Assembly: GCA_020631355.1 (NCBI GenBank) | Contig: JAHDHL010000001.1 | Location: 111,616-175,615, forward strand | Length of the DNA: 64,000 nucleotides | Reading direction: 5' to 3' | Source: Saprospiraceae bacterium | GTDB lineage: Bacteria; Bacteroidota; Bacteroidia; Chitinophagales; Saprospiraceae | Shown: one piece after another, positions 1 to 64,000 of the stretch | How positions within the stretch are numbered: the first letter of the stretch is position 1 | Layout of the letters: every line of letters starts with the position of its first letter | Position numbers and translations under genes: made by a program | The notes under the pieces: model-generated | What the model saw: the letters and a program-made list of their open reading frames with translations, nothing else | Databases searched by the model: none | What the model was told of the DNA's origin: nothing

Positions 1-87
1 AAAAAGTTCATCATAAAGATAGTTGTAGTATACTTACGATTCCTCCGAAATAATGCACAAATAGTTCCTTATCTGGCCATAAGGGAA

Positions 88-95
88 TATTTTTG
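88..95 (+). promoter_or_regulatory. -7 box of porX
   Basis: TATTTTTG followed by C matches the Bacteroidota primary-sigma -7 consensus TAnnTTTG and lies about 80 bases before the porX start. I see no clear -33 TTG at the right distance. The rest of 1-176 shows no gene. Confidence 0.4.
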
Positions 96-176
96 CCTAG
101 GAAAAATCATAAAATGATATTTTCGGGCGTATATATAAGTACCAACCCGTTTACAAAAAAGTATTAAACCACAAGT

Positions 177-1736
177 ATGAGTAACGAAATCACGATTCTT
201 TGGGCAGATGACGAAATAGATTTGCTGAAACCCCAAGTACTTTTCCTAGAGAAAAAAGGATATCAAGTCATCACCGTGTCCAATGGACATGATGCCATTG
301 AAGAATGTGAGGAATACAATGACATTGATGTTGTTTTCCTGGACGAAAGTATGCCCGGACTCACAGGATTGGAAACCCTGACCAAAATCAAGGAAATCAA
401 TCCTCACTTACCTGTGGTGATGATTACGAAGAACGAGGCGGAAAATGTAATGGAGGAAGCCATTGGTGCACAGATAACGGATTACCTGATCAAACCTGTG
501 AATCCACACCAAATCTTATTGACACTCAAAAAAATCATTGATAAAAAAGATTTGGTCAAGGAAAAGACCTCTGCTGACTACAGACAGGAATTCGGAGAAA
601 TATTCTCCAAGATCAACAGTGGTTTGAATTATATCGAATGGGTCGATATCTACAAGAAAATCATCAATTGGGAAATCAAGTTGGATTCTTCTGAGACCAC
701 TGCCATGGCAGAAATCCTTTCCACCCAAAAAAGCGAAGCCAATAATGAGTTTTCCAAATTCATCGAGAAGCATTATGTCGATTGGCTTTATGACGAAACG
801 GATAGAGCTCCTGTCATGTCCCATAACCTGATGCGTGAAAAGGTTTTCCAAGACTTGGATGATCGCCCGACAGTTTTTCTCCTTTTGGATAATCTTAGGT
901 ATGACCAATGGAAAATCATCGAGCCCATTATCTCCGAATATTACAGGATAGAACAAGAGGATTTCTTCTATTCCATCCTCCCTACAGCTACACAGTATAG
1001 TAGGAATGCAATATTCTCAGGATTGATGCCATCTGAAATCGAGGAATATTACCCCGAATGGTGGAAAAACGATAACGAACCCGGAGGCAAGAATCTTTTC
1101 GAGGATAAGTTACTGGGCGAACAAATCAGGAGAACGTTCAGAAATCCCATCAAATTCGATTATGTCAAAGTGATTAACACCCATCATGCCAACAATCTTA
1201 GGGATAATATCCACAATGTGATGAATAATGACTTATCCGTCATTGTTTATAATTTCATTGATATGTTATCGCATGCGAGAACGGAGATGGAAGTACTCAA
1301 GCAATTGGCCGGAGATGAAAGGGCCTATCGTTCGCTGACCCGTTCCTGGTTCCTACACTCCCCACTTTGGGAGGGACTGAAGAATATTGCCAGCAAGGAC
1401 ATCAACCTGGTCATTACCACGGACCACGGCACCATCAGGGTCAATCAGCCCTCAAAAGTAATTGGGGATAGGGAAACCACGACAAACCTCAGATATAAGG
1501 TAGGGAAGAACCTGAAGTACGACAGGAAGGATGTACTGGCTGTGGAAAAACCCAACGAGGCACTTTTGCCGAGGCCTAATGTGAGTTCCAAATTCATCTT
1601 TGCTAAGGAAAGTAAGTTTTTCCTATATCCTAATAATTACAATTATTATCACAATTACTATAAGGATACGTTTCAACATGGGGGAATCTCCCTTGAGGAA
1701 ATCATCTGTCCTGTCATTAAACTGAGTTCAAAGTAA
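177..1736 (+). CDS. porX: PorX, T9SS response regulator with PglZ domain
   Basis: Two-domain response regulator of the type IX secretion system. An N-terminal CheY-like receiver (about residues 5-125) has the acidic pair D11-D12, the likely phospho-acceptor D56 in the VVFLDES motif, and a conserved Lys in YLIKPVN. After a helical linker comes a PglZ domain of the alkaline-phosphatase superfamily (about 230-515), with LLLDNLRYD near 235, TATQYSRN near 270 and TTDHGT near 413 as metal and nucleophile motifs. In Porphyromonas gingivalis PorX pairs with the kinase PorY and the sigma factor SigP, and its PglZ domain is reported to cleave oligonucleotides. The 519-residue length fits the family. 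No porY is visible in the window. The protein lacks a signal peptide and should be cytoplasmic. Confidence 0.95.
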   Translation: MSNEITILWADDEIDLLKPQVLFLEKKGYQVITVSNGHDAIEECEEYNDIDVVFLDESMPGLTGLETLTKIKEINPHLPVVMITKNEAENVMEEAIGAQITDYLIKPVNPHQILLTLKKIIDKKDLVKEKTSADYRQEFGEIFSKINSGLNYIEWVDIYKKIINWEIKLDSSETTAMAEILSTQKSEANNEFSKFIEKHYVDWLYDETDRAPVMSHNLMREKVFQDLDDRPTVFLLLDNLRYDQWKIIEPIISEYYRIEQEDFFYSILPTATQYSRNAIFSGLMPSEIEEYYPEWWKNDNEPGGKNLFEDKLLGEQIRRTFRNPIKFDYVKVINTHHANNLRDNIHNVMNNDLSVIVYNFIDMLSHARTEMEVLKQLAGDERAYRSLTRSWFLHSPLWEGLKNIASKDINLVITTDHGTIRVNQPSKVIGDRETTTNLRYKVGKNLKYDRKDVLAVEKPNEALLPRPNVSSKFIFAKESKFFLYPNNYNYYHNYYKDTFQHGGISLEEIICPVIKLSSK

Positions 1737-1809
1737 TCAAGCTAATATCTTTTAGGATTTGGTACTTAGTTTGTATTACAATTATATACGATATAAAACT
1801 TAACGAAAA

Positions 1810-2124
1810 ATGTTCGGAAACCTAATGGGAGACATGGAAGCCAAAAAGGCCGAAATGAGAAAGAGTCTGGATGGAATCATTGTGGAGGAACAAGCCGGGG
1901 ATGGAGCCATTTCCATTAAGGCGAATGCCAATAGGCAAATCACCAATATTTCCATCGACCCTACCAAGCTATCATCGGATGACCATGAGGAATTGGAGGA
2001 TTTACTTTTGATTTCCATCAATAGGGTTTTGGAGAAAGCTGCTGCAAAAGAAGCAGAGGAAACTCAAAAACTCATCAGCAGCATGCTCCCTCCGGGAATG
2101 GAAAACTTGCTTGGAGGATTTTAA
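1810..2124 (+). CDS. ybaB: YbaB/EbfC family nucleoid-associated protein
   Basis: A 104-residue protein with the YbaB/EbfC pattern: a charged N-terminal helix (EAKKAEMRKSLDGI), then the core beta strands (GAISIKANANRQITNISID), then a second amphipathic helix. Family members are dimeric DNA-binding proteins of the nucleoid. Elsewhere the gene usually sits by dnaX-recR; here it follows porX by 73 bases and is closed off by a hairpin right after its stop codon. The start ATG is preceded by an A-rich stretch rather than a Shine-Dalgarno sequence, as is usual in this phylum. Confidence 0.9.
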   Translation: MFGNLMGDMEAKKAEMRKSLDGIIVEEQAGDGAISIKANANRQITNISIDPTKLSSDDHEELEDLLLISINRVLEKAAAKEAEETQKLISSMLPPGMENLLGGF

Positions 2125-2127
2125 TTG

Positions 2128-2147
2128 CCTGATGATTATTCATCAGG
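2128..2147 (+). terminator. Hairpin after ybaB
   Basis: Perfect 8-bp stem CCTGATGA/TCATCAGG with a TTAT loop, followed by TTTAT. It starts four bases after the ybaB stop codon and ends 17 bases before the next start, so it is a likely intrinsic terminator or attenuator. Confidence 0.6.
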
Positions 2148-2164
2148 TTTATAAAGTGTAAATA

Positions 2165-3397
2165 ATGAAACGATTTTTATTCGTACTGTTTTTGGTAGGA
2201 TATCTGCCATCTGCTTTCAGCCAACAGTTACCACCTGTCACAGATGGACTGATTGCCTATTATTCCTTTGACAATTGTGATGCGACGGACGATACCGGAG
2301 GTGGATCCGATGGTATCATCGTAGGTACGCCCGACTGTGTTTGTGGAGTATCAGGAAATGCCCTAGAACTGGATGGACTGAATGACTACATCCTTTTCCT
2401 AGGAGCGGTCAACAATTACTTCGACACTGACAATCTGAGTATCAGTTTCTACTTCAAGTCGTTCGGTTCTCCCTTAGCACAGGATATCCTATCCAAAAGG
2501 GAAAACTGTGGACCAGATAATACGTTGAGTGTCGTGTACACTCCTACCACCAATACGCTCTCATGCGAAATGAGTGAGGATTTCAGTAAGAGTTCCAATG
2601 CGACAGGTACCTTAGACTTCACTAACTGTTGGCATCATGCTGTTATTGTGAGGAGGGGAGGCAAGACATCCCTCTACCTTGATGGGGTGCTTACTCAGGA
2701 AGCTACTGCCATTTCAAGAATTGACTTGGAAAACAGTGCGGCCCTTGCCCTTGCGAACAGTCCATGTGTGGGTAGCGGAGTGAACAGATTCAAGGGATAC
2801 ATAGACGAATTGGCCATATACAGCAGGGATATCTTGGAAAGCGAAGCAAGAGAGGCTTATGAGGCTCCTGACCAGATCGGCAACAGGGATACCTTATTAT
2901 ATCTTGGTGAATCCTTGGACGTATTCTTATCGTCTACTTGCGTGAGTAATTTTTCATGGACACCAACTGACGGAGTAGCTGATCCTACGGCAGGGGAAAC
3001 CAGCCTCAGTCCTACCGAAACGACAACATACCGATTGAATTTTGTGGATGAGAACGGATGTACGGCCTATGATACGCTAAAGGTTACTGTGATTGACCCA
3101 TCCACATTGGATTGTAATAAAATTTTCGTTCCTAAGGCATTCACTCCGAATGGCACCGGACCATTGGATAATGAGACCATTGGCATCAGTAATCCTTATG
3201 CTGTCCAGGAGTTGGTTTCCTTTGAAATATTCGATAGATGGGGCGAAAGAGTATTCATGGCAGACGACCCATTCCTAAAGTGGGATGGTACATTTGCGGG
3301 CCAGAACTTGAACGCTGGAATCTTCCTTTACAAACTGGAGTTCAAATGTAATGGGAACACTCAACAGCAGTTCGGAAGTTTGTCCCTTATTCGTTAA
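2165..3397 (+). CDS. Secreted LamG-domain protein with T9SS type-B sorting domain
   Basis: Exported protein of 410 residues. A signal peptide (MKRFLFVLFLVGYLPSAFS) is followed by a concanavalin/LamG jelly-roll domain (about 27-225, with GLIAYYSFD and the typical HHAVIVRRGGKTSLYLDGVL strand). A short PKD-like region with paired Cys follows (about 235-305). The C-terminal domain (about 318-410) has FVPKAFTPNG, FEIFDRWGERVF, WDGTF and AGIFLYKLEF, the signature of type-B (gliding_CTERM/CHU_C) T9SS sorting domains. LamG domains usually bind glycans or other ligands, but the target cannot be read from the sequence. It is probably surface-anchored or released via the SprA channel encoded at 40-47 kb. 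Confidence 0.88.
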   Translation: MKRFLFVLFLVGYLPSAFSQQLPPVTDGLIAYYSFDNCDATDDTGGGSDGIIVGTPDCVCGVSGNALELDGLNDYILFLGAVNNYFDTDNLSISFYFKSFGSPLAQDILSKRENCGPDNTLSVVYTPTTNTLSCEMSEDFSKSSNATGTLDFTNCWHHAVIVRRGGKTSLYLDGVLTQEATAISRIDLENSAALALANSPCVGSGVNRFKGYIDELAIYSRDILESEAREAYEAPDQIGNRDTLLYLGESLDVFLSSTCVSNFSWTPTDGVADPTAGETSLSPTETTTYRLNFVDENGCTAYDTLKVTVIDPSTLDCNKIFVPKAFTPNGTGPLDNETIGISNPYAVQELVSFEIFDRWGERVFMADDPFLKWDGTFAGQNLNAGIFLYKLEFKCNGNTQQQFGSLSLIR

Positions 3398-3508
3398 AAG
3401 ATGACTGACAATTTGGATTTTTCAATCTAAATATTCTATATTAGAGTTAGAAATTGGTATAAAATATCAGTTTTATTTAAGGGTGATTCATTTGGGTTTT
3501 TTACTTAT

Positions 3509-3542
3509 GAGAGAATCTTGAAAAAGATTCTCTCTTTTTTTC
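3509..3542 (+). terminator. Intrinsic terminator after the LamG gene
   Basis: Perfect 11-bp stem GAGAGAATCTT/AAGATTCTCTC closed by a GAAA tetraloop and followed by a run of eight T. This is a textbook rho-independent terminator, 110 bases after the stop codon. Confidence 0.88.
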
Positions 3543-3588
3543 TACCTACCCCATTCACCTAACAACACTTCTTCATTATCAAACATAT

Positions 3589-4116
3589 ATGAAAATCCTC
3601 CTCTTTGGCAATATTGGTTCTGGAAAGACAACAATTGCCAAGGAACTCTCACAAAATTCCGAACAATGGACCTATCTCGCTGTAGATGATTTCAGGCGGG
3701 AAATAGGGGATGGTTCCATCAAGGGAGACGCAAAGGCCAAATCGGCATTTGTCAAATCCATCAGTCATGACGAGCAACCCCAATTGATTGAATGTACCGG
3801 TCTGGGAAGATTGGGTAGTTCTGTATTCAGGCGACTCCAAAAATATGATGGGCCACTTATTGTCATGGTTCTTAAGGTTGCAGTGACATGTTGTGAACAG
3901 CGGATTGAAAAAAGAGATTGGGACATTCCTTTTCCAAAGGAAATCAGCCAAGGAACGGAACTGGTGTATAAGTTGAATAAATTATATGAATCCCGTTTTC
4001 TATTTGAACGATGGGGCCTTAGGAAAAACACCAATTTCTTCTATCATATGAATGAGATTCCCTCAGACAAGGAAAACATACTCTCGATACTATCCACATA
4101 TATGAAAAAGAGCTGA
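3589..4116 (+). CDS. Small P-loop nucleotide kinase-like ATPase
   Basis: A 175-residue single-domain P-loop NTPase. Walker A GNIGSGKTT lies at residues 7-15. An acidic motif (LAVDDFRREIGDG, about 31-43) sits where the kinases of the shikimate/adenylate/dephospho-CoA group place the substrate or Mg contact. IECTGLG near residue 65 and a basic QRIEKRD helix (about 103-109) could be the Walker-B-like strand and lid. The family resembles AAA_33-type or zeta-like kinases. The substrate is unknown, and no toxin-antitoxin partner is adjacent. The gene stands alone between two strong terminators, and its stop codon lies inside the stem of the downstream one. Confidence 0.65.
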   Translation: MKILLFGNIGSGKTTIAKELSQNSEQWTYLAVDDFRREIGDGSIKGDAKAKSAFVKSISHDEQPQLIECTGLGRLGSSVFRRLQKYDGPLIVMVLKVAVTCCEQRIEKRDWDIPFPKEISQGTELVYKLNKLYESRFLFERWGLRKNTNFFYHMNEIPSDKENILSILSTYMKKS

Positions 4117-4139
4117 ATCCAAATGGATTCAGCTCTTTT
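4106..4139. terminator. Bidirectional terminator between convergent genes
   Basis: Perfect 15-bp stem AAAAGAGCTGAATCC/GGATTCAGCTCTTTT with an AAAT loop. The arms supply a T tract on both strands, so it serves the P-loop kinase gene on plus and the long secreted-protein gene on minus. It overlaps the last codons of the kinase gene. Confidence 0.85.
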
Positions 4140-4167
4140 GTTCATTTGTTGTTTATCTATTAAGTTC

Positions 4168-7100
4168 CTATTGTTTGATGAACCTGGTTGTATGAGAACC
4201 GCTTTCCCCCTGAACCTGTATGAAATAGTGTCCGGCAGATAAATTCCTTACATCAATCGTAGTCATATACTTTGATTCTGTAAGTTGCATTTGTCTTACC
4301 AGTATACCGGTAGCATCGTAAATCAATATCCTAGTATTCGAATCTAATTCACTCTGGGATACCAATGTAACTGAATGCTTACTTATCGTAGGCCTGACAG
4401 AAATAGCATTAGCATCCAAAACTGTTTCGAATACTACGACTTCTATTTTCGAATAAGCAAAAGTACCATCGAAATCCACCTGCTTCAATCTATAGTAGTT
4501 CTCTGTGGATGGTTCAACATGTAAGAATTGGTACTGGGTCAATTCAAGGGTTGTTCCTGCTCCATTCACAATTCCGATTTCCCTGAAATCAATTCCATTA
4601 CCACTATATTCCACAACAAAAAAGTCATTGTTCTCCTCTGAAGCTGTTTCCCATGACAACAATACATCATTGCCTTCTTTTTCCGCATAGAAATAAGTCA
4701 ATTCAACCGGTAATGCACATGCGACATCAACAACAACGGTCTGAGCACTCATATTACCACAATTATCAGTCACTATCACAGAATAGGTATCTGCGGTAAG
4801 TCCGGAAGCGATGACTAGTCCATTACCGGATGCTGGGAGTATCCTTGAGAAATCACCTGATATTTCATAAGGGGCTGTCCCACCTGACAAATCCAATGTA
4901 ACGGTTCCCGTATTATTTCCACAGGAACCATCCAAGGTAGCAGTAAGCGGTGCTGCAGCTATGGGTGTACCACATATATATACCTTATCGAATCCGCCAG
5001 AATCAGCAGTACCATTCTGGTCAGCATACAGGATAAGTGTGATTGCATTGGCCGTATTAGGAATTGCATTTGTGGATGTGGTCCAAGGAGCCGAAGAAGC
5101 ATTCACCAAATCAGTTTTGGCAACGATACTAGCCCCGTTCTCATCCTGGATCTCATAGGCCAGATAATCCCCTGAATCAAACAAGGATGCTGTGTAATCA
5201 AAATTCACTGACACATTCTCATAACAAGAAACGTCGTATGTGAATGTTAGGGTATGTTCGAAATTCCCTCCTGAACCGCTATTGTCTATATCCCTGATAC
5301 CCCAGTAGAAATTATTTCCAGTTCCTTGTGAAGCAATAGACCCTGTACCTCCGGTAGCCAATGTACGGGGCTGCCAGATATCAGAATCCGTATCCTCACT
5401 ATAAGCTGCGGGGAATGCTGCATAAGACCAAGAATTCACAGAGCCATCAAACTCCTGATAATCCAACAAATCCGTACAGCTTGGCTCAGGATCCCTATCT
5501 ATACAAACACCTCCCAAGGAAATACCTCCAATACTCAAATGTTCGGAACCACCCGGATCAGTATTATCATCAGCGAAATCACCCACTTCCACACAAATCT
5601 GAGCAATCAGTGCTGCTCCCGCATCCACTTCGACAAAGGCTGTCTCGTTATTCCCACATCCAGTGAATCCAGTTCCTCCGGTACTACCTGTACAATCCGT
5701 AGCCTGACTACCCGAAGGAGTTACCGTAGTTACAGGTTCGGAAATCATGACATCGCCAGCCGCATCAAATACATGCACATATGCAGGATTGACATCTGAG
5801 GTTTCAGCATCACCCAACCAGAATGTCACCTCCTCTACAGGAACAGAAAAATTCATACAAATCATATTAACCCCTGTTCTTGTCCCATCATTTTCTGTGA
5901 AATGCCCTCCAATAAAGGATGGTTTTGGAGAACCTCCTTGCATTGAATTCTCATTCGTACTAATAATGTTATTTGAACTATTGGCATCAATGACAATCCC
6001 ATTATTCCCCGTACCATTACATCCTTGCACGACTTCTCTCAAATCATAAGTAGCAACACCACTATAAGGTGTTCCCAAATTAGTACCATCCGTAATCACA
6101 AGTCCATCTATATTTCCTTGGTCAGCAGCATTATCCCAAGTCATAGCTCCATATACCATATCCAATTCATCAGCACCACAATTTGCAGCCTCTAATGCAT
6201 TGACATAGGTATCGTCCAATGTATTCACGGTAGCGGCCGAGGTTGTAGAAGAAATATTGACTGTAGCAGAGGATGCTGATGCATTTACACCACAAGTAGC
6301 AGTACATTCCATTGCGGATACCGTTCCTGTGGATGTCAGGCCGGAACAACCAGAACCTGTAATTTCAATATCCCAGGTTTCTCCTTCGTTCAGTGTAATC
6401 TCTATGGTACCGTCAGTTACTGTGGTCAAATCGTCACCGCCTATTGTTCCTGAACCATTATTCGTAATTACAGCACAGATATCTATGCCTGTATATGGAA
6501 TAGATACTCTTACAGGATCAGCGCCTCCTGTGTAATTCAAGCAATCTTGCGTTGCAGCACCCAAAGCAGAAATACCACAAGCTAGCGTATAATTATCGGT
6601 GGATGGTGTACAAATACCTGTACCCGGACTAGGAGCTTCTGAAGATAGTGTTCCGTCAGGTGCAACATTGACTGCATTACAATCCCCATTTCCATTAGAA
6701 TTGGTATAAGTGATTGAAGAAACCACATTACCACAAGCATCCAAAACTGAAAGTGTCTCTCCGGAATTGGTTAGGGAACCCGTTGCTGGAGTGAGTACGC
6801 CTCCCGCAGATAAGTCGTAATCCACACAATTATTAGGTCCTATTCCAACGACAAGATATGCACCACTAGCTATGGTAGTTGCAGCAGGAAAAGTAAATCC
6901 AAATCCATCAATCTCCCAACCTGAGATATCAATTGCATTGGCGTAAGCATTGAATATTTCAACATATTCGCAATTGCCATCAGTACCTTGGCCTGTACAA
7001 GGATTATAATGAATTTCCGTAATGGCTACAGAACCTGTTGTAAATTCACAAGTAGCAGGTGCATCACAAGAGGTAAAGGTTGCAGCTGCACCAGCAGTAG

Positions 7101-7776
7101 TTCCTACTGTTGCCAAATCTCCGCTGAATAATCTGATATTATCGATGGCAATATCCTCGTCCCCTGCTGTAAGGCCCGTAACAGTAATGTTTAAGTCAAG
7201 GGAAGAACCAGTTGCAGGAATACTCACACAATATGTAGTGAATGTACTTGTAAGGGCCGTGCCATTACTTAATCCATCACAATCCGAGTCTATGCCTGGC
7301 TCCGTATTCGTTCCTGTAGTAGAACTGGAAAAACCAATCAGATTTAATGATGTACCACCGTCGATGGAAGCTGAAATCAAAACATCATCACCTCCGTCCC
7401 AATCCTGATTACTGCCGTCATCATCTTCGGCTACTTCAAAACAAAGTACGATATCCGTCTGCCCCGTAATGTCGAAACCCGATAGCGAAGCAATAGCTGG
7501 ACTACCCGGACACCCAGGGTCGGCATCGATGTCATGGGCACCGAAGAATGTGCCTCCATCTCCACCTGTAAGTACAACACCTCCGCCTACTGCACTACCA
7601 CAAGTCCCACCATTCAGACAAACGGAACCAAAGTAATCAGCAGCATTATCATTACAGGATGCAGAATAAGAAAGTACAGCGTCAGTAGTGGAGTCATCAA
7701 AGTCGTAGGTAGCAAATTGGGCATTAAGGTTAGTTACTAAAAACAACCCTAATGAAAAGAGTAGTAGTCTTCTCAT
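4168..7776 (-). CDS. Large secreted multidomain protein with lamin-tail domain and T9SS type-A sorting domain
   Basis: A 1202-residue exported protein, rich in Gly, Thr, Ser and paired Cys. It has a signal peptide (1-19, ending in NLNA) and a jelly-roll-like region with many Asp/Gly (about 20-235). A lamin-tail (LTD) domain follows (about 248-365) with ITEIHYNP, EYVEIFN, DISGWEIDGFG and a GETLSVLD strand. Further Cys-rich beta modules span about 390-830. Another jelly-roll region (about 780-960) is followed by a SprB-like repeat (GGTAPYEI...LTADTYSVIVTDNCG, about 975-1030). The region beginning LPVELTYFYAEKEGNDVLLSWETASEENN precedes many type-A tails, and the C-terminal about 75 residues are a type-A T9SS domain ending in FIKQ. 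Its role is probably adhesion or a surface structure, with no catalytic motif seen. It stands alone with its own -7 box. Confidence 0.85.
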   Translation of the reverse strand: MRRLLLFSLGLFLVTNLNAQFATYDFDDSTTDAVLSYSASCNDNAADYFGSVCLNGGTCGSAVGGGVVLTGGDGGTFFGAHDIDADPGCPGSPAIASLSGFDITGQTDIVLCFEVAEDDDGSNQDWDGGDDVLISASIDGGTSLNLIGFSSSTTGTNTEPGIDSDCDGLSNGTALTSTFTTYCVSIPATGSSLDLNITVTGLTAGDEDIAIDNIRLFSGDLATVGTTAGAAATFTSCDAPATCEFTTGSVAITEIHYNPCTGQGTDGNCEYVEIFNAYANAIDISGWEIDGFGFTFPAATTIASGAYLVVGIGPNNCVDYDLSAGGVLTPATGSLTNSGETLSVLDACGNVVSSITYTNSNGNGDCNAVNVAPDGTLSSEAPSPGTGICTPSTDNYTLACGISALGAATQDCLNYTGGADPVRVSIPYTGIDICAVITNNGSGTIGGDDLTTVTDGTIEITLNEGETWDIEITGSGCSGLTSTGTVSAMECTATCGVNASASSATVNISSTTSAATVNTLDDTYVNALEAANCGADELDMVYGAMTWDNAADQGNIDGLVITDGTNLGTPYSGVATYDLREVVQGCNGTGNNGIVIDANSSNNIISTNENSMQGGSPKPSFIGGHFTENDGTRTGVNMICMNFSVPVEEVTFWLGDAETSDVNPAYVHVFDAAGDVMISEPVTTVTPSGSQATDCTGSTGGTGFTGCGNNETAFVEVDAGAALIAQICVEVGDFADDNTDPGGSEHLSIGGISLGGVCIDRDPEPSCTDLLDYQEFDGSVNSWSYAAFPAAYSEDTDSDIWQPRTLATGGTGSIASQGTGNNFYWGIRDIDNSGSGGNFEHTLTFTYDVSCYENVSVNFDYTASLFDSGDYLAYEIQDENGASIVAKTDLVNASSAPWTTSTNAIPNTANAITLILYADQNGTADSGGFDKVYICGTPIAAAPLTATLDGSCGNNTGTVTLDLSGGTAPYEISGDFSRILPASGNGLVIASGLTADTYSVIVTDNCGNMSAQTVVVDVACALPVELTYFYAEKEGNDVLLSWETASEENNDFFVVEYSGNGIDFREIGIVNGAGTTLELTQYQFLHVEPSTENYYRLKQVDFDGTFAYSKIEVVVFETVLDANAISVRPTISKHSVTLVSQSELDSNTRILIYDATGILVRQMQLTESKYMTTIDVRNLSAGHYFIQVQGESGSHTTRFIKQ

Positions 7777-7813
7777 CGTGTCAAAATTGTGTGAATTAAA
7801 TTTTTGTGTTACT

Positions 7814-7821
7814 CAAATATA
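7814..7821 (-). promoter_or_regulatory. -7 box of the 1202-residue secreted protein
   Basis: On the minus strand TATATTTG, a match to TAnnTTTG, lies 38 bases before the start codon. No convincing -33 TTG is seen. The rest of the 7777-8049 divergent gap shows only the box for the crt genes. Confidence 0.4.
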
Positions 7822-8019
7822 ACGACTTAACTAATTAATTTCTAGTAAGTTAAACACACGTCTATGTTAAACTTAAGTAAACCTAACCCATTCTCCACAC
7901 ATACTAAAATCGTCAATGTATAGTTAGTTGAATTACAACAAAGAACCCTTTTACCCTGTCACGGATTAGAATTGGTACGGAATGTTAAATATTCGGAACC
8001 AAACTCCGACTTGATAGTT

Positions 8020-8027
8020 TAACTTTG
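8020..8027 (+). promoter_or_regulatory. -7 box of the carotenoid operon
   Basis: TAACTTTG matches TAnnTTTG and sits 22 bases before the first crt start codon. A TTG at 8011 is too close to serve as -33, so the upstream element is not identified. Confidence 0.4.
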
Positions 8028-8049
8028 GAATTTGAACAATTTATCCTAA

Positions 8050-9507
8050 ATGAAAGCAATAGTAATCGGTGCCGGTATTGGTGGATTGGCCGTTTCGATA
8101 AGGCTCGCCCAAAAGGGATATGATGTCGAGGTTTATGAAGCGAATACATATCCGGGTGGAAAACTATCCGAAATCAGAAGTGAAAACGGATTTCGTTTTG
8201 ATGCGGGACCGTCCCTTTTCACCATGCCATTCTATGTGGATGAACTCTTTGAGCTTTGTGGCGAACAACCCGGAGACACTTTCCAACATGAAGAATTGGA
8301 TATTGTCTGTAATTATTTCTGGGAGGATGGTACAAGATTATCGGCTTATTCCGAAAAGGAAAAACTCTATCATGAAATCGAGGAACAGTTGGGTATCAAC
8401 CCGAATCGATTCAGGGCAGCGATGGATGATAGTAGGATAAAATATGAACTGACAGGGCGAATATTCTTGGAGCGACCATTACACTTGGTCAAGAGTTGGC
8501 TATCATGGGATGTATTAAAAGCCATTTTCCAAATTTATAAGTTGGATATTTTCAAGAGTATGCATGATGTCAACAAACAACTCTTACGACATCCCAAACT
8601 GGTACAATTCTTTGACCGATTTGCTACTTATAATGGGTCCAATCCCTATCAGGCCTCAGGAATATTGAATATCATTCCTCATTTTGAACATCATTTTGGT
8701 GCACATTTTCCTAAAGGGGGAATGATTTCCATTACAAAAGGGCTTCATCAACTAGCCATAAGGCAAGGCGTACAATTCCATTTCGGACAAAAGGTTGAGC
8801 GCATCATCATAGAAAACGAGGAAGCCGTAGGCATATCTGTTTCAGGAGCAATTAAATCTGCGGATATCGTAATCAGTAACATGGATATCTATCCTACCTA
8901 TAAAAAATTACTGCCGCAACAAAAGGCACCATCAGCTGTCTTCGAGAATGAGCGTTCATCATCCGCCTTGATTTTCTATTGGGGTATAGATAAGACATTT
9001 CCTGAACTGGATCTACACAACATATTCTTCAGCGACCATTACAAAGCTGAATTCGAATCCATTGCAGCGGGAGGAATCCACGAGGACCCAACAGTCTATA
9101 TCAATATTTCAAGTAAATATCATCCCAAGGATGCACCTGAGGGCTGTGAGAATTGGTTCACTATGATTAATGTTCCCTACAATGACGGACAGGATTGGGA
9201 CAATCTCATCCAATCCGCAAGGAAAAACATTATCCGTAAGGTAAGTCGCATATTAGGGGAAGATATTGAGAAACATATTATTTTCGAAGATATACTTGAC
9301 CCTAGAAAGATTGAACTAAGGACATCATCCCATGCAGGAGCCTTATATGGTACCGCCTCCAATGATCGTATGGCTGCATTCAAGAGGCATGCGAATTTCA
9401 GTTCCAGTGTCAAGAACCTATACTTCTGCGGAGGAAGTGTCCATCCGGGAGGCGGGATTCCGTTGTGCCTCCTATCCGCTAAAATGGTGGAACAAGTTGT
9501 GCGCTAA
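8050..9507 (+). CDS. crtD: CrtI/CrtD-family carotenoid desaturase, probably 1-hydroxycarotenoid 3,4-desaturase
   Basis: FAD-dependent carotenoid desaturase of 485 residues. The Rossmann dinucleotide motif GAGIGGLA is at residues 7-14, followed by VEVYEANTYPGGKLSE and the FDAGPSLFTMP segment. The C-terminal FAD/carotenoid motif GGSVHPGGGIPLC is near 460-472. CrtI (phytoene desaturase) and CrtD are close paralogues. The CrtD call rests on context: the next two genes are a CruF-type 1',2'-hydratase and a CrtZ hydroxylase, and no phytoene synthase (crtB) is adjacent, as would be usual for crtI. It would introduce the 3',4' double bond after CruF hydration on the acyclic end of gamma-carotene. It acts at the inner membrane. 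The desaturase call is firm; the CrtD subtype is less so. Confidence 0.72.
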   Translation: MKAIVIGAGIGGLAVSIRLAQKGYDVEVYEANTYPGGKLSEIRSENGFRFDAGPSLFTMPFYVDELFELCGEQPGDTFQHEELDIVCNYFWEDGTRLSAYSEKEKLYHEIEEQLGINPNRFRAAMDDSRIKYELTGRIFLERPLHLVKSWLSWDVLKAIFQIYKLDIFKSMHDVNKQLLRHPKLVQFFDRFATYNGSNPYQASGILNIIPHFEHHFGAHFPKGGMISITKGLHQLAIRQGVQFHFGQKVERIIIENEEAVGISVSGAIKSADIVISNMDIYPTYKKLLPQQKAPSAVFENERSSSALIFYWGIDKTFPELDLHNIFFSDHYKAEFESIAAGGIHEDPTVYINISSKYHPKDAPEGCENWFTMINVPYNDGQDWDNLIQSARKNIIRKVSRILGEDIEKHIIFEDILDPRKIELRTSSHAGALYGTASNDRMAAFKRHANFSSSVKNLYFCGGSVHPGGGIPLCLLSAKMVEQVVR

Positions 9508-9546
9508 TTCGTATTAATTATCTATTCAATTCATTAGCTTAGTCAA

Positions 9547-10269
9547 ATGGCTCGAGAGTATACACCACACCGATTCCTATATAAGGCTGCAAAGCAATCC
9601 AAGGAAGAACTGAGTAAAATCAGGAGAAATCACCTTTCTTCCTTCATTCTCATTGTCCTATATGCAGTGGGTATATTCAGTTTGATATTCGAGGTTCACC
9701 CTCAATTCATCTATCTGACACCGCTCAATCTAGTCATATCATTCATTATCGTCCTACTGTCCCATCCTAAATGGGATTTAAGGATAGCGAGTGTTCTACT
9801 CATTTGTTTCCTTACGGGAATGGGGGTTGAAATCTGGGGCGTGGCTACCGGGGATGTATTTGGCGAATATGCCTATGGTGAGGTATTGGGCCCCAAATTA
9901 ATGGGTACACCCTATACGATAGGTTGGAATTGGATGATGTTGGTTTATTGTGTGGGAACCACTGTCCAACAAATAACGGATTGGGAGCTTTCGCCCTTAT
10001 TGAATAGTTTTGTAAAGAGTATTTTGGGTGCATTATTACTAACCAGTCTGGATATCCTGATTGAACCTGTAGCCATCATTCAAGGGTTTTGGTCGTGGAG
10101 TGCTGATGGAAGTATACCGATACAAAATTACATTGCTTGGTTTTTGATTTCATTCTTGTTATTGATGGTATACAACCTAGTTCTGCCACAAATAAAAAAC
10201 AAACCGGCCAAAACCTTGTTGATACTCCAATTCATCTTCTTTTTCCTTTTGGGAATAGAATGGTCCTAA
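9547..10269 (+). CDS. cruF: CruF-type carotenoid 1',2'-hydratase (DUF422 family membrane protein)
   Basis: Integral membrane protein of 240 residues with about seven hydrophobic segments. The family signatures are visible: GVEIWGVATGDVFGEYAYG (about 93-111), IGWNWMM, LDILIEPVAI with GFWSW (about 165-183), and PIQNYIAWFLIS (about 190-201). This is the DUF422/carotenoid biosynthesis family that contains CruF, which hydrates the psi end of gamma-carotene-type molecules. It starts 39 bases after the desaturase and is followed by crtZ after 16 bases, so the three are probably one transcript. An alternative is the related carotenoid synthesis protein of halophilic archaea (CruF homologue), which has the same chemistry. 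Confidence 0.82.
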   Translation: MAREYTPHRFLYKAAKQSKEELSKIRRNHLSSFILIVLYAVGIFSLIFEVHPQFIYLTPLNLVISFIIVLLSHPKWDLRIASVLLICFLTGMGVEIWGVATGDVFGEYAYGEVLGPKLMGTPYTIGWNWMMLVYCVGTTVQQITDWELSPLLNSFVKSILGALLLTSLDILIEPVAIIQGFWSWSADGSIPIQNYIAWFLISFLLLMVYNLVLPQIKNKPAKTLLILQFIFFFLLGIEWS

Positions 10270-10285
10270 ACTTAAACCACTTATT

Positions 10286-10783
10286 ATGGAGATTCTAGGT
10301 TATGCCCTGATTACCTTAGGCACTTTCCTTGGAATGGAATTCGTTGCCTGGTTCGCCCACAAATTCATTATGCATGGTTTGCTATGGATATGGCATGAAG
10401 ACCATCACAAACCACATCTTAAGGATGGCTTTTTCGAAAAGAACGACCTATTCTTTTTAGTTTTTGCCATACCTAGTGCCACTTGTTATATCCTTGGCTC
10501 CGCCACTTCCCATTTCTGGCTGTTCTTCATCGGTGTGGGGATTTCCATTTACGGGTTGGCCTATTTCCTTATCCATGATGTGTATATCCATAGAAGATTC
10601 AAATGGTTCAAGAAACTGGACAACCGGTATTCCAAAGCTATACTTAGGGCACATGGTGCTCATCATGCCGAACAAGGAAAGGAAAATTGTGAATCATTCG
10701 GATTATTGATTGTCAATCCTAAGTTTTTCAAAAAGAGAAGTGAATGGAAAAAACAGGAAAAGAACAACGAAATCTACGCCTAG
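10286..10783 (+). CDS. crtZ: Beta-carotene hydroxylase CrtZ
   Basis: A 165-residue membrane di-iron hydroxylase of the fatty-acid hydroxylase/CrtZ family. All the histidine boxes are present: H25-K-F-I-M-H30, H37-E-D-H-H41, H97-D-V-Y-I-H-R-R and H123-G-A-H-H-A. Four hydrophobic helices surround them. CrtZ adds the 3-hydroxyl to beta rings; on the beta end of a CruF/CrtD-modified gamma-carotene this gives a saproxanthin-type xanthophyll. Size and motif spacing fit bacterial CrtZ. It is the last gene of the carotenoid operon and no terminator follows immediately. Confidence 0.9.
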   Translation: MEILGYALITLGTFLGMEFVAWFAHKFIMHGLLWIWHEDHHKPHLKDGFFEKNDLFFLVFAIPSATCYILGSATSHFWLFFIGVGISIYGLAYFLIHDVYIHRRFKWFKKLDNRYSKAILRAHGAHHAEQGKENCESFGLLIVNPKFFKKRSEWKKQEKNNEIYA

Positions 10784-10965
10784 ATGGCCCAGTCTCAGAA
10801 AGCCCACTAATCCCTAAGTAGGAAAGAAGAAATTTAACATAACAAATTTGGGCTACATACAACTGAATTCCAACAATTTAAAACCTTACAATTGCAATTA
10901 TTTGTGTCACAAATAAATTTTGCAATCCTGAATTGAAAAGAGAATTGAAATATATTTGGAGAGAC

Positions 10966-11090
10966 GATACCCAGTATTTCTCTTTAAATACCAAGTCGTA
11001 AGATAATCAATGGATTTTGTTAAGAACGAAAAGTCCTAGAAACAAAATCAAACGGCATTCTGATTCCCACCAGAATGCCGTTATCATTTC
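10966..11090 (+). ncRNA. Candidate small structured RNA with three hairpins
   Basis: Downstream of a -7-like TATATTTG (10951-10958) come three hairpins in a row. The first pairs ACGA/TCGT outside and GTATTT/AAATAC inside (10964-10999). The second is a 9-bp perfect stem GATTTTGTT/AACAAAATC (11013-11021 with 11041-11049). The third is a 12-bp perfect stem (11051-11082) followed by a T-rich tail. No coding frame covers them. The arrangement of promoter-like box, folded body and terminator hairpin suggests a transcript of about 120 nt. The -33 box is not clear (a TTG at 10933 is only 15 bases away), and I recognise no known RNA family. It could alternatively be the 3' end of a long crt transcript. 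Confidence 0.4.
11051..11082 (+). terminator. Strong hairpin, likely terminator
   Basis: Perfect 12-bp inverted repeat AACGGCATTCTG/CAGAATGCCGTT with an 8-base loop, followed by TATCATTTCTATATTT. It lies 268 bases after crtZ, too far to be an ordinary end for that operon unless the gap is transcribed. Confidence 0.65.
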
Positions 11091-11374
11091 TATATTTCCC
11101 ATATCCTTTCAGTTACAATGAGCCTATTATGTAGCAGCATATCATCTGGCCCAATACTATCCTTATTCCAAAGTAAATCCCTTTCAGATTAGCTTCAATA
11201 TCCTAGGCTCTCCTCCAATCTTCAAAAATTCATTGGATCGTATTTTAATTCCATTATAATGATGGGGAAGTGGGGCTGTATTCAGGTTTTTTGTAGAAAT
11301 TTGCAGTAAACATTCCTGGATAACAATTGCCTATTGTGCAATGTTATATTCCTTTCGGATATAAAATCGAACTC

Positions 11375-11857
11375 GTGAAGTATAGAAGACTCAGCATAGA
11401 TGAATTGAAAGAATTGGAATCAGAATTCGTGAGATTCCTGGCCTCTAATTCCGTGACAGCAGATGATTGGGTTGGTATAAAGGAAAAAACTCCCGAAAAA
11501 GCGGAGCAACTCATGGATATGTTCAGTGATATTGTCTTTGAGAAGATTCTGGAAAAGGTAGATTACCTCGAACACAAACGCAAAGGAGACCTTAGGGTCT
11601 ACAAGTTCCTTGATGACCACATCAAGATGGTGGGTATGTATGTAGAGGGAGAAACAACACTTGATTTTACCAAGAACGAATCTCCGGAAGTAATGATGCA
11701 ACAATTGCGTCAGTCAGGTGGTAATGTCAAGATGTTTACCGGAGAAAAGAAATACAAGAAGACCAAGGAAATGGAAATTTTCCTAATCATGGAGGAGGGT
11801 GCCCTTATCTCCAAGGACCCAACACTGTTTGATACCTTATCCGCTCTCAAGGGTTAG
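11375..11857 (+). CDS. Conserved Bacteroidota protein of unknown function (DUF6495-like)
   Basis: Soluble acidic protein of about 160 residues, read from a GTG start at 11375 (VKYRRLSIDELKELE). An ATG 48 bases upstream is in frame, but its 16 extra residues look like leader sequence, and homologues as I recall them begin with MKYRRL. The start LSIDELKELESEFVRFLASN is followed by VTADDWVGIKEKTPEKAEQLMD, and the end is rich in Lys and Met. I recall this pattern from Bacteroidota proteins filed as DUF6495; no function is established. No signal peptide, membrane segment or catalytic motif is seen. It converges on the DUF3467 gene across a hairpin. Confidence 0.7.
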   Translation: MKYRRLSIDELKELESEFVRFLASNSVTADDWVGIKEKTPEKAEQLMDMFSDIVFEKILEKVDYLEHKRKGDLRVYKFLDDHIKMVGMYVEGETTLDFTKNESPEVMMQQLRQSGGNVKMFTGEKKYKKTKEMEIFLIMEEGALISKDPTLFDTLSALKG

Positions 11858-11859
11858 GA

Positions 11860-11916
11860 TATACCCTCTCCGAATTCTAACATCAGGACTTCCTCAGTGA
11901 ATCCGGAGTGGGTATA
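11860..11916. terminator. Long imperfect hairpin between convergent genes
   Basis: Arms at 11861-11877 and 11899-11915 (ATACCC-CTCCG-ATTC type) pair over 15 of 17 positions. The 21-base loop can itself form AGGA/TCCT. It fills the gap between two convergent stop codons and so may end both transcripts, although no T tract is present. Confidence 0.5.
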
Positions 11917-11923
11917 AGATATA

Positions 11924-12241
11924 CTAAGCCTGTGCAGGAGGCGTATTGAAATTCATTGGAGGTGTATGTGGCGGATCAATATCATTGATGGGGCCATTCT
12001 GTGATTCGAACTTCTTCACATTATCAATCAAGGCCCTCATCAGCCGCTTGGCATGTTGTGGGGTAAGTATGATTCTGCTCTTTACCTTAGCCTTGGGAAC
12101 ATTCGGTACCATTCTAATGAAATCCACAATGAACTCTGCATGCGAATGTGAAATCACTGCCAGGTTGGCGTATGTGCCCTCTGCAACATCATCCGGTAAT
12201 TCTATACTAATTTGGTTGCCTTTATCTTCCTTCATATCCAA
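11924..12241 (-). CDS. DUF3467 family protein
   Basis: Small 105-residue cytoplasmic protein with the DUF3467 pattern: ISIELPDDVAEGTYANLAVISHSHAEFIVDFIRMVP, then ILTPQHAKRLMRALIDNVKKFE, and a Pro/Asn-rich tail. The family is widespread in bacteria and archaea, often near transcription or translation genes, and its function is unknown. The segment SHSHAEFIVDF is its most conserved part. It is transcribed alone and faces the DUF6495-like gene. Confidence 0.85.
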   Translation of the reverse strand: MDMKEDKGNQISIELPDDVAEGTYANLAVISHSHAEFIVDFIRMVPNVPKAKVKSRIILTPQHAKRLMRALIDNVKKFESQNGPINDIDPPHTPPMNFNTPPAQA

Positions 12242-12352
12242 TTCGTTTAAATTTGGTGTAAGTTACGAAGTATCCCACAATGATGGAATTCTTTCCTATC
12301 ATACGGGGTTACATTATCATTAGTCGAACTGAAATCATTAGTATAGAATCAT

Positions 12353-13162
12353 ATGAGCCAGCAAAATAAGTACTTTGAAGCCAACAAGGCATTGTGGAAT
12401 GCCAAGACACCCCTCCATCTCCAATCTGATTTTTATGAATTGGATGCCTTTAAGAAAGGGAAGAATGTCCTAAGGGAAATCGAACTGGAAGGCATGGGGG
12501 ACGTCAAGGGGAAATCCATTCTTCATCTGCAATGCCATTTCGGTCAGGATACATTATGTTGGTCGAGAATGGGTGCATCTTGTACCGGTGTCGATTTTTC
12601 TGACAAGGCTATTGAAACGGCTCGTTCGCTTAATGATGAACTAGGATTGGACGCCCAATTCATCTCCGCCAATATTTATGACCTACCTGACATACTTGAC
12701 CAACAATTCGATATCGTCTACACATCCTATGGAGTCCTGTGTTGGTTGCCTGACCTCAAGCAATGGGGAGAACTCATCAATAAGTACCTGAAGCCCGGCG
12801 GAATGTTCTATATCGCCGAATTCCATCCATCCCTTTATATTTTCGAGTGGGATAATTATACCATTGCCTATAATTATTTCCATCAACAAGAACCCGACCA
12901 CGAGCTGACGGATGGGACTTATGCAGACCAAAACGCACTCATTCAAATGGATGAATATTTCTGGTCCCATTCCATGGAGGAGATTATCATGAGCTTGCTG
13001 AACCAGGGATTGGTGTTGGAGTCGCTCAGAGAATTCCCCTGGAGTCCTTACCCTTGTTTCCCTAATGTGGAAAAGATTGGGGATTACCGCTGGAGGTTTA
13101 CTGGTGTGGAAAAGGAGATTCCCTATGCTTTCTCAATGAAAATGAATAAACCTAATCAGTAG
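12353..13162 (+). CDS. Class I SAM-dependent methyltransferase
   Basis: A 269-residue Rossmann-fold methyltransferase. The SAM-binding motif I is KSILHLQCHFGQDTLCWSRMG (about residues 60-80), with Cys and His in place of the usual DxGxG glycines, as seen in a Bacteroidota/Firmicutes subfamily. Motif II is TGVDFSDKAIETARSL and the motif following it is FDIVYTSYGVLCWLPDL. The post-motif region has PGGMFYIAEFHP. The substrate cannot be deduced and no biosynthetic partner is adjacent. Its last 11 bases overlap the end of the convergent SRPBCC gene. Confidence 0.82.
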   Translation: MSQQNKYFEANKALWNAKTPLHLQSDFYELDAFKKGKNVLREIELEGMGDVKGKSILHLQCHFGQDTLCWSRMGASCTGVDFSDKAIETARSLNDELGLDAQFISANIYDLPDILDQQFDIVYTSYGVLCWLPDLKQWGELINKYLKPGGMFYIAEFHPSLYIFEWDNYTIAYNYFHQQEPDHELTDGTYADQNALIQMDEYFWSHSMEEIIMSLLNQGLVLESLREFPWSPYPCFPNVEKIGDYRWRFTGVEKEIPYAFSMKMNKPNQ

Positions 13163-13559
13163 CCTCTGCCTTTTCCTTGATTTGGATTATTGCAGCATCC
13201 AAAGCGGGCTGCATATCCAAATCCTTGATTTCATCGATGGTAATGACCTTATCCTGTTCGAAGATAAGTGTCGTTCCGTCCGAATCCTCTACTACGCGCT
13301 GGACCAAGGTTCCTTTCATACAGACATGTCTGACCAAGGTAGACCTAACCGTTAGATTGGGTTCATCCAAGGCAATCAGTTCCACCACATCATCCGTTTC
13401 CGTATAGATGGTTCGTACATATTCATGCTCATTCCTTTCTTTCCATTCGAATTCAATGACTCCGGGAATATATTGGTCAGGATGGAAAATCTTATCCAAT
13501 AGGATTTCCCATACCCGTTCCTTGGAGGCCTGAATGGTTACTGAAGCTGTTGTAGGCAT
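13152..13559 (-). CDS. SRPBCC/START-like domain protein (AtaL-type)
   Basis: A 135-residue single-domain protein beginning TTASVTIQASKERVWEILLDKIFHPDQYIPGV, the first strand and helices of the SRPBCC hydrophobic-cavity fold. The alternating strands EYVRTIYTETDDVVELIAL and TLIFEQDKVITID and a long C-terminal helix complete it. It resembles the AtaL-like/DUF1857 branch. The ligand is unknown. The gene overlaps the convergent methyltransferase gene by 11 bases, so the two transcripts must be antisense at their ends. Confidence 0.72.
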   Translation of the reverse strand: MPTTASVTIQASKERVWEILLDKIFHPDQYIPGVIEFEWKERNEHEYVRTIYTETDDVVELIALDEPNLTVRSTLVRHVCMKGTLVQRVVEDSDGTTLIFEQDKVITIDEIKDLDMQPALDAAIIQIKEKAEATD

Positions 13560-13580
13560 AATGGTAGGATATCTTTGAAT

Positions 13581-13610
13581 GAAAAAACCGACTATCGAAT
13601 GATAGCCGGT
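13581..13610 (-). terminator. Terminator of the rpsF-rpsR-rplI operon
   Basis: On the minus strand ACCGGCTATC/GATAGTCGGT forms a 10-bp stem with one G-U pair and an ATTC loop, followed by TTTTTT. It lies 80 bases after the rplI stop codon. Confidence 0.72.
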
Positions 13611-13689
13611 CCTTTGTATTGCATAGTGGGTGAATACACCCTTCTTTAAAACGGATACCGAAGCATCCTATTTCTTCAACCTGTAAGGA

Positions 13690-14136
13690 TTACTCAGCAA
13701 CCACCTCGAAATTGATGGTAGCCTCAACCTCCTTGTGCAAATTGGCAGTAGCAGAATAAGTACCTAGGTTCTTCACTTCTTCTGTCATAGTGATAGTCCT
13801 ACGTTCTACATCCAAGTTCAATTGCTCCTTGATAGCCTGAACCAACTGAATGCTGGTTACACTACCAAAGATTTTACCACTTGTACCTGCTTTAGCACCA
13901 ATTTTCAAAACAGCTCCGCTCAATGTCTCAGCCATAGCCTTGAACTCGTCTACTCTCTTGGCCATTTCTTCCTCCAATTTAGCAACGATTTCATCACGCT
14001 TAGCACGGTTATCAACATTGGCGATAACAGCCATTTTTTGTGGGATCAAATAATTACGACCAAAACCATTCTTAACGGTAACGATGTCGTACTTATATCC
14101 CAAGTTATCTACATCTTTTAATAATATAATGTCCAT
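13690..14136 (-). CDS. rplI: 50S ribosomal protein bL9
   Basis: A 148-residue ribosomal protein bL9. The N-terminal domain MDIILLKDVDNLGYKYDIVTVKNGFGRNYLIPQKMA carries the classic L9 signature. It continues into the long connecting helix (about 45-75) and a C-terminal RNA-binding domain (KAGTSGKIFGSVTS). Length is typical. It is the third gene of the rpsF-rpsR-rplI operon, 33 bases after rpsR, with a terminator behind it. Confidence 0.97.
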   Translation of the reverse strand: MDIILLKDVDNLGYKYDIVTVKNGFGRNYLIPQKMAVIANVDNRAKRDEIVAKLEEEMAKRVDEFKAMAETLSGAVLKIGAKAGTSGKIFGSVTSIQLVQAIKEQLNLDVERRTITMTEEVKNLGTYSATANLHKEVEATINFEVVAE

Positions 14137-14169
14137 TTCAAAGGAAATTTAAATGTATTCGACCATAAA

Positions 14170-14436
14170 TTATTTCAACAAGTCCGTTACATAAGGCAGG
14201 ATAGCCAAATGACGGGCACGCTTGACAGCAGTTGCTATACGACGTTGGTACTTCAAGGAGTTACCAGTGATACGACGAGGAAGAATCTTTCCTTGTTCGT
14301 TCACGAACTGCTTCAAGAAGTCAGGATCCTTATAGTCAATATACTTGATGCCATACTTGCGGAAACGGCAGTACTTCTTGCGCTTGTTTCCAATATTCGG
14401 GTTACTGAGGAATTTGATATCGTCTCTAGATGCCAT
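14170..14436 (-). CDS. rpsR: 30S ribosomal protein bS18
   Basis: An 88-residue ribosomal protein bS18. It shows [25 protein letters not shown], then the universal core [36 protein letters not shown]. bS18 pairs with bS6 on the small-subunit platform, and the genes are adjacent here with 34 bases between them. The single Cys near the N terminus is the usual first Cys of the family. Confidence 0.97.
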
Positions 14437-14470
14437 TTTCTCTTTCTTTTAATAGGTGAATGAATAGGGA

Positions 14471-14908
14471 TTAAGCGCCTGCTTTTTTCTCAGCAGATGA
14501 CTTTGGCTTGGAATCGGATCTCCTGTTGGATCTCCTAGAATCATTGGATTTCTTTTCCTCCTTCTTCTTCACCTTGCCAATCTTTCCGTTACGCTTGTCT
14601 TCGTTGTACTTGATTCCGTACTTCTCCAACTTCACGGCTAGGAAACGTATTATTCTTTCATCACGACGGAAAGACAATTCCATCTTGTCGATAATACTAC
14701 CATCCTTTGGTTGGAATTCGATGCAGTAATACACACCTGTATTACGCTTGTTGATAGGGTATGCCAACTGGCGTAGACCCATTTCATCAATGTTGACAAT
14801 CGTTGCACCCGCATCTTTCAAAAGATCGGCATAGGCATTGACTGTCGCTTTCGCCTCATCGCCCGACAGCACTGGATCGACGATGAAGGTCACTTCATAC
14901 TGACGCAT
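14471..14908 (-). CDS. rpsF: 30S ribosomal protein bS6
   Basis: Ribosomal protein bS6 of 145 residues. The N terminus MRQYEVTFIVDPVLSGDEAK and the core MGLRQLAYPINKRNTGVYYCIEFQ are diagnostic. Residues 108-145 form a basic Lys/Arg/Ser-rich tail ending in SSAEKKAGA, a disordered extension longer than in the Escherichia coli protein but common in Bacteroidota. First gene of the operon; both promoter elements lie 80-110 bases upstream. Confidence 0.97.
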   Translation of the reverse strand: MRQYEVTFIVDPVLSGDEAKATVNAYADLLKDAGATIVNIDEMGLRQLAYPINKRNTGVYYCIEFQPKDGSIIDKMELSFRRDERIIRFLAVKLEKYGIKYNEDKRNGKIGKVKKKEEKKSNDSRRSNRRSDSKPKSSAEKKAGA

Positions 14909-14987
14909 AAGCTATTAAAGTATTTAGTGAATTACAAAGAGATTGCAAAACAACCTCTAAATTCGTTATAAAATTAAGAAACGGCTG

Positions 14988-15019
14988 CAAAGGTAAGACA
15001 TTAGGTTCATTCAAACAAA
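14988..15019 (-). promoter_or_regulatory. Promoter of rpsF operon
   Basis: Minus-strand -7 box TACCTTTG (14988-14995), followed by CAG, with TTTG at 15016-15019 twenty bases upstream and a second TTTG directly before that. This is the expected Bacteroidota -33/-7 arrangement and gives a leader of about 75 bases. Confidence 0.65.
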
Positions 15020-15149
15020 TTTATCATTCAATTGATTCTCAATGATTTTATATGGCAGAATGCACACCATTCCGCATTTGTCATCATTGCCACATTATGG
15101 ATGGACAATCTTAAGTATATTCGCCCTAGTATTATAAGAAAACAGATAG

Positions 15150-16178
15150 ATGGTATATCGGAGCAAAGCACCTTTGAGAATCGGACTAGCAGGAGGCGGA
15201 ACAGATGTGAGTCCATTTTCCGAATTGTATGGCGGTGCCATCCTGAATGCCACCATCGACCTTTTCGCCAATGCATCCTTGACGCCAAGGAGTGATGGAA
15301 AAATCATCATTCATGCCATTGACAAGGGGATTCGTCTGGAATTCGAGGCAAATGCTCCCATCACTGACTTGTCACAGCTTCCTCTACAGATTGGCATTTA
15401 TAATAGAATATTCAAGGATTATGCTGGCATCTCCCAAGGGTTCGAACTGATTACCTACATTGACGTCCCATCTGGTTCAGGTCTGGGCACCTCCTCCACT
15501 TTGGTCGTAGCCATCTTGGGGGTATTCGCCGAATGGCTAAGGCTGCCCTTAGGGGAATATGATATTGCGCAATTGGCCTATAGTATCGAACGGGAAGACC
15601 TCGGTATGGCCGGAGGGAAACAAGACCAATATGCCGCTACATTCGGTGGTGTCAATTTCATGGAATTCGGGAAGAACGGGAATGTGATTGTCAATCCCTT
15701 ACGCATCAAGGATGATATCATGAGGGAACTGGAATTTCATCTGCTATTATTCTACACACAACTCAATCGGGAATCCTCTAAAATCATTGAGGAGCAAAAA
15801 AATAATTTTTCCAACAAGGAATCTAGTTCCATACAGGCTTCCCTCAATCTCAAGGAACAAGCCTATAGACTGAAAGAGGCATTGCTCAAAAAAGAAATCT
15901 CCAAGGTCGGCCCTATTTTGGATTTTGGCTGGCAGAATAAGAAGCAACTCGCTAATAATATCACGAATCCCGTCATAGAGGACATCTATGAGACGGCCAT
16001 CGGAGCAGGAGCCTCCGGGGGTAAAATCTCAGGAGCCGGTGGCGGTGGATTCCTGATTTTCTATTGCCCCGGAAATACCCGTTTTGATGTTTCAAGGGCA
16101 ATGGAGGAAAAAGGAGTACTTTTGCAGCGGTATCATTTTTTTGAAAAGGGATTGGCCACATGGATAAGTTATCATTAA
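15150..16178 (+). CDS. hddA: GHMP-family sugar kinase, D-glycero-D-manno-heptose 7-phosphate kinase (HddA-like)
   Basis: GHMP kinase of 342 residues. It has KAPLRIGLAGGGTDVSPFSELYGG at the N terminus, the ATP loop DVPSGSGLGTSSTLVVA (about 108-124) and the C-terminal motif GGKISGAGGGGFLIF (about 290-304). KQDQYAATFGG near 153 is the substrate-side motif of heptose/fucose kinases. The gene overlaps gmhA by 19 bases. GmhA makes D-glycero-D-manno-heptose 7-phosphate, which fits a role adding the 1-phosphate for nucleotide-heptose synthesis for LPS or surface glycan. GHMP members make the alpha anomer (GDP-heptose route). An L-fucose-type substrate is less likely given gmhA. Confidence 0.8.
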   Translation: MVYRSKAPLRIGLAGGGTDVSPFSELYGGAILNATIDLFANASLTPRSDGKIIIHAIDKGIRLEFEANAPITDLSQLPLQIGIYNRIFKDYAGISQGFELITYIDVPSGSGLGTSSTLVVAILGVFAEWLRLPLGEYDIAQLAYSIEREDLGMAGGKQDQYAATFGGVNFMEFGKNGNVIVNPLRIKDDIMRELEFHLLLFYTQLNRESSKIIEEQKNNFSNKESSSIQASLNLKEQAYRLKEALLKKEISKVGPILDFGWQNKKQLANNITNPVIEDIYETAIGAGASGGKISGAGGGGFLIFYCPGNTRFDVSRAMEEKGVLLQRYHFFEKGLATWISYH

Positions 16179-16747
16179 TCAGACACAACATTCAGGAATC
16201 CATTCGACTCAAGCAGTTCTTGCATGAGGACAAGGATTCCCATCTGAAGATGGAACAAGTTTCCCAACTGCTAGTCGATTGTTTCAGAAATGGGGGCAAG
16301 GTCCTTTTTTGCGGTAATGGAGGAAGTGCGGCAGATGCCCAACATATCGCAGCCGAACTATCCGGCAGGCTTTACTATGACAGGCCTCCCCTGAATGCCG
16401 AAGCCTTGCATGTCAATACTTCCTACCTGACCGCCGTGGCCAATGATTACTCCTATGACCAAATTTATGCCCGCCTGATAGAAGGAAAAGGCAGGAAAGG
16501 TGATATTCTTGTTGGATTATCCACTTCCGGAAACTCCCCCAATGTGGTACTGGCATTGGCTAAAGCCAAGGAATCAGGATTACGTACCATTGGACTAACG
16601 GGAAAAGGTGGAGGTAAAATGGACGCGCTTTGTGATGTATTATTCACCATTCCCTCAAAGGATACCCCAAGAATACAGGAATGCCATATGCTGATTGGTC
16701 ATACCCTTTGCCACTTGGTGGAATCGGAGCTGTTTCCTAGGGAGTAG
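16160..16747 (+). CDS. gmhA: Phosphoheptose isomerase GmhA
   Basis: SIS-domain sugar isomerase of 195 residues converting sedoheptulose 7-phosphate to heptose 7-phosphate. It has the phosphate-binding loop FCGNGGSAADAQHIAAEL (about 52-69), the GLSTSGNSPNV loop (about 115-125), and HMLIGHTLCHLVE at the C terminus, where the conserved His and Glu residues take part in zinc binding and catalysis. Length is normal. The 19-base overlap with the upstream kinase points to translational coupling. A bidirectional terminator follows 30 bases later. Confidence 0.93.
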   Translation: MDKLSLIRHNIQESIRLKQFLHEDKDSHLKMEQVSQLLVDCFRNGGKVLFCGNGGSAADAQHIAAELSGRLYYDRPPLNAEALHVNTSYLTAVANDYSYDQIYARLIEGKGRKGDILVGLSTSGNSPNVVLALAKAKESGLRTIGLTGKGGGKMDALCDVLFTIPSKDTPRIQECHMLIGHTLCHLVESELFPRE

Positions 16748-16777
16748 ACACAATCGAACATTCATTCTCCTACAAAA

Positions 16778-16812
16778 AATGGTAATGACAGCACCAAGCC
16801 GTCATTACCATT
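16778..16812. terminator. Bidirectional terminator between gmhA and the FKBP genes
   Basis: Perfect 12-bp stem AATGGTAATGAC/GTCATTACCATT with an 11-base loop. An A6 run on the left gives a T run for the minus strand. It serves both convergent transcripts. Confidence 0.8.
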
Positions 16813-16836
16813 CCACATTCCTGAAAAAGAATCATT

Positions 16837-18198
16837 TTATTTCACTTCCAATACCTCCACTTTGAAGATTAATATGGAATTAGGTGGTATTTTCTCTCCC
16901 GCACTCCTTGGGCCATAAGCCAATCCGGACGGAATGATGAGTTTACCTTTTCCGCCCTTTCCAAATTGGGGGATACCTACTTGCCATCCCTCGACCACTC
17001 CTTTCAGTGGGAAAGTAGCTGGTTGGCCACGGTCATAGGAAGAATCGAATTTGGTACCATCCAGAAGCGTGCCCTCATAATGTACCGTCACTGAACTATT
17101 GATGGTAGGCTTAGGATCCGACCCCGCTTCTTCCACGATATAGTACACTCCCTCAGGCGTACGCTTTGCATCCCAACCTTTTTCCTTGATGAACTTCCTG
17201 ATGATTTCCTCATCCAAGGATGCTTGCTGTCCTGCTTTTTCATTTTCCCTGCGTTGCTCCTCCTCTCTCATCTTATCCAGTTGCGCCTGATTCATCACAT
17301 CCAACAATTCCACATCAAAAACCAAGACTGCATTCGGAGGAATAACTCCTCCGGCACCTCTTTCGCCATAAGCCAATCCGGATGGAATATAGAATGTTCC
17401 CTTTCCTCCTTTCTTCAATAATGGAATGGACTCTTGCCAACCCGGTACCACACGACTTAACGGGAATGTTGCAGGCTCTCCTCTATCATAAGAAGAATCG
17501 AACTGTGTACCATCCAATAATGCGCCCCTGTAGTGTACCTTGACATTATCCTCCACTGAGGGATTAACGCCATCACCTTGCTCCTTGATCACATAATGGA
17601 TTCCAGATTCCGTTCTCTGAGCTGAGACATTATTGGCAGCAAGGTATTCCTTGATGAGTTGCTCATCCTTCTCCTTCTGTCTTTTAGCCTTGTCCTCCGG
17701 AGCAAAGAAATCCAATAATTCCACATCGAAAATAAGGACGGTATTAGCAGGAATATCAGGACCTGCACCTCTCTCTCCATAAGCAATACCTGATGGGATA
17801 ATGAATGTTCCTTTTCCTCCTTTCTTCAACATTGGGATAGCTTCCTGCCATCCCTTGATGACACCATTCAAGGAAAATTCAATCGGCTCTCCTCTATCAT
17901 AGGAAGAATCGAACACCTTGCCATCGAGACGGTACCCTTTGTAATGGGTATTCACGACATCCGTAGCCTTGGGATGTCCTCCCTCTCCCTCCTTATCGAT
18001 GGAATAATAGATACCTGACTCTGTTGATTTGAAATCAAGTTTATTATCGACCAAATACTTCAGGATTATGTTATTGTCCTTTTCTGCTTGTGTCTCTGGA
18101 TTTTGTATCATGCTGTTTTCATATTGCTTGATGAATTTGGGCGTACAGGCCGAAAATGTCAAACAAGCGAGTATTACAATGATGGATAAATGTTTCAT
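16837..18198 (-). CDS. Lipoprotein with three FKBP-type peptidyl-prolyl isomerase domains
   Basis: Envelope lipoprotein of 453 residues, read from the ATG at 18198. The longer frame to 18231 would overlap the upstream stop codon and place 11 residues before the signal. The signal peptide MKHLSIIVILACLTFSAC ends in a lipobox Cys. Three FKBP domains follow (about 45-165, 180-305 and 330-453). Each starts with a short helical lead with T-SGIYY or T-EGVYY, then HYKG or HYRG, FDSSYDRG, GW and a PSG-AYG(E/P)R loop ending in (I/V)F-VE(L/V)L. The domains catalyse prolyl isomerisation and act as periplasmic folding chaperones. It is the second gene after a two-domain paralogue, 19 bases apart. All three active-site loops look intact. 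Confidence 0.88.
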   Translation of the reverse strand: MKHLSIIVILACLTFSACTPKFIKQYENSMIQNPETQAEKDNNIILKYLVDNKLDFKSTESGIYYSIDKEGEGGHPKATDVVNTHYKGYRLDGKVFDSSYDRGEPIEFSLNGVIKGWQEAIPMLKKGGKGTFIIPSGIAYGERGAGPDIPANTVLIFDVELLDFFAPEDKAKRQKEKDEQLIKEYLAANNVSAQRTESGIHYVIKEQGDGVNPSVEDNVKVHYRGALLDGTQFDSSYDRGEPATFPLSRVVPGWQESIPLLKKGGKGTFYIPSGLAYGERGAGGVIPPNAVLVFDVELLDVMNQAQLDKMREEEQRRENEKAGQQASLDEEIIRKFIKEKGWDAKRTPEGVYYIVEEAGSDPKPTINSSVTVHYEGTLLDGTKFDSSYDRGQPATFPLKGVVEGWQVGIPQFGKGGKGKLIIPSGLAYGPRSAGEKIPPNSILIFKVEVLEVK

Positions 18199-18217
18199 AC
18201 TGTTTCTTTCTGATGGA

Positions 18218-19177
18218 TTATTTGAAATCAATCAATTCGATATCGAATCTTAGGCAACTGTTTGGTGGAATATCCTCTCCTGCACCTTTTTCTCCGTATC
18301 CCATGTATGATGGAAGAATCAGGGAACCTTTTCCTCCCTTACCGAATAACGGAATACCGAATGTCCAACCCGGAACCACCCTTGTCAATGAGAATGAAAT
18401 AGGCTGTCCTCTATCATAAGAGGAATCGAACTGTTTGCCATCCAAGGTTGTTCCCTTGTAATGAACGGTCACACTACTCATCATGGATGGCTTCTCAGCA
18501 CCCGGCTCCTCAATGATATAATAAATACCATCTTCGGATACTTGTGCATCAATATTATTATCCTTTAGATAATCCTCAATGATTTTCTTGTCCCTGTCTT
18601 CATACTTTAATTTGGAAGCATCCAAATACTCGGATAATGCATCCCTCATTTTCTTCTCCATCTTGGCTGCATATTCTTCTTGGTTCAGGGCTTCCAAAAC
18701 CTCCACTTCAAAAATCAGTGGGTCATTCGGCTTGATTTTACCTCCCGGGCGAGGAGTAGGCCCATATGCCAATCCGGATGGAATATACAATGTTCCCTTT
18801 CCACCTTCCTTGAACAAAGGAATTCCTTCCGTCCATCCCTTGATTACCTCGGTCAGACTGAATTCGATTGGTTCTCCACGATCATAAGAAGAATCAAACT
18901 GTGTACCATCCAGAAGGGTTCCCCTGTAATGTACCTTGACCGCACCATCAGGACTTGGATTATTTCCATCACCCTCTCTTTCCACGGTATAGTAAATACC
19001 TGACTCTGTCCTTTTGGCATCTACCTTATTATCAATTAGGTATTGGACAATGGCATTCTGATCAATCTGAGCCTGATCCGCAGGATTCTCATACATCTGC
19101 CCATCATAATTATTTGAATTGCAAGCAGACACTAAAATGATTGGCAACACCAACCACAGGAGGTTTAATTTCTTCAT
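18218..19177 (-). CDS. Lipoprotein with two FKBP-type peptidyl-prolyl isomerase domains
   Basis: A 319-residue lipoprotein. The signal MKKLNLLWLVLPIILVSAC has a good lipobox. Two FKBP domains (about 35-165 and 200-319) share FDSSYDRGEPI/FDSSYDRGQPI, the GW motif and the YIPSGLAYG or ILPSYMGYG loop. In the first domain the loop reads YGPTPRPGG rather than YGERGAG, and in the second the usual PSGLAYG is PSYMGYG, so substrate preference may differ. It is probably co-transcribed with the three-domain paralogue downstream, giving five FKBP domains from one operon. It is a plausible folding helper for exported or T9SS proteins. Confidence 0.88.
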   Translation of the reverse strand: MKKLNLLWLVLPIILVSACNSNNYDGQMYENPADQAQIDQNAIVQYLIDNKVDAKRTESGIYYTVEREGDGNNPSPDGAVKVHYRGTLLDGTQFDSSYDRGEPIEFSLTEVIKGWTEGIPLFKEGGKGTLYIPSGLAYGPTPRPGGKIKPNDPLIFEVEVLEALNQEEYAAKMEKKMRDALSEYLDASKLKYEDRDKKIIEDYLKDNNIDAQVSEDGIYYIIEEPGAEKPSMMSSVTVHYKGTTLDGKQFDSSYDRGQPISFSLTRVVPGWTFGIPLFGKGGKGSLILPSYMGYGEKGAGEDIPPNSCLRFDIELIDFK

Positions 19178-19225
19178 TATTCCGATTTAATATTATGAAT
19201 CATCGAATGTCTTCAAATGGGACTG

Positions 19226-19233
19226 CAAAAGTA
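19226..19233 (-). promoter_or_regulatory. -7 box of the FKBP operon
   Basis: Minus-strand TACTTTTG followed by CAG, 49 bases before the start codon of the two-domain FKBP gene. No clear -33 TTG is seen. Confidence 0.45.
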
Positions 19234-19300
19234 AGCATAAAACATGGGATTCCATCTCATCCCCTGAAGATGAACTTAGTACACCCAAACTAAATATAGT

Positions 19301-21241
19301 TTAGGTTACGCCATAATTGTAGAATTTCTTATCAATACTCATCACAGGAATCCTGACCTCGACCCGGGTTCCTGTGGGATTACCATTATTGTCTGTCAGA
19401 TCGATGGTATTCGTGGATAGTTTCACATCAGATGACTGGTTGAATAAATTCAATCTTTGCTGTGTAATCATCGTACCCATGGAACGGTGCGTTCCTGCCT
19501 GGTATTCTTTCTGACGTTTTGATGCGATTTCCCGACCTACTCCATTATCCTCTATCACACACATGAGATTCTCATCGTCCTCCATTCTGAAATTGATACT
19601 TACGAAACCATTCTTCACATCACGGATACCATGTTTGATGGAATTCTCGATATAAGGTTGGATAATCATCGGCGGGATACCCATGATATCTTCCTCCACA
19701 TCATCATCTATCTTGATGCTGTAATCAAAATCTCCCTTGAATCGTTCTTTTTCCAATTCAAGATAATCGTCCAGGAATTGCACTTCATCCTCCAAGGGAA
19801 TAACATCGAATTCTGAGAATTCCAGACTATTCCGAATCAGACGGGAGAATTTGGAGAAAAAGATGGCAGCCTGTTCTGGGTTATCCCCGGTGATGTATCC
19901 TTGTATGGAATTCAGACTATTGAAGATAAAATGGGGGTTCATCTGAGCCCGTAGGGCCTTGAGTTGGAGTTCTGTTGTTTGTAATCGTAGGAATTCTGTT
20001 TCTCTTTCCCTTTTTTCTGTTTCGTACTTCACTTCCAATTCCGTGAATGCACGAGCTCTTTCCTCATTCACATACTTCTCCCTACTCTCAGAATATTTGG
20101 TCTGGAATTGATAAGCCCTTTCGTAATTCTTCTGTTCTTCGTAAAATACCGCCAAATCCTTGTATATGGCGGACATTTGCTTGTAATCATCGCTCTTGAT
20201 TGCAAAATTAAGGGCGGTATTGTAATGCTCAAGGGCTTTTTCCTCATTATCCAATTCTGCATGCAACTGAGCACGATATCGTTCCAATACGGAAAAATTA
20301 TAATCATCATCCAGTCCTTGGTGCTGACCGTATAATTTCTCAGCATAATTATACATTGCCATTGCACTCTCATAATTCCCTTGCATGAAATACAACTGTC
20401 CCAGATTCGCTGATGCTCCTGCCCTTGCATACTGGCTGGAATCCTGCGGTGTATCTGTGATGGCTTTCTTGAAATGCTGGCCGGCCAATTTGAATTTACG
20501 CATTGAGCTGTAAGCATTTCCAATATGGAGATAATACCAAGCCAATCGCATTCCGAAACCAAAGGTTTCGCATATCTCAATTACTTTCTGGTAGGATAGG
20601 ACACTGTTATCCTTATCTTCTGCTCTCATATATGAGAAGCCCAAATTGGAATACACCTGGGTCAGGGAGTGATAATCCTTGATATCTTTCTTCGGATGCT
20701 GCGACTCCAAAAGTGTACGGGCCTCCAGCAGCAGGTCGATGGACTTATCATAGACGAAACGCCTATTGTATAGATTGGCCCTACGATTCAATAGGCGGGC
20801 CTGAACGAATGGGTCGGGATGGTTCTTGAGAATTTTGGTTGATTGTTCCAGCCAATATTCGGATTCCTCAACCATATTCAGATTGAAATAGGTACCAGCT
20901 AGGTCAATGAATACATCTCCCAATTGCGCATTGTATCCTTCTTCTTCGAATATGCTTCTTGCCTTTTTCAAGTGGGCGATAGACCAATTATAGTTATAAG
21001 CCTGATTCTCCAGAAAAGAACTATATGAATGGTAATATGCCATTTGCAGGCTATTACCTGTCGCTTCGGATAACTTACGAAGTTGGTTGAGGTATCCCTC
21101 GGCTTTTTTCAAGTTGATGAAACTGTAATAGTATGCCAAATCCTTGATGACCTCCAATCTCTCCGAGAGACTTCCCGTATTGGTGAGTTGTTTCTCTTTT
21201 TCAAGGATATCTGCCTTGAACTGATCTGCTACTTTCTGCAT
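19301..21241 (-). CDS. Soluble TPR-repeat sensor histidine kinase (LytS/HisKA-type)
   Basis: A 646-residue protein. An N-terminal superhelix of TPR-like repeats covers about residues 10-385, including motifs such as ARAGASANLGQLYFMQGNYESAMAMY. A charged coiled coil follows (about 385-425). The PF06580-type histidine kinase core comes next, with H-box AQMNPHFIFNSLNSIQG (about 430-446), N-box PPMIIQPYIENSIKHG (about 520-535), and ATP-lid IEDNGVGREIASKRQ (about 563-577). Most Bacteroidota TPR kinases of this class have a signal peptide and a membrane helix between TPR and kinase; neither is seen here, so it should sense a cytoplasmic partner. No LytTR regulator is adjacent. It faces the same way as the FKBP genes but is 60 or more bases away. 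Confidence 0.88.
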   Translation of the reverse strand: MQKVADQFKADILEKEKQLTNTGSLSERLEVIKDLAYYYSFINLKKAEGYLNQLRKLSEATGNSLQMAYYHSYSSFLENQAYNYNWSIAHLKKARSIFEEEGYNAQLGDVFIDLAGTYFNLNMVEESEYWLEQSTKILKNHPDPFVQARLLNRRANLYNRRFVYDKSIDLLLEARTLLESQHPKKDIKDYHSLTQVYSNLGFSYMRAEDKDNSVLSYQKVIEICETFGFGMRLAWYYLHIGNAYSSMRKFKLAGQHFKKAITDTPQDSSQYARAGASANLGQLYFMQGNYESAMAMYNYAEKLYGQHQGLDDDYNFSVLERYRAQLHAELDNEEKALEHYNTALNFAIKSDDYKQMSAIYKDLAVFYEEQKNYERAYQFQTKYSESREKYVNEERARAFTELEVKYETEKRERETEFLRLQTTELQLKALRAQMNPHFIFNSLNSIQGYITGDNPEQAAIFFSKFSRLIRNSLEFSEFDVIPLEDEVQFLDDYLELEKERFKGDFDYSIKIDDDVEEDIMGIPPMIIQPYIENSIKHGIRDVKNGFVSINFRMEDDENLMCVIEDNGVGREIASKRQKEYQAGTHRSMGTMITQQRLNLFNQSSDVKLSTNTIDLTDNNGNPTGTRVEVRIPVMSIDKKFYNYGVT

Positions 21242-21366
21242 GTCCTACTTAAATTCCCTGTAACCCAATTGTTAAGAAAATGATTTTTGGGTAATTACAA
21301 ATTCAGAAAATAAAAATACAACAATACTTGATGAAATGTCGGACTTCAAAGCATGACTTTACTTTT

Positions 21367-22149
21367 TCATGTTCCCATGAAATCATATTGGTATTTGTCA
21401 ATGATGAATCTATCTTTTTCAGCTACCCAAGAAATGGATTCCTTATCATAATAATCCTTGTAATCCCTATGATGGGATGTATTATTCTTCTCTGACAATA
21501 ATTGCTCGAGTTCATCATTCATTTCGATGCCCATGGCAAACAAAAAGGTGGACAAATCCTGGGTTAGGGATTCCATTCTGATGGTTTCTTGTTTCCAATT
21601 ATTGTGGGCATCATACTCCTGAAGCGTTTTCAAGTCAGCCCAACTCCCTTGCTTATGGAAATCTTTCAGATAGAGTCTGGCATACCTGTAGGTATATAGG
21701 CCCGCCCAACGTGAGATGGGGTGATTAGAAAAACCCCAAACCATTTCATCTGTCAACAATACCATTCTAAGCCACTCCCTGAAACGCCTGACATCATCCA
21801 CATCACCGTAGACCTTTCTCCATTTTTTTCGCCGAATCCGGAGATAGTCCCATTTCTTATTTTTCTTAAAAAAGGCCCAATCGAATTGGGTATGGTTCTT
21901 CAACATGGAGCCTTTACCCGCACAACCATAGGCCCATAAGGATACATACCAAGACCAAGGATTCCGGATACTTCCGAGAATCGTTTTCCGGGTCCAATCC
22001 TGTCGTAGGTTCATTGGTACTTGCTCGAATGTGATGTGCTTCCTTAACTTGACTCCATTCTCGGAAGGAATGGTTTTCAGAACTTTGGCAATATGAGTCG
22101 AACCTGTTTTTTGCAGGTCCAGATAAACGATATTTTCACCTATAAACAC
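21367..22149 (-). CDS. Sulfotransferase-like protein
   Basis: A 260-residue cytoplasmic protein with the PAPS-dependent sulfotransferase layout. LDLQKTGSTHIAKVL near the N terminus (about 10-24) is the 5'-phosphosulfate loop and strand. LGSIRNPWSWYVSLWAYG (about 58-75) is the 3'-phosphate-binding Arg/Ser motif. The end, WVAEKDRFIIDKYQYDF, matches the tail of sulfotransferases that act on glycans (often as E-D--I---F-Y). The acceptor is unknown; a surface polysaccharide or lipid is likely. No APS kinase or sulfate-activation genes are seen in the window. It starts 15 bases after the DUF4129 gene and may belong to that transcript. Confidence 0.78.
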   Translation of the reverse strand: MFIGENIVYLDLQKTGSTHIAKVLKTIPSENGVKLRKHITFEQVPMNLRQDWTRKTILGSIRNPWSWYVSLWAYGCAGKGSMLKNHTQFDWAFFKKNKKWDYLRIRRKKWRKVYGDVDDVRRFREWLRMVLLTDEMVWGFSNHPISRWAGLYTYRYARLYLKDFHKQGSWADLKTLQEYDAHNNWKQETIRMESLTQDLSTFLFAMGIEMNDELEQLLSEKNNTSHHRDYKDYYDKESISWVAEKDRFIIDKYQYDFMGT

Positions 22150-22163
22150 TTGATAAGGGAGAC

Positions 22164-22952
22164 CTATCGTTTTTTAACTTGTTGGACGAAATCGTTCAAT
22201 TTTTTCTGAATGGGTAAGTAATCGGATTGATCCAATTGTTCCTGCTGGCCATACCAAACCCTTTCGAATATACGGGTGACCTCCCTGAATGACTTATTCA
22301 GGTCTGTTTTCCTCATTTCCCTTATATAGTCCCGATTGGTCTTATCCCTTTTCCATTTGATGAGCTTCTTATTGGAAAGTTCTTTAATGGCCCAGAGGTA
22401 ATACAGGCGTATGGCCATCATATAATTCTTGTCCGCTAAGGATTGGTCTATCAGAATTTCCATATCAGACTTGTGCAGATTCTCCTCTACATTCCTGATA
22501 TTCACTGTTCCTGCCACTCCTTTCTGAACAATATTCTTCTTATTCGTTTCCGTTTCGAATGTTCCACCAGCCAAGCGGAAAACAAGTACGGATACCAATA
22601 ATATCCCTACGATCATCAATAACATCTTGAAGAAACTGGCACCAATATTCTCACCCAGCCCCAAATCCCAATCGGCGTAGTTCCTTGATCTTCTATTGGA
22701 GGTATTTCCCCTATTTGACGAATTAGCGTTACCTGTGTTGTTATTACGGGCTTCTTCCTCTTGCTTCTTCTTGATTTCAGGCGGTGTAAAATCTATTTCG
22801 CCCTTGGCTTCCTCCCAACTCTTATTGGAAAACTCGTTTATCTCTATCGGGTTTTCATAATATTCATCCTTTATGGTGGACCCATAAGCCATATCCAGAG
22901 GTGCCAAGCAGCACCAAAGGCCAATAATTAATATGAATATTTTCTTTAACAA
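22164..22952 (-). CDS. DUF4129-domain membrane protein
   Basis: Read from a TTG at 22952, giving 263 residues. A start at 23078 would overlap the upstream gene by 77 bases and put 42 unrelated residues before the signal peptide. The signal/anchor is LKKIFILIIGLWCCLAPLDMAYGS. A charged Asn-rich linker (about 60-110) precedes one transmembrane helix (FFKMLLMIVGILLVSVLVFRLAG). The C-terminal DUF4129 domain has the characteristic YMMAIRLYYLWAIKELSNKKLIKWKRDKTNRDYI and FERVWYG. DUF4129 proteins sit in MoxR-DUF58-type operons of unknown envelope function; here the partner is the SpoIIM-like gene just upstream. No MoxR or DUF58 gene is nearby. Confidence 0.72.
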   Translation of the reverse strand: MLKKIFILIIGLWCCLAPLDMAYGSTIKDEYYENPIEINEFSNKSWEEAKGEIDFTPPEIKKKQEEEARNNNTGNANSSNRGNTSNRRSRNYADWDLGLGENIGASFFKMLLMIVGILLVSVLVFRLAGGTFETETNKKNIVQKGVAGTVNIRNVEENLHKSDMEILIDQSLADKNYMMAIRLYYLWAIKELSNKKLIKWKRDKTNRDYIREMRKTDLNKSFREVTRIFERVWYGQQEQLDQSDYLPIQKKLNDFVQQVKKR

Positions 22953-23001
22953 GGGCTCGTTGTTTAATTCAAAGATAACGAAGTCGTTCAATAATATAAT
23001 A

Positions 23002-25149
23002 TCAACCCTCTCTTTCCAATCCTCGGATTCGCTTTCTGGTTCCGATTTGTTGGATTTTATTGAAAAGGCTCTTAGCATCCCTGATTTCCACTTGGGAATA
23101 ATAATACAATCCTATTCCTATAATGGATAACGGTGTGATAATCCCGAACATCACTTGGGCCATATAAGTAACGGCTACGGCAATCAACTCATCCATTCCC
23201 TCTTGGTTTGTCGAAATATTGTATCCAAAATTCTCCAATACGAACATCATTACGGGAGAGAAAAACAGGGACCAAATCATGATACATGTAATTCCTAGAA
23301 TGATATATAAAACGAACATATTCCCAATTCTTGTAAAAAGCAATTGGAATGTACGTCCTAGTGATTTAGCGACATTTCCTCCCTCCAGTACCATTACAGC
23401 AGACCATAAGACAAAGAATGGGAACGTCAGGAAGAACGTGAAATAAAAGAATCCATGAGAATGTCCCCATAACAACTGCAGGTTCAATAACAGCACCACA
23501 AGAGCTATCTTGGCAATATCCGCCATTTTCTGGGCCCAACCATTCTTGGTTTCAAAAGTCTGGATGGATTTATTGTATGCGTCCTTTACTCCTGCGAGAG
23601 AAACATAGGAAATCATGGTATAGATAATCATATTCACCATGAAATATGGTGAAATGAATCCCAATTTGTAATCAAAGAACTGCGAAGCAGTTTTCATTAC
23701 ATCAAAGAATGTTTCGAATAAGAATTTGACGACACCTGCAAATATGGTATAATTCAAGATGTCGTTCATCAGTACATTCGTAATGTTTGCGAATCGGGCA
23801 GGATACTCAAAGAGTTCAGAGGGAGTTCCATCCGCAAGGAGTAATACGACCGTAATGAAGAACGTAGCCGAACCGAAAGCCGTCCATATGATCCTGGGGA
23901 GATTATCCTTATATATTACGAATACATCCTTGAAGATCTCTCCTCCTGACTTAATCTTATCAAATTTCACTTCTGCACGCTTGGCGGCTTGTAATTTCTC
24001 GTCTTCTTCCAATAATGGTTTCTCTTGGAACTTACCCATTACCAGATATGCCTGCATGATTGCGAAGAAAAATACGGGTAGGGAAATCAATGCGAAGACA
24101 TATCCACCCTCGATTCCCAGCACCAATAACAGGGCATATAGTGCAATGGTTAATCCTAAGCTTATCGTACCTATGATTGGTAAGTGCTTGTTGAAATTAA
24201 CTGTGGACAACATGAATGGCAATATGACGAAGTAGAACAGTACCAAGAAGAAGTTGAACACAATGAATACAATCCGGAGCAAATCAGGGGCATCCGTCAG
24301 TCTTGTGATATAACTCTCAATGAAAGCTGCAAGAAAAATGAGAGGAATGGTTCCAATCATAATCTTTATTCCCTTTCTCGCAGAGAGCAGGAATGCCTGT
24401 AGTCTGGAATACGTCCCGGGGAATACCAATCCCTTACCCATTACGATACCGGCTGTTCCTGCAAGTATGGCTGCGGGTATTTCGAGCGAACCATGCGTCC
24501 AAATTCCCAATACAGAAGACACCAATTCGTCCTGTTCATGAAAGAAGAATTGGAAAGCTCCCACATACAGTCCGAAATAGACCAATTCAATTACGGAGCC
24601 TATCGTAAAAAGAACCCCGAACATGAAATACCTAAAACAAACCAATAGGTTGTTCAGATAAATCGTCAGGAACATGGTGAACTTATTCTCATCCTTATAG
24701 ATGGCCATGGGGTCTCCGGAACTGATATTTGAAATTGTCATATCAATGTACTCATCCCCGAGTAACTGCCTAGCGAATTCCTCATCCACACCGAGGTATC
24801 CGGAAAGACAACCCACGATGAATGAAACCCAAAAGAGCAGGGTAGCCAGTAGTAATTCCCAGCGACACTGATACATCAATCGTGGTAAATCCTCTGTCCA
24901 GAAGGACATGAATCTGCCTCCACTACTTTTCTTATTCTTATAAATGGAATAGAATATCTGTTGGGCCAAGCCATTTAGGTATACCCTGACAGAACGATTG
25001 GGATAGAATGTACGCGAGTAGGATAGGTCATCGGTAATCTGAACAAACAAGTCATTCAGTTTATCCGGGTCTGGATCATTGCGCTGGATGGTTCTTTCCA
25101 GTTCAATCCATTTATCCTTTTTTTGCTTGATAAAATTCGTCTCACGCAT
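23002..25149 (-). CDS. SpoIIM-family membrane protein fused to a second multi-helix domain
   Basis: A 715-residue polytopic membrane protein, about twice the length of an ordinary Bacteroidota SpoIIM protein (about 330). The N-terminal half (1-330) carries the SpoIIM/DUF95 pattern: FWTEDLPRLM, several helices, FRYFMFGVLFTIGSV, FFHEQDEL, IWTHGSLEIPAAILAGTAGIVMG and an amphipathic ARKGIK. The second half (about 335-715) has about eight more helices, including a DUF4013-like hydrophobic repeat region and the FAxxxLGRTFQLLF segment. It lies 49 bases upstream of the DUF4129 gene. The pairing is known from conserved MoxR-DUF58-DUF4129-SpoIIM clusters, but the fusion and the missing ATPase are unusual. 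Function unknown; probably envelope-related. Confidence 0.8.
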   Translation of the reverse strand: MRETNFIKQKKDKWIELERTIQRNDPDPDKLNDLFVQITDDLSYSRTFYPNRSVRVYLNGLAQQIFYSIYKNKKSSGGRFMSFWTEDLPRLMYQCRWELLLATLLFWVSFIVGCLSGYLGVDEEFARQLLGDEYIDMTISNISSGDPMAIYKDENKFTMFLTIYLNNLLVCFRYFMFGVLFTIGSVIELVYFGLYVGAFQFFFHEQDELVSSVLGIWTHGSLEIPAAILAGTAGIVMGKGLVFPGTYSRLQAFLLSARKGIKIMIGTIPLIFLAAFIESYITRLTDAPDLLRIVFIVFNFFLVLFYFVILPFMLSTVNFNKHLPIIGTISLGLTIALYALLLVLGIEGGYVFALISLPVFFFAIMQAYLVMGKFQEKPLLEEDEKLQAAKRAEVKFDKIKSGGEIFKDVFVIYKDNLPRIIWTAFGSATFFITVVLLLADGTPSELFEYPARFANITNVLMNDILNYTIFAGVVKFLFETFFDVMKTASQFFDYKLGFISPYFMVNMIIYTMISYVSLAGVKDAYNKSIQTFETKNGWAQKMADIAKIALVVLLLNLQLLWGHSHGFFYFTFFLTFPFFVLWSAVMVLEGGNVAKSLGRTFQLLFTRIGNMFVLYIILGITCIMIWSLFFSPVMMFVLENFGYNISTNQEGMDELIAVAVTYMAQVMFGIITPLSIIGIGLYYYSQVEIRDAKSLFNKIQQIGTRKRIRGLEREG

Positions 25150-25240
25150 GGTAAGCGGTACAGTTTTGAGGTATCATTCTAATCCGAATTCAAGTATAAC
25201 CAAAAATCAGATGTAATGCTAAGATAGCCAATCTTTTCTT

Positions 25241-25753
25241 CTAAGGTTTTGGACTAACGGGTTCAATTGTCATATCAATGATTCGCAATTTCCGTTTTTT
25301 TCCCAATTTATATGTTTTGTGCCGGAGGAGCCACTTCAAAAGCCAACCTAGGAGAAACGATACACCCATGACGATCAGTACTCCCCAGGTGAGGGGTTCT
25401 CCGTAAACGAGGAATGCCAGTAGGGAATATCCTCCCCATGACAAGCCGAATACCCAGAGCATATAGGAAAGGTATTTTCCTACATTCCTATTCTTGTATG
25501 TCCGTATCCGGGTAATGTCATCTATCTTGATAGGCCCCAATTGGGTCAGAATCATATTTGCATCAGGATAGATTTTTTGGATTTCCAATGTTTGGTATAC
25601 TTCCTCGCCCTTGAGTTTGACCGTTATTTCGTCGCCTACATAGAAATCCATGGACTTGCGCTTTCCGAAGCGATCCATTTGTAGTTTGACTTGTGCACTG
25701 ATATCATTACAAATCAGGAAAAGCAGTACCAGTAAACTGATATATTTTTTCAT
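25241..25753 (-). CDS. Exported membrane protein of unknown function
   Basis: A 170-residue protein that I do not recognise. It has a signal peptide (MKKYISLLVLLFLICNDISA) and a short beta-rich region (MDRFGKRKSMDFYVGDEITVKLKGEEVY, LTQLGPIKIDDITRIRTYKNR). Two adjacent transmembrane helices follow (about 90-110 and 118-138), and a basic tail KLGKKRKLRIIDM ends the protein. The soluble segment would face the periplasm and the tail the periplasm or cytoplasm, depending on hairpin topology. It lies upstream of the SpoIIM-like gene with 91 bases between them, so it could be transcribed with it. Confidence 0.6.
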   Translation of the reverse strand: MKKYISLLVLLFLICNDISAQVKLQMDRFGKRKSMDFYVGDEITVKLKGEEVYQTLEIQKIYPDANMILTQLGPIKIDDITRIRTYKNRNVGKYLSYMLWVFGLSWGGYSLLAFLVYGEPLTWGVLIVMGVSFLLGWLLKWLLRHKTYKLGKKRKLRIIDMTIEPVSPKP

Positions 25754-26101
25754 TGGTGTAAGCGATTTTCATTTGCAATGTACGAATCTATCGTAATGAA
25801 TAGGATATCCGATGGAATAAACGGCCCTTATCACCAGAGGGGCATATCCTGTTGGAAGATAGAGAATCATCATCGTTCCAGAATGATAAAGTCCTGCCAT
25901 TTCACTATTTCTAATACATCATTTCTCCAATTGGTTGCAATCATTTGGACATCTAGCTGCTATGTTTTACATTTAGTATGATTTAACGTCATAGTTATCC
26001 AGAAGACATTCCTGCACATTCACCTCAACCAAACAGGGCTTTATTACGTTTGAAAGAAAGAACAGAAGGAAAAACACCAAATCAATAGGACTGGTATAGC
26101 A
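25754..26101. other. 348-base divergent intergenic region
   Basis: It separates divergent genes. The only reading frame, 67 codons on plus from 25778, has no family signature and looks accidental. The right end holds TACGTTTG (26045-26052), a -7 match 50 bases before the next start; nothing else is apparent. Confidence 0.5.
26045..26052 (+). promoter_or_regulatory. -7 box of the 199-residue orphan gene
   Basis: TACGTTTG fits TAnnTTTG, 50 bases before the ATG. No -33 TTG is visible at the right spacing. Confidence 0.35.
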
Positions 26102-26701
26102 ATGGGTTTTTGGGATATTTTCAAAAAATGGAAGAAAGAGGAACTACCGCATCATTCGCCATGTAAGGAGCCTCTAAGTCACATGCTGCTCAAGCGTACT
26201 GAGGGCGAGTTGGAATCCTATTTCAACTGGAAGGATACCAAATGCCATAAGGATTTACTCTCTTATATTTCTCAGAATTATAAGGTTTGGAAAGAAACAC
26301 CTTGCGAACAATGTGATGGCATTGATTTCATAAAGATGAGTTCTTTCAGGGGTTTCATTGTCCACTTCATGGATTTGGACAGGGACTGCAGTGAAGTTCG
26401 CCACTTGTTCGATTACCTTAAGGAACGCATCAAGATGTTGGGCTACCGTTCTTATGTTTCGGATGTGAAAGAGTTCCAGAAAACCCGTTGGATTGAGAAA
26501 GTGGAGCGACACTACCTCAAACCCAAGTTGAAATTCGATGACGATGGAAAACAACAGCAACACTTTGGCAACATCAATATAGAATTACTTTTCAGAGATG
26601 AGGAGCCCCTACATCTGAAGTTTTCTGTTTGCACTTATAATGACAGGCAATTTACGGAAGCCCGGACATTTGATGATTTACTACAACTCATTACTTCCTA
26701 A
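26102..26701 (+). CDS. Hypothetical protein with CxxC motif
   Basis: A 199-residue soluble protein of no family known to me. It starts MGFWDIFKKWKKEELPHHSPCKEPL, has a CEQCDG (CxxC) at about residues 73-78, and a mixed alpha/beta body (RGFIVHFMDLDRDCSEVRHLFDYLKERIKMLGYRSYVSDVKEF). The C-terminal half is strand-rich (HFGNINIELLFRDEEPLHLKFSVCTYNDRQF). No signal peptide or membrane helix is visible. It has its own -7 box and converges on the heptose nucleotidyltransferase gene with only 14 bases between stop codons. The two Cys of CxxC could bind a metal or be redox-active; this is unproven. Confidence 0.65.
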   Translation: MGFWDIFKKWKKEELPHHSPCKEPLSHMLLKRTEGELESYFNWKDTKCHKDLLSYISQNYKVWKETPCEQCDGIDFIKMSSFRGFIVHFMDLDRDCSEVRHLFDYLKERIKMLGYRSYVSDVKEFQKTRWIEKVERHYLKPKLKFDDDGKQQQHFGNINIELLFRDEEPLHLKFSVCTYNDRQFTEARTFDDLLQLITS

Positions 26702-26715
26702 TCTACCGAAAGTTC

Positions 26716-27207
26716 CTAATCCCTCTCCTTGATTTTCCTTTCAATCGATGAAGTCGAATATCCATCCACAAAGGACAAGACCCTAACCTCTCCTCCATGA
26801 CCCACCACCGTATCATATCCTACAATGGATTCCTTTACATAATCGCCTCCCTTAACCAGTATATCGGGCAGTAGGTAGTTAATCAGTTCCAGTGGTGTAT
26901 CAGAATCGAAATAAACCACCATATCCACATATTCCAATGAGGCCAACATCATAGAACGCGTCATGTCATCCTGTATTGGCCTGTGGGACCCCTTGAGTCG
27001 ACTTACGGAATCCTTGCTATTCAACCCTACAATCAGGTAATCACCCAAGGAGCGGGCTTCTGCCAAGTAATGAATATGTCCGTAATGTAGGATATCAAAA
27101 CAACCATTGGTAAATACAATGGTTCGGCCATCCTGTTTCCAAAGGCGAGTCTGATGCTTGGCATCATCCCATTCCTTGATTTTCTTCTTGATACTACTCA
27201 GTGGCAT
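26716..27207 (-). CDS. rfaE2: D-glycero-beta-D-manno-heptose 1-phosphate adenylyltransferase (RfaE domain II)
   Basis: A 163-residue nucleotidyltransferase. The cytidylyltransferase-fold signature IVFTNGCFDILHYGHIHYLAEA contains the HxGH-like nucleotide site. GDYLIVGLNSKDSVSRLKGSHRPI and PDILVKGGDY are typical of the stand-alone RfaE/HldE C-terminal domain. The N-terminal kinase domain of HldE is absent here; a GHMP kinase is encoded at 15 kb instead. It would attach AMP to heptose 1-phosphate for LPS-type sugars. It overlaps the flippase-like gene upstream by 14 bases, which suggests coupling and possibly a role in the same envelope pathway. Confidence 0.88.
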   Translation of the reverse strand: MPLSSIKKKIKEWDDAKHQTRLWKQDGRTIVFTNGCFDILHYGHIHYLAEARSLGDYLIVGLNSKDSVSRLKGSHRPIQDDMTRSMMLASLEYVDMVVYFDSDTPLELINYLLPDILVKGGDYVKESIVGYDTVVGHGGEVRVLSFVDGYSTSSIERKIKERD

Positions 27208-28261
27208 GTTCAGCTGTTTCTTTATTCCTACCTGTGAAAGATAAGTAAAGAAACGCTACAAATCCTGCTAGGATGTTGAAAATATAAATCGGGAAGAATG
27301 CGATATTAGAATAGGAAAACGAACTGATTTCATTGATGCCATACATTTGGGACAAACAGGTTCCGACTAGGAATTGGTAAGCTCCCATTCCTCCCGGAGA
27401 TGGAATCAGTATTCCGAATGTACCCACGATGAAAACAATCAGCCCTGTTTCCGGTGACAAATGCGCAGTCGGTGCAAAGGAGAAGAAACAGAAATAAGTC
27501 ATGAGGTAATACATGACCCAGATATTAATGGAATGGAAAATGAATAATCCTGGCTTATCCAGATTCCTGACTGCTGCTATCCCTTTCCAGAATCCCAATA
27601 GTTTTTCTTCGAATACATTGTATACCTTGTACTTCCTCAAAACATCGCGCTTCATGAATAATACACCCAATGCGACAAGTCCCAAAATACCTACGATACC
27701 CAACCAGGATTTCTCCTTGAGCATCTGAATCGGATCCACATTATTATCCTTAAGGAATTCCAATAACATATCGGCTTCCAGTACGAAACCCAATCCAATT
27801 ACAATCAAAAGACTGAGTACATCCAAGGAACGGCCAACGGCAATTGTACCCAATGCCTTTTCCATTGGCACATTATCTAACTTTGTGATATAGGCTGCCC
27901 TGAACACTTCACCAGAACGGGGAATAATCGAATTAGCAAAGTATGTGATGAGAATGGATACCAACGCGCTACTGAATCGGACAGGATGCCCGGCAGAACG
28001 AAGTAGAATCTGCCACCTGAATGTTCTACTCAGGTTACTGATATTATAACAAATCAAGACTACGAGTATCCAGAACCAGTTGATGGTACTGAAATCATCC
28101 ATGAGTTTCCCTAGGAAATCACATTCCTCTGACGGAATTCCGTTTTCACTGCAATACTTCAGGTAAGAATCCTCTTGACCTGTATACAACCAATAGAGTA
28201 TAGCCAGACCAATACTTAGGAAAAGCAGGAATCTGAGGACGGATTTAAGCTTATCGTTCAA
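27194..28261 (-). CDS. LPG_synthase_TM/UPF0104 family membrane protein (flippase-like)
   Basis: A 355-residue integral membrane protein with eight or so transmembrane helices. It matches the lysylphosphatidylglycerol synthase TM family (PF03706), with NLSRTFRWQILLRSAG and SALVSILITYFANSIIPRSGEVFRAAYI in the N-terminal half and FGILIPSPGGMGAYQFLVG near the C terminus. The latter is the most conserved motif. Members lacking the catalytic domain of MprF are thought to move lipids or polyprenyl-linked sugars across the inner membrane. The gene overlaps the heptose nucleotidyltransferase by 14 bases. The substrate is not known. Confidence 0.85.
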   Translation of the reverse strand: MNDKLKSVLRFLLFLSIGLAILYWLYTGQEDSYLKYCSENGIPSEECDFLGKLMDDFSTINWFWILVVLICYNISNLSRTFRWQILLRSAGHPVRFSSALVSILITYFANSIIPRSGEVFRAAYITKLDNVPMEKALGTIAVGRSLDVLSLLIVIGLGFVLEADMLLEFLKDNNVDPIQMLKEKSWLGIVGILGLVALGVLFMKRDVLRKYKVYNVFEEKLLGFWKGIAAVRNLDKPGLFIFHSINIWVMYYLMTYFCFFSFAPTAHLSPETGLIVFIVGTFGILIPSPGGMGAYQFLVGTCLSQMYGINEISSFSYSNIAFFPIYIFNILAGFVAFLYLSFTGRNKETAEHATE

Positions 28262-28324
28262 GGGAAACCGTTTTTGACAATAATTAGGAATTACTGTTTA
28301 GAAACGGCAATATTAACCAATAGG

Positions 28325-28672
28325 TTACTTGATTTTATTGTTTTCGTCAGGGAAAATTGCAATTGGTTCAAAATTCCTGGCTTCTTCCTGTGTCATATAT
28401 CCATAGGAAATGATAATGACAATGTCCCCAACAGCTACTTTCCTAGCTGCGGCACCATTCAGACAAATCACGCCCGAACCTCTTTCTCCCACGATGGTGT
28501 AGGTTTCGAATCGCTCGCCATTGTTATTATTCACAATCTGTACACGCTCTCCCTCCACGAGTTGGGCGGCATCCATCAGATCCTCATCAATGGTAATACT
28601 ACCTACATAATTCAGGTCTGCCTGTGTAACAGTAGCTCTGTGAATCTTGGATTTAAATCGCTGAATCAGCAT
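28325..28672 (-). CDS. panD: Aspartate 1-decarboxylase proenzyme
   Basis: A 115-residue pyruvoyl-dependent enzyme making beta-alanine from aspartate for pantothenate and CoA. The self-processing Gly24-Ser25 pair lies in [10 protein letters not shown] as in Escherichia coli, with K9 in the N-terminal [11 protein letters not shown] segment, and a [13 protein letters not shown] loop and [10 protein letters not shown] at the end. Length and motifs are complete. It is read alone with its own -7 box; panB and panC are not in the window. Confidence 0.95.
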
Positions 28673-28712
28673 ATTTTGTTGATTTCGTTATCTGTATTGC
28701 CATTATTCCCCG

Positions 28713-28720
28713 CAAAGATA
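28713..28720 (-). promoter_or_regulatory. -7 box of panD
   Basis: Minus-strand TATCTTTG followed by C, 41 bases before the panD start codon. No clear -33 element. Confidence 0.42.
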
Positions 28721-28801
28721 GAAAACCACTATCATAGTTGCCAGTTCTAAAAAAATCCATTCGGGCCCAATCAGAATATCATTCGTTATTCTCAAAGAAA
28801 A

Positions 28802-28826
28802 TTTACAAAAACCAACTTTTTGTAAA
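28802..28826 (-). terminator. AT-rich hairpin after the membrane-protein gene
   Basis: Inverted repeat TTTACAAAAA/TTTTTGTAAA with a 5-base loop, about 70 bases after the stop codon of the 28.9-30.1 kb gene, followed on the minus strand by TAAATTTTCTTT. Stem stability is low, so this is a moderate call. Confidence 0.45.
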
Positions 28827-28895
28827 ATAAAATAGCTTCAAACAGAATTATTTACTATTAATAAAACATCGGCGATATTAAAATGGTTCTGCCAA

Positions 28896-30137
28896 TCATG
28901 CGATTTCGGTATCAACCGCAACTTTTTCCGATGAGAAATATCTCTTGATTTTCGACCACCAACTCCCTTTTGATTCTTGTAGATTGGCACTTGAATCAGA
29001 AGTCATCCCACAGATTTCAGCTATGTCATACATATAAGGGAAATACTCCCTATTGACCCTTAGGTTGAGGCGTTCGCCATTTTTCGTATCATCCCCCAGT
29101 ATGGTAAAATAATTGAACTCCTTGTTAATGGATATTCCATTGGGGAACACATCTCTTTCTATAGGATTCTTGGTCATTCTTCCGAATGATTTCAACCTGT
29201 ACAGGAACAAATCACCCTCCTGTTCCTCTATCAGCCATGCTTTCTTACGTTTGCCAATCTTGCCGTATGATGCTACGGTCCAAACCGGAATGGTCGCATT
29301 GATTCCGTTATCCATACCTCTGACTCTTTGGACGATTCCCTTATCCACCAAATCCCGTTTCCTTCTAAAGAGCCAGCTTATAATGGGTGCGATATAAATT
29401 TGTTTGAAATAATTCATTGTTGTGTTTGCCCTTCTGAAAATGAGGAATGCAATCAAAAGAATGACCACGCTAATTCCCATTGCAATTTCGGGCGACACAA
29501 AATATACCCCCATCAATACAAAAGAGGCTACTTTCTTGGCTACTTCCACAATCGTGTCTATGAATGGTATCGGAGTAACAAAAGCCGTTACTTCAAAAAA
29601 TAATCTTACGGTAGTCACGATGAACATGTAGAAAGTTGAGAAAGCAATCATCAGTATGGAGTATAGCGACATATCCAAAACTCCCATTTCCCCATGACTC
29701 GGTACTGGTGCCCCCACTGCCTGATGTAGTATTGGTAATGCTATGGCCAACACGACAATAATCATGGATACATTATCTTCCAGATAATTCGAAGCAACAC
29801 CCAAAGCTTTCGAATACTTCGTAATATTCGGAATGGATGTAAGAATGGCACTGAGTCCGAATAGAATCATCATCACCCAATTACCTAGGAAAGGATGGGT
29901 CATCAAGTATTCGTTATCACCAAGACCAAAAAAGGAAGCTGCGGAAGCAAGGAACAGGCCCCAATACGGAGAAATAGCCACAGGGCCAAGTATCCCTAAT
30001 TGTTCGGAAAGCAGCAAATTCGATTTTAATGCGAGGGTAATACCATCTGTATCCTGGGCCATTACATATGAAGCGCAACCCAAGGTAACGACTGCCATGA
30101 GCAAGGCCCTATGGAATAATGGTTTCAATTGGTTCAT
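28896..30137 (-). CDS. Exported polytopic membrane protein, unknown (possibly DUF4126-like)
   Basis: Read from the ATG at 30137 (413 residues). Longer starts exist at 30149 and 30227, but the region before MNQLKPLF does not look like protein. A signal peptide (about 1-28, ending in SYVMA) precedes an N-terminal hydrophobic domain with about six helices (residues 40-240). ALGVASNYLEDNVSMIIVVL and a Gly/Ala-rich segment resemble DUF4126, though I would not insist. The C-terminal 150 residues are soluble, with IPVWTVASYGKIGKRKKAWLIEEQEGDLFLYRLKSFGRM and a basic-rich strand pattern, perhaps a cytoplasmic PH-like domain. No neighbour suggests a role. Confidence 0.6.
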   Translation of the reverse strand: MNQLKPLFHRALLMAVVTLGCASYVMAQDTDGITLALKSNLLLSEQLGILGPVAISPYWGLFLASAASFFGLGDNEYLMTHPFLGNWVMMILFGLSAILTSIPNITKYSKALGVASNYLEDNVSMIIVVLAIALPILHQAVGAPVPSHGEMGVLDMSLYSILMIAFSTFYMFIVTTVRLFFEVTAFVTPIPFIDTIVEVAKKVASFVLMGVYFVSPEIAMGISVVILLIAFLIFRRANTTMNYFKQIYIAPIISWLFRRKRDLVDKGIVQRVRGMDNGINATIPVWTVASYGKIGKRKKAWLIEEQEGDLFLYRLKSFGRMTKNPIERDVFPNGISINKEFNYFTILGDDTKNGERLNLRVNREYFPYMYDIAEICGMTSDSSANLQESKGSWWSKIKRYFSSEKVAVDTEIA

Positions 30138-30277
30138 TTCGTGAGTCATATCAAGAAGGTTTTGATAGGTTCGGAATATTATCCTTTGGAATACCAGGGT
30201 ATAATTTACCCCAAATCCCTGATTCATCCGACATTATGACCCAATATTGATTTTTAGTAACTAAAGGAAGCGTTAAA

Positions 30278-31276
30278 TCAGGCCCAAACCTTACAGCCTT
30301 CCGTGCAATTCGTACAAATATCTATCTTATCCCGACCTTTCAAGAGTTCTGTACGGAAATTGTTATAGGCATCCCCATGCCATAATGTTCTGAAGCTCTC
30401 TTTTTTCAAATCACCTAATTTGTGATCTGCATCCTTATCAAAACAACATGGCACCACCATTCCGTCCCAGGTAATCACACAGGAATGCCATAACTTCCAA
30501 CAGTGATTCAGTAGCTCATTTTTCACTCTGTATCTACCATCATCCATTTGGGCATACCGTGAATATTTTTCAATGGTCGGTATCAACTCGTTACCATTCT
30601 CATAATCATATATCTGGGCCGTCTTCAACTTCACTTCATCCACCCCTATTTCCTCTGCTAATTTATAGATTTCAGGAATTTGGTGTTCATTGGGTTTGAC
30701 AACCAAAAATTGGAAAATCAGATGTGGTGTCTTGGATTTCATTTTCTTTTTCCACTTCACCATATTTCTTGCTCCGGCCAGAACATTCTCCAACTTACCT
30801 GCTTTTCTGTAATTCTCATACACTTCCTGAGTCGTACCATCTACTGAGATAATCATACGATCCAAACCGGATTCGATGGTTTTTTTTGCATTCTCATCAT
30901 TCAGGAAATGACCATTCGTAGAGGTAATCGTATAGATACCCTTATCCGAAGCATATTTGACCATATCCAAGAATTTGGGATTGATGTAAGGTTCGCCTTG
31001 AAAATAGAATATCAGATACATCAAGTCCTTACCCAATTCATCCATCATACCCTTGAAGAAATCCGCCTTGAGATTTCCCGTAGGGCGAGTAAATGCCCGC
31101 AAGCCACTAGGACATTCGGGACATCTCAGATTACAGGCTGTCGTGGGTTCCACAGAGACAGTAAACGGCATACCCCACTGTGTCGGTTTTTTGGTCCATT
31201 TGGTCAGATAGAAAGACGATATAACCTTCCCCGCATTCCAAATCCTCCTGAGTGAAAGCTTGGAAACAAAATTCAT
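30278..31276 (-). CDS. Radical SAM/SPASM domain protein
   Basis: A radical SAM enzyme of 332 residues, read from the ATG at 31276. The frame runs open to 31345, but a -7 box lies at 31343-31350, which excludes that start. The 4Fe-4S motif C-x3-C-x2-C is in TACNLRCPECPSG (about 48-60). The C-terminal SPASM region holds CWKLWHSCVITWDGMVVPCC and CTNCTEGC for auxiliary clusters. This pattern occurs in peptide-modifying enzymes and in MoaA/NifB/PqqE relatives. I see no short precursor peptide gene beside it (31277-31462 is too short and has no plausible frame). The substrate is unknown. Confidence 0.85.
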   Translation of the reverse strand: MNFVSKLSLRRIWNAGKVISSFYLTKWTKKPTQWGMPFTVSVEPTTACNLRCPECPSGLRAFTRPTGNLKADFFKGMMDELGKDLMYLIFYFQGEPYINPKFLDMVKYASDKGIYTITSTNGHFLNDENAKKTIESGLDRMIISVDGTTQEVYENYRKAGKLENVLAGARNMVKWKKKMKSKTPHLIFQFLVVKPNEHQIPEIYKLAEEIGVDEVKLKTAQIYDYENGNELIPTIEKYSRYAQMDDGRYRVKNELLNHCWKLWHSCVITWDGMVVPCCFDKDADHKLGDLKKESFRTLWHGDAYNNFRTELLKGRDKIDICTNCTEGCKVWA

Positions 31277-31342
31277 GGTATCCTGAAAATAAAATGCCGA
31301 CATCTGCCCCGTATTTGATTTGACTTTAGTACAACGTCCGCG

Positions 31343-31350
31343 CAAAGGTA
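31343..31350 (-). promoter_or_regulatory. -7 box of the radical SAM gene
   Basis: Minus-strand TACCTTTG followed by CGC. It overlaps the first codons of the longest open frame, so the working start is one of the downstream ATGs (31276, less likely 31303). Confidence 0.5.
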
Positions 31351-31462
31351 AAAGTTAGTATCGACAATCCTGTTGGGATTATTTCATATTAAGAAATCCA
31401 AAACAAGTCTGTAGTTCGTAGATAGGTTATTCTTTCATTATTATGTTCACAATTCTAATCTT

Positions 31463-32089
31463 ATGAAATCATTCATCCTATCATTGACACTCATTCTGGG
31501 CAGTCATTTCCTTTCAGGCCAAACAACCGATTGTAGTAAACAACAAGCTATCAAAACCATAGGTGATAAGGAAGTAGCCTTATCCCAATTCACCTATCAA
31601 TATGACGCTGAGGGCAGGGCCATTAGATATGACCTATTTGACAGGAATGGTATTCGGGAATGGGCATTCGAGACGACTTATAACGAAGATGGTCTTGCCA
31701 TCAAAAAAACCCGATACAACGAACGGAACGAGTATGATGGATATTATTCTTACACCTATGATAAGGATGGTACAATTTCAGATGAAGACTTATTCGATGC
31801 AGATGGTAATCTGATACAATATGCAATGATGTCCTATAACGAAAACCAACAAGTCTCCCGTAAATACTATTTCAATGTCGATGATGAACTCATCAATTAT
31901 TCCATCTTCACCTACGATGACAAAGGGAACAATATCAAAAAGTCCGTATTCAATCCGGGCAAGATTCTGAGTACCTATTACATTATGGAATATAATAACA
32001 AACAACTAGAAGTATCCTGCCATCGCTATACTCCACAAGGCGAAGAAGTATATTCCTACCAATACAAATATGATTGTGATGACAAATAG
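31463..32089 (+). CDS. Secreted YD/RHS-type repeat protein
   Basis: A 208-residue exported protein. The signal peptide (MKSFILSLTLILGSHFLSG) is followed by repeats of the form Y-D-G-I---Y-D (TYQYDAEGRAIRYDLFDRNG, TYNEDGLAIKKTRYN, TYDKDGTISDEDLFDADGN, TYDDKGNNIKKSVFN), six or so of about 23 residues. Such repeats form a beta solenoid found in RHS and YD proteins, but it has no toxin or sorting domain. It ends in YKYDCDDK and overlaps the next gene by 11 bases. Function unknown; it may bind a sugar or another surface ligand. Confidence 0.72.
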   Translation: MKSFILSLTLILGSHFLSGQTTDCSKQQAIKTIGDKEVALSQFTYQYDAEGRAIRYDLFDRNGIREWAFETTYNEDGLAIKKTRYNERNEYDGYYSYTYDKDGTISDEDLFDADGNLIQYAMMSYNENQQVSRKYYFNVDDELINYSIFTYDDKGNNIKKSVFNPGKILSTYYIMEYNNKQLEVSCHRYTPQGEEVYSYQYKYDCDDK

Positions 32090-33089
32090 AATCATACTCT
32101 TTATTCTTAGTCTCATTGGTTCTTGTTTTATAAATACACAACATTATTCCATGGAAAACGAGGTATCCAGTCCCATTGAGGTCCAGATGATGCCTCTGGG
32201 TATTGTCAACCAAGAGAATGCTTGGTCATTCACTCCTACTATTTCCAAGGATGGTACAACTATGATATGGGGAATGTGGAAAAATCCGGATTTGACCAAA
32301 GGGATGCAATCCATTCAGGAATTGTATATTTCCAAAAAAGTGGATGGACAATGGAGCGAAGCCAATGCCATTGAAGCCACACAAGGTGCTAGAGTGGACT
32401 ATCCTCATTTTTCTCAGGATGGAAAATATTTCTATTTATCCTATAACAAATATCATTCACAACAATACAATTATCCGAATGAATCCAACTGGGATGATTT
32501 TGACTTATGGAGAGCAGACTGCAATGCTGCCGGAGTAATAGATTGGGAAAGTTTCGCACCTATTGATAATCCTCTGGTCAATAGGCAGAAGACACCTGAA
32601 AATAATAACATCAGGTATGTTCATAATGAGACATCTCCCAGAACAGATACCTTGGGAAATCTATATTTTTGGTCGGAAAGACTTGATACAGGAATTGGCA
32701 GGAGAGACATTTTCCAATTTACTTCTGCTGGCAATATCATCACTTATCCAGAACCCATCAACAGCAGATACAAGGAAAGTGGTATCTGTGTGAGTCCAGA
32801 TGGGACGACCATGATTTTTTCATCCGACAGACCGGGTGGTTTCGGAGGACAAGATTTGTACAGGTCAACAAAAAATCAGAATGGACAATGGTCCAATCCT
32901 GTTAATTTGGGTGCTCTGATTAATACCAGTGATGATGAATTCTGTCCAGAATGGGATGATTATTCCAAAATGTTACTCTTTACGAGCAATAGACCATCCC
33001 CATTATTGACTCCTTTGGATTGTGGAGAGGGCATATATACCTATGCAGCCTATCAGATTCTGCTCGAAAGAGTGCTTCAAACCGAATGA
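32079..33089 (+). CDS. PD40/WD40-like beta-propeller lipoprotein
   Basis: A 336-residue lipoprotein read from the ATG at 32079. An in-frame ATG at 32070 is also possible; both lie inside the upstream gene. The signal and lipobox RIILFILSLIGSC are clear. The body carries PD40/TolB-type propeller blades (AWSFTPTISKDGTTMIWG, VDYPHFSQDGKYFYLSYN, GICVSPDGTTMIFSSDRPGG, EFCPEWDDYSKMLLFTSNR). The motif DGTTMIFSSDRPGG matches the OmpA/Pal-associated PD40 proteins of this phylum. The overlap with the YD-repeat gene implies translational coupling. No OmpA domain is fused. Role unknown, probably in the envelope. Confidence 0.8.
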   Translation: MTNRIILFILSLIGSCFINTQHYSMENEVSSPIEVQMMPLGIVNQENAWSFTPTISKDGTTMIWGMWKNPDLTKGMQSIQELYISKKVDGQWSEANAIEATQGARVDYPHFSQDGKYFYLSYNKYHSQQYNYPNESNWDDFDLWRADCNAAGVIDWESFAPIDNPLVNRQKTPENNNIRYVHNETSPRTDTLGNLYFWSERLDTGIGRRDIFQFTSAGNIITYPEPINSRYKESGICVSPDGTTMIFSSDRPGGFGGQDLYRSTKNQNGQWSNPVNLGALINTSDDEFCPEWDDYSKMLLFTSNRPSPLLTPLDCGEGIYTYAAYQILLERVLQTE

Positions 33090-33096
33090 ATATAAA

Positions 33097-33128
33097 AACG
33101 GGCTGCTCATCGAATTGAGCAGCCCGTT
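33097..33128. terminator. Bidirectional terminator
   Basis: Perfect 13-bp stem AACGGGCTGCTCA/TGAGCAGCCCGTT with a 6-base loop, seven bases after the PD40 stop codon. A TATAAAA run on the left side provides a T tract for the minus-strand gene ending at 33135. Confidence 0.8.
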
Positions 33129-33134
33129 CGGTCA

Positions 33135-33572
33135 TTACTTCTTAAAGACTTCCACTTTCTTGGTCTGAACGACCAAGTCCGTAAATTTCCCCTTGAATCG
33201 AGTAGCCCTTACAATATGATTGTCTATCCAATGATAATTCCCTCCTCTAGGTTTATCCATTAATAGTCCATGGTACTTGAATCCGTGCTTGTTCAACCAA
33301 GTCTCTGTGATTTCTCTTGTATCCTCGGTCCTGGAGGTGAAAAACGTAATGATATGGCCTTCGTCATACCATTTGTTCAAGATTTTGAGTGCATCCGGAT
33401 ATGGCATTACGGTTACCATTCTCTCGGGTTCCTCATTAGGGACATCATCGCAAACAGTTCCGTCGATATCTATAAGGTAATTCTTAACATTATCCGGCAA
33501 TACCGGACTCAAGGTTTCGCCTTTCTCATTAAAGATTTGCTGTAACTGGGTTTCTTTTCCGTTCTTTTCCAT
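33135..33572 (-). CDS. HAD-superfamily phosphatase-like protein
   Basis: A 145-residue protein read from ATG 33572 (MEKNGKETQLQQIF). The longer frame would place a -7 box inside it. The HAD motif I is NYLIDIDGTVCDD and motif II is FFTSRT. MDKPRGGNYHWIDNH (about 104-118) has the motif III Lys and motif IV Asp residues. The family is a small Bacteroidota HAD group that databases sometimes call phosphoheptose isomerase, a label that does not fit the fold. A phosphatase on a sugar phosphate is plausible, possibly the heptose 1,7-bisphosphate step missing elsewhere in the window, but that is only a guess. Confidence 0.75.
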   Translation of the reverse strand: MEKNGKETQLQQIFNEKGETLSPVLPDNVKNYLIDIDGTVCDDVPNEEPERMVTVMPYPDALKILNKWYDEGHIITFFTSRTEDTREITETWLNKHGFKYHGLLMDKPRGGNYHWIDNHIVRATRFKGKFTDLVVQTKKVEVFKK

Positions 33573-33607
33573 AGCCCAAAACTCACTTATGATTGATAAA
33601 AAAGGTG

Positions 33608-33615
33608 CAAAGCTA
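33608..33615 (-). promoter_or_regulatory. -7 box of the HAD gene
   Basis: Minus-strand TAGCTTTG followed by CAC, 36 bases before the ATG at 33572. It supports that start over the longer frame beginning at 33647. Confidence 0.45.
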
Positions 33616-33689
33616 ATACTAATCAGCCTTTCATGCACCCTGTACAATGAAAATTAAAAAATAAGGTCAGACTTGGTTAGGTAAAAGAT

Positions 33690-33723
33690 AGATAGGACAG
33701 TAAAACGAATCACTGTCCTATCT
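33690..33723 (-). terminator. Terminator of the citrate synthase gene
   Basis: Perfect 12-bp stem AGATAGGACAGT/ACTGTCCTATCT with a 10-base loop, 14 bases after the stop codon of the citrate synthase gene. On the minus strand the stem is followed by ATCTTTTAC. Confidence 0.72.
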
Positions 33724-33736
33724 TATTTTGATATGC

Positions 33737-35056
33737 TTAAGCCTTAGCTTGTTGTTCTGCTACAAATCCCTTGATCCATTCAGAAGTAACGGACTTAGGT
33801 CTTTCAAGTGGTGTACCCAGTGCTCTTGCCCAGCAAGATGCAGCCAATACTCCCATTGCCCTACTCACACCGAACAATACGGTATAGAAGCTGTATTCAG
33901 TCATTCCATAGTGTACCAATAATGCACCAGAGTGTGCATCTACATTCGGCCAAGGATTCTTGACCTTACCCAAACCTTGAAGGATTGGAGGTACAACTTC
34001 GAATGCTTTCCAAATAACGGATATGATATCAGAATTCTGAATATACTCCTCAGCAAAACGCTTCTGTGCAGTAAATCGTGGATCCGGCTGCCTCAATACA
34101 GCATGACCATAACCCGGAATCACCTTACCTGCAGCTAGTGTATTATTCACATAATCAGCAATCTGCTCCTTGGTTGGTTGGCGGGTACCTAGGGTATCAA
34201 TCATTCTGAATACCCATTTGATTACTTCCTGATTCGCCAGACCGTGGAGTGGGCCAGCCAATGCGTCCATTCCTGCGGACAAGGACAAGTATACATCACT
34301 CAATGTAGAACCCACCAATTGGGTTGTATGCGCAGATGCATTACCTCCCTCATGGTCAGCATGAATGGTAAGGTACAATCTCATCAAGCTCTTGAATCCT
34401 GGCTTATCAATACCCAGCATATGAGCAAAGTTTCCACCCCAATCCAAGGAGATATCCGGATTGATAACGTCACCATTATGGTAACTTCTTCTGTAGATAT
34501 AAGCAGCGATACGAGGCAACTTCGCAATCAAGTTCATGGTGTCCTCGTAGGTAGCATCCCAATATTCACTCTTATTCATTCCCTCTGAATACCTACGTGC
34601 AAAAACACTTTCTGTCTGCATGGAAGATATTGCAATCGTAAATTGCGTCATCGGGTGAGTATCCTTTGGCAATGCGTTCAAGACCTTGAACGTATGGTCA
34701 GGAACCACAGACCTACGTTTCCATTGTTCAGACAACCATCTTACGTCATCCTCAGTTGGAATCTCATCCACCAACATTAACCAGAACAAACCTTCTGGTA
34801 GAGGCTCCTTACATCCAGGTGCGGTAGGTAGTAACTTACGAATCTCCGGTATGGAATAACCTCTGAAACGTATTCCCTCTACGGGATCCAATTGGGATGT
34901 TTCATAAAGCATGCTTTTTACGCCACGCATACCACCCATCGTCTGGGACAATTTAACGTCACCCACAATCATGTCTCCATGATTCTTTTTCAATGCTCTA
35001 ACTTCACTGAATACCTTTAAGGCTTTTTCCTGGAATTTCTGTTTGAGAGGATCCAT
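33737..35056 (-). CDS. gltA: Citrate synthase, mitochondrial-like type
   Basis: A 439-residue citrate synthase, condensing acetyl-CoA and oxaloacetate. The catalytic residues are visible: His in LHGLANQEV, His in PGYGHAVLRQPDPRFTAQ, and Asp in NVDAHSG. The layout, with an N-terminal segment ending in GVKSMLYETSQLDPVEGIRFRGYSIPEI, and the length match the eukaryotic (type I, mitochondrial) enzyme rather than the hexameric Gram-negative form. This branch occurs in some Saprospiria and Chitinophagaceae. It has no targeting peptide and is presumably dimeric without NADH control. It is divergent from the quinone-oxidoreductase-like gene. Confidence 0.9.
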   Translation of the reverse strand: MDPLKQKFQEKALKVFSEVRALKKNHGDMIVGDVKLSQTMGGMRGVKSMLYETSQLDPVEGIRFRGYSIPEIRKLLPTAPGCKEPLPEGLFWLMLVDEIPTEDDVRWLSEQWKRRSVVPDHTFKVLNALPKDTHPMTQFTIAISSMQTESVFARRYSEGMNKSEYWDATYEDTMNLIAKLPRIAAYIYRRSYHNGDVINPDISLDWGGNFAHMLGIDKPGFKSLMRLYLTIHADHEGGNASAHTTQLVGSTLSDVYLSLSAGMDALAGPLHGLANQEVIKWVFRMIDTLGTRQPTKEQIADYVNNTLAAGKVIPGYGHAVLRQPDPRFTAQKRFAEEYIQNSDIISVIWKAFEVVPPILQGLGKVKNPWPNVDAHSGALLVHYGMTEYSFYTVLFGVSRAMGVLAASCWARALGTPLERPKSVTSEWIKGFVAEQQAKA

Positions 35057-35114
35057 TAGCTGATTTCCTTGTTGAATTGTAAATGAATGAAATGTTTTCT
35101 ATATATCTAACATG

Positions 35115-35188
35115 CAAAATTAAATTTTGTTGTCAGGGTTTTAGAATGCTGCAAATTTAGCAAATTCTTATACTAAATTCTACCTTTG
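35115..35188. promoter_or_regulatory. Divergent promoter region (gltA / MDR reductase)
   Basis: On minus, TAATTTTG at 35115-35122 and TAAATTTG at 35152-35159 are both followed by C and face gltA. On plus, TACCTTTG at 35181-35188 faces the reductase gene 58 bases away, with TTTAG at 35156-35160 as a weak -33. It cannot be decided which minus box is used. Confidence 0.42.
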
Positions 35189-35245
35189 AAAGAATATCAT
35201 ACCATTGATTGAGTTGTTAATAAGTCCGTTAATTGATAATTGCAT

Positions 35246-36208
35246 ATGAAAGCATTGGTTTTAGAAGATGTAGGCCAAGCCCTACGCATCAAAGAAATGG
35301 ATTCTCCGGCTGAAAAAGAGGGTTACGTCAACGTCCGTATCAAAGCCGGTGCACTGAACCACAGGGATGTCTGGATTACGAAAGGAATGTATCCCGGGAT
35401 TCGTCCGAATGTGATATTGGGGTCGGATGGCGCAGGTATTCTTGATGGGCGGGAAGTCATCATCAATCCCAATCATGATTGGGGAGACAATCCTAGGGTA
35501 CAGAGCAAGGATTACCATATCCTAGGACTGCCTACTAATGGTACTTTCGCAGAGGAAGTACAGGTTCGTTCAGACAAGGTATTCCCAAAACCAAGACATC
35601 TTTCCATTGAGCATGCAGCTGCACTTCCTTTAGGTGGCATGACGGCTTACAGAGCCCTTTTCACTAAATGTGGCCTAAGAAAAGGAGAAAGGGTCCTCAT
35701 TTCTGGAGTAGGGGGCGGTGTAGCCCTTTTCGCTTTCCAATTTGCCGTGGCGGTAGGTGCCGAAGTATGGGTCACATCCGGTACGGAATGGAAGATTGAG
35801 AAAGCCATCAAAATGGGTGCTGCGGGTGGCATCAATTACAAGAATGCAGATTGGAAATCCTTTGGTAAGGAAACGGGTGGATTTGATGTTATTATTGATA
35901 GTGCCGGAGGGGATGGATTTATGAATTTGGTCAAAATTGCCAATCCGGGAGGCAGAATTTGCTTCTATGGTGGTACTCGTGGGAACATCACAAGTCTGAA
36001 TCCTCAGATTATTTTCTGGAAACAATTATCCATTTTCGGTTCAACAATGGGTTCTGATGAGGAATTCAGGGATATGATTGACTTCGTTGATGAACATCAG
36101 ATATCCCCCATCATTGATAGTGTTTATAATCTTGAGGATGCCAACGATGCATTCAAGAGGATGGAAAAAGGATTACAATTCGGAAAAATCGTATTGAATG
36201 TCGGTTAG
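35246..36208 (+). CDS. Zinc-independent MDR (quinone oxidoreductase-like) reductase
   Basis: A medium-chain dehydrogenase of 320 residues, read from the ATG at 35246; a TTG two codons earlier is also in frame. The N-terminal GroES fold has NHRDVWITKGMYPGIRPNVILGSDGAG. The Cys ligands for structural zinc are not seen, which suggests the QOR-like branch. The NADPH fold begins GVGGGVALFAFQFAVAVGAEVWVTSG (about 150-175) and the adjacent GGFDVIIDSAGGDGF. NADPH:quinone or alkenal reduction is possible; the substrate is undetermined. It is divergent from gltA. Confidence 0.8.
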   Translation: MKALVLEDVGQALRIKEMDSPAEKEGYVNVRIKAGALNHRDVWITKGMYPGIRPNVILGSDGAGILDGREVIINPNHDWGDNPRVQSKDYHILGLPTNGTFAEEVQVRSDKVFPKPRHLSIEHAAALPLGGMTAYRALFTKCGLRKGERVLISGVGGGVALFAFQFAVAVGAEVWVTSGTEWKIEKAIKMGAAGGINYKNADWKSFGKETGGFDVIIDSAGGDGFMNLVKIANPGGRICFYGGTRGNITSLNPQIIFWKQLSIFGSTMGSDEEFRDMIDFVDEHQISPIIDSVYNLEDANDAFKRMEKGLQFGKIVLNVG

Positions 36209-36259
36209 AGTCCGGATGGGATTCCATTTTCTAATCAATCATTTTATTAAATCTTAGAT

Positions 36260-36856
36260 ATGAAATATCAAATCCTTGCTTTCCTTGTGGTCGCTTCCTT
36301 TGTCCTGAGTTGCACTACAGACATTGATTATGCGCCCAAGCCCAGAAGTTTTCCAAGGATAGATTTTCCAGAAAAATCATATCAAACCTTTGACGAGGAT
36401 TATTGCAATTTCACCTTTGAATATCCCACTTATGCCAAAATCGAACAGGATACCGATTTTTTCGATGGCAAATCGAAACATGAATGCTGGTTCGACATCG
36501 TTATTCCTGAGCTGAACGGTAAGATTCATTGTAGTTATTATCCCATTGAAACGGATACATCTTTTGATAAACTAATGACCGATGCTTTCAAGTTAGCCAA
36601 CGAACACACTGTAAAGGCAGAGTATATTGATGAATTCATAGTCCAGAAGCCCAATGGTGTTTCGGGGTTTATTTTTGAAATCGATGGCCCGGTCGCTTCC
36701 CCATTCCAATTTTTCCTGACAGACAGTACCGACCATTTTCTTAGAGGCGCCATATACATAAGGGACAAAGCCAACCCTGACTCTCTGAAACCTGTTTATG
36801 AATACCTGAAGATGGATGCATCCATGCTTGTCAATTCATTTGAATGGAAGAAATAA
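36260..36856 (+). CDS. gldD: Gliding motility lipoprotein GldD
   Basis: A 198-residue lipoprotein. The signal MKYQILAFLVVASFVLSC is followed by DYAPKPRSFPRIDFPEKSYQTF, the hallmark of GldD. The remaining beta-rich body includes NFTFEYPTYAKIEQD, CWFDIVIPELNGKIHCSYYPI and SGFIFEIDGPVASPFQFFLTDS. GldD is needed for T9SS secretion and gliding in Flavobacterium johnsoniae; its exact role is not known. Length fits. It stands between the reductase gene and a strong terminator. The other gld genes are not adjacent here. Confidence 0.9.
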   Translation: MKYQILAFLVVASFVLSCTTDIDYAPKPRSFPRIDFPEKSYQTFDEDYCNFTFEYPTYAKIEQDTDFFDGKSKHECWFDIVIPELNGKIHCSYYPIETDTSFDKLMTDAFKLANEHTVKAEYIDEFIVQKPNGVSGFIFEIDGPVASPFQFFLTDSTDHFLRGAIYIRDKANPDSLKPVYEYLKMDASMLVNSFEWKK

Positions 36857-36876
36857 TTGGTTTCTAAATCAACACA

Positions 36877-36909
36877 AAAGGGCCTACATATCAAATATGT
36901 AGGCCCTTT
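36877..36909. terminator. Bidirectional terminator gldD / M28 peptidase
   Basis: Perfect 15-bp stem AAAGGGCCTACATAT/ATATGTAGGCCCTTT with a CAA loop, 20 bases after the gldD stop and 24 bases before the end of the convergent peptidase gene. T and A runs flank both sides. Confidence 0.85.
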
Positions 36910-36932
36910 CTATTATGAACTGATTCTATCTT

Positions 36933-37937
36933 TTAGAATTGGAATGCAGATTCATTATAAATGACTGCCAAAACCACATTACCTGTTGCAGACAATGCAC
37001 TCTTATCTATGATTTCGATATTGTCATCATGAGTATGCCAGTACTCTCCGAATCCTGTGTTAGGCTGGCGATTGATAATATCAATGGTAGGAATTTTAGC
37101 AATCTGATTCACGAAAGTATGATCATCCGTAATCGGACCTGTAGGAACATCCACGAAGTAATTGCTATATCCCAAATCAGCTGCCAATTTCCAAGTCTTA
37201 TTCATCAATGTCGGAGCATATCTCATTGATGTCTGCTCCTTGGTAAACCTTGCGTTTGCAGTTCCTACCATATCCAACAGGATACCATATTTAGCCCTGT
37301 AACCAGGAACATGCGGATTCTTAGACCAGTGTTGGGAACCCAAACACCAAGTATTTGTGGTATTGCCCTCACCTTCGCTATCTCCTTGGTCCTCAGCATC
37401 AAATAAAACAATATCCACTCCCAAATCTATTGGGTTTTCCTTGATAAGCCTAGCTATCTCAATCAAGACCGCTACACCACTTCCTCCGTCGTCAGCACCG
37501 TCGATGGCCTCATCCTTACGGTCTGTGTCCTGATCCGCAACATGCCTACTATCCCAATGTGCACATAATAAGACCCTCCTTTTCTTTTCAGGATTGAATG
37601 ATGCAATCACATTCACTGCATCAGCCTTGGCACCAAAATGAAAGTTTGCTTCGAAGCGTTGCATCGTAACTTTTGCTCCATAGCTATTGAATTTTTTCTC
37701 AAACCATTCGGAGCAATTCTTATGGGCTTGTGACCCCGGAACCCTTGGTCCAAAATCAACCTGTTTCTTGACGAATTCATATACAGAATCCCTATTGATG
37801 TTCGGAATAACCAATTCTTCGAATTCTGTTCCGCCTCCTCCGTTGTTGTTCTCCTTGGGTTCGCAACCTGTGAAAACCAGCAGGGCTGTGGCTACTAACG
37901 TAATGAAGCTCATCAGGATTAGTCGATATCTTGTCAT
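36933..37937 (-). CDS. M28-family zinc peptidase lipoprotein
   Basis: A 334-residue lipoprotein: the signal ends ALLVFTGCEPKE. The M28 fold shows LLCAHWDSRH (His metal ligand), IDGADDGGSGVAVLIEIA (bridging Asp), VDIVLFDAEDQGD (Glu/Asp ligands) and TDDHTFVNQ near the end, with the GSQAHKNCSEWF entry helix. This is the aminopeptidase/glutaminyl cyclase-like group, and the WDSRHVADQD segment is typical of the cyclase-like branch. Its site of action is the periplasm or outer membrane. It could mature N-termini of secreted proteins by pyroglutamate formation, which would fit T9SS cargo; that is inference. Confidence 0.83.
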   Translation of the reverse strand: MTRYRLILMSFITLVATALLVFTGCEPKENNNGGGGTEFEELVIPNINRDSVYEFVKKQVDFGPRVPGSQAHKNCSEWFEKKFNSYGAKVTMQRFEANFHFGAKADAVNVIASFNPEKKRRVLLCAHWDSRHVADQDTDRKDEAIDGADDGGSGVAVLIEIARLIKENPIDLGVDIVLFDAEDQGDSEGEGNTTNTWCLGSQHWSKNPHVPGYRAKYGILLDMVGTANARFTKEQTSMRYAPTLMNKTWKLAADLGYSNYFVDVPTGPITDDHTFVNQIAKIPTIDIINRQPNTGFGEYWHTHDDNIEIIDKSALSATGNVVLAVIYNESAFQF

Positions 37938-37968
37938 TTTTACTTCGTTTTCTTTATAACAAATAGAA

Positions 37969-37998
37969 TGAGGCTGCCCGATGGGTCAGGCAGCCTCA
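37969..37998 (-). terminator. Hairpin downstream of dnaB
   Basis: Stem TGAGGCTGCC/GGCAGCCTCA of 10 bp with a 10-base loop, 55 bases after the dnaB stop codon. It lies directly beneath the -7 box of the next gene (37999-38006), so it may end dnaB transcription and also sit in the 5' leader of the peptidase mRNA. Confidence 0.6.
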
Positions 37999-38006
37999 CA
38001 AAAGTA
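37999..38006 (-). promoter_or_regulatory. -7 box of the M28 peptidase gene
   Basis: Minus-strand TACTTTTG, followed immediately by the hairpin at 37969-37998. A transcript starting here would begin with that hairpin. Confidence 0.4.
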
Positions 38007-38053
38007 ACGCTAATTATATATTATCATTGCGAAAATGATCGTCCTTAATTCTT

Positions 38054-39592
38054 CTAGAATGGAATATCATCCAAATCATCATTCATCCTTGATGAACGGG
38101 TTATGATTCCACTTTGTAGTGCCTTATTGGGGTCATCCTTGGTTTCATTCGCTCCGAAGAAGTCGAAGTCAGAATCATCCAGATTCGCAAATTTGGCATA
38201 TTGGTCAATCCATTTCAGCTTGACCGTCTCCAAGGCTCCATTACGGTGCTTGGCAATGATGATTTCGGCAGTTCCCTTGAGTGAATTCCCTTCTTCATCC
38301 TCTAAGATTCCATAATATTCCGGACGATAGATAAATGATACGATATCTGCATCCTGCTCGATGGCTCCTGATTCACGCAAGTCAGAAAGCATCGGGCGTT
38401 TGTTACCTCCTCTGGTTTCTACCGCACGACTCAACTGTGACAATGCAATAACGGGAACACTCAATTCCTTAGCCAAACCCTTAAGGGCCCTTGAAATGGA
38501 ACTGATTTCCTGTTCACGGTTACCGCTACTCTTATCACCTCCACCTGACATCAATTGAAGATAATCGATGATGATCATCTGAATGTCGTGCTGCATTTTC
38601 AAACGACGGCATTTCGCCCTGAGTTCGAATACATTGATAGAGGGGGTATCATCAATAAAAATGGGTACCTCACTCATGCTTTCGATTGCAGAATGGAGTT
38701 GTTGCCATTCGTAGTCTTCCAAGTTACCATTTCTCATCTTACTACCCGAAATCTCCGCTTCCAAGGAAACAATCCTTTGGACCAATTGTACACTGGACAT
38801 CTCCAGTGAGAATACGGCTACCGGCTTTCCGAAATCAGTAGCGGCATTCTTGGCCAAGGCCAAGGTAAAACTCGTCTTACCCATACCCGGACGAGCAGCA
38901 ACGATAATCAAATCCGAAGGTTGCCAACCGGATGTAAGTCGGTCCAAATCCGTGAATCCGGTAGGAACTCCCGTAAGGCCGTCTTCCTTGACGGTCAATT
39001 CCTCCATTTGCTTCTGGAACTTACTCAACAATGAGCTCATTCCCTCATAACCCCTACTCAGGTTCTGTTGGGTAATGGAAAATAGTCCCTGTTCAGCCTC
39101 ATCCAATAGTTGGAAAACATCGGTTGTGTCCTCAAATGCATCTTTGATGGTTTTGGTGGAAACCCTGATTAATTCCCTTTGGATATGTTTTTGGGCAATA
39201 ATACGAGCATGGTATTCAATATTCGCAGCAGAAGCAACACGATTGGTCAGTTCAACCAAATAGTAGGCACCTCCGATTTTATCCAGATTGCCATCCTTTT
39301 TCAATTCTTCAGTTACGGTAAGCATATCCACAGGTTGCGAACGCTCAAACAAACGAAGCATGGCCTTGTAGATTCCCTTGTGCCCCTCGGAATAAAAACT
39401 CTCACTTTGCAGGATATCAATGACGATAGGAAGTGCATCCTTATCCAACATAAGGGCACCCAGTACCGCTTCCTCTAGAGGAATGGCTTGTGGTGGTACT
39501 TTTCCAAAGACAAATTCTGATAGCTCGCTATTATTATTGGTTCTAGCCAGGTTCCTTGTCCTTGCAACTTTCTTCATTGGGTCGTCCGCCAT
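38054..39592 (-). CDS. dnaB: Replicative DNA helicase DnaB
   Basis: A 512-residue hexameric replicative helicase. An N-terminal DnaB domain (about 28-130, starting PPQAIPLEEAVLGALMLDKDALP) precedes the RecA-like DnaB_C domain. Walker A GMGKTSFTLALAK is near 235, IIIDYLQLMSG is Walker B, and LSQLSRAVETRGGNKRPMLSDLRESGAIEQDADIV follows. It loads on DnaA-opened DNA and unwinds at the fork. A 760-base gap with a DnaA-box pair lies directly upstream. Confidence 0.96.
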   Translation of the reverse strand: MADDPMKKVARTRNLARTNNNSELSEFVFGKVPPQAIPLEEAVLGALMLDKDALPIVIDILQSESFYSEGHKGIYKAMLRLFERSQPVDMLTVTEELKKDGNLDKIGGAYYLVELTNRVASAANIEYHARIIAQKHIQRELIRVSTKTIKDAFEDTTDVFQLLDEAEQGLFSITQQNLSRGYEGMSSLLSKFQKQMEELTVKEDGLTGVPTGFTDLDRLTSGWQPSDLIIVAARPGMGKTSFTLALAKNAATDFGKPVAVFSLEMSSVQLVQRIVSLEAEISGSKMRNGNLEDYEWQQLHSAIESMSEVPIFIDDTPSINVFELRAKCRRLKMQHDIQMIIIDYLQLMSGGGDKSSGNREQEISSISRALKGLAKELSVPVIALSQLSRAVETRGGNKRPMLSDLRESGAIEQDADIVSFIYRPEYYGILEDEEGNSLKGTAEIIIAKHRNGALETVKLKWIDQYAKFANLDDSDFDFFGANETKDDPNKALQSGIITRSSRMNDDLDDIPF

Positions 39593-39622
39593 TGATCTTT
39601 TCTTTTACAAGATGAACTATTC

Positions 39623-39648
39623 CCTCTCGGAACATCAAGTTCCAGAGG
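39623..39648 (-). other. Hairpin in the dnaB leader
   Basis: CCTCT/AGAGG and GGAAC/GTTCC stack into a 10-bp stem with one bulged base and an ATCAA loop, about 30 bases before the dnaB start. It could affect translation or be a processing site; no known family is recognised. Confidence 0.4.
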
Positions 39649-39881
39649 CGAGCCCGTAGTTTACATTTTAGTATGCGATAGAAGATACGGAGAAATTATC
39701 GGATGTCATTGGTATCTGTTGTCTTTCTGTTCGTGTGGGGTCTAATACAAATTCCCTAAAGTTCAGTGAAATACGCAATGAGGTGGATCAACCAATAAGG
39801 TCTCTCTAGTTTTGTTCTTATGCTCACCACAAATCTACTACATAAGGGTAATACGTCGTTTATATGGTTATGTTGTTTCAG

Positions 39882-39922
39882 TTATCCACATATGTTGGTA
39901 ACTATCGTAACTATGTGGATAA
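39882..39922. promoter_or_regulatory. Pair of inverted DnaA boxes
   Basis: TTATCCACA at 39882-39890 and TGTGGATAA at 39914-39922 are perfect consensus DnaA boxes in inverted orientation. They extend to a 12-base inverted repeat GTTATCCACATA/TATGTGGATAAC (39881-39892 and 39912-39923) with a 19-base spacer. They lie about 290-330 bases before dnaB, so they may regulate it or belong to a replication origin. Confidence 0.65.
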
Positions 39923-40060
39923 CCCTGTGGGATGCTGTCCGGAAATCGGGGATTTCCATCATTCAAAAATATCTGAAAATTCAAATGAATCCTCTACACA
40001 CTTATTCCATTTTCCGTTTAAGTCTCATTCATAGTGAGTTACAAACGATACTTAAATGCT

Positions 40061-40260
40061 TATTTGAACATAAATCATATAGATGAATAAAATATTTCTT
40101 TGTTTTGATGATATATCATTATTGTGTTACAAAATGTTAGAAAGTTTATGAAAAAATTTTACTTAGAAACAAATTACATTCAAAAAACAACAACAAAAAC
40201 ATATACATTCAAATATACGAACAAAATGTATCAATCGTAATTTAATGTCTATCATTAACT
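40061..40260. other. AT-rich stretch, possible DNA-unwinding element
   Basis: About 200 bases visibly poor in G and C, with runs such as AAAAAATTTT and repeated ACAAC/CAAAAAAC, beginning about 140 bases right of the DnaA-box pair. An origin has this layout, but an AT-rich intergenic stretch is not proof. Confidence 0.3.
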
Positions 40261-40296
40261 TTCAGTGATTCATCCACCTCGAATCCTATATAAACA

Positions 40297-40328
40297 GTAA
40301 GGGAAGCTACTTTCGTAACTTCCCTTAC
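40297..40328 (-). terminator. Terminator of sprA
   Basis: On the minus strand a 14-bp stem GTAAGGGAAGTTAC/GTAGCTTCCCTTAC with one G-U pair, closed by GAAA, followed by TGTTTATA. It lies 25 bases after the sprA stop codon. Confidence 0.8.
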
Positions 40329-40352
40329 TTATTCCTTATATTCTCAATCAAA

Positions 40353-43300
40353 TTAATTCAATGAGAAACGAATTTGTAAACCTGCGGAAGTGTTGGTAAT
40401 TGGGAAAGAAGCAGAGGTTGCGGGTATTGTTCGGCTATAATCATAGAACAATCGCAAGTTCAACTGCTTATTCACAGCGTAATCTATGGACGGTGAAATC
40501 CTGATGGTTTTCATACCTCTAGTAGGTACACTCACCCCTTGGTCCAGTAAGTGATTAACGGTGACATCATCCCTGAAAGAAAAGTCGAACTTGAAGTTCA
40601 TGTCACTTCCCTTCTTGTCCTTACTTGTACCTCCCTTAGGGTCATTCTTAGATGTACGACCTTTCTTTTCGTCAATCTTCTTCTTGATACTGCTACCATC
40701 CAAATCTCCGAAATCCAAGAATTTGATATACACATTCTTCAGTCTATATCCTATTCCGATTACGAATTCCTCGGAACGAGATTCACTCAATTGGTAATCC
40801 GTAAAGCCCATTGCAAGGTTTCTGGATTTCTTCCAATCCAACTTAGCAGTCAAGTCGTTTTTGAATCGCATATCAACACCAATCAATGGAGCCAATTGTT
40901 CAGAAATCACGAGATTAGGAATCTCAAATTCTGAGTAGTAATTATCCGTATTCGGATTCGTAGCAAATGCATTATTCAAATCCCTATCCGTCTCGGTATT
41001 GAAACTATTAATATTCAAACCTGACTTATAGGAGTGCGTGATATTGACACTGGAGAAAATCTTATCCAATCCCTTAATCTTATGGAGTCCCTTGTAGGTC
41101 AACCTCCAATTGGGCAAAGGAATCGTCTTGAACACATTCAACTTCACCTTATTTGGATCCTTACCATTGTAAGCAGCCATGAAAGCGGGAATCAGAACAT
41201 CCAACTGATAACGACCGTATCCCTCATAATAATCACCGTATTCACTATCGGTGACGTGTGCGCCTGTCTGCCCGGCTTGTGCTGCCAATCTTTGTGAAAT
41301 CACTTCACGATTATCCTGGAATGTATCAAAAATACTGAAATAGTCTTTTTCGAACATGGTACCAATGGTCACATAGGAAATCTGGAAAGAACCTACTTCC
41401 CTGTACGCCAATTGATCGAAAGGACTTGACTCATCCACTTTCTTGAAGTAAGAGGAACTGTTTCTTGTCTCTTTCTTATCCGCTTCAATCTCAACCCTAA
41501 AGTCATTGAAAGGCTCAACGGTGAGCTTCGCATTGATATCCTGGGTTTCTGTAGTCAGTATTTGTTGGTTCAGGAAGATACTTTGGGTAATCCAATTCTG
41601 ATTCTCCAATAACCAATTCTCGTCCGGCTGTCTCCATCCGAAGATATAATCCCATCCGGGAGAGGCAAAACCATTATCCATTCCCAATAGCCTGTGTTCA
41701 GGAACGAATCCGGGTATTACACTTGAATATTGCTCGGAATAGGTGAACTTCGCTTTCCTAATCATCATCAAGGGCCTCAGCAGGGCCTTTGCCACAACAG
41801 AGGGTTCCTTGTCCTTTTTCTTCTTGTCCTTATCCTTGGCTGTCGCATCATCTTTCTTGGCCTTATCATCGGGCCTTTCTTTCTTATTCAGGTCCCTGGC
41901 CCGATTATTCCCCCGATTATTCTTGGACTTCTTACTATTAATCTTTTTGAGGAATTTCGACTTATTATAAAGTGTCACGAAATCCAAATCCCCATTAATC
42001 TGGCGGGTATTTCCATTCCTGACAATATTCCCCAAATAGATACCATCCTCACCGATATAATTCAAAGCACCTGCCTGCCATCCATAGTTGGCATTATATT
42101 GTGCCTTAACCTTGACGAAATCAAGGAACGGGAAGTTCTTGAAAGGAACATTATAAGTAACATTCACATTGTGCTGGTAATCCTTGTTACGTCCCCAATT
42201 ACGGATATTCGTCCAAATGGAGTCCCTAGCCACCTGGTCTATTGCACCATTGGGCTCGTCAATAACGGTATTATTTATCGCATTGAATGTTAGTTTCAAT
42301 GACTTACTCAAGTCCCATTTCAGGTCATATGACCTATCCCATGTAAACTTCTTATCGAAATAAGTAGCTTGGGCTTCATCAGAGAACCTATAGGTCGTAG
42401 ATTGGAACTGACGATGCATCCTTGTACTGAACGAGAACGAATTCGGATAAGGATTGAAATTGAAATCCGTGAAGAACTTCAGGTACTTCTTCGCCCCGGC
42501 TTTCTTGACCACTTTCTTGAATGGTGTAATGTATTTCACCTTTCTTGAATAATTGTAATCGACGATTCCCTGATGGTCCCTTAGGTTATCCCTTGCAATC
42601 AAAGGAGTACTTCTGTCCGTTTCCGAATAAGCATAGGTCAGACTCAAATTCTCCACATCCCATGGTTTGGGTTGTTTCTTATTATTGGTCCTTTCCTTTC
42701 TTACATTCGTCAGGTTGATACTCTTGATTTTGGTATTGTCCTGCGCCCTTTTCCTGATTTCATCCTTTTCCTCCTGGGTTGCAGCTGCCCGAATCTTATC
42801 TTTCAACTCAATATCCAAATCATATGGATCGTACTGCGGATTCTTAATGGTATTGGAATATTGGGCATAGAATGGGATTTTCACCCCTGATTTCTCAGGA
42901 AGGAACTTGCCCAATTCCAAGTTGGTAGCAACATCATACTGAATCATTTCTTCACGACTTCTCTGAATCAGTTTTTGTTCCAATCCACCAAATCCAATTG
43001 AAGTATAATTCGTGGAGACATTCACGTTACCGAAATCGGCCATTTGCACATCCAATCGTGCCAAGGCACCCCATCCTCCTCTCTCGTCAAAACCACTCAT
43101 ACGAAGCTCGTTCAACCAGATTTCAGCGCAACGTGCCAATCCGTCATCTTCAGTGTTTCTCACACCTACCATGACACTCTTGACCAAGCCCAGGTTAGGA
43201 TTTCCCTTCACACCAATTTTATTATCCGGATTATCCGGATCAGTGATGGTATATAAGAAATTCAGTGCTGCATTGGACGCATTTCTTTCTGTCTTTACCT

Positions 43301-46300
43301 GTTGAAGTAATTCAAGTTTAAGGCGCAATTCGTTTTCCTCAGGCCAAACAGCCCTTGCATATTCATCATCAGAGAGACCATCCACGTTTTCTGTCATATA
43401 TAATGGAATCTCGTATTCGTAGTAGTTCTTTTCGAAGTCAGATCCCAAACGCATAAAGAGTGTCAATTCTCCCGGTTCGATTTCATCATTATTCGTTTCC
43501 TCTGCGTGAACGAACATCCTCAGCTCCTTGAACAAACGAATATCCAAATTCAGATTCTTGAAAATAGCCCTTGCGTCACCATCTTTCAGGTTACATACAT
43601 TCATGGCCAATGATTGTTCATTCTGGAGGGCATCCGCAAATGCAGAACCGATTTGTTGTTCACGAACCACACCCGGAGGCAATACATAATTGAATGGTTG
43701 CTTGGCACTATTCTCCTCCAAGTTTACATCATTCACATCAAAAACGGTATCATCACCCTCATCAATGATGGTTCCTACACCAGATTCAGCCAAGGAACGG
43801 CGATACCTTCTCCACTGATTCCTGACCAATTCGAAACGAGCCAAACGAAGGGTAACCTTTTCTTCAAAATCGGTCATGAACATTCTGATGAAACGGATAG
43901 AACGGAAATCCTGAATACCTCCTACCCTTGAGGTGTACTCATTCACCGGAACCCTAACCCTGTACCATATTCTTCCATCAGTAGTAGTAGTACTTTCCAC
44001 CACATACTGATTCAGCTCCATTTCCTGGCTATTGACTCCTGCACGCTTCAAGGGAATCCTATATTGGAAGTAAGCTTCAGTCTCATTCAAGGTGTTATCC
44101 TGATTGATATCTTCCGTATCCGGAATATTCGTAGCGGAATTGACCTGCTGTCCTGCTTCCCTAGAATTCCCCTCCGGATTATTATAATTATAATATCGCT
44201 CGAATACATCATCATTCTCATCGAATGAATCATCATTATAATAAACAAAGTTATCATTAGACGGGTCAGCCAAGATGGCATCCTTGGCTACATTCTGAAT
44301 CGTCGCATTATTAATGATATTCAAATAATCAGCAAATAATTCTGCTTCACCCACATCATCAACACCATCCAATCCAACATCCTGAACTGCTCTGTTTTCA
44401 GGGTTGTTATCGAATGCACGGGTTACTGCCCTTGCTCTTGGAATTCTTGACCAAGATGTTGTATCCGTACGGGTTTCATCATCAACTCCAGGAAGACCAT
44501 TCTCAAAGAATAATCTGGAATCCCTGAGTACATCCTCAGAAATATTACCCAAATTGATGTAGAAATCACCATCGGAAACATTCGACACCGTACCATCGGG
44601 CTCATTCATAAATGGACTCAACATCCACATTTCAATGTATTCTACGTTAGCCGCCTCGAAGTTATTCGTAGTAAGTTCACGCTGAATACCTCCCCATCTT
44701 GTTTCGGGATCAAGTAGTTCTCCACTGACACCCAGACCTGCAGAGTATGGCGTACCACCTGCTGGCAAATCAAAGTTATAAGGGCCTCTTTCATCAGGAT
44801 AATAAGTCAAATCCAAGGTTCTCAACAAGGAATTCAACTGTGTATTACCGCCTGTAAAATTGGGGAACAAATCCTGAATCAATACAGACTCCGTATATGG
44901 ATTATTGTTCGTACCTACATTCACACCTGTTTGGTCAATTTGATACCAGTTGATTTTCGCACGGTTTACTCCTGAAAGGGTAGCATCCACTAATTCTGCC
45001 TCAGGGAAAAGGTTATTATTACCGAATTGATCACCTTGCGGAACGGATGCCAAGGTCCAAGCATTTGCAGGAATCCTTAAGTCAAGGCTACTTGTACTTC
45101 CCTCGAAATCATCCACATAAACTACTCCTTGGTCTTCCTGACTAATAGCCCTAGCATGCCCCGGGTCCAAGAATGCGGCTTCTGCCGTAAATGATATCTG
45201 AGATGGTTCCTTGGTTGAAATCAAAGGAATCGCATCCACAGCCTTGGTCAACCAAGGGGCTTCAGTACTGTATTGGATATCTGCTCCATAGATATTATTA
45301 TTAATCGGATCATCTCCGATATTCACCTTTTGGGTGAATGGTCTTTCGTAAAGCTTCATTATGGTACCCCCGACATTGAAGTCCTCACTGATTTTATAAT
45401 CAGCCCTCAAACCCAGTAGGGTTTTGGTTTGGAAACCGAATAGGGTATTGTCTTCAAATGAAACATTGATGGGTATTCCTGAATTCAGATAGGAATCATT
45501 CAAAATGGTTACACGACCGATATTGTAATCTACCGTATAATCAGAGCCCTCTTGTAATGTCTGGCCTCCCGCCCTTACGACTACCGATCCTCTTGGAATA
45601 TTGAATGCTCCCAATGAGATTTCTGAGGATACACTTGAACGATATGTACCACGAATGGCAAATCTGTTGAATTCGGGATACTCCCTTGCCACTACTATTG
45701 TAGAATCATATAACTGATCATACGCAAACAGATCCGCTTCAGCGATTACGGATGGATTTGTCGGGTCCGAGGAAGCTGCAATGATTTCCTCTTTCAAATC
45801 ATTACCAAATGGTTCCAGTTTGGGAAACATGATCCGACCATTCCGAGAATTGATGGTCACCCCTTCCACGAAGTCGAATCTACCATCGGGTTGGGGGTCG
45901 AGGGTTCCATTGAGCCGGTCGAGATTGAATACTTCCAACAATGGTTTAGAAGCCAGGGCTGTTTCAGGTAGGAAACGCTTTTCCCCTCCACCTGGATCCT
46001 CATAATAGATATCCAATAGGAAATCATCCTGGCTTACTTGGAAAGCCCCGATGGAATAAACATTCTTCATCATCAGGTCCCACATTGGTATATCAACCCT
46101 TGGAGTCGTACTTTTCAACATTTTGACATAAAGTACATTCAGGGTATCCGGATTGATGGGTACATCATTGGTGAATTCACCTAATTTATATACTTCACCA
46201 TTATAGGTATATTCCATTGCCACACCCAGAACATCCTCTGGTTGCAGAGTTACATTCAAGGAAATGAAACCTAAATCAGGATGGTAGGTATATTCGTTAG

Positions 46301-47660
46301 GTGCCAACATTCTAGCACTCACCTTTTCAAAGTCCCTTGCTTGTTGTAGGTTATAAAAACCTTGAAGTCTGGAAACGGCTCCATCTATGGTTCTTGCTTG
46401 GGAATCCGTGGTGATATTTCCAAAAATGTCATTCGCTCCGTTTGTCGGTAGTGGGTTATTATAAATATCCGGATTAACAGGAAACGGAGGTGCCTGTAAG
46501 GATGGATTCGTATTGGCTATCTTGGTATTATCACCCTCTCCCAAATCAGCTAAGGCAACAATGTCCCTTACATTTTCAGTTTGGTTACGTGTATTGGTTA
46601 CCCAAACCTCAAGGCGATTGATTTTGAACAAACTATTGACCTGAGGAAGATTTACAAGTGCGGATTCGAATGATTCCCTATTATAATGAGACATAAAGAA
46701 GTGTCTATTCTCATCATAACTATCCACGGATACATCGAAAGTCTGAATCTGGCTTCCCCCTTGTATCTGAATTTCGTTCCTCCTTGATTTTTGTTGGGAA
46801 GCTACACCTGTCAGGGTCATCCTACCGAATTTCAATTCGGTCTTAACCCCAAACAAACTCTGACTTCCTTGAATCAATGAACTTCTTAGGGGCAAACTCA
46901 CATTACCTGCTTCAATTTTCTGAATGATGTCATCCTCACCTCCTGCATACTCCAATTTCATCTGATTTTCAAAATCAAAGGTTGCTTGGGTATTGTAGCT
47001 GGTTCCCAGTTTGAGTTTATCTCCGATTTGACCGGTGACATTCATCTGGATATTCATATCAAAATCGAATCCCCCCTGTCTCCTTTGTCTTTCCGGGATA
47101 ATGGGATTGTCCACTTTCTGATAATCGGCTCCTAGGGTCAGGTCAATATTACCTTGGGGCTTGATTTCTATTTTGGTTCCTCCGAATAACTTATCCAGTG
47201 CATTCTGGGGAATTTCTATATCATCAATGGGGTCGGGTTTTCCGCTACCTCCCGAACCACCTTGGGTATTCCGTGCCAGTCGGTCAAAATATTCTTGCCT
47301 TTGTTTTTCCTCGGTATATCTGAGATATTCCTCAAAGGTCATATAGGTCGGAGCCTTATAATACTCCTCTCCGATTTTTTCGGAGATGATATAAAGTCCT
47401 GTTTCAGCATCATATTCCACTTCTTGCTGAATGACTCCGGGGTCGTTCAAGTCGAATGGGTTGCTGCTTGGGTCGGTGATAAAATCGCCATCCCTCTCCT
47501 CGATAGGAGGGAGGGTATCTGCTTCGACAGCCTCAAGTATATCCAAGAAGGGGTCTTCAAGATGATGGTTGGGACCTCCTCCGTTAAAAGCAAAAAGGGC
47601 GGAGGAAAGCAGCACCATTATTCCTAAGGAAAGTAATATCCTATTCATATTCTTGTTCAA
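40353..47660 (-). CDS. sprA: SprA, outer-membrane channel of the type IX secretion system
   Basis: A 2435-residue protein close in size to Flavobacterium johnsoniae SprA (about 2400), a very large single-chain beta barrel (36 strands) in the outer membrane. The signal peptide is MNKNMNRILLSLGIMVLLSSALFA. The N-terminal plug region (SprA_N) includes FDFDMNIQMNVTGQIGDKLKLGTSYNTQATFDFENQMKLEYAG. Paired SprA_N-like segments recur further on, and the last residues SAGLQIRFSLN are a typical terminal strand. Two Lys-rich insertions (about residues 1895-1950 and 2330-2355) would be loops. It secretes T9SS cargo such as those at 2, 4-8 and 50-57 kb. It follows ruvA, as in many relatives. A start at 47648 is also possible. 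Confidence 0.96.
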   Translation of the reverse strand: MNKNMNRILLSLGIMVLLSSALFAFNGGGPNHHLEDPFLDILEAVEADTLPPIEERDGDFITDPSSNPFDLNDPGVIQQEVEYDAETGLYIISEKIGEEYYKAPTYMTFEEYLRYTEEKQRQEYFDRLARNTQGGSGGSGKPDPIDDIEIPQNALDKLFGGTKIEIKPQGNIDLTLGADYQKVDNPIIPERQRRQGGFDFDMNIQMNVTGQIGDKLKLGTSYNTQATFDFENQMKLEYAGGEDDIIQKIEAGNVSLPLRSSLIQGSQSLFGVKTELKFGRMTLTGVASQQKSRRNEIQIQGGSQIQTFDVSVDSYDENRHFFMSHYNRESFESALVNLPQVNSLFKINRLEVWVTNTRNQTENVRDIVALADLGEGDNTKIANTNPSLQAPPFPVNPDIYNNPLPTNGANDIFGNITTDSQARTIDGAVSRLQGFYNLQQARDFEKVSARMLAPNEYTYHPDLGFISLNVTLQPEDVLGVAMEYTYNGEVYKLGEFTNDVPINPDTLNVLYVKMLKSTTPRVDIPMWDLMMKNVYSIGAFQVSQDDFLLDIYYEDPGGGEKRFLPETALASKPLLEVFNLDRLNGTLDPQPDGRFDFVEGVTINSRNGRIMFPKLEPFGNDLKEEIIAASSDPTNPSVIAEADLFAYDQLYDSTIVVAREYPEFNRFAIRGTYRSSVSSEISLGAFNIPRGSVVVRAGGQTLQEGSDYTVDYNIGRVTILNDSYLNSGIPINVSFEDNTLFGFQTKTLLGLRADYKISEDFNVGGTIMKLYERPFTQKVNIGDDPINNNIYGADIQYSTEAPWLTKAVDAIPLISTKEPSQISFTAEAAFLDPGHARAISQEDQGVVYVDDFEGSTSSLDLRIPANAWTLASVPQGDQFGNNNLFPEAELVDATLSGVNRAKINWYQIDQTGVNVGTNNNPYTESVLIQDLFPNFTGGNTQLNSLLRTLDLTYYPDERGPYNFDLPAGGTPYSAGLGVSGELLDPETRWGGIQRELTTNNFEAANVEYIEMWMLSPFMNEPDGTVSNVSDGDFYINLGNISEDVLRDSRLFFENGLPGVDDETRTDTTSWSRIPRARAVTRAFDNNPENRAVQDVGLDGVDDVGEAELFADYLNIINNATIQNVAKDAILADPSNDNFVYYNDDSFDENDDVFERYYNYNNPEGNSREAGQQVNSATNIPDTEDINQDNTLNETEAYFQYRIPLKRAGVNSQEMELNQYVVESTTTTDGRIWYRVRVPVNEYTSRVGGIQDFRSIRFIRMFMTDFEEKVTLRLARFELVRNQWRRYRRSLAESGVGTIIDEGDDTVFDVNDVNLEENSAKQPFNYVLPPGVVREQQIGSAFADALQNEQSLAMNVCNLKDGDARAIFKNLNLDIRLFKELRMFVHAEETNNDEIEPGELTLFMRLGSDFEKNYYEYEIPLYMTENVDGLSDDEYARAVWPEENELRLKLELLQQVKTERNASNAALNFLYTITDPDNPDNKIGVKGNPNLGLVKSVMVGVRNTEDDGLARCAEIWLNELRMSGFDERGGWGALARLDVQMADFGNVNVSTNYTSIGFGGLEQKLIQRSREEMIQYDVATNLELGKFLPEKSGVKIPFYAQYSNTIKNPQYDPYDLDIELKDKIRAAATQEEKDEIRKRAQDNTKIKSINLTNVRKERTNNKKQPKPWDVENLSLTYAYSETDRSTPLIARDNLRDHQGIVDYNYSRKVKYITPFKKVVKKAGAKKYLKFFTDFNFNPYPNSFSFSTRMHRQFQSTTYRFSDEAQATYFDKKFTWDRSYDLKWDLSKSLKLTFNAINNTVIDEPNGAIDQVARDSIWTNIRNWGRNKDYQHNVNVTYNVPFKNFPFLDFVKVKAQYNANYGWQAGALNYIGEDGIYLGNIVRNGNTRQINGDLDFVTLYNKSKFLKKINSKKSKNNRGNNRARDLNKKERPDDKAKKDDATAKDKDKKKKDKEPSVVAKALLRPLMMIRKAKFTYSEQYSSVIPGFVPEHRLLGMDNGFASPGWDYIFGWRQPDENWLLENQNWITQSIFLNQQILTTETQDINAKLTVEPFNDFRVEIEADKKETRNSSSYFKKVDESSPFDQLAYREVGSFQISYVTIGTMFEKDYFSIFDTFQDNREVISQRLAAQAGQTGAHVTDSEYGDYYEGYGRYQLDVLIPAFMAAYNGKDPNKVKLNVFKTIPLPNWRLTYKGLHKIKGLDKIFSSVNITHSYKSGLNINSFNTETDRDLNNAFATNPNTDNYYSEFEIPNLVISEQLAPLIGVDMRFKNDLTAKLDWKKSRNLAMGFTDYQLSESRSEEFVIGIGYRLKNVYIKFLDFGDLDGSSIKKKIDEKKGRTSKNDPKGGTSKDKKGSDMNFKFDFSFRDDVTVNHLLDQGVSVPTRGMKTIRISPSIDYAVNKQLNLRLFYDYSRTIPATSASFPITNTSAGLQIRFSLN

Positions 47661-47727
47661 AATGTATTACGCCTGTTTCAAGTTTAGAATTAGGTCGCAG
47701 TTTTCTTATAGAAAATCAAGGTGATTC

Positions 47728-48318
47728 TTATGTAAATTGCTTTAAGGCTGCCTTGATCAATTCTTCTACGCTGGTTAAATTCGGTTGTTCTTTCATCAGT
47801 TTATTCAGGGTCTTCTGCACTGTGATTTTATTAAATCCTAACGCTAACAATGCTTGTAACGCTTCATCTCTTGCAGTATTGTTTGCGACATTAAGTGTTA
47901 AAGGAGCTTCTCCACTGTCTTTCAGCACTTTATCCTTCAAGTCCAAAATAATTCTTTTTGCAGTTTTCGGACCGACACCCTTTACTTTCTTAAATGCCGA
48001 AACATCCTCTCCTACGATTGCCATCCTAATTTCTTCAGGCGGCATGGAGGAAAGCATGACCCTAGCGGTATTCGTACCTATGCCATTGACCGATATCAAT
48101 TTGGTGAACATATCCCTTTCCTTTTCTTCCGCAAAACCATACAGTGTATGGCTGTCTTCCCTGACTTGCAGATAGGTCAGTAGTTTGACATGTTCCAATT
48201 TTTCAATCTTGCCATAAGTATGCAAACTGATGTTGATATGATATCCAAGGCCAGCAGCTTCCACTACCACATGAGTTGGTGTCTTAAGGGCTATGAGGCC
48301 TTTTACATAACTTATCAT
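47728..48318 (-). CDS. ruvA: Holliday junction helicase subunit RuvA
   Basis: A 196-residue RuvA. Domain I (residues 1-62, starting MISYVKGLIALKTPTHVVVEAAGLGYHI) is an OB-fold. Domain II has tandem HhH motifs with LISVNGIGTNTARVML and FKKVKGVGPKTAKRIILDL. Domain III (from about 145) binds RuvB. It tetramerises on four-way junctions and drives branch migration with RuvB. RuvB and RuvC are not in the window. The sprA gene follows after 67 bases; this neighbourhood is conserved in the phylum. Confidence 0.96.
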   Translation of the reverse strand: MISYVKGLIALKTPTHVVVEAAGLGYHINISLHTYGKIEKLEHVKLLTYLQVREDSHTLYGFAEEKERDMFTKLISVNGIGTNTARVMLSSMPPEEIRMAIVGEDVSAFKKVKGVGPKTAKRIILDLKDKVLKDSGEAPLTLNVANNTARDEALQALLALGFNKITVQKTLNKLMKEQPNLTSVEELIKAALKQFT

Positions 48319-48386
48319 ATTACAACTAATCTAAATATCTGTATAACAAACATTAAGCCACAAAGTCATGGCAATGCAAAGTTTGG

Positions 48387-48402
48387 CAAAGGTACAAAGT
48401 TA
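48387..48402 (-). promoter_or_regulatory. Overlapping -7 boxes of the ruvA-sprA transcript
   Basis: Minus-strand TACCTTTG (48387-48394, followed by C) and TAACTTTG (48395-48402) abut each other 69-77 bases before ruvA. Either could be used. No -33 TTG was found at the right spacing. Confidence 0.42.
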
Positions 48403-48512
48403 GAAACACAATAGACATATGTAATCTATATGCAATGTGGTCTTACTGACAATAATTAAACCATAAGGCGGTGCAATGTCATAAAAGTAGATAGTGACTG
48501 CCCTAGAATCGA

Positions 48513-48545
48513 GAAGCCCATCACTCAAATTGAGTGATGGGCTTC
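48513..48545 (-). terminator. Terminator of atpDC
   Basis: Perfect 15-bp stem GAAGCCCATCACTCA/TGAGTGATGGGCTTC with an AAT loop, about 20 bases after the atpC stop codon. The T tract is weak, but the stem is strong. Confidence 0.72.
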
Positions 48546-48566
48546 ATTATTCTTGCATGTAGCATT

Positions 48567-48815
48567 TTATTCCGATACTCCCTCTACAAGGACAGATACT
48601 TCATTATTAAGTACTTCTACAAAACCTTTGGTGATGGAAAATTCCTTGGTTCCATTGGCATCATCAACGATACGAACCTTACCGGCACCCAATGATGATA
48701 CGATAGGTGCGTGATTCTTCAATATTTCGAATTCGCCGCCAACACCTGGCACCTTGATGGATTTGATGCTTCCTTTGAAGATTTCCTTATCCGGAGTTAA
48801 AACTTCTACATTCAT
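48567..48815 (-). CDS. atpC: F1 ATP synthase epsilon subunit, short form
   Basis: An 82-residue subunit starting MNVEVLTPDKEIFKGSIKSIKVPGVGGEFEILKNHAPIVSSLGAG, the N-terminal beta-sandwich of AtpC. The C-terminal two-helix domain that inhibits ATP hydrolysis in many bacteria is absent; short forms are normal in Bacteroidota and Chlorobi. It lies 23 bases after atpD in an operon of only these two, a split arrangement usual in the phylum. Confidence 0.93.
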   Translation of the reverse strand: MNVEVLTPDKEIFKGSIKSIKVPGVGGEFEILKNHAPIVSSLGAGKVRIVDDANGTKEFSITKGFVEVLNNEVSVLVEGVSE

Positions 48816-48837
48816 AATCTATACGTTTAGAGGCTTA

Positions 48838-50425
<1,588 letters not shown>

Positions 50426-50643
50426 CATCGTTTCACATAATTTTCAAAAGGAAATTTGGCTCAGGCCTAATGATTGATTATTAATGAGTTAAGAATCTTT
50501 CGGGAATAAGCGATGTGTTGGAATCATCATCTAAGAAGTACACACTTACGAATAACGAAATGGCAAAAACAAGCGTTGACAGAATTTTATTTTGCAATGA
50601 CGCAAGTGCCCCGGATTCCATTCCAACAGGGATTATCGTTGTA

Positions 50644-52347
50644 TTATTCTACCAAAATCTTTCTGGTGAGTGTTTTTCCCTTATGATTGAAATGAAATAT
50701 ATAAAGCCCCGGAATGGGTGCTTCCCATTCTAATCGTCCTGAATCACCCATGACTTGTTCTTGATGTAACAGCTCTCCGGCAGGATTATAAACAACATAC
50801 TCCAACCCCTTTATTTGAGATTGGACCTGATAATCCATCCTGATTGTCCTGGGACTAGGATTCATAAAAGATAACTCCAAGCCATCCCACTCTGATATAC
50901 TTGTCGTAACAGGTGGTTCATTTTCTATAATGGTCAGTAATTGATTGGGGGATACATTCTCCAATGAGTCTATGATTCCGCTTGGCCATCTGACTGTGAG
51001 CAAATCCACTTCGTCAGCCTGTCCCAATCCAAAATGAAGAATCAAACTATTCTGTGAGGCATAACCTGACCCTAGGGTTACCTCATCCATATACACCTTA
51101 TCATCCACATATAATGTGGCCCTAGCTCCCACTCCATCCCTATTACTTATGGTTCCAACTGTCTTTAGCCTTAGCCAGTTGTTATCCGAATCATCCTCAT
51201 TCAAAAAAATCTGATTCCCTATCTGATACTTATTGGCAATTACCATATCCAGACGACCATCATTATTAAAATCGCCATATGCAGCACCTGTACTTGCATT
51301 GGGACTACCAATTACCGTACCTGCACTCACATCAGAGAACGTATTATCACCATTGTTTCGATATAGGATATTATTCCTCATTGGAGGAATGTTGGATTCA
51401 TTGGCTATGTATATATCCTGGTATCCGTCATTATCATAATCAAAACAAACAACACTCCAACCCATTCCCCAATCCTCTATGCCTGCGGATTCCGATATGT
51501 CGGTATATGTGCCATCACCATTATTCAATAGGAGGGAATTGGGATATAGGTTGGATACATAGATATCGAAATGACCATCCAAGTTGAAATCTGCAAAATC
51601 GACTCCCATTCCTTGGGTTTCGAGGTCAGTACCAATCAGGCTGGCAACATTAGAGAATGCCCCTGTTCCGTCATTCTCATAAAAGATGAATGTCTGCCCT
51701 GCATCGTGAGTCAGATAGAGGTCCTGATCATTGTCATTGTCATAATCAAAGAAAATGGACCCCATGGATATGTTCGGGTCCAAGGCTCCGGATGTGTTTG
51801 TTGCATTCAGGAAAAGATTATCCCCCATATTACGAAAGAGGATATTCTCAGATAAGAGATTGGAAACATAAATATCCAAATCACCATCATTATCCACATC
51901 TGCCATATTCACAGAACGTGGACGTTCAGGATTATAGATTCCGGATAAAAAAGAAACATCCACGAATGTGTCCACATCATTCCGGTATAAATAATCCGGT
52001 CCATAACGATTGCCAACATACAAATCCTTATCACCATCATTATCTATATCCCCCCAAACACTGGCTAGTCCAATTCCTTCATTGGCGATACCCAAATCAG
52101 GTGCGACATCCACAAAGTGGCCCATACCATCATTCTGATATAGTTTATTTCCCACGCCTTCATCCTGTACGGTTACATATATATCCTCATCACCATCATT
52201 GTCATAATCGACGATGGCAATACCATAATTGGTACCAGGATTATTTATTCCAGCTTCGGAAGAAACATCCAGGAACTGTGCCTGTTGGGACCAGACAGGA
52301 ATCAGTCCAAAAAATAAGAAATAGCATGTGGTAAAGAATGGCTTCAT
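50644..52347 (-). CDS. FG-GAP/CRTAC1-type secreted protein with T9SS type-A sorting domain
   Basis: A 567-residue exported protein. The signal peptide (MKPFFTTCYFLFFGLIPVWSQ) is followed by about seven FG-GAP/VCBS blades (25-385), many with the Ca-binding D-x-D-N-D-G-D pattern (DYDNDGDEDIYV, DIDNDGDKDLYV, DFNNDGRLDMVI). An ASPIC/UnbV domain (about 395-465, with GVGARATLYVDDKVYMDEV and LHFGLGQADEVDLLTVRWPSG) and a type-A T9SS tail (about 490-567, ending in RKILVE) complete it. Such proteins often sit beside carbohydrate-degrading systems, as here. Role unknown; binding of a glycan or protein is possible. It is the last gene of the amylolytic minus-strand run. Confidence 0.87.
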   Translation of the reverse strand: MKPFFTTCYFLFFGLIPVWSQQAQFLDVSSEAGINNPGTNYGIAIVDYDNDGDEDIYVTVQDEGVGNKLYQNDGMGHFVDVAPDLGIANEGIGLASVWGDIDNDGDKDLYVGNRYGPDYLYRNDVDTFVDVSFLSGIYNPERPRSVNMADVDNDGDLDIYVSNLLSENILFRNMGDNLFLNATNTSGALDPNISMGSIFFDYDNDNDQDLYLTHDAGQTFIFYENDGTGAFSNVASLIGTDLETQGMGVDFADFNLDGHFDIYVSNLYPNSLLLNNGDGTYTDISESAGIEDWGMGWSVVCFDYDNDGYQDIYIANESNIPPMRNNILYRNNGDNTFSDVSAGTVIGSPNASTGAAYGDFNNDGRLDMVIANKYQIGNQIFLNEDDSDNNWLRLKTVGTISNRDGVGARATLYVDDKVYMDEVTLGSGYASQNSLILHFGLGQADEVDLLTVRWPSGIIDSLENVSPNQLLTIIENEPPVTTSISEWDGLELSFMNPSPRTIRMDYQVQSQIKGLEYVVYNPAGELLHQEQVMGDSGRLEWEAPIPGLYIFHFNHKGKTLTRKILVE

Positions 52348-52371
52348 AGTTCAAACGCTTAACCGAAGCCA

Positions 52372-52404
52372 TCGTCCACCAAGCACCTAAGCCTTGATGG
52401 ACGA
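52372..52404 (-). terminator. Imperfect hairpin between the FG-GAP and GH13 genes
   Basis: TCGTCCACCAAG/CTTGATGGACGA pairs over 12 bases with one mismatch (G-U on the minus strand). It lies 10 bases after the GH13 stop codon. There is no T tract, so termination would be weak and the FG-GAP gene may receive read-through. Confidence 0.4.
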
Positions 52405-52413
52405 GACTTGGAA

Positions 52414-55215
52414 TTATTGTTTAATCCAGCGTTGGGTATGGATTCCTTTTTCTGTTTGTAATGATAAGAAATACACTCCAGATGGAAGTTCGCCTTCCCA
52501 ACTTTCCTGAATATATAAATTGGCAGTCGAGCCTTTATAAATATCCTTGACTTTTCTACCAGATATGTCGTATAACGCCAATTCCATCCTTTGGTTCTCA
52601 TCTAATTGCAGTGATATGTTCAACTGGCCATTGGAGGGATTAGGAGCGATGACGAATTCTGATACCCATTCAGGAGTTTGATTTGATACCGTGGGGTTAT
52701 TCGGATTATTGACGAATTGGTCCGTAAACAACATGTAACCACCTGCATCCAAATTGAATGACATATTCACATCCGTAACATTAACGGAATCACCTGTGAA
52801 GTATTCATACCACCAACCCGTATGTTGGAATAATGGTTGGGCATCATTGGGCATAACGTCAAAGTTACCGATGACAGCTACATTCATAGTAGAATGATTG
52901 AGGTTGATTCGTTTTACTTTTGATACCAAATCATACGAATAATCGGTAGTCTTGAACACCTCGTGATTCGTTTTCAACTGAATCAAGGATGACCAAACAT
53001 CATATACATCCCTACGGTCCGGATCATCATAATAATCCCAACGGATGGGTTTGGGAGCCAATCTACAATCAGGGTCTATGGTACCATTCTCACATCGGTT
53101 GATGGAGAAATCATATCCTACCTCACCAAATTGCCACATGAGTTTCGGCCCAGGAATGGTGAAGAAGAAATTGGCTACCAATTCCTCCCTATCCAAGGCT
53201 GTCGCAAGGTCCTGAATATCATAACCTGCTCCAGAATTACCGAATTGAAGATTCTTATACATGAGTCTTTCCTCATCATGGCTTTCCATATATCCAATCA
53301 GATGTGGGTCATTGAAATCCCTCCAAGAAACCCCATAATCAATACCTGACAAATTACTGTTGTAAGCCATTGATGCCTCATTGTATTCATGGTTGCCATT
53401 ACCCCATAATTGCATACCATAATCAGACAACTCCCTTTCTTCAGAAGCATCCGATAGATGTTCCAATGTTACATAAAAATCAGGGTCGGCAGCCCATAGA
53501 ACATCTGCCATTCTCTTGATCAGATCAATTCTACTTTGATCATACTGTCCCCAAGCGCCCACATCTGTGGAATAATTCTGGGTAAACCCCTTAGAAAGGT
53601 CGAATCGGAAACCATCCAAGTGGAATTCATCTACCCAATAGACCATGACTTGGTCTAACCAGTCCTTGGTAGCTTGTGCTTCATGATTCATATCCGAACC
53701 CACATTGAATGGGTGGAAAGGGACCATATTCAACCAAGGATTCTCTGGGGCAGGTTGGAAATTCGTATTATCCCAATATAATTGGGCCAATGGCGACTGA
53801 CTGAAATGGTGATTGTATACCACATCCACGATAACGGCAATGCCTCTTGAGTGACATTCATCAATTAATTCCTTGAATGATTCCGCAGGTCCATAATACT
53901 TATCCAAGGCCATGTGGAATGAGGGATTGTATCCCCATGAATTGTTTCCCTCAAATTCATTAACCGGCATGAACTGAATGGCATTGATACCCAATCTTTC
54001 CAGATAATCCAAGGAATCCATTACGGATTGGAATGAGTGGTCTTCATGAAAATCACGAATCAATAATTCATAAATCACCAAGTCCTCAACGGCTGGCTTA
54101 TCATAGTCATCATGTTGCCAATTGAATGCGGGTTGTACGGTTTGGAATGCGGATACGATTCCTGATGTCTGCCCTCCAGGATAAGGTTTCAAATCAGGAT
54201 ATGCATCACCAATCCAAGGGTCATTCCAAGGGTCTAGTATTTTGGTTGAATAAGGATCGGCTATCTTGAGATCACCATCGACATAATATTGGAAAGCATA
54301 TTCCTCATTGGGGTCAAGCCCTGTCACCTCCAACCACCAAGTAGCGCCATCACTGGAGCGATTCATGAAATGACTGAGATTCGGAGCCCAATCATTAAAA
54401 TCACCAATTACATATACATAATTCTTATAGGGAGCCCATAATTGGAAGATGACAGTATTGTCATCCATGACATTAATTCCGTTCTTGACTCCTGCAGGAG
54501 GTTCAGCTGTATTCACTGAGGGATTCACGATATAGGTGAATGTATCAGCTACAGTTTGGGTACCATTGGTAGCTGTAGCGATTACCTCGTGTTCTCCGGG
54601 TGAACTCACATTTATTGTATGTTGGAGACTCGTCACTTGAGTACCTGAAGCTACGACTGTCCCATCTTCCGTAATCGTTACATCCGAATCTTGGGAAATA
54701 TTGACATTCATGTCTATTGTTTCTCCCACGCTGGTGAGTACGACTTCTTCCTCCGGGGAAGAAATTGCAATCAGCAAATCAGAGCTACTGGAGTAAATCG
54801 GAACGAAAATATCCTGATAATCCTCTGTTTTCCCTTCAAGTGAACCGTCCTGATTCCTGAATACCATTGCCAGTTCAGTAACGACCTCACCTTGGGGAAT
54901 TCCGTAGAAATTACGGATATTAATGGTTTTGGAATGGATATTATTTCCCTCGGGTGTCATTACACCATTGCCATCAAAAGTCCCCCAATTACCAACCACA
55001 TACTGCCAGCTACCGGGTCCGCCACTTTCCGTGATGACTCCTGAGTGCATGAATACGGGTTGTACCCCTGCCAATTCACCACTTCCTTGTGACGCATCAT
55101 AATAAATGGTGACATCATCATCCACTGTCGGGAAAGGTGGGTCGAGTGTTACAATCTGCCCATTAAGGGAAAGGCAGAGTACGGTGAATACGAGTCCGAA
55201 TAATATCCTATTCAT
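52414..55215 (-). CDS. Secreted GH13 alpha-amylase with CBM48-like domain and T9SS type-A tail
   Basis: Read from ATG 55215 (933 residues), where a signal peptide begins (MNRILFGLVFTVLCLSLNGQ). An N-terminal region of beta domains (about 20-235) has an Asp/Ser-rich linker. A CBM48-like fold (about 240-345) includes VYVIGDFNDWAPNL and YAFQYYVDGDLK. The GH13 barrel (about 370-800) has region I DVVYNHH, II DGFRFDLSKG (nucleophile Asp), III LEHL (acid/base Glu) and IV ESHDEE. The type-A sorting domain (about 860-933) ends in RWIKQ. It should be exported through SprA and anchored on the surface, where it would attack starch or glycogen. Debranching or endo-amylase activity cannot be told apart by eye. 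Confidence 0.87.
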   Translation of the reverse strand: MNRILFGLVFTVLCLSLNGQIVTLDPPFPTVDDDVTIYYDASQGSGELAGVQPVFMHSGVITESGGPGSWQYVVGNWGTFDGNGVMTPEGNNIHSKTINIRNFYGIPQGEVVTELAMVFRNQDGSLEGKTEDYQDIFVPIYSSSSDLLIAISSPEEEVVLTSVGETIDMNVNISQDSDVTITEDGTVVASGTQVTSLQHTINVSSPGEHEVIATATNGTQTVADTFTYIVNPSVNTAEPPAGVKNGINVMDDNTVIFQLWAPYKNYVYVIGDFNDWAPNLSHFMNRSSDGATWWLEVTGLDPNEEYAFQYYVDGDLKIADPYSTKILDPWNDPWIGDAYPDLKPYPGGQTSGIVSAFQTVQPAFNWQHDDYDKPAVEDLVIYELLIRDFHEDHSFQSVMDSLDYLERLGINAIQFMPVNEFEGNNSWGYNPSFHMALDKYYGPAESFKELIDECHSRGIAVIVDVVYNHHFSQSPLAQLYWDNTNFQPAPENPWLNMVPFHPFNVGSDMNHEAQATKDWLDQVMVYWVDEFHLDGFRFDLSKGFTQNYSTDVGAWGQYDQSRIDLIKRMADVLWAADPDFYVTLEHLSDASEERELSDYGMQLWGNGNHEYNEASMAYNSNLSGIDYGVSWRDFNDPHLIGYMESHDEERLMYKNLQFGNSGAGYDIQDLATALDREELVANFFFTIPGPKLMWQFGEVGYDFSINRCENGTIDPDCRLAPKPIRWDYYDDPDRRDVYDVWSSLIQLKTNHEVFKTTDYSYDLVSKVKRINLNHSTMNVAVIGNFDVMPNDAQPLFQHTGWWYEYFTGDSVNVTDVNMSFNLDAGGYMLFTDQFVNNPNNPTVSNQTPEWVSEFVIAPNPSNGQLNISLQLDENQRMELALYDISGRKVKDIYKGSTANLYIQESWEGELPSGVYFLSLQTEKGIHTQRWIKQ

Positions 55216-55327
55216 GATTAAATTGATTGAAATGAGTTTATTGAAGCCGAATGGAAATCCAAACTTCCTTTGATGCATTGTCAATGGGGAACGAATTGAG
55301 TTTGTTGAATGCTTGGGTTATGGGTAT

Positions 55328-55398
55328 AAAAAAGGCTGTCCGTATAAGGAATCCATGGAAATACCGTACCCATGAAACCATTGATTCGGACAGCCTTA
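55328..55398 (-). terminator. Terminator after the repeat-domain T9SS protein
   Basis: An 11-bp perfect stem AAGGCTGTCCG/CGGACAGCCTT (55332-55342 and 55387-55397) encloses a 44-base loop. On the minus strand it is followed by TTTTT and ATACCC. The long loop is unusual, but the T run makes termination likely. Confidence 0.65.
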
Positions 55399-55427
55399 CT
55401 ATATTTTTCAGATCATCATCCGAAAAA

Positions 55428-56786
55428 TTATCTTACCATCAATTTACGTGTTGTGGTAGCACCCCCTTCGTTTCTCAAGGTAACGAAATACATACCCGGA
55501 GCCATTTCATTAGCAGCTACTTCCACTCTATTGGAAGTAATGTTATTCCTAGTGCTTACTACCTTACCGGAAACATCAGAAATTACCAAGTCGAAAGCAG
55601 CAGCATTATCATTCGTAAATGAAATAACAGCTACATCAGAAACCGGATTCGGATTGATATCGAACTGATCCAATTCCAAAGCCTCATTATTAGAAGATGA
55701 GATGTATACCTGACAAGAATTGAAAGTATAAACAGGAAGCAATGTTGCTTCAGACAAAGCCGTCCAATCACTTCTTCTGTTAGAACCTCCAAAACCATTG
55801 TCAACACCACATCCCTCATCTTGGAATACAGTAGCGAATGGTGTTCCTCCATTGTTCTCACCACCATCATCGGTACCTGGTGCACCATTGAAGAATTTCC
55901 AGCTGTACTCACCCGGAACCACATTATATGTCGCTTCGTAAATCAATGGGTCATCAGCATTCGGTGACAATGGAATATCCAATTTTGACCAAGGACAAGT
56001 TTCGAATTCACCTGAAACAAATACACCATCAGCGGAAACGATTTCATTACCCATGTAAACACGGAATGTCACAGCATATGAAGTACCTGCTACAGGAACG
56101 TCATAGTTCGTATCACCAGACACATTACCTTGGTCATCCACACTGAATGATCTGTTTGGCCCTTGGATAATCCATGCCGCAGCTGCACAATCCGTTCTTT
56201 CTGCGCCCCACTCATAGTTCACCGGGTCAGAACCCGGTGTAGGCATATCAGCTTCAACCTGTAGTGTCCAAACACCATCACCTGCTGTCATATCACCATT
56301 GGTTCCGTCATCATAGGCTGCCACTGATGTCCAACCATCATAGGCTCCTTTCATGGAAATACCTCCGATGTCACCATTAGGGTCTGTTACCGTCAATGTT
56401 AGCATTACTGCACCACCTGCCATTGGGATAGCATAATCCGTATCACCAGTAACCAAGCACTGAGCATCGACAGTGAACATTCTGTTGGCTGTACCTGGAG
56501 CCAGCAACCAAGTGTCGTTTTGGTCAACAGCACCCCATTCGTGAGTTGTACCATCACAAGGTACATCCGTAAAGGTAGCAGACCAGATACCATCACCAGC
56601 GGTAGCATCACCGTTGGTTCCATCATCATATCCTTGGATATTCGCCCAACCAGACGGTGTTCCCTTAAAGAGTACATCCGTAACCTCGGTATTGGCATTC
56701 ACATCGATTGTAACGATGACATCAGTTTGTGCAAAGCTGAATGTGATTGCCATTAAAAAAATAAAAAGTAGAGAAATCTTTTTCAT
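55428..56786 (-). CDS. Secreted protein with repeated carbohydrate-associated beta domains and T9SS type-A tail
   Basis: A 452-residue exported protein. The signal peptide (MKKISLLFIFLMAITFSFA) is followed by two copies of a roughly 105-residue unit (about 21-122 and 123-233) with conserved KGTPSGW or KGAYDGW, AAYDDGTNGD, GDGIW/GDGVW, EWGA and (R)MFTVDAQ/RSFSVDDQ. A third related unit (about 234-365) has SGEFETCP and EYSWKFFNG. A type-A T9SS domain (about 375-452, ending in RKLMVR) closes it. The repeats resemble SusE/SusF-type starch-binding modules in spacing and Trp content, but the match is by eye. It lies between two GH13 genes and is probably a starch-binding surface partner. Confidence 0.8.
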   Translation of the reverse strand: MKKISLLFIFLMAITFSFAQTDVIVTIDVNANTEVTDVLFKGTPSGWANIQGYDDGTNGDATAGDGIWSATFTDVPCDGTTHEWGAVDQNDTWLLAPGTANRMFTVDAQCLVTGDTDYAIPMAGGAVMLTLTVTDPNGDIGGISMKGAYDGWTSVAAYDDGTNGDMTAGDGVWTLQVEADMPTPGSDPVNYEWGAERTDCAAAAWIIQGPNRSFSVDDQGNVSGDTNYDVPVAGTSYAVTFRVYMGNEIVSADGVFVSGEFETCPWSKLDIPLSPNADDPLIYEATYNVVPGEYSWKFFNGAPGTDDGGENNGGTPFATVFQDEGCGVDNGFGGSNRRSDWTALSEATLLPVYTFNSCQVYISSSNNEALELDQFDINPNPVSDVAVISFTNDNAAAFDLVISDVSGKVVSTRNNITSNRVEVAANEMAPGMYFVTLRNEGGATTTRKLMVR

Positions 56787-56803
56787 AATCTTTCTTTTAG
56801 AAT

Positions 56804-56834
56804 GAAGTAGTTAGTGATTGTTTCTGACTACTTC
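56804..56834. other. Hairpin in the leader of the repeat-domain protein gene
   Basis: GAAGTAGTTAG/CTGACTACTTC pairs 11 bases (one G-U on plus, mismatch on minus) with a 9-base loop, 18 bases before the start codon. A stem this close to the start may alter mRNA stability or translation. Confidence 0.35.
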
Positions 56835-56868
56835 GATGTTAATAACCTAATTGAATTCATGATAGAAA

Positions 56869-56883
56869 GTGTCAAAGTGACAC
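56869..56883. promoter_or_regulatory. Inverted repeat upstream of the repeat-domain protein gene
   Basis: GTGTCA-AAG-TGACAC, a perfect 6-bp inverted repeat with a 3-base centre, 83 bases before the start codon. Its size fits a dimeric regulator site; it differs in sequence from the TAG-ATG-CTA repeats of this locus. Confidence 0.3.
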
Positions 56884-57013
56884 ACTAATATATTAAAAAT
56901 ATTTTACCTAGCTATTTTGCTATTCGTTAAAGTAGAATTTAATTCTGTCAAGTACTTTCCAGAACAGCAAAACAGAGGGTTAGTTGCTTAAAAATTAACA
57001 ATAATTCCAATTA

Positions 57014-58957
57014 TCAATCCACCAGTCGGAAGACTTGGGTTTGGTATCCTTTGGCCTTGAATGAACCTGATAAATCAATCAATTCACCTGATACGATTTC
57101 CTTGGCCTTGTTGTAATCACCAAACATTTCTGAGAATCGTTTGAGTGGCACATCCACTTCTTTTTCATGGGTATTCATGATGACCATAATGGTTTCATCA
57201 TCCGTATATCGGAAGTAAGCATACAATCCGTCAACAGGAACAAACTGCTTGAGCTTACCATGCTTGAGTGCATTGCTATTCTTTCTGTAATTGGCTATTC
57301 GCTTGACATAGGAGAATATCTCTTGTTCTTGTGGAGTACGCCCGGCATCCTTGAACTTATCCACCTTGTCCTCTTTCCATCCACCAGGAAAATCCTGCCG
57401 AACCTTGCCATCAGGATCAGAATAGTTCTTTAATAAAATCTCTGTCCCGTAGTACATCATCGGAATTCCCCTTGTCGTCAGAAGAAAAGCAATACCGGAT
57501 TTGAATTTATCATCATTCTCACCAATCATGGAATAGAACCGACTGAGGTCATGATTATCCAGGAATACTACATTCCCATCTGCATTCTCATATAGGAAAT
57601 CCTTAGCCAATGTGAAATAAATCCTTGCAGCTCCCTCGGTCCATCCTTGGTTTCTTTGGAGTGCCTCATTGATGGCATAATACAATTGAAAATCGGTGAC
57701 AGCAGGCATGTACGAATTATATCCCTCGGTCAGATTGTTATTTTCCGTAAAATGGGATTGGATTGCATTGCCATGTACCCATGTTTCAGCGAACATGTGA
57801 AAATCAGGATATTCTTTCTGGATGGCCTTGCCCCAATCTGCCATGAATGCCTGATCGGGATAGGCATAAGTATCGATTCTATAACCATCCAAACCTGCGT
57901 ATTCTATCCACCAGATATTATTCTGAATCAGGTATCTCGCAAGATGGGGATTCCGCTGATTCAAATCCGGCATATGATTATCAAACCAACCATCGGACAT
58001 GAGTTTCTTATCATAATCCGATACATGCGGGTCCATTAGTGTGGGCGCCCTGTAGGTCGTTCGGGTGAATTCATCCCATTGGTTGAGCCAATCCTCACTA
58101 GGGATATCCTGTATGAACCAATGCTTATCACCGACATGATTGTGAATGATATCCATAATCATCTTGATGCCTCTCTTTTGGCATTCATCCGTAAGTTTTA
58201 CGAATAAATCATTATCACCGAAGCGTCTATCCACATTATAATGGTCCGAAATTGCATAACCATGATACGACTCATAAGGTTGGTCATTTTCCAATACAGG
58301 ATTCAACCAAAGGGCCGTCACACCCAATTCTTCCAGATAGTCCAACTTATCCAATATCCCCTGCAAGTCCCCTCCGTGCCTGAAGTACATCTTATCCCTT
58401 CTCAATTCTTTCTGATGCATATCCTTGAACACATCATTGGATGCATCACCATTCGCAAAACGGTCGGGCATAATGAGGTAAATAAAATCCTCGGACGATA
58501 GGGTTGCAATTCTTTCCGAGCCATTATTCCTTGGCTTCAATTCATAATTGTATTTCTTCTTAGTGGTAGAACCATCCTTTAATTCAATTGAAAAGGTTCC
58601 GGGGCGGGTTCCTTCTGCAATATCCAACATCACAAAAAGATAATTCTCATTCTCCAAACGAGACACTCCCTTTATGGAAACGCCATCATAACTGACACTG
58701 GGATAATAAGAAGCTATATCCTGATCATAAATCAACAGTTCCAACTCCGTATTCTTCATTCCTACCCACCAACTAGGAGGACAAATCCTTGACTGGTCAA
58801 TTTTATAGTCATTATTGGGTTGATGGTGTTTGAATTTTGATTTTTCAACGCCATCAGGCAATCTTTGTGGCTCACCTTCCTCCTCCTGTGCCACAAGAGT
58901 AAATGACAGACAAATAAGAATCGTAAGGAATGATATACTCTGGATGAATTGACTCAT
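57014..58957 (-). CDS. GH13 neopullulanase/cyclomaltodextrinase-like enzyme (SusA-like)
   Basis: A 647-residue exported enzyme with a signal peptide (1-23, MSQFIQSISFLTILICLSFTLVA). An N-terminal cyclomaltodextrinase domain (about 55-145) begins ICPPSWWVGMKNTELELLIYDQDI. The GH13 barrel begins DFIYLIMPDRFANGDASND. Region I is DIIHNH (about 270), II DGYRIDTYAYPD (nucleophile Asp, about 358), III AETW (Glu acid/base, about 390), IV LDNHD (about 469). The C-terminal domain is the usual maltogenic-type beta sandwich. It lacks a T9SS tail and so is likely periplasmic, cutting maltooligosaccharides or pullulan after import, like SusA of Bacteroides thetaiotaomicron. It precedes the T9SS partner gene. 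Confidence 0.9.
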   Translation of the reverse strand: MSQFIQSISFLTILICLSFTLVAQEEEGEPQRLPDGVEKSKFKHHQPNNDYKIDQSRICPPSWWVGMKNTELELLIYDQDIASYYPSVSYDGVSIKGVSRLENENYLFVMLDIAEGTRPGTFSIELKDGSTTKKKYNYELKPRNNGSERIATLSSEDFIYLIMPDRFANGDASNDVFKDMHQKELRRDKMYFRHGGDLQGILDKLDYLEELGVTALWLNPVLENDQPYESYHGYAISDHYNVDRRFGDNDLFVKLTDECQKRGIKMIMDIIHNHVGDKHWFIQDIPSEDWLNQWDEFTRTTYRAPTLMDPHVSDYDKKLMSDGWFDNHMPDLNQRNPHLARYLIQNNIWWIEYAGLDGYRIDTYAYPDQAFMADWGKAIQKEYPDFHMFAETWVHGNAIQSHFTENNNLTEGYNSYMPAVTDFQLYYAINEALQRNQGWTEGAARIYFTLAKDFLYENADGNVVFLDNHDLSRFYSMIGENDDKFKSGIAFLLTTRGIPMMYYGTEILLKNYSDPDGKVRQDFPGGWKEDKVDKFKDAGRTPQEQEIFSYVKRIANYRKNSNALKHGKLKQFVPVDGLYAYFRYTDDETIMVIMNTHEKEVDVPLKRFSEMFGDYNKAKEIVSGELIDLSGSFKAKGYQTQVFRLVD

Positions 58958-59022
58958 TATGCTGATATTTTTAAACTTATCAGTTAATTGATTGATAATC
59001 CTAAATGACTACTTTAGGCCAC

Positions 59023-60435
59023 TTATTCTTGATAGCTCTGTTCCTTGACAAAGAATGTTGCAATGGCTCCTAGGAACAATGATGTACCCGCCATTAGCAT
59101 GGTATTGATTGCCGCATCCCCAAAGATGGTATAGGAAAGGTTCACACCTCCCAATGCAGCACAAATCTGGGGTATCACGATAAACATGTTGAATATTCCC
59201 ATATAAATACCCATCTTCTTTGGATTGATGGAATTGGCCAACATGGCGTACGGCATGGATAAAATACTGGCCCATGCTATACCTATACCGGTATAACACA
59301 AGTGTAACATCCAAGATTCAGTGATAAAGAACATACCGATGAAGCCAAGACCTCCCATTGCTAACGAAAAGGAGTGTACTAATTTTTTATTGATATCAAT
59401 CTTACTCGTAATCAGCACCAACAACAATGCAAAAAGCATGGATACCAAACCGTAGGTTCCCATATATCCACCTGCACTGGCTGCCGCAGACTTGTATGCT
59501 GAGTCCGCCTCACAATAAGCGGCTTTTCCTGCTTGGATTGTAAGGTCGAAGTCTTCCTTGCTAGGAGCCGTAGCATCAAAAATATGTTCTGTCAGGGCAG
59601 GAGTGGCCATACTCCACATGGCAAAGAATGCAAACCAAGAGAAAAACTGGACAACTCCCAGTTGTTTCATCGTAGATGGCATTCCTGAAATATTGGAAAA
59701 GATTTCCCTTATACCATTGAAAAAGCCACTGCTTTCCATCTTTTCCCTTTCGAATTCCTCCATATCCTCAGGTGGATATTCCTTAGTCGTCAGAATCGTA
59801 TACAATATGGTAAGGAAGAATACGATACCTCCCACATAGAATGCATACTTCACTGCGGGATCCACTGTTCCCGCTTTTGTCAAATCAGAAAGGCTTTCCA
59901 GACAGGAGGCTGCATCTTCTGGTTTCACATTCAAAACATCGGAGATGAACCAAGGCAGATTACTCGCTACCCATGTACCGATTCCTATGATGAGGGTTTG
60001 CATTACAAATCCATAGGAATGTTGGCTTTCAGGTAACTTATCAGCCACTAATGCCCGGAATGGTTCCATACTGATATTAATGGACACATCGAGAATCAAA
60101 AGCATCCCTACCGCCACCCATAATGCAGGTGAATTCGGTACAACGAACAAGGCCAAGGATGCCAGAATAGCTCCTATAAAAAAGTAAGGCCTCCTTCTTC
60201 CATAGGTCGGATGCCATGTCCTATCACTCATGTACCCGATAATGGGCTGAATGATTAGTCCTGCTAGGGGAGCCATGATCCACATCAGGGGGATTTCCTC
60301 CTTGGATGCTCCTAGGGATTGGAATATACTGGACATGAACCCTCCTTGTAATGCGAATCCGAATTGGATACCAAGGAAACCGAAACTCATGTTCCAAATT
60401 TGCCAGAATGATAATCTTGGTTTATTGTCAGCCAT
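59023..60435 (-). CDS. MFS sugar transporter (SLC45/maltose-type)
   Basis: A 470-residue integral membrane protein with 12 predicted helices. It starts MADNKPRLSFWQIWNMSFGFLGIQFGFALQ, followed by GYMSDRTWHPTYGRRRPYFFIGAI, the conserved cytoplasmic loop with D-R and GRRRP of the SLC45/GPH-type sugar permeases. A cytoplasmic midsection (about 235-275) and a long hydrophilic loop with Cys (about 285-315) split the two halves. In this setting it probably carries maltose or maltooligosaccharides across the inner membrane. It lies 62 bases after the lipoprotein GH13 gene. Confidence 0.85.
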   Translation of the reverse strand: MADNKPRLSFWQIWNMSFGFLGIQFGFALQGGFMSSIFQSLGASKEEIPLMWIMAPLAGLIIQPIIGYMSDRTWHPTYGRRRPYFFIGAILASLALFVVPNSPALWVAVGMLLILDVSINISMEPFRALVADKLPESQHSYGFVMQTLIIGIGTWVASNLPWFISDVLNVKPEDAASCLESLSDLTKAGTVDPAVKYAFYVGGIVFFLTILYTILTTKEYPPEDMEEFEREKMESSGFFNGIREIFSNISGMPSTMKQLGVVQFFSWFAFFAMWSMATPALTEHIFDATAPSKEDFDLTIQAGKAAYCEADSAYKSAAASAGGYMGTYGLVSMLFALLLVLITSKIDINKKLVHSFSLAMGGLGFIGMFFITESWMLHLCYTGIGIAWASILSMPYAMLANSINPKKMGIYMGIFNMFIVIPQICAALGGVNLSYTIFGDAAINTMLMAGTSLFLGAIATFFVKEQSYQE

Positions 60436-60445
60436 TGGTTTGATA

Positions 60446-60458
60446 TTTAGATGCTAAA
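60446..60458. promoter_or_regulatory. Operator-like inverted repeat before the MFS gene
   Basis: TTTAG-ATG-CTAAA, a 5-bp inverted repeat with ATG centre, 11 bases upstream of the MFS start codon. The core TAGATGCTA (60448-60456) is identical to the core of the repeat at 61904-61924. Confidence 0.4.
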
Positions 60459-60497
60459 CTAGAAGTCTGGTTATGTAGATATTAGACGTTCGGATGT

Positions 60498-61880
60498 CTA
60501 GGTATTGGATGTCAGTACCAGATAATCCCATTGTGGCATTTCTACATCTTGAGTCATATCCGGTTGGTATTCGGGATTTGGAATCGTCACTTTCTTCTTA
60601 TCGAAATCAGGAATTGTTATCGTAGTTTTTTCTCCCAGATTGATATAAACCTCTACTACATTCTTATCCTTTTCCCTTTTGAAAGCCAATATATTGGGAT
60701 TATCCAATTGGATGGGAGTGATTGAACCACCATACTTACCATTCGCCAAAGCGGCATTATCATGTTTCAGTTGGTTCAGTGCCGTGTAGAAATCGTTCAA
60801 GGGAATATCTTCCCAATCGAAAACATCCTTATGGAAAAATGATACGGTATCCCTTAGTCTTGCCTCCTGGCCAGAATAAATCAATGGCATCCCCTCTATA
60901 GTGTAGGTCAGGACAGCCATTGCATCCTCGGCTTCGCCTAGGATTGCAGGGAAATTATGCCAGGAATTCTCATCATGATTGGTGATGAAATTCATACGGA
61001 TGGCTCCATCCTTGAACCGGGCCTTTTCCTTATTGTAGAAATCCCAGAATTCGGCTACGGTTTTCTTCCCTTCGGATAATTCCCTGATAACGTCCTTTAG
61101 GGCCCAATTATAATTCATATGGAATCCCACATCAAAATGTTCGGGAATATCCGCCCATTCAGATAACATGAAAACATGTTTGTCCTGATTCAGTTGGGTG
61201 ATGCACTCTTTCCAAAAATCATTGGGTACGAATCCTGCCACATCACAACGGAATCCATCCATATCCATTTCATTCACCCAGAATCTCATTTCCTCGATCA
61301 TTGCCTGTTTCATATCAGGATTATCATAATTCAGGTCTGCAACATCCGTCCAACCTGTCGGAGCGCCACTGTTAGGGTCCAGTGGATGAGTGATGGTATC
61401 ATTATCGTGTGTGTACCAATCGGGGTGCTCTGTTATCCAGTCGTGATCCCAAGAGGTATGATTCGGCACCCAGTCCAGAATGACTTTCATTCCGTTTTCA
61501 TGTGCTGTTGCAATCATCTTCTTACAATCTTCCATCGTTCCGAATTGGGGATTGACTGCTGTGTAATCCTTTATGGAATAATAACTACCCAGGCTACCTT
61601 TTCGCTTTTCTACTCCGATAGGATAGATGGGCATCAACCATAAAATATCCACTCCCATCCCCTTGAGTCTCGGAATCTGTGATGTGAATTCGTTAAAAGT
61701 CCCCTCCTCGGAGTACTGACGAATATTCACTTCGTAAATATTAGCATTGGTAGCCCATGTAGGCAATGTTCCTAGAGGAATAATTTCGGCTGGTTTGTTT
61801 TCAGGGTATTCCTCCTGTTGTTGGGTTCCGCAGGACATGATGCCCAATGTCAGAACCAGTAGGTATGAAAGGTATTTCAT
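60498..61880 (-). CDS. GH13 alpha-amylase-family lipoprotein
   Basis: Read from ATG 61880 (460 residues), where MKYLSYLLVLTLGIMSCG gives a good lipoprotein signal; the frame to 61907 adds nine unlikely residues. The GH13 barrel starts ANIYEVNIRQYSEEGTFNEF. Region I is DWVPNHTSWDHDW, II DGFRCDVAGFVPNDFW, III LSEWAD (Glu acid/base) and IV ITNHDENSW. It has no obvious accessory domain. As a lipoprotein it will sit in the outer membrane or inner membrane facing the periplasm. It could cut maltooligosaccharides before the transporter encoded next. Confidence 0.88.
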   Translation of the reverse strand: MKYLSYLLVLTLGIMSCGTQQQEEYPENKPAEIIPLGTLPTWATNANIYEVNIRQYSEEGTFNEFTSQIPRLKGMGVDILWLMPIYPIGVEKRKGSLGSYYSIKDYTAVNPQFGTMEDCKKMIATAHENGMKVILDWVPNHTSWDHDWITEHPDWYTHDNDTITHPLDPNSGAPTGWTDVADLNYDNPDMKQAMIEEMRFWVNEMDMDGFRCDVAGFVPNDFWKECITQLNQDKHVFMLSEWADIPEHFDVGFHMNYNWALKDVIRELSEGKKTVAEFWDFYNKEKARFKDGAIRMNFITNHDENSWHNFPAILGEAEDAMAVLTYTIEGMPLIYSGQEARLRDTVSFFHKDVFDWEDIPLNDFYTALNQLKHDNAALANGKYGGSITPIQLDNPNILAFKREKDKNVVEVYINLGEKTTITIPDFDKKKVTIPNPEYQPDMTQDVEMPQWDYLVLTSNT

Positions 61881-61903
61881 GGTTTGGTATTGTAGTGGAG
61901 GTG

Positions 61904-61924
61904 ACATACTAGATGCTAGTATGT
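61904..61924. promoter_or_regulatory. Operator-like perfect inverted repeat before the lipoprotein GH13 gene
   Basis: ACATACTAG-ATG-CTAGTATGT, a perfect 9-bp inverted repeat with a 3-base centre, 24 bases upstream of the start codon. It contains the TAGATGCTA core also found before the MFS gene. It could be a DNA-binding site for a dimeric regulator or an RNA hairpin blocking translation. Confidence 0.5.
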
Positions 61925-61947
61925 TTCAAAATCCACTTTATGTTCAA

Positions 61948-64000
61948 TTAATTCATGATATAATCGTAGCTGCCCTTGGGTATTTTTATTCTTAGCTTAT
62001 TGCCTGTTAGGCTGATATCACTATTACCTAACTTTGACTTCAGTTTCCGATTGAGTAGGAATTCGGGCAATTCCAAGTCTATTGGTGCTTCTCCATTCTT
62101 ATTGAAAATAATGATAGCCACCTCATCAAAATAAACCCTGGCATAGGCCATCACATCCTTTTCTGTCCTGAGCATGTAGGTATCACCATAAATCAGGGCA
62201 AGGCTATTCTTTCGGGCTTGGGTCAATTCCTTGACCTTTTCCCTCAAGGCCGTTTCTTCCTCAGCCAGATCATCGAAACGCATCATTCTTCTATTATCGG
62301 GATCGGAGGCTCCTACCATTCCAATCTCATCTCCATAATAGATGACAGGAACTCCCGGAACAGACATTAGGAATGCATGCATGTTAGCCAGTTTCTGATA
62401 TCCTTTCTTGTCCTTTACCTCTATCTTCCTGGCAAAACCAGCTTCCTTGGCATCCTCATCAAATGCTACTGCTCCACTAGCCAACCCCATGAATCTGGTT
62501 TGGTCATGATTCCCTGAGATATTCCCCATCGTAGAATGGTAACCATAGTAGTCGAATGTTTCCCGCATCGCATTTGAAATATTCAATAGAGAGGCATCAT
62601 CCTTGGCGAATACATCCCTGGCAGTAAAGTGAATATTGAAATCGAATTGTGACTCGACCATCCCCGAACTAATGTAGGATGAAATCAACTCATGGCTTCC
62701 GTATGTCTCTCCAATCTGATAGATATCACGACCTTCTTCCGCTATGATTTCCTTTTTTATCTTTTTGGTTAGGAATCTCCAGAATTCTTCCGGGATATGT
62801 TTTGTTGCATCATGCCGATAACCATCCAGATTGAATTTTTTCAGCCAATAGAATGCAGAATCCGCCTGAACCTCGATGACTTCGGGATTGGACAAATCCA
62901 ATGTGGGGATATGCATATCGAACCAAGTCGTTAATCTTTGTTCCTCCCAAATCCTGATATTCTTTGTTCCGTCCGGCAAATCGACAGCAGTGACCCATTC
63001 CGGATTATTCTGATAAATCGGGTGTAGGATATGAACATGATTACACACATAATCCAAAAGGACATTCATATCATTTTCATGAGCGGTCCTCACTAATTCG
63101 TGCATGGTTTCATCATCACCAAAACGATGGTCTACCTTGGAGGAAGAAATGGGCCAATAGCCATGATATCCTGAATAATACCGCTTGGGTTCAGGATATT
63201 CCTGATAGGCTTCCAATGGATTTTGGGTAATGGGCGAGAGCCAAAGCGTATTCATTCCCATTTCCTTGAAATATCCATCCTTAATTTTCTGTGTGATGCC
63301 CTTTAGGTCTCCGCCCATATAATTCTGGATGGGTTCCAGCCGATCATCATCCAAGGGTTCATCATTGGACTTATCCCCATTATTGAACCGGTCCACCAGG
63401 GGAAAATACATCATCATTGCTTCCTTATCCATCCTTTGGATGTCCTTAGTATCACTCAATGGCTTGCCATATTCCAATGGAATTTTCAAATCATTCGATA
63501 AGCCATTCTCATTATAAGCATAAACCCTAATGAAAGAACGCTTCATGGATTCCGAATTATTGGGGATAGGAACAGACATTCCTGATTCATTGATTTCTAC
63601 GGGCAGCTTGTAATTCTCCCAATACGCCAAAACCTGTGTGGGTTTCAGAGTAAATCCGATCGTGATATTTTGGTTATCGAATTGCTTTGTGTAGAGGAAC
63701 GGAATGGTATTCAAATCGGGTTTTTTCACTTCCAAGAGAGAGTTATAACCACCGATGTTATTACTGATTTTTTCCGGATTAGCAGGGTCCAGAATCCAAG
63801 CTCCATCAACCACAATCTTATAAGGGTAACGCCCGGGATTCAGACTCAAATCCGCATACCATGTATTTCCCTCCTGTGTCATGGGAGAGTTATTCGGATT
63901 CCAGTTATTAAGATCGCCTACCAACTGGACTTTCTTCACATTCTTCCCCTCAGGTACCTCATATTCAACCCTTACGGTTTGTCGGAGGGATTTTTTGACT
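61948..64000 (-). CDS. GH13 family glycosidase, 5' end cut off by the window
   Basis: The reading frame stays open to base 64000, so the N terminus is missing; at least 683 residues are seen. An internal GTG at 63939 is not the true start, because the frame continues upstream with an ordinary E-set domain (VEYEVPEGKN into VKKVQLVGDLNNWNPNN). That CBM48-like domain (LVGDLNNWNP, YPYKIVVDGAWILDP) is followed by a second beta domain and the GH13 barrel. Region I is DYVCNH, II DGYRHDATKH (nucleophile Asp), III IGETYG and IV GNHDQTRF. The maltogenic-type C-terminal domain ends near the stop. It belongs to the neopullulanase/alpha-glucosidase group. Export signal not visible. Confidence 0.85.
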   Translation of the reverse strand, partial: VKKSLRQTVRVEYEVPEGKNVKKVQLVGDLNNWNPNNSPMTQEGNTWYADLSLNPGRYPYKIVVDGAWILDPANPEKISNNIGGYNSLLEVKKPDLNTIPFLYTKQFDNQNITIGFTLKPTQVLAYWENYKLPVEINESGMSVPIPNNSESMKRSFIRVYAYNENGLSNDLKIPLEYGKPLSDTKDIQRMDKEAMMMYFPLVDRFNNGDKSNDEPLDDDRLEPIQNYMGGDLKGITQKIKDGYFKEMGMNTLWLSPITQNPLEAYQEYPEPKRYYSGYHGYWPISSSKVDHRFGDDETMHELVRTAHENDMNVLLDYVCNHVHILHPIYQNNPEWVTAVDLPDGTKNIRIWEEQRLTTWFDMHIPTLDLSNPEVIEVQADSAFYWLKKFNLDGYRHDATKHIPEEFWRFLTKKIKKEIIAEEGRDIYQIGETYGSHELISSYISSGMVESQFDFNIHFTARDVFAKDDASLLNISNAMRETFDYYGYHSTMGNISGNHDQTRFMGLASGAVAFDEDAKEAGFARKIEVKDKKGYQKLANMHAFLMSVPGVPVIYYGDEIGMVGASDPDNRRMMRFDDLAEEETALREKVKELTQARKNSLALIYGDTYMLRTEKDVMAYARVYFDEVAIIIFNKNGEAPIDLELPEFLLNRKLKSKLGNSDISLTGNKLRIKIPKGSYDYIMN

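Follow-up and report, generated by a model that had tools for sequence, protein, structure and literature searches.

A predicted activator-controlled small RNA downstream of crtZ in one Saprospiraceae genus, and a family-wide RNA with a similar promoter

Does the long intergenic gap downstream of crtZ in this Saprospiraceae bacterium encode a free small RNA, or does it contain little more than the end of a carotenoid operon? The gap was analyzed within a window of 64,000 nucleotides (the whole stretch of DNA studied; all coordinates without a genome label refer to it). It begins at the crtZ stop (10783) and extends ~545-590 bases to the next plausible start at ~11327-11375, and it was initially annotated as holding no open frame, which was borne out on the plus strand, where no frame of at least 40 codons and no credible frame was found. 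A trio of plus-strand genes at 8050-10783, named by inspection only, precedes the gap and lies outside the RNA:

8050-9507, plus strand: phytoene desaturase-like gene (inspection only)
9547-10269, plus strand: carotenoid-cyclase-like membrane protein gene (inspection only)
10286-10783, plus strand: crtZ-like beta-carotene hydroxylase gene, an open frame with family-wide relatives and the upstream neighbor of the RNA

To our knowledge, few small RNAs (sRNAs) have been described in Bacteroidota outside Bacteroides and Flavobacterium, and an open-literature keyword search on Saprospiraceae small RNAs and Rfam together found no paper. The action of sRNAs in Bacteroidota, which have no obvious Hfq, is poorly understood (PMC7366714).

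The gap contained the -7-type box and the three consecutive hairpins named in the initial annotation (all three stems between 10964 and 11082), together with an upstream site that had gone unnoticed there:

10898-10916, plus strand: activator-like site TTATTTGTG-T-CACAAATAA with core TGTCACAA at 10905-10912, its TGTCAC beginning 46 bp before the -7 box
10951-10958, plus strand: -7 box TATATTTG (consensus TAnnTTTG), predicted transcription start at ~10963
10963-11092, plus strand: predicted small RNA of ~120-130 nt, from promoter to terminator
10964-10999, plus strand: outer stem P1 of hairpin 1, ACGAU (10964-10968) with GUCGU (10995-10999), of which ACGA occupies 10964-10967 and TCGT 10996-10999
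10970-11008, plus strand: conserved core CCCAGTATTTCTCTTTAAATACCAAGTCGTAAGATAATC, including 5' ACCCA and the CU-rich loop, from comparison with relatives
10974-10991, plus strand: inner stem P2 of hairpin 1, GUAUUU/AAAUAC (GTATTT at 10974-10979, AAATAC at 10986-10991), with loop CUCUUU at 10980-10985
11013-11049, plus strand: hairpin 2, 9 bp with a 19-base loop, arms at 11013-11021 and 11041-11049
11051-11092, plus strand: hairpin 3, intrinsic-terminator-like, 12 bp with an 8-base loop and a T-rich tail, arms at 11051-11062 and 11071-11082

The claim that such stems would rarely arise by chance was only partly sustained when the gap was shuffled 1000 times with dinucleotides preserved. Of the shuffled gaps, 0.2% held a perfect 12-bp stem (loop of at most 12 bases), 6% a perfect stem of at least 9 bp (loop of at most 20), and 74% a 6-bp stem (loop of at most 8); thus, the terminator far exceeds what chance would give, hairpin 2 is a borderline case, and a stem like the inner one of hairpin 1 is ordinary when taken alone. 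The predicted RNA (10962-11092) folded at -34 kcal/mol with z = -5.8, mostly owed to the terminator, and the fold without the terminator gave z of ~-2.2 (10963-11050), or -1.0 with slightly different ends. Conservation, not folding, is the decisive support for the RNA.

Genomes G000, G001, G002, G003, G004, G005, G006, G007, and G008, all from one Saprospiraceae genus, were compared. The core was found by BLASTN directly after crtZ in G007 and G001 and at another locus in G004. The CrtZ proteins of genomes with the RNA are only ~80% identical, and outside the promoter, core, and terminator the gap gave no convincing alignment among relatives; G001 and G007 were identical over all 39 core bases, and G000 fit the consensus (CCCAGTATTTCTCTnnnAATACCAAGTyGTAAGATrATC) with no mismatch. 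The G004 copy, which retains CCCAGTATTTCTCT...AATACCAA, lies away from crtZ between other genes, convergent with a response-regulator gene, and has the same promoter. After crtZ, G008 carries a variant (ACCCTGTATTTC-CTAGTACCAATACATG-AAATACCAA) in which the core is clearly recognizable, and G006 carries a strongly diverged counterpart. Of the six genomes that have the RNA, five therefore carry it immediately after crtZ (G006 diverged), and since one relative keeps it elsewhere, its nearness to crtZ is probably positional. It was not found in the incomplete assemblies of G002, G003, and G005, and in G002 a terminator immediately follows crtZ without the RNA.

Within the unit, the structural elements differed in how they were kept. 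In P2, all five counted pairs (GUAUU/AAUAC) were invariant in four sequences, so there is no covariation and the helix is consistent with the data rather than proven; the stem is lengthened to 7 bp in G008, and in G007 an alternative fold as good as P2 competes with it. The equivalent of P1 in G007 is a 6-bp stem in different letters (UGCAAC/GUUGUA), and P1 is weak or absent in G001, G004, and G008. Hairpin 2 is missing in the relatives, where its spacer (11013-11049) is replaced, and it lies outside the conserved RNA. Every copy has its own terminator, the sequence of which turns over while the stem is kept, with five pairs altered on both sides among relatives. Compensating changes, which had been proposed as a check on all three stems, were found only in the terminator; P2 was invariant and hairpin 2 was not conserved. 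The CU loop was conserved in four copies and altered in G008 (UUUCCUAG) and in G006; the 5' ACCCA and the loop UUUCUCU are likely unpaired conserved elements, and the P2 loop CUCUUU is proposed as a candidate seed loop.

Four copies were used to build a covariance model; in a search of 149 genomes it scored these four members at 112-135 bits and the next best match, which was terminator-like, at 37 bits. The exact core was recovered by a scan of genome contigs in three Saprospiraceae assemblies and in one Lachnospiraceae match, and the promoter-plus-core pattern, searched in 398 family genomes, was confined to the genus apart from two matches, compared with four in the control. On these three scans the RNA is genus-level as far as searchable. 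Weak model matches in other genera (≤37 bits) were terminators or coding ends, and none of those inspected had the promoter. A search elsewhere in the order for the CAGTATTTCTCT pattern gave nine non-genus matches compared with seven for the reversed control, and the five inspected lacked the context. At L172 and L173 (genus g206), the TGTCACAA promoter is followed at once by TCCTGTATTT and TTCTGTATTT, respectively, which are faintly core-like; no clear terminator was seen there.

The box TAnnTTTG has been described as the -7 box of the primary sigma factor of Bacteroidota (PMC7366714), and in Flavobacterium it sits at -12 to -5 (PMC9723704), the placement from which the start at ~10963 was derived. 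It reads GATGTTTG in G007 and TACCTTCG in G006. The initial annotation had found the -33 element unconvincing, and there is indeed no good -33 box, for which the GTCACA element at a fixed distance is the probable explanation. GTCACA was present upstream in all six copies, with TGTCAC everywhere except G008, which has CGTCAC at the same offset. From the start of this motif to the -7 box, the distances were 46, 47, 47, 46, 46, and 47 bp in G000, G001, G007, G004, G008, and G006, respectively; in G004 an extra 26-28 bases separate the box from the core, with the site-to-box distance unchanged. The site in G000 is a palindrome with 9-bp arms. A site at fixed distance without a -33 box is the pattern that would be expected of an activator-dependent promoter.

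This architecture was also enriched beyond the RNA. The pattern TGTCACAA-N36-41-DAnnTTTG occurred 25 times in nine genomes, compared with six times for the reversed pattern, and when the gap was left free from 25 to 55, total lengths of 54-56 were strongly over-represented, with about one third of 34 matches in one tenth of the range. The same spacing from TGTCACAA to the box was seen before genes for apparently exported proteins (L088, L097, L103, L106, L107, and others). Because GTCACA precedes some protein genes, the element is not an sRNA-only signal, and any activator that binds it may regulate protein genes in addition to RNAs.

A second unit, sRNA2 (AAAAGTAGTTTTTGTGTTTATTTGTTTGGGTTAGAGaCCCTTgc...gcAAGGGTTTTcTTTTT), emerged from the promoter search:

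G000:C58:32619-32762 (L091), minus strand: sRNA2 of G000, with the invariant block GTAGTTTTTGTGTTTATTTGTTTGGGTTAGAG and then a terminator
L090, L094, L156-L160, L165, L178, L181, L183, L186-L214, and L236: further sRNA2 loci

It was found in 69 of the 199 relatives searched, almost all of the same family and spanning 61 genera, a few of the weakest matches being partial. It is often single copy, with up to three copies in tandem (L165), and tandem copies also have the promoter architecture. Among 42 aligned copies, which were gathered by similarity, a 29-base block (T8 to G36 of the alignment) was invariant. No Rfam family matched sRNA2 at its gathering score; a match to RF02634 (E = 3.5e-6 in the short stretch) scored far below gathering and aligned mainly through two terminator hairpins, and this candidate was rejected. 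The comparisons suggest that sRNA2 is a previously undescribed family-wide RNA. Its block holds a tiny frame, GTG TTT ATT TGT TTG GGT TAG (M/V-F-I-C-L-G-stop; for example, on the minus strand of L091); as every base of the block is conserved, an RNA constraint is likelier than a peptide, although a leader-type peptide is possible.

Under a strict definition of the box, the site-to-box spacing was present at 22 of 43 listed sRNA2 places (one of which, L027, is a chance match), and at several further places the site is paired with a box that departs slightly from this definition; within the genus, all eight genomes whose upstream region was read had a spacing of 46-48 bp. Like the crtZ-side RNA, sRNA2 combines GTCACA, a 46-48 bp spacing, and TAnnTTTG with its own terminator and a similar size class, but the two are unrelated in sequence, and sRNA2 is family-wide with an invariant core. 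GTCACAT precedes both RNAs in G008 and G006, and GTCACAA precedes both in G000, G004, and G007; these paired variants might reflect one regulator with sites drifting together, which at such small numbers is suggestive only. Given nearly the same site-to-box spacing before both RNAs, it is probable that a single putative activator serves both and that the promoter depends on it.

The crtZ-side RNA could not be assigned to a named family, as had been noted initially. A search of the window against 4,227 Rfam 15 families gave no match at the gathering threshold, the best weak matches of a permissive search were chance hits to eukaryotic miRNA and snoRNA models, and the Rfam 6S models, including 6S-Flavo, gave no match at gathering or at E≤10. 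By manner of working it is likened to trans-acting intergenic sRNAs, with no claim of family membership; as judged by sequence only, it has its own promoter (six of six copies, fixed spacing) and its own intrinsic terminator (12-bp stem, compensatory changes), as trans-acting base-pairing sRNAs do. A cis-acting leader or riboswitch was considered and rejected: the RNA ends in a terminator ~240-290 bases before the next gene, and that gene is convergent in G001 and G007, so that the RNA is no 5' leader there. From this arrangement, leader function appears very unlikely.

Among described RNAs of the phylum, GibS of Bacteroides thetaiotaomicron (~145 nt) is similarly intergenic, promoter-driven, terminated, and conserved within one genus, and it pairs with mRNA start regions in a phylum without obvious Hfq (PMC7366714). 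GibS differs in having a -10/-30 PM2 promoter rather than a TAnnTTTG box with GTCACA at fixed distance, and a long unstructured 5' seed rather than the short stem with a CU-rich loop proposed here; it is set apart here by promoter and description, and the Rfam search returned no match to any family. Rfp18 comes from Flavobacterium psychrophilum, where the TAnnTTTG box is also in use; this Bacteroidota sRNA is conserved beyond the species, is predicted to fold strongly, and influences several mRNAs (PMC9723704), but it belongs to another order, has protease targets, and is compared here by description.

On the strength of the conserved core, the promoter architecture, the terminator position in relatives, and the one moved copy, 10963-11092 is best read as an independent, lineage-specific sRNA of ~120-130 nt, activator-controlled and probably base-pairing (probability about 0.72), much as the free RNA of about 120 nt initially suggested. 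The other origin suggested at the outset, release of a 3' piece from the carotenoid operon mRNA by processing (a 3'-UTR-derived sRNA without its own promoter), would suit the position after crtZ in five of six genomes (G006 diverged) and a terminator that may also end the operon. It is improbable given that the -7 box and GTCACA, set a fixed distance apart, are conserved immediately before the core and that the G004 copy kept the same promoter away from crtZ. Enterobacterial 3'-UTR-derived sRNAs lie downstream of an operon, as the crtZ-side RNA does, and it may share the terminator of its operon as they do, but here the RNA has an apparent conserved promoter of its own and is off-operon in one genome. 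Still less probable is a terminator accompanied by accidental stems and a promoter box of chance origin, with the likeness left over from common ancestry: single moderate stems do arise by chance in an AT-rich gap, but the 39-base core was kept while flanking bases turned over, one copy moved, and the promoter spacing held in all six.

A very short peptide gene is scarcely credible. Small frames are possible in any 120-nt transcript, but the gap has no plus-strand frame of at least 40 aa, and the G004 loop differs in length by one base from that of G000/G001/G007, with a larger difference in G008, so that any frame across the core would be broken. More serious, though unlikely, is a decoy or sponge that binds a protein or another RNA instead of mRNAs. 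The primary sequence is more conserved than the structure, the promoter class is common with sRNA2, and a 14-base complement search in the genus gave sites that were scattered and did not recur at the start regions of orthologs, and hence no credible conserved target; against this, pairing with sRNA2, which looked attractive (loop UCUCUA with UUAGAGA), gave duplex energies no better than shuffled RNA.

For the preferred base-pairing sRNA, an activator bound at GTCACA would replace the -33 contact and turn on transcription at ~10963, and the same activator would also drive sRNA2. The transcript of 120-130 nt would stop at the intrinsic terminator, the promoter and terminator both being backed by comparison. 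Less certainly, the RNA would act in trans, with ACCCA and the CU-rich loop UUUCUCU pairing with target mRNAs and altering their translation or stability, like base-pairing sRNAs of other Bacteroidota.

The locus offers an RNA gene that is well defined and open to testing, its promoter architecture being clear, and it leads to a family-wide RNA whose 29-base block is invariant; the promoter shared with sRNA2 is more novel than the crtZ-side RNA itself. Because both RNAs have this unusual promoter type, together they point to one regulator. The broader proposal, that a Saprospiraceae activator with a GTCACA(A) site centered ~50-55 bp upstream of the start controls sRNA2 and lineage-specific RNAs, an sRNA regulon new to Bacteroidota, is tentative, at slightly less than even odds. 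Two short TGTCACAA-driven units with a terminator-like hairpin and no frame (L170 in G618, minus strand, and L171 in G611) are unrelated in sequence to the other RNAs and may be further sRNAs with this class of promoter.
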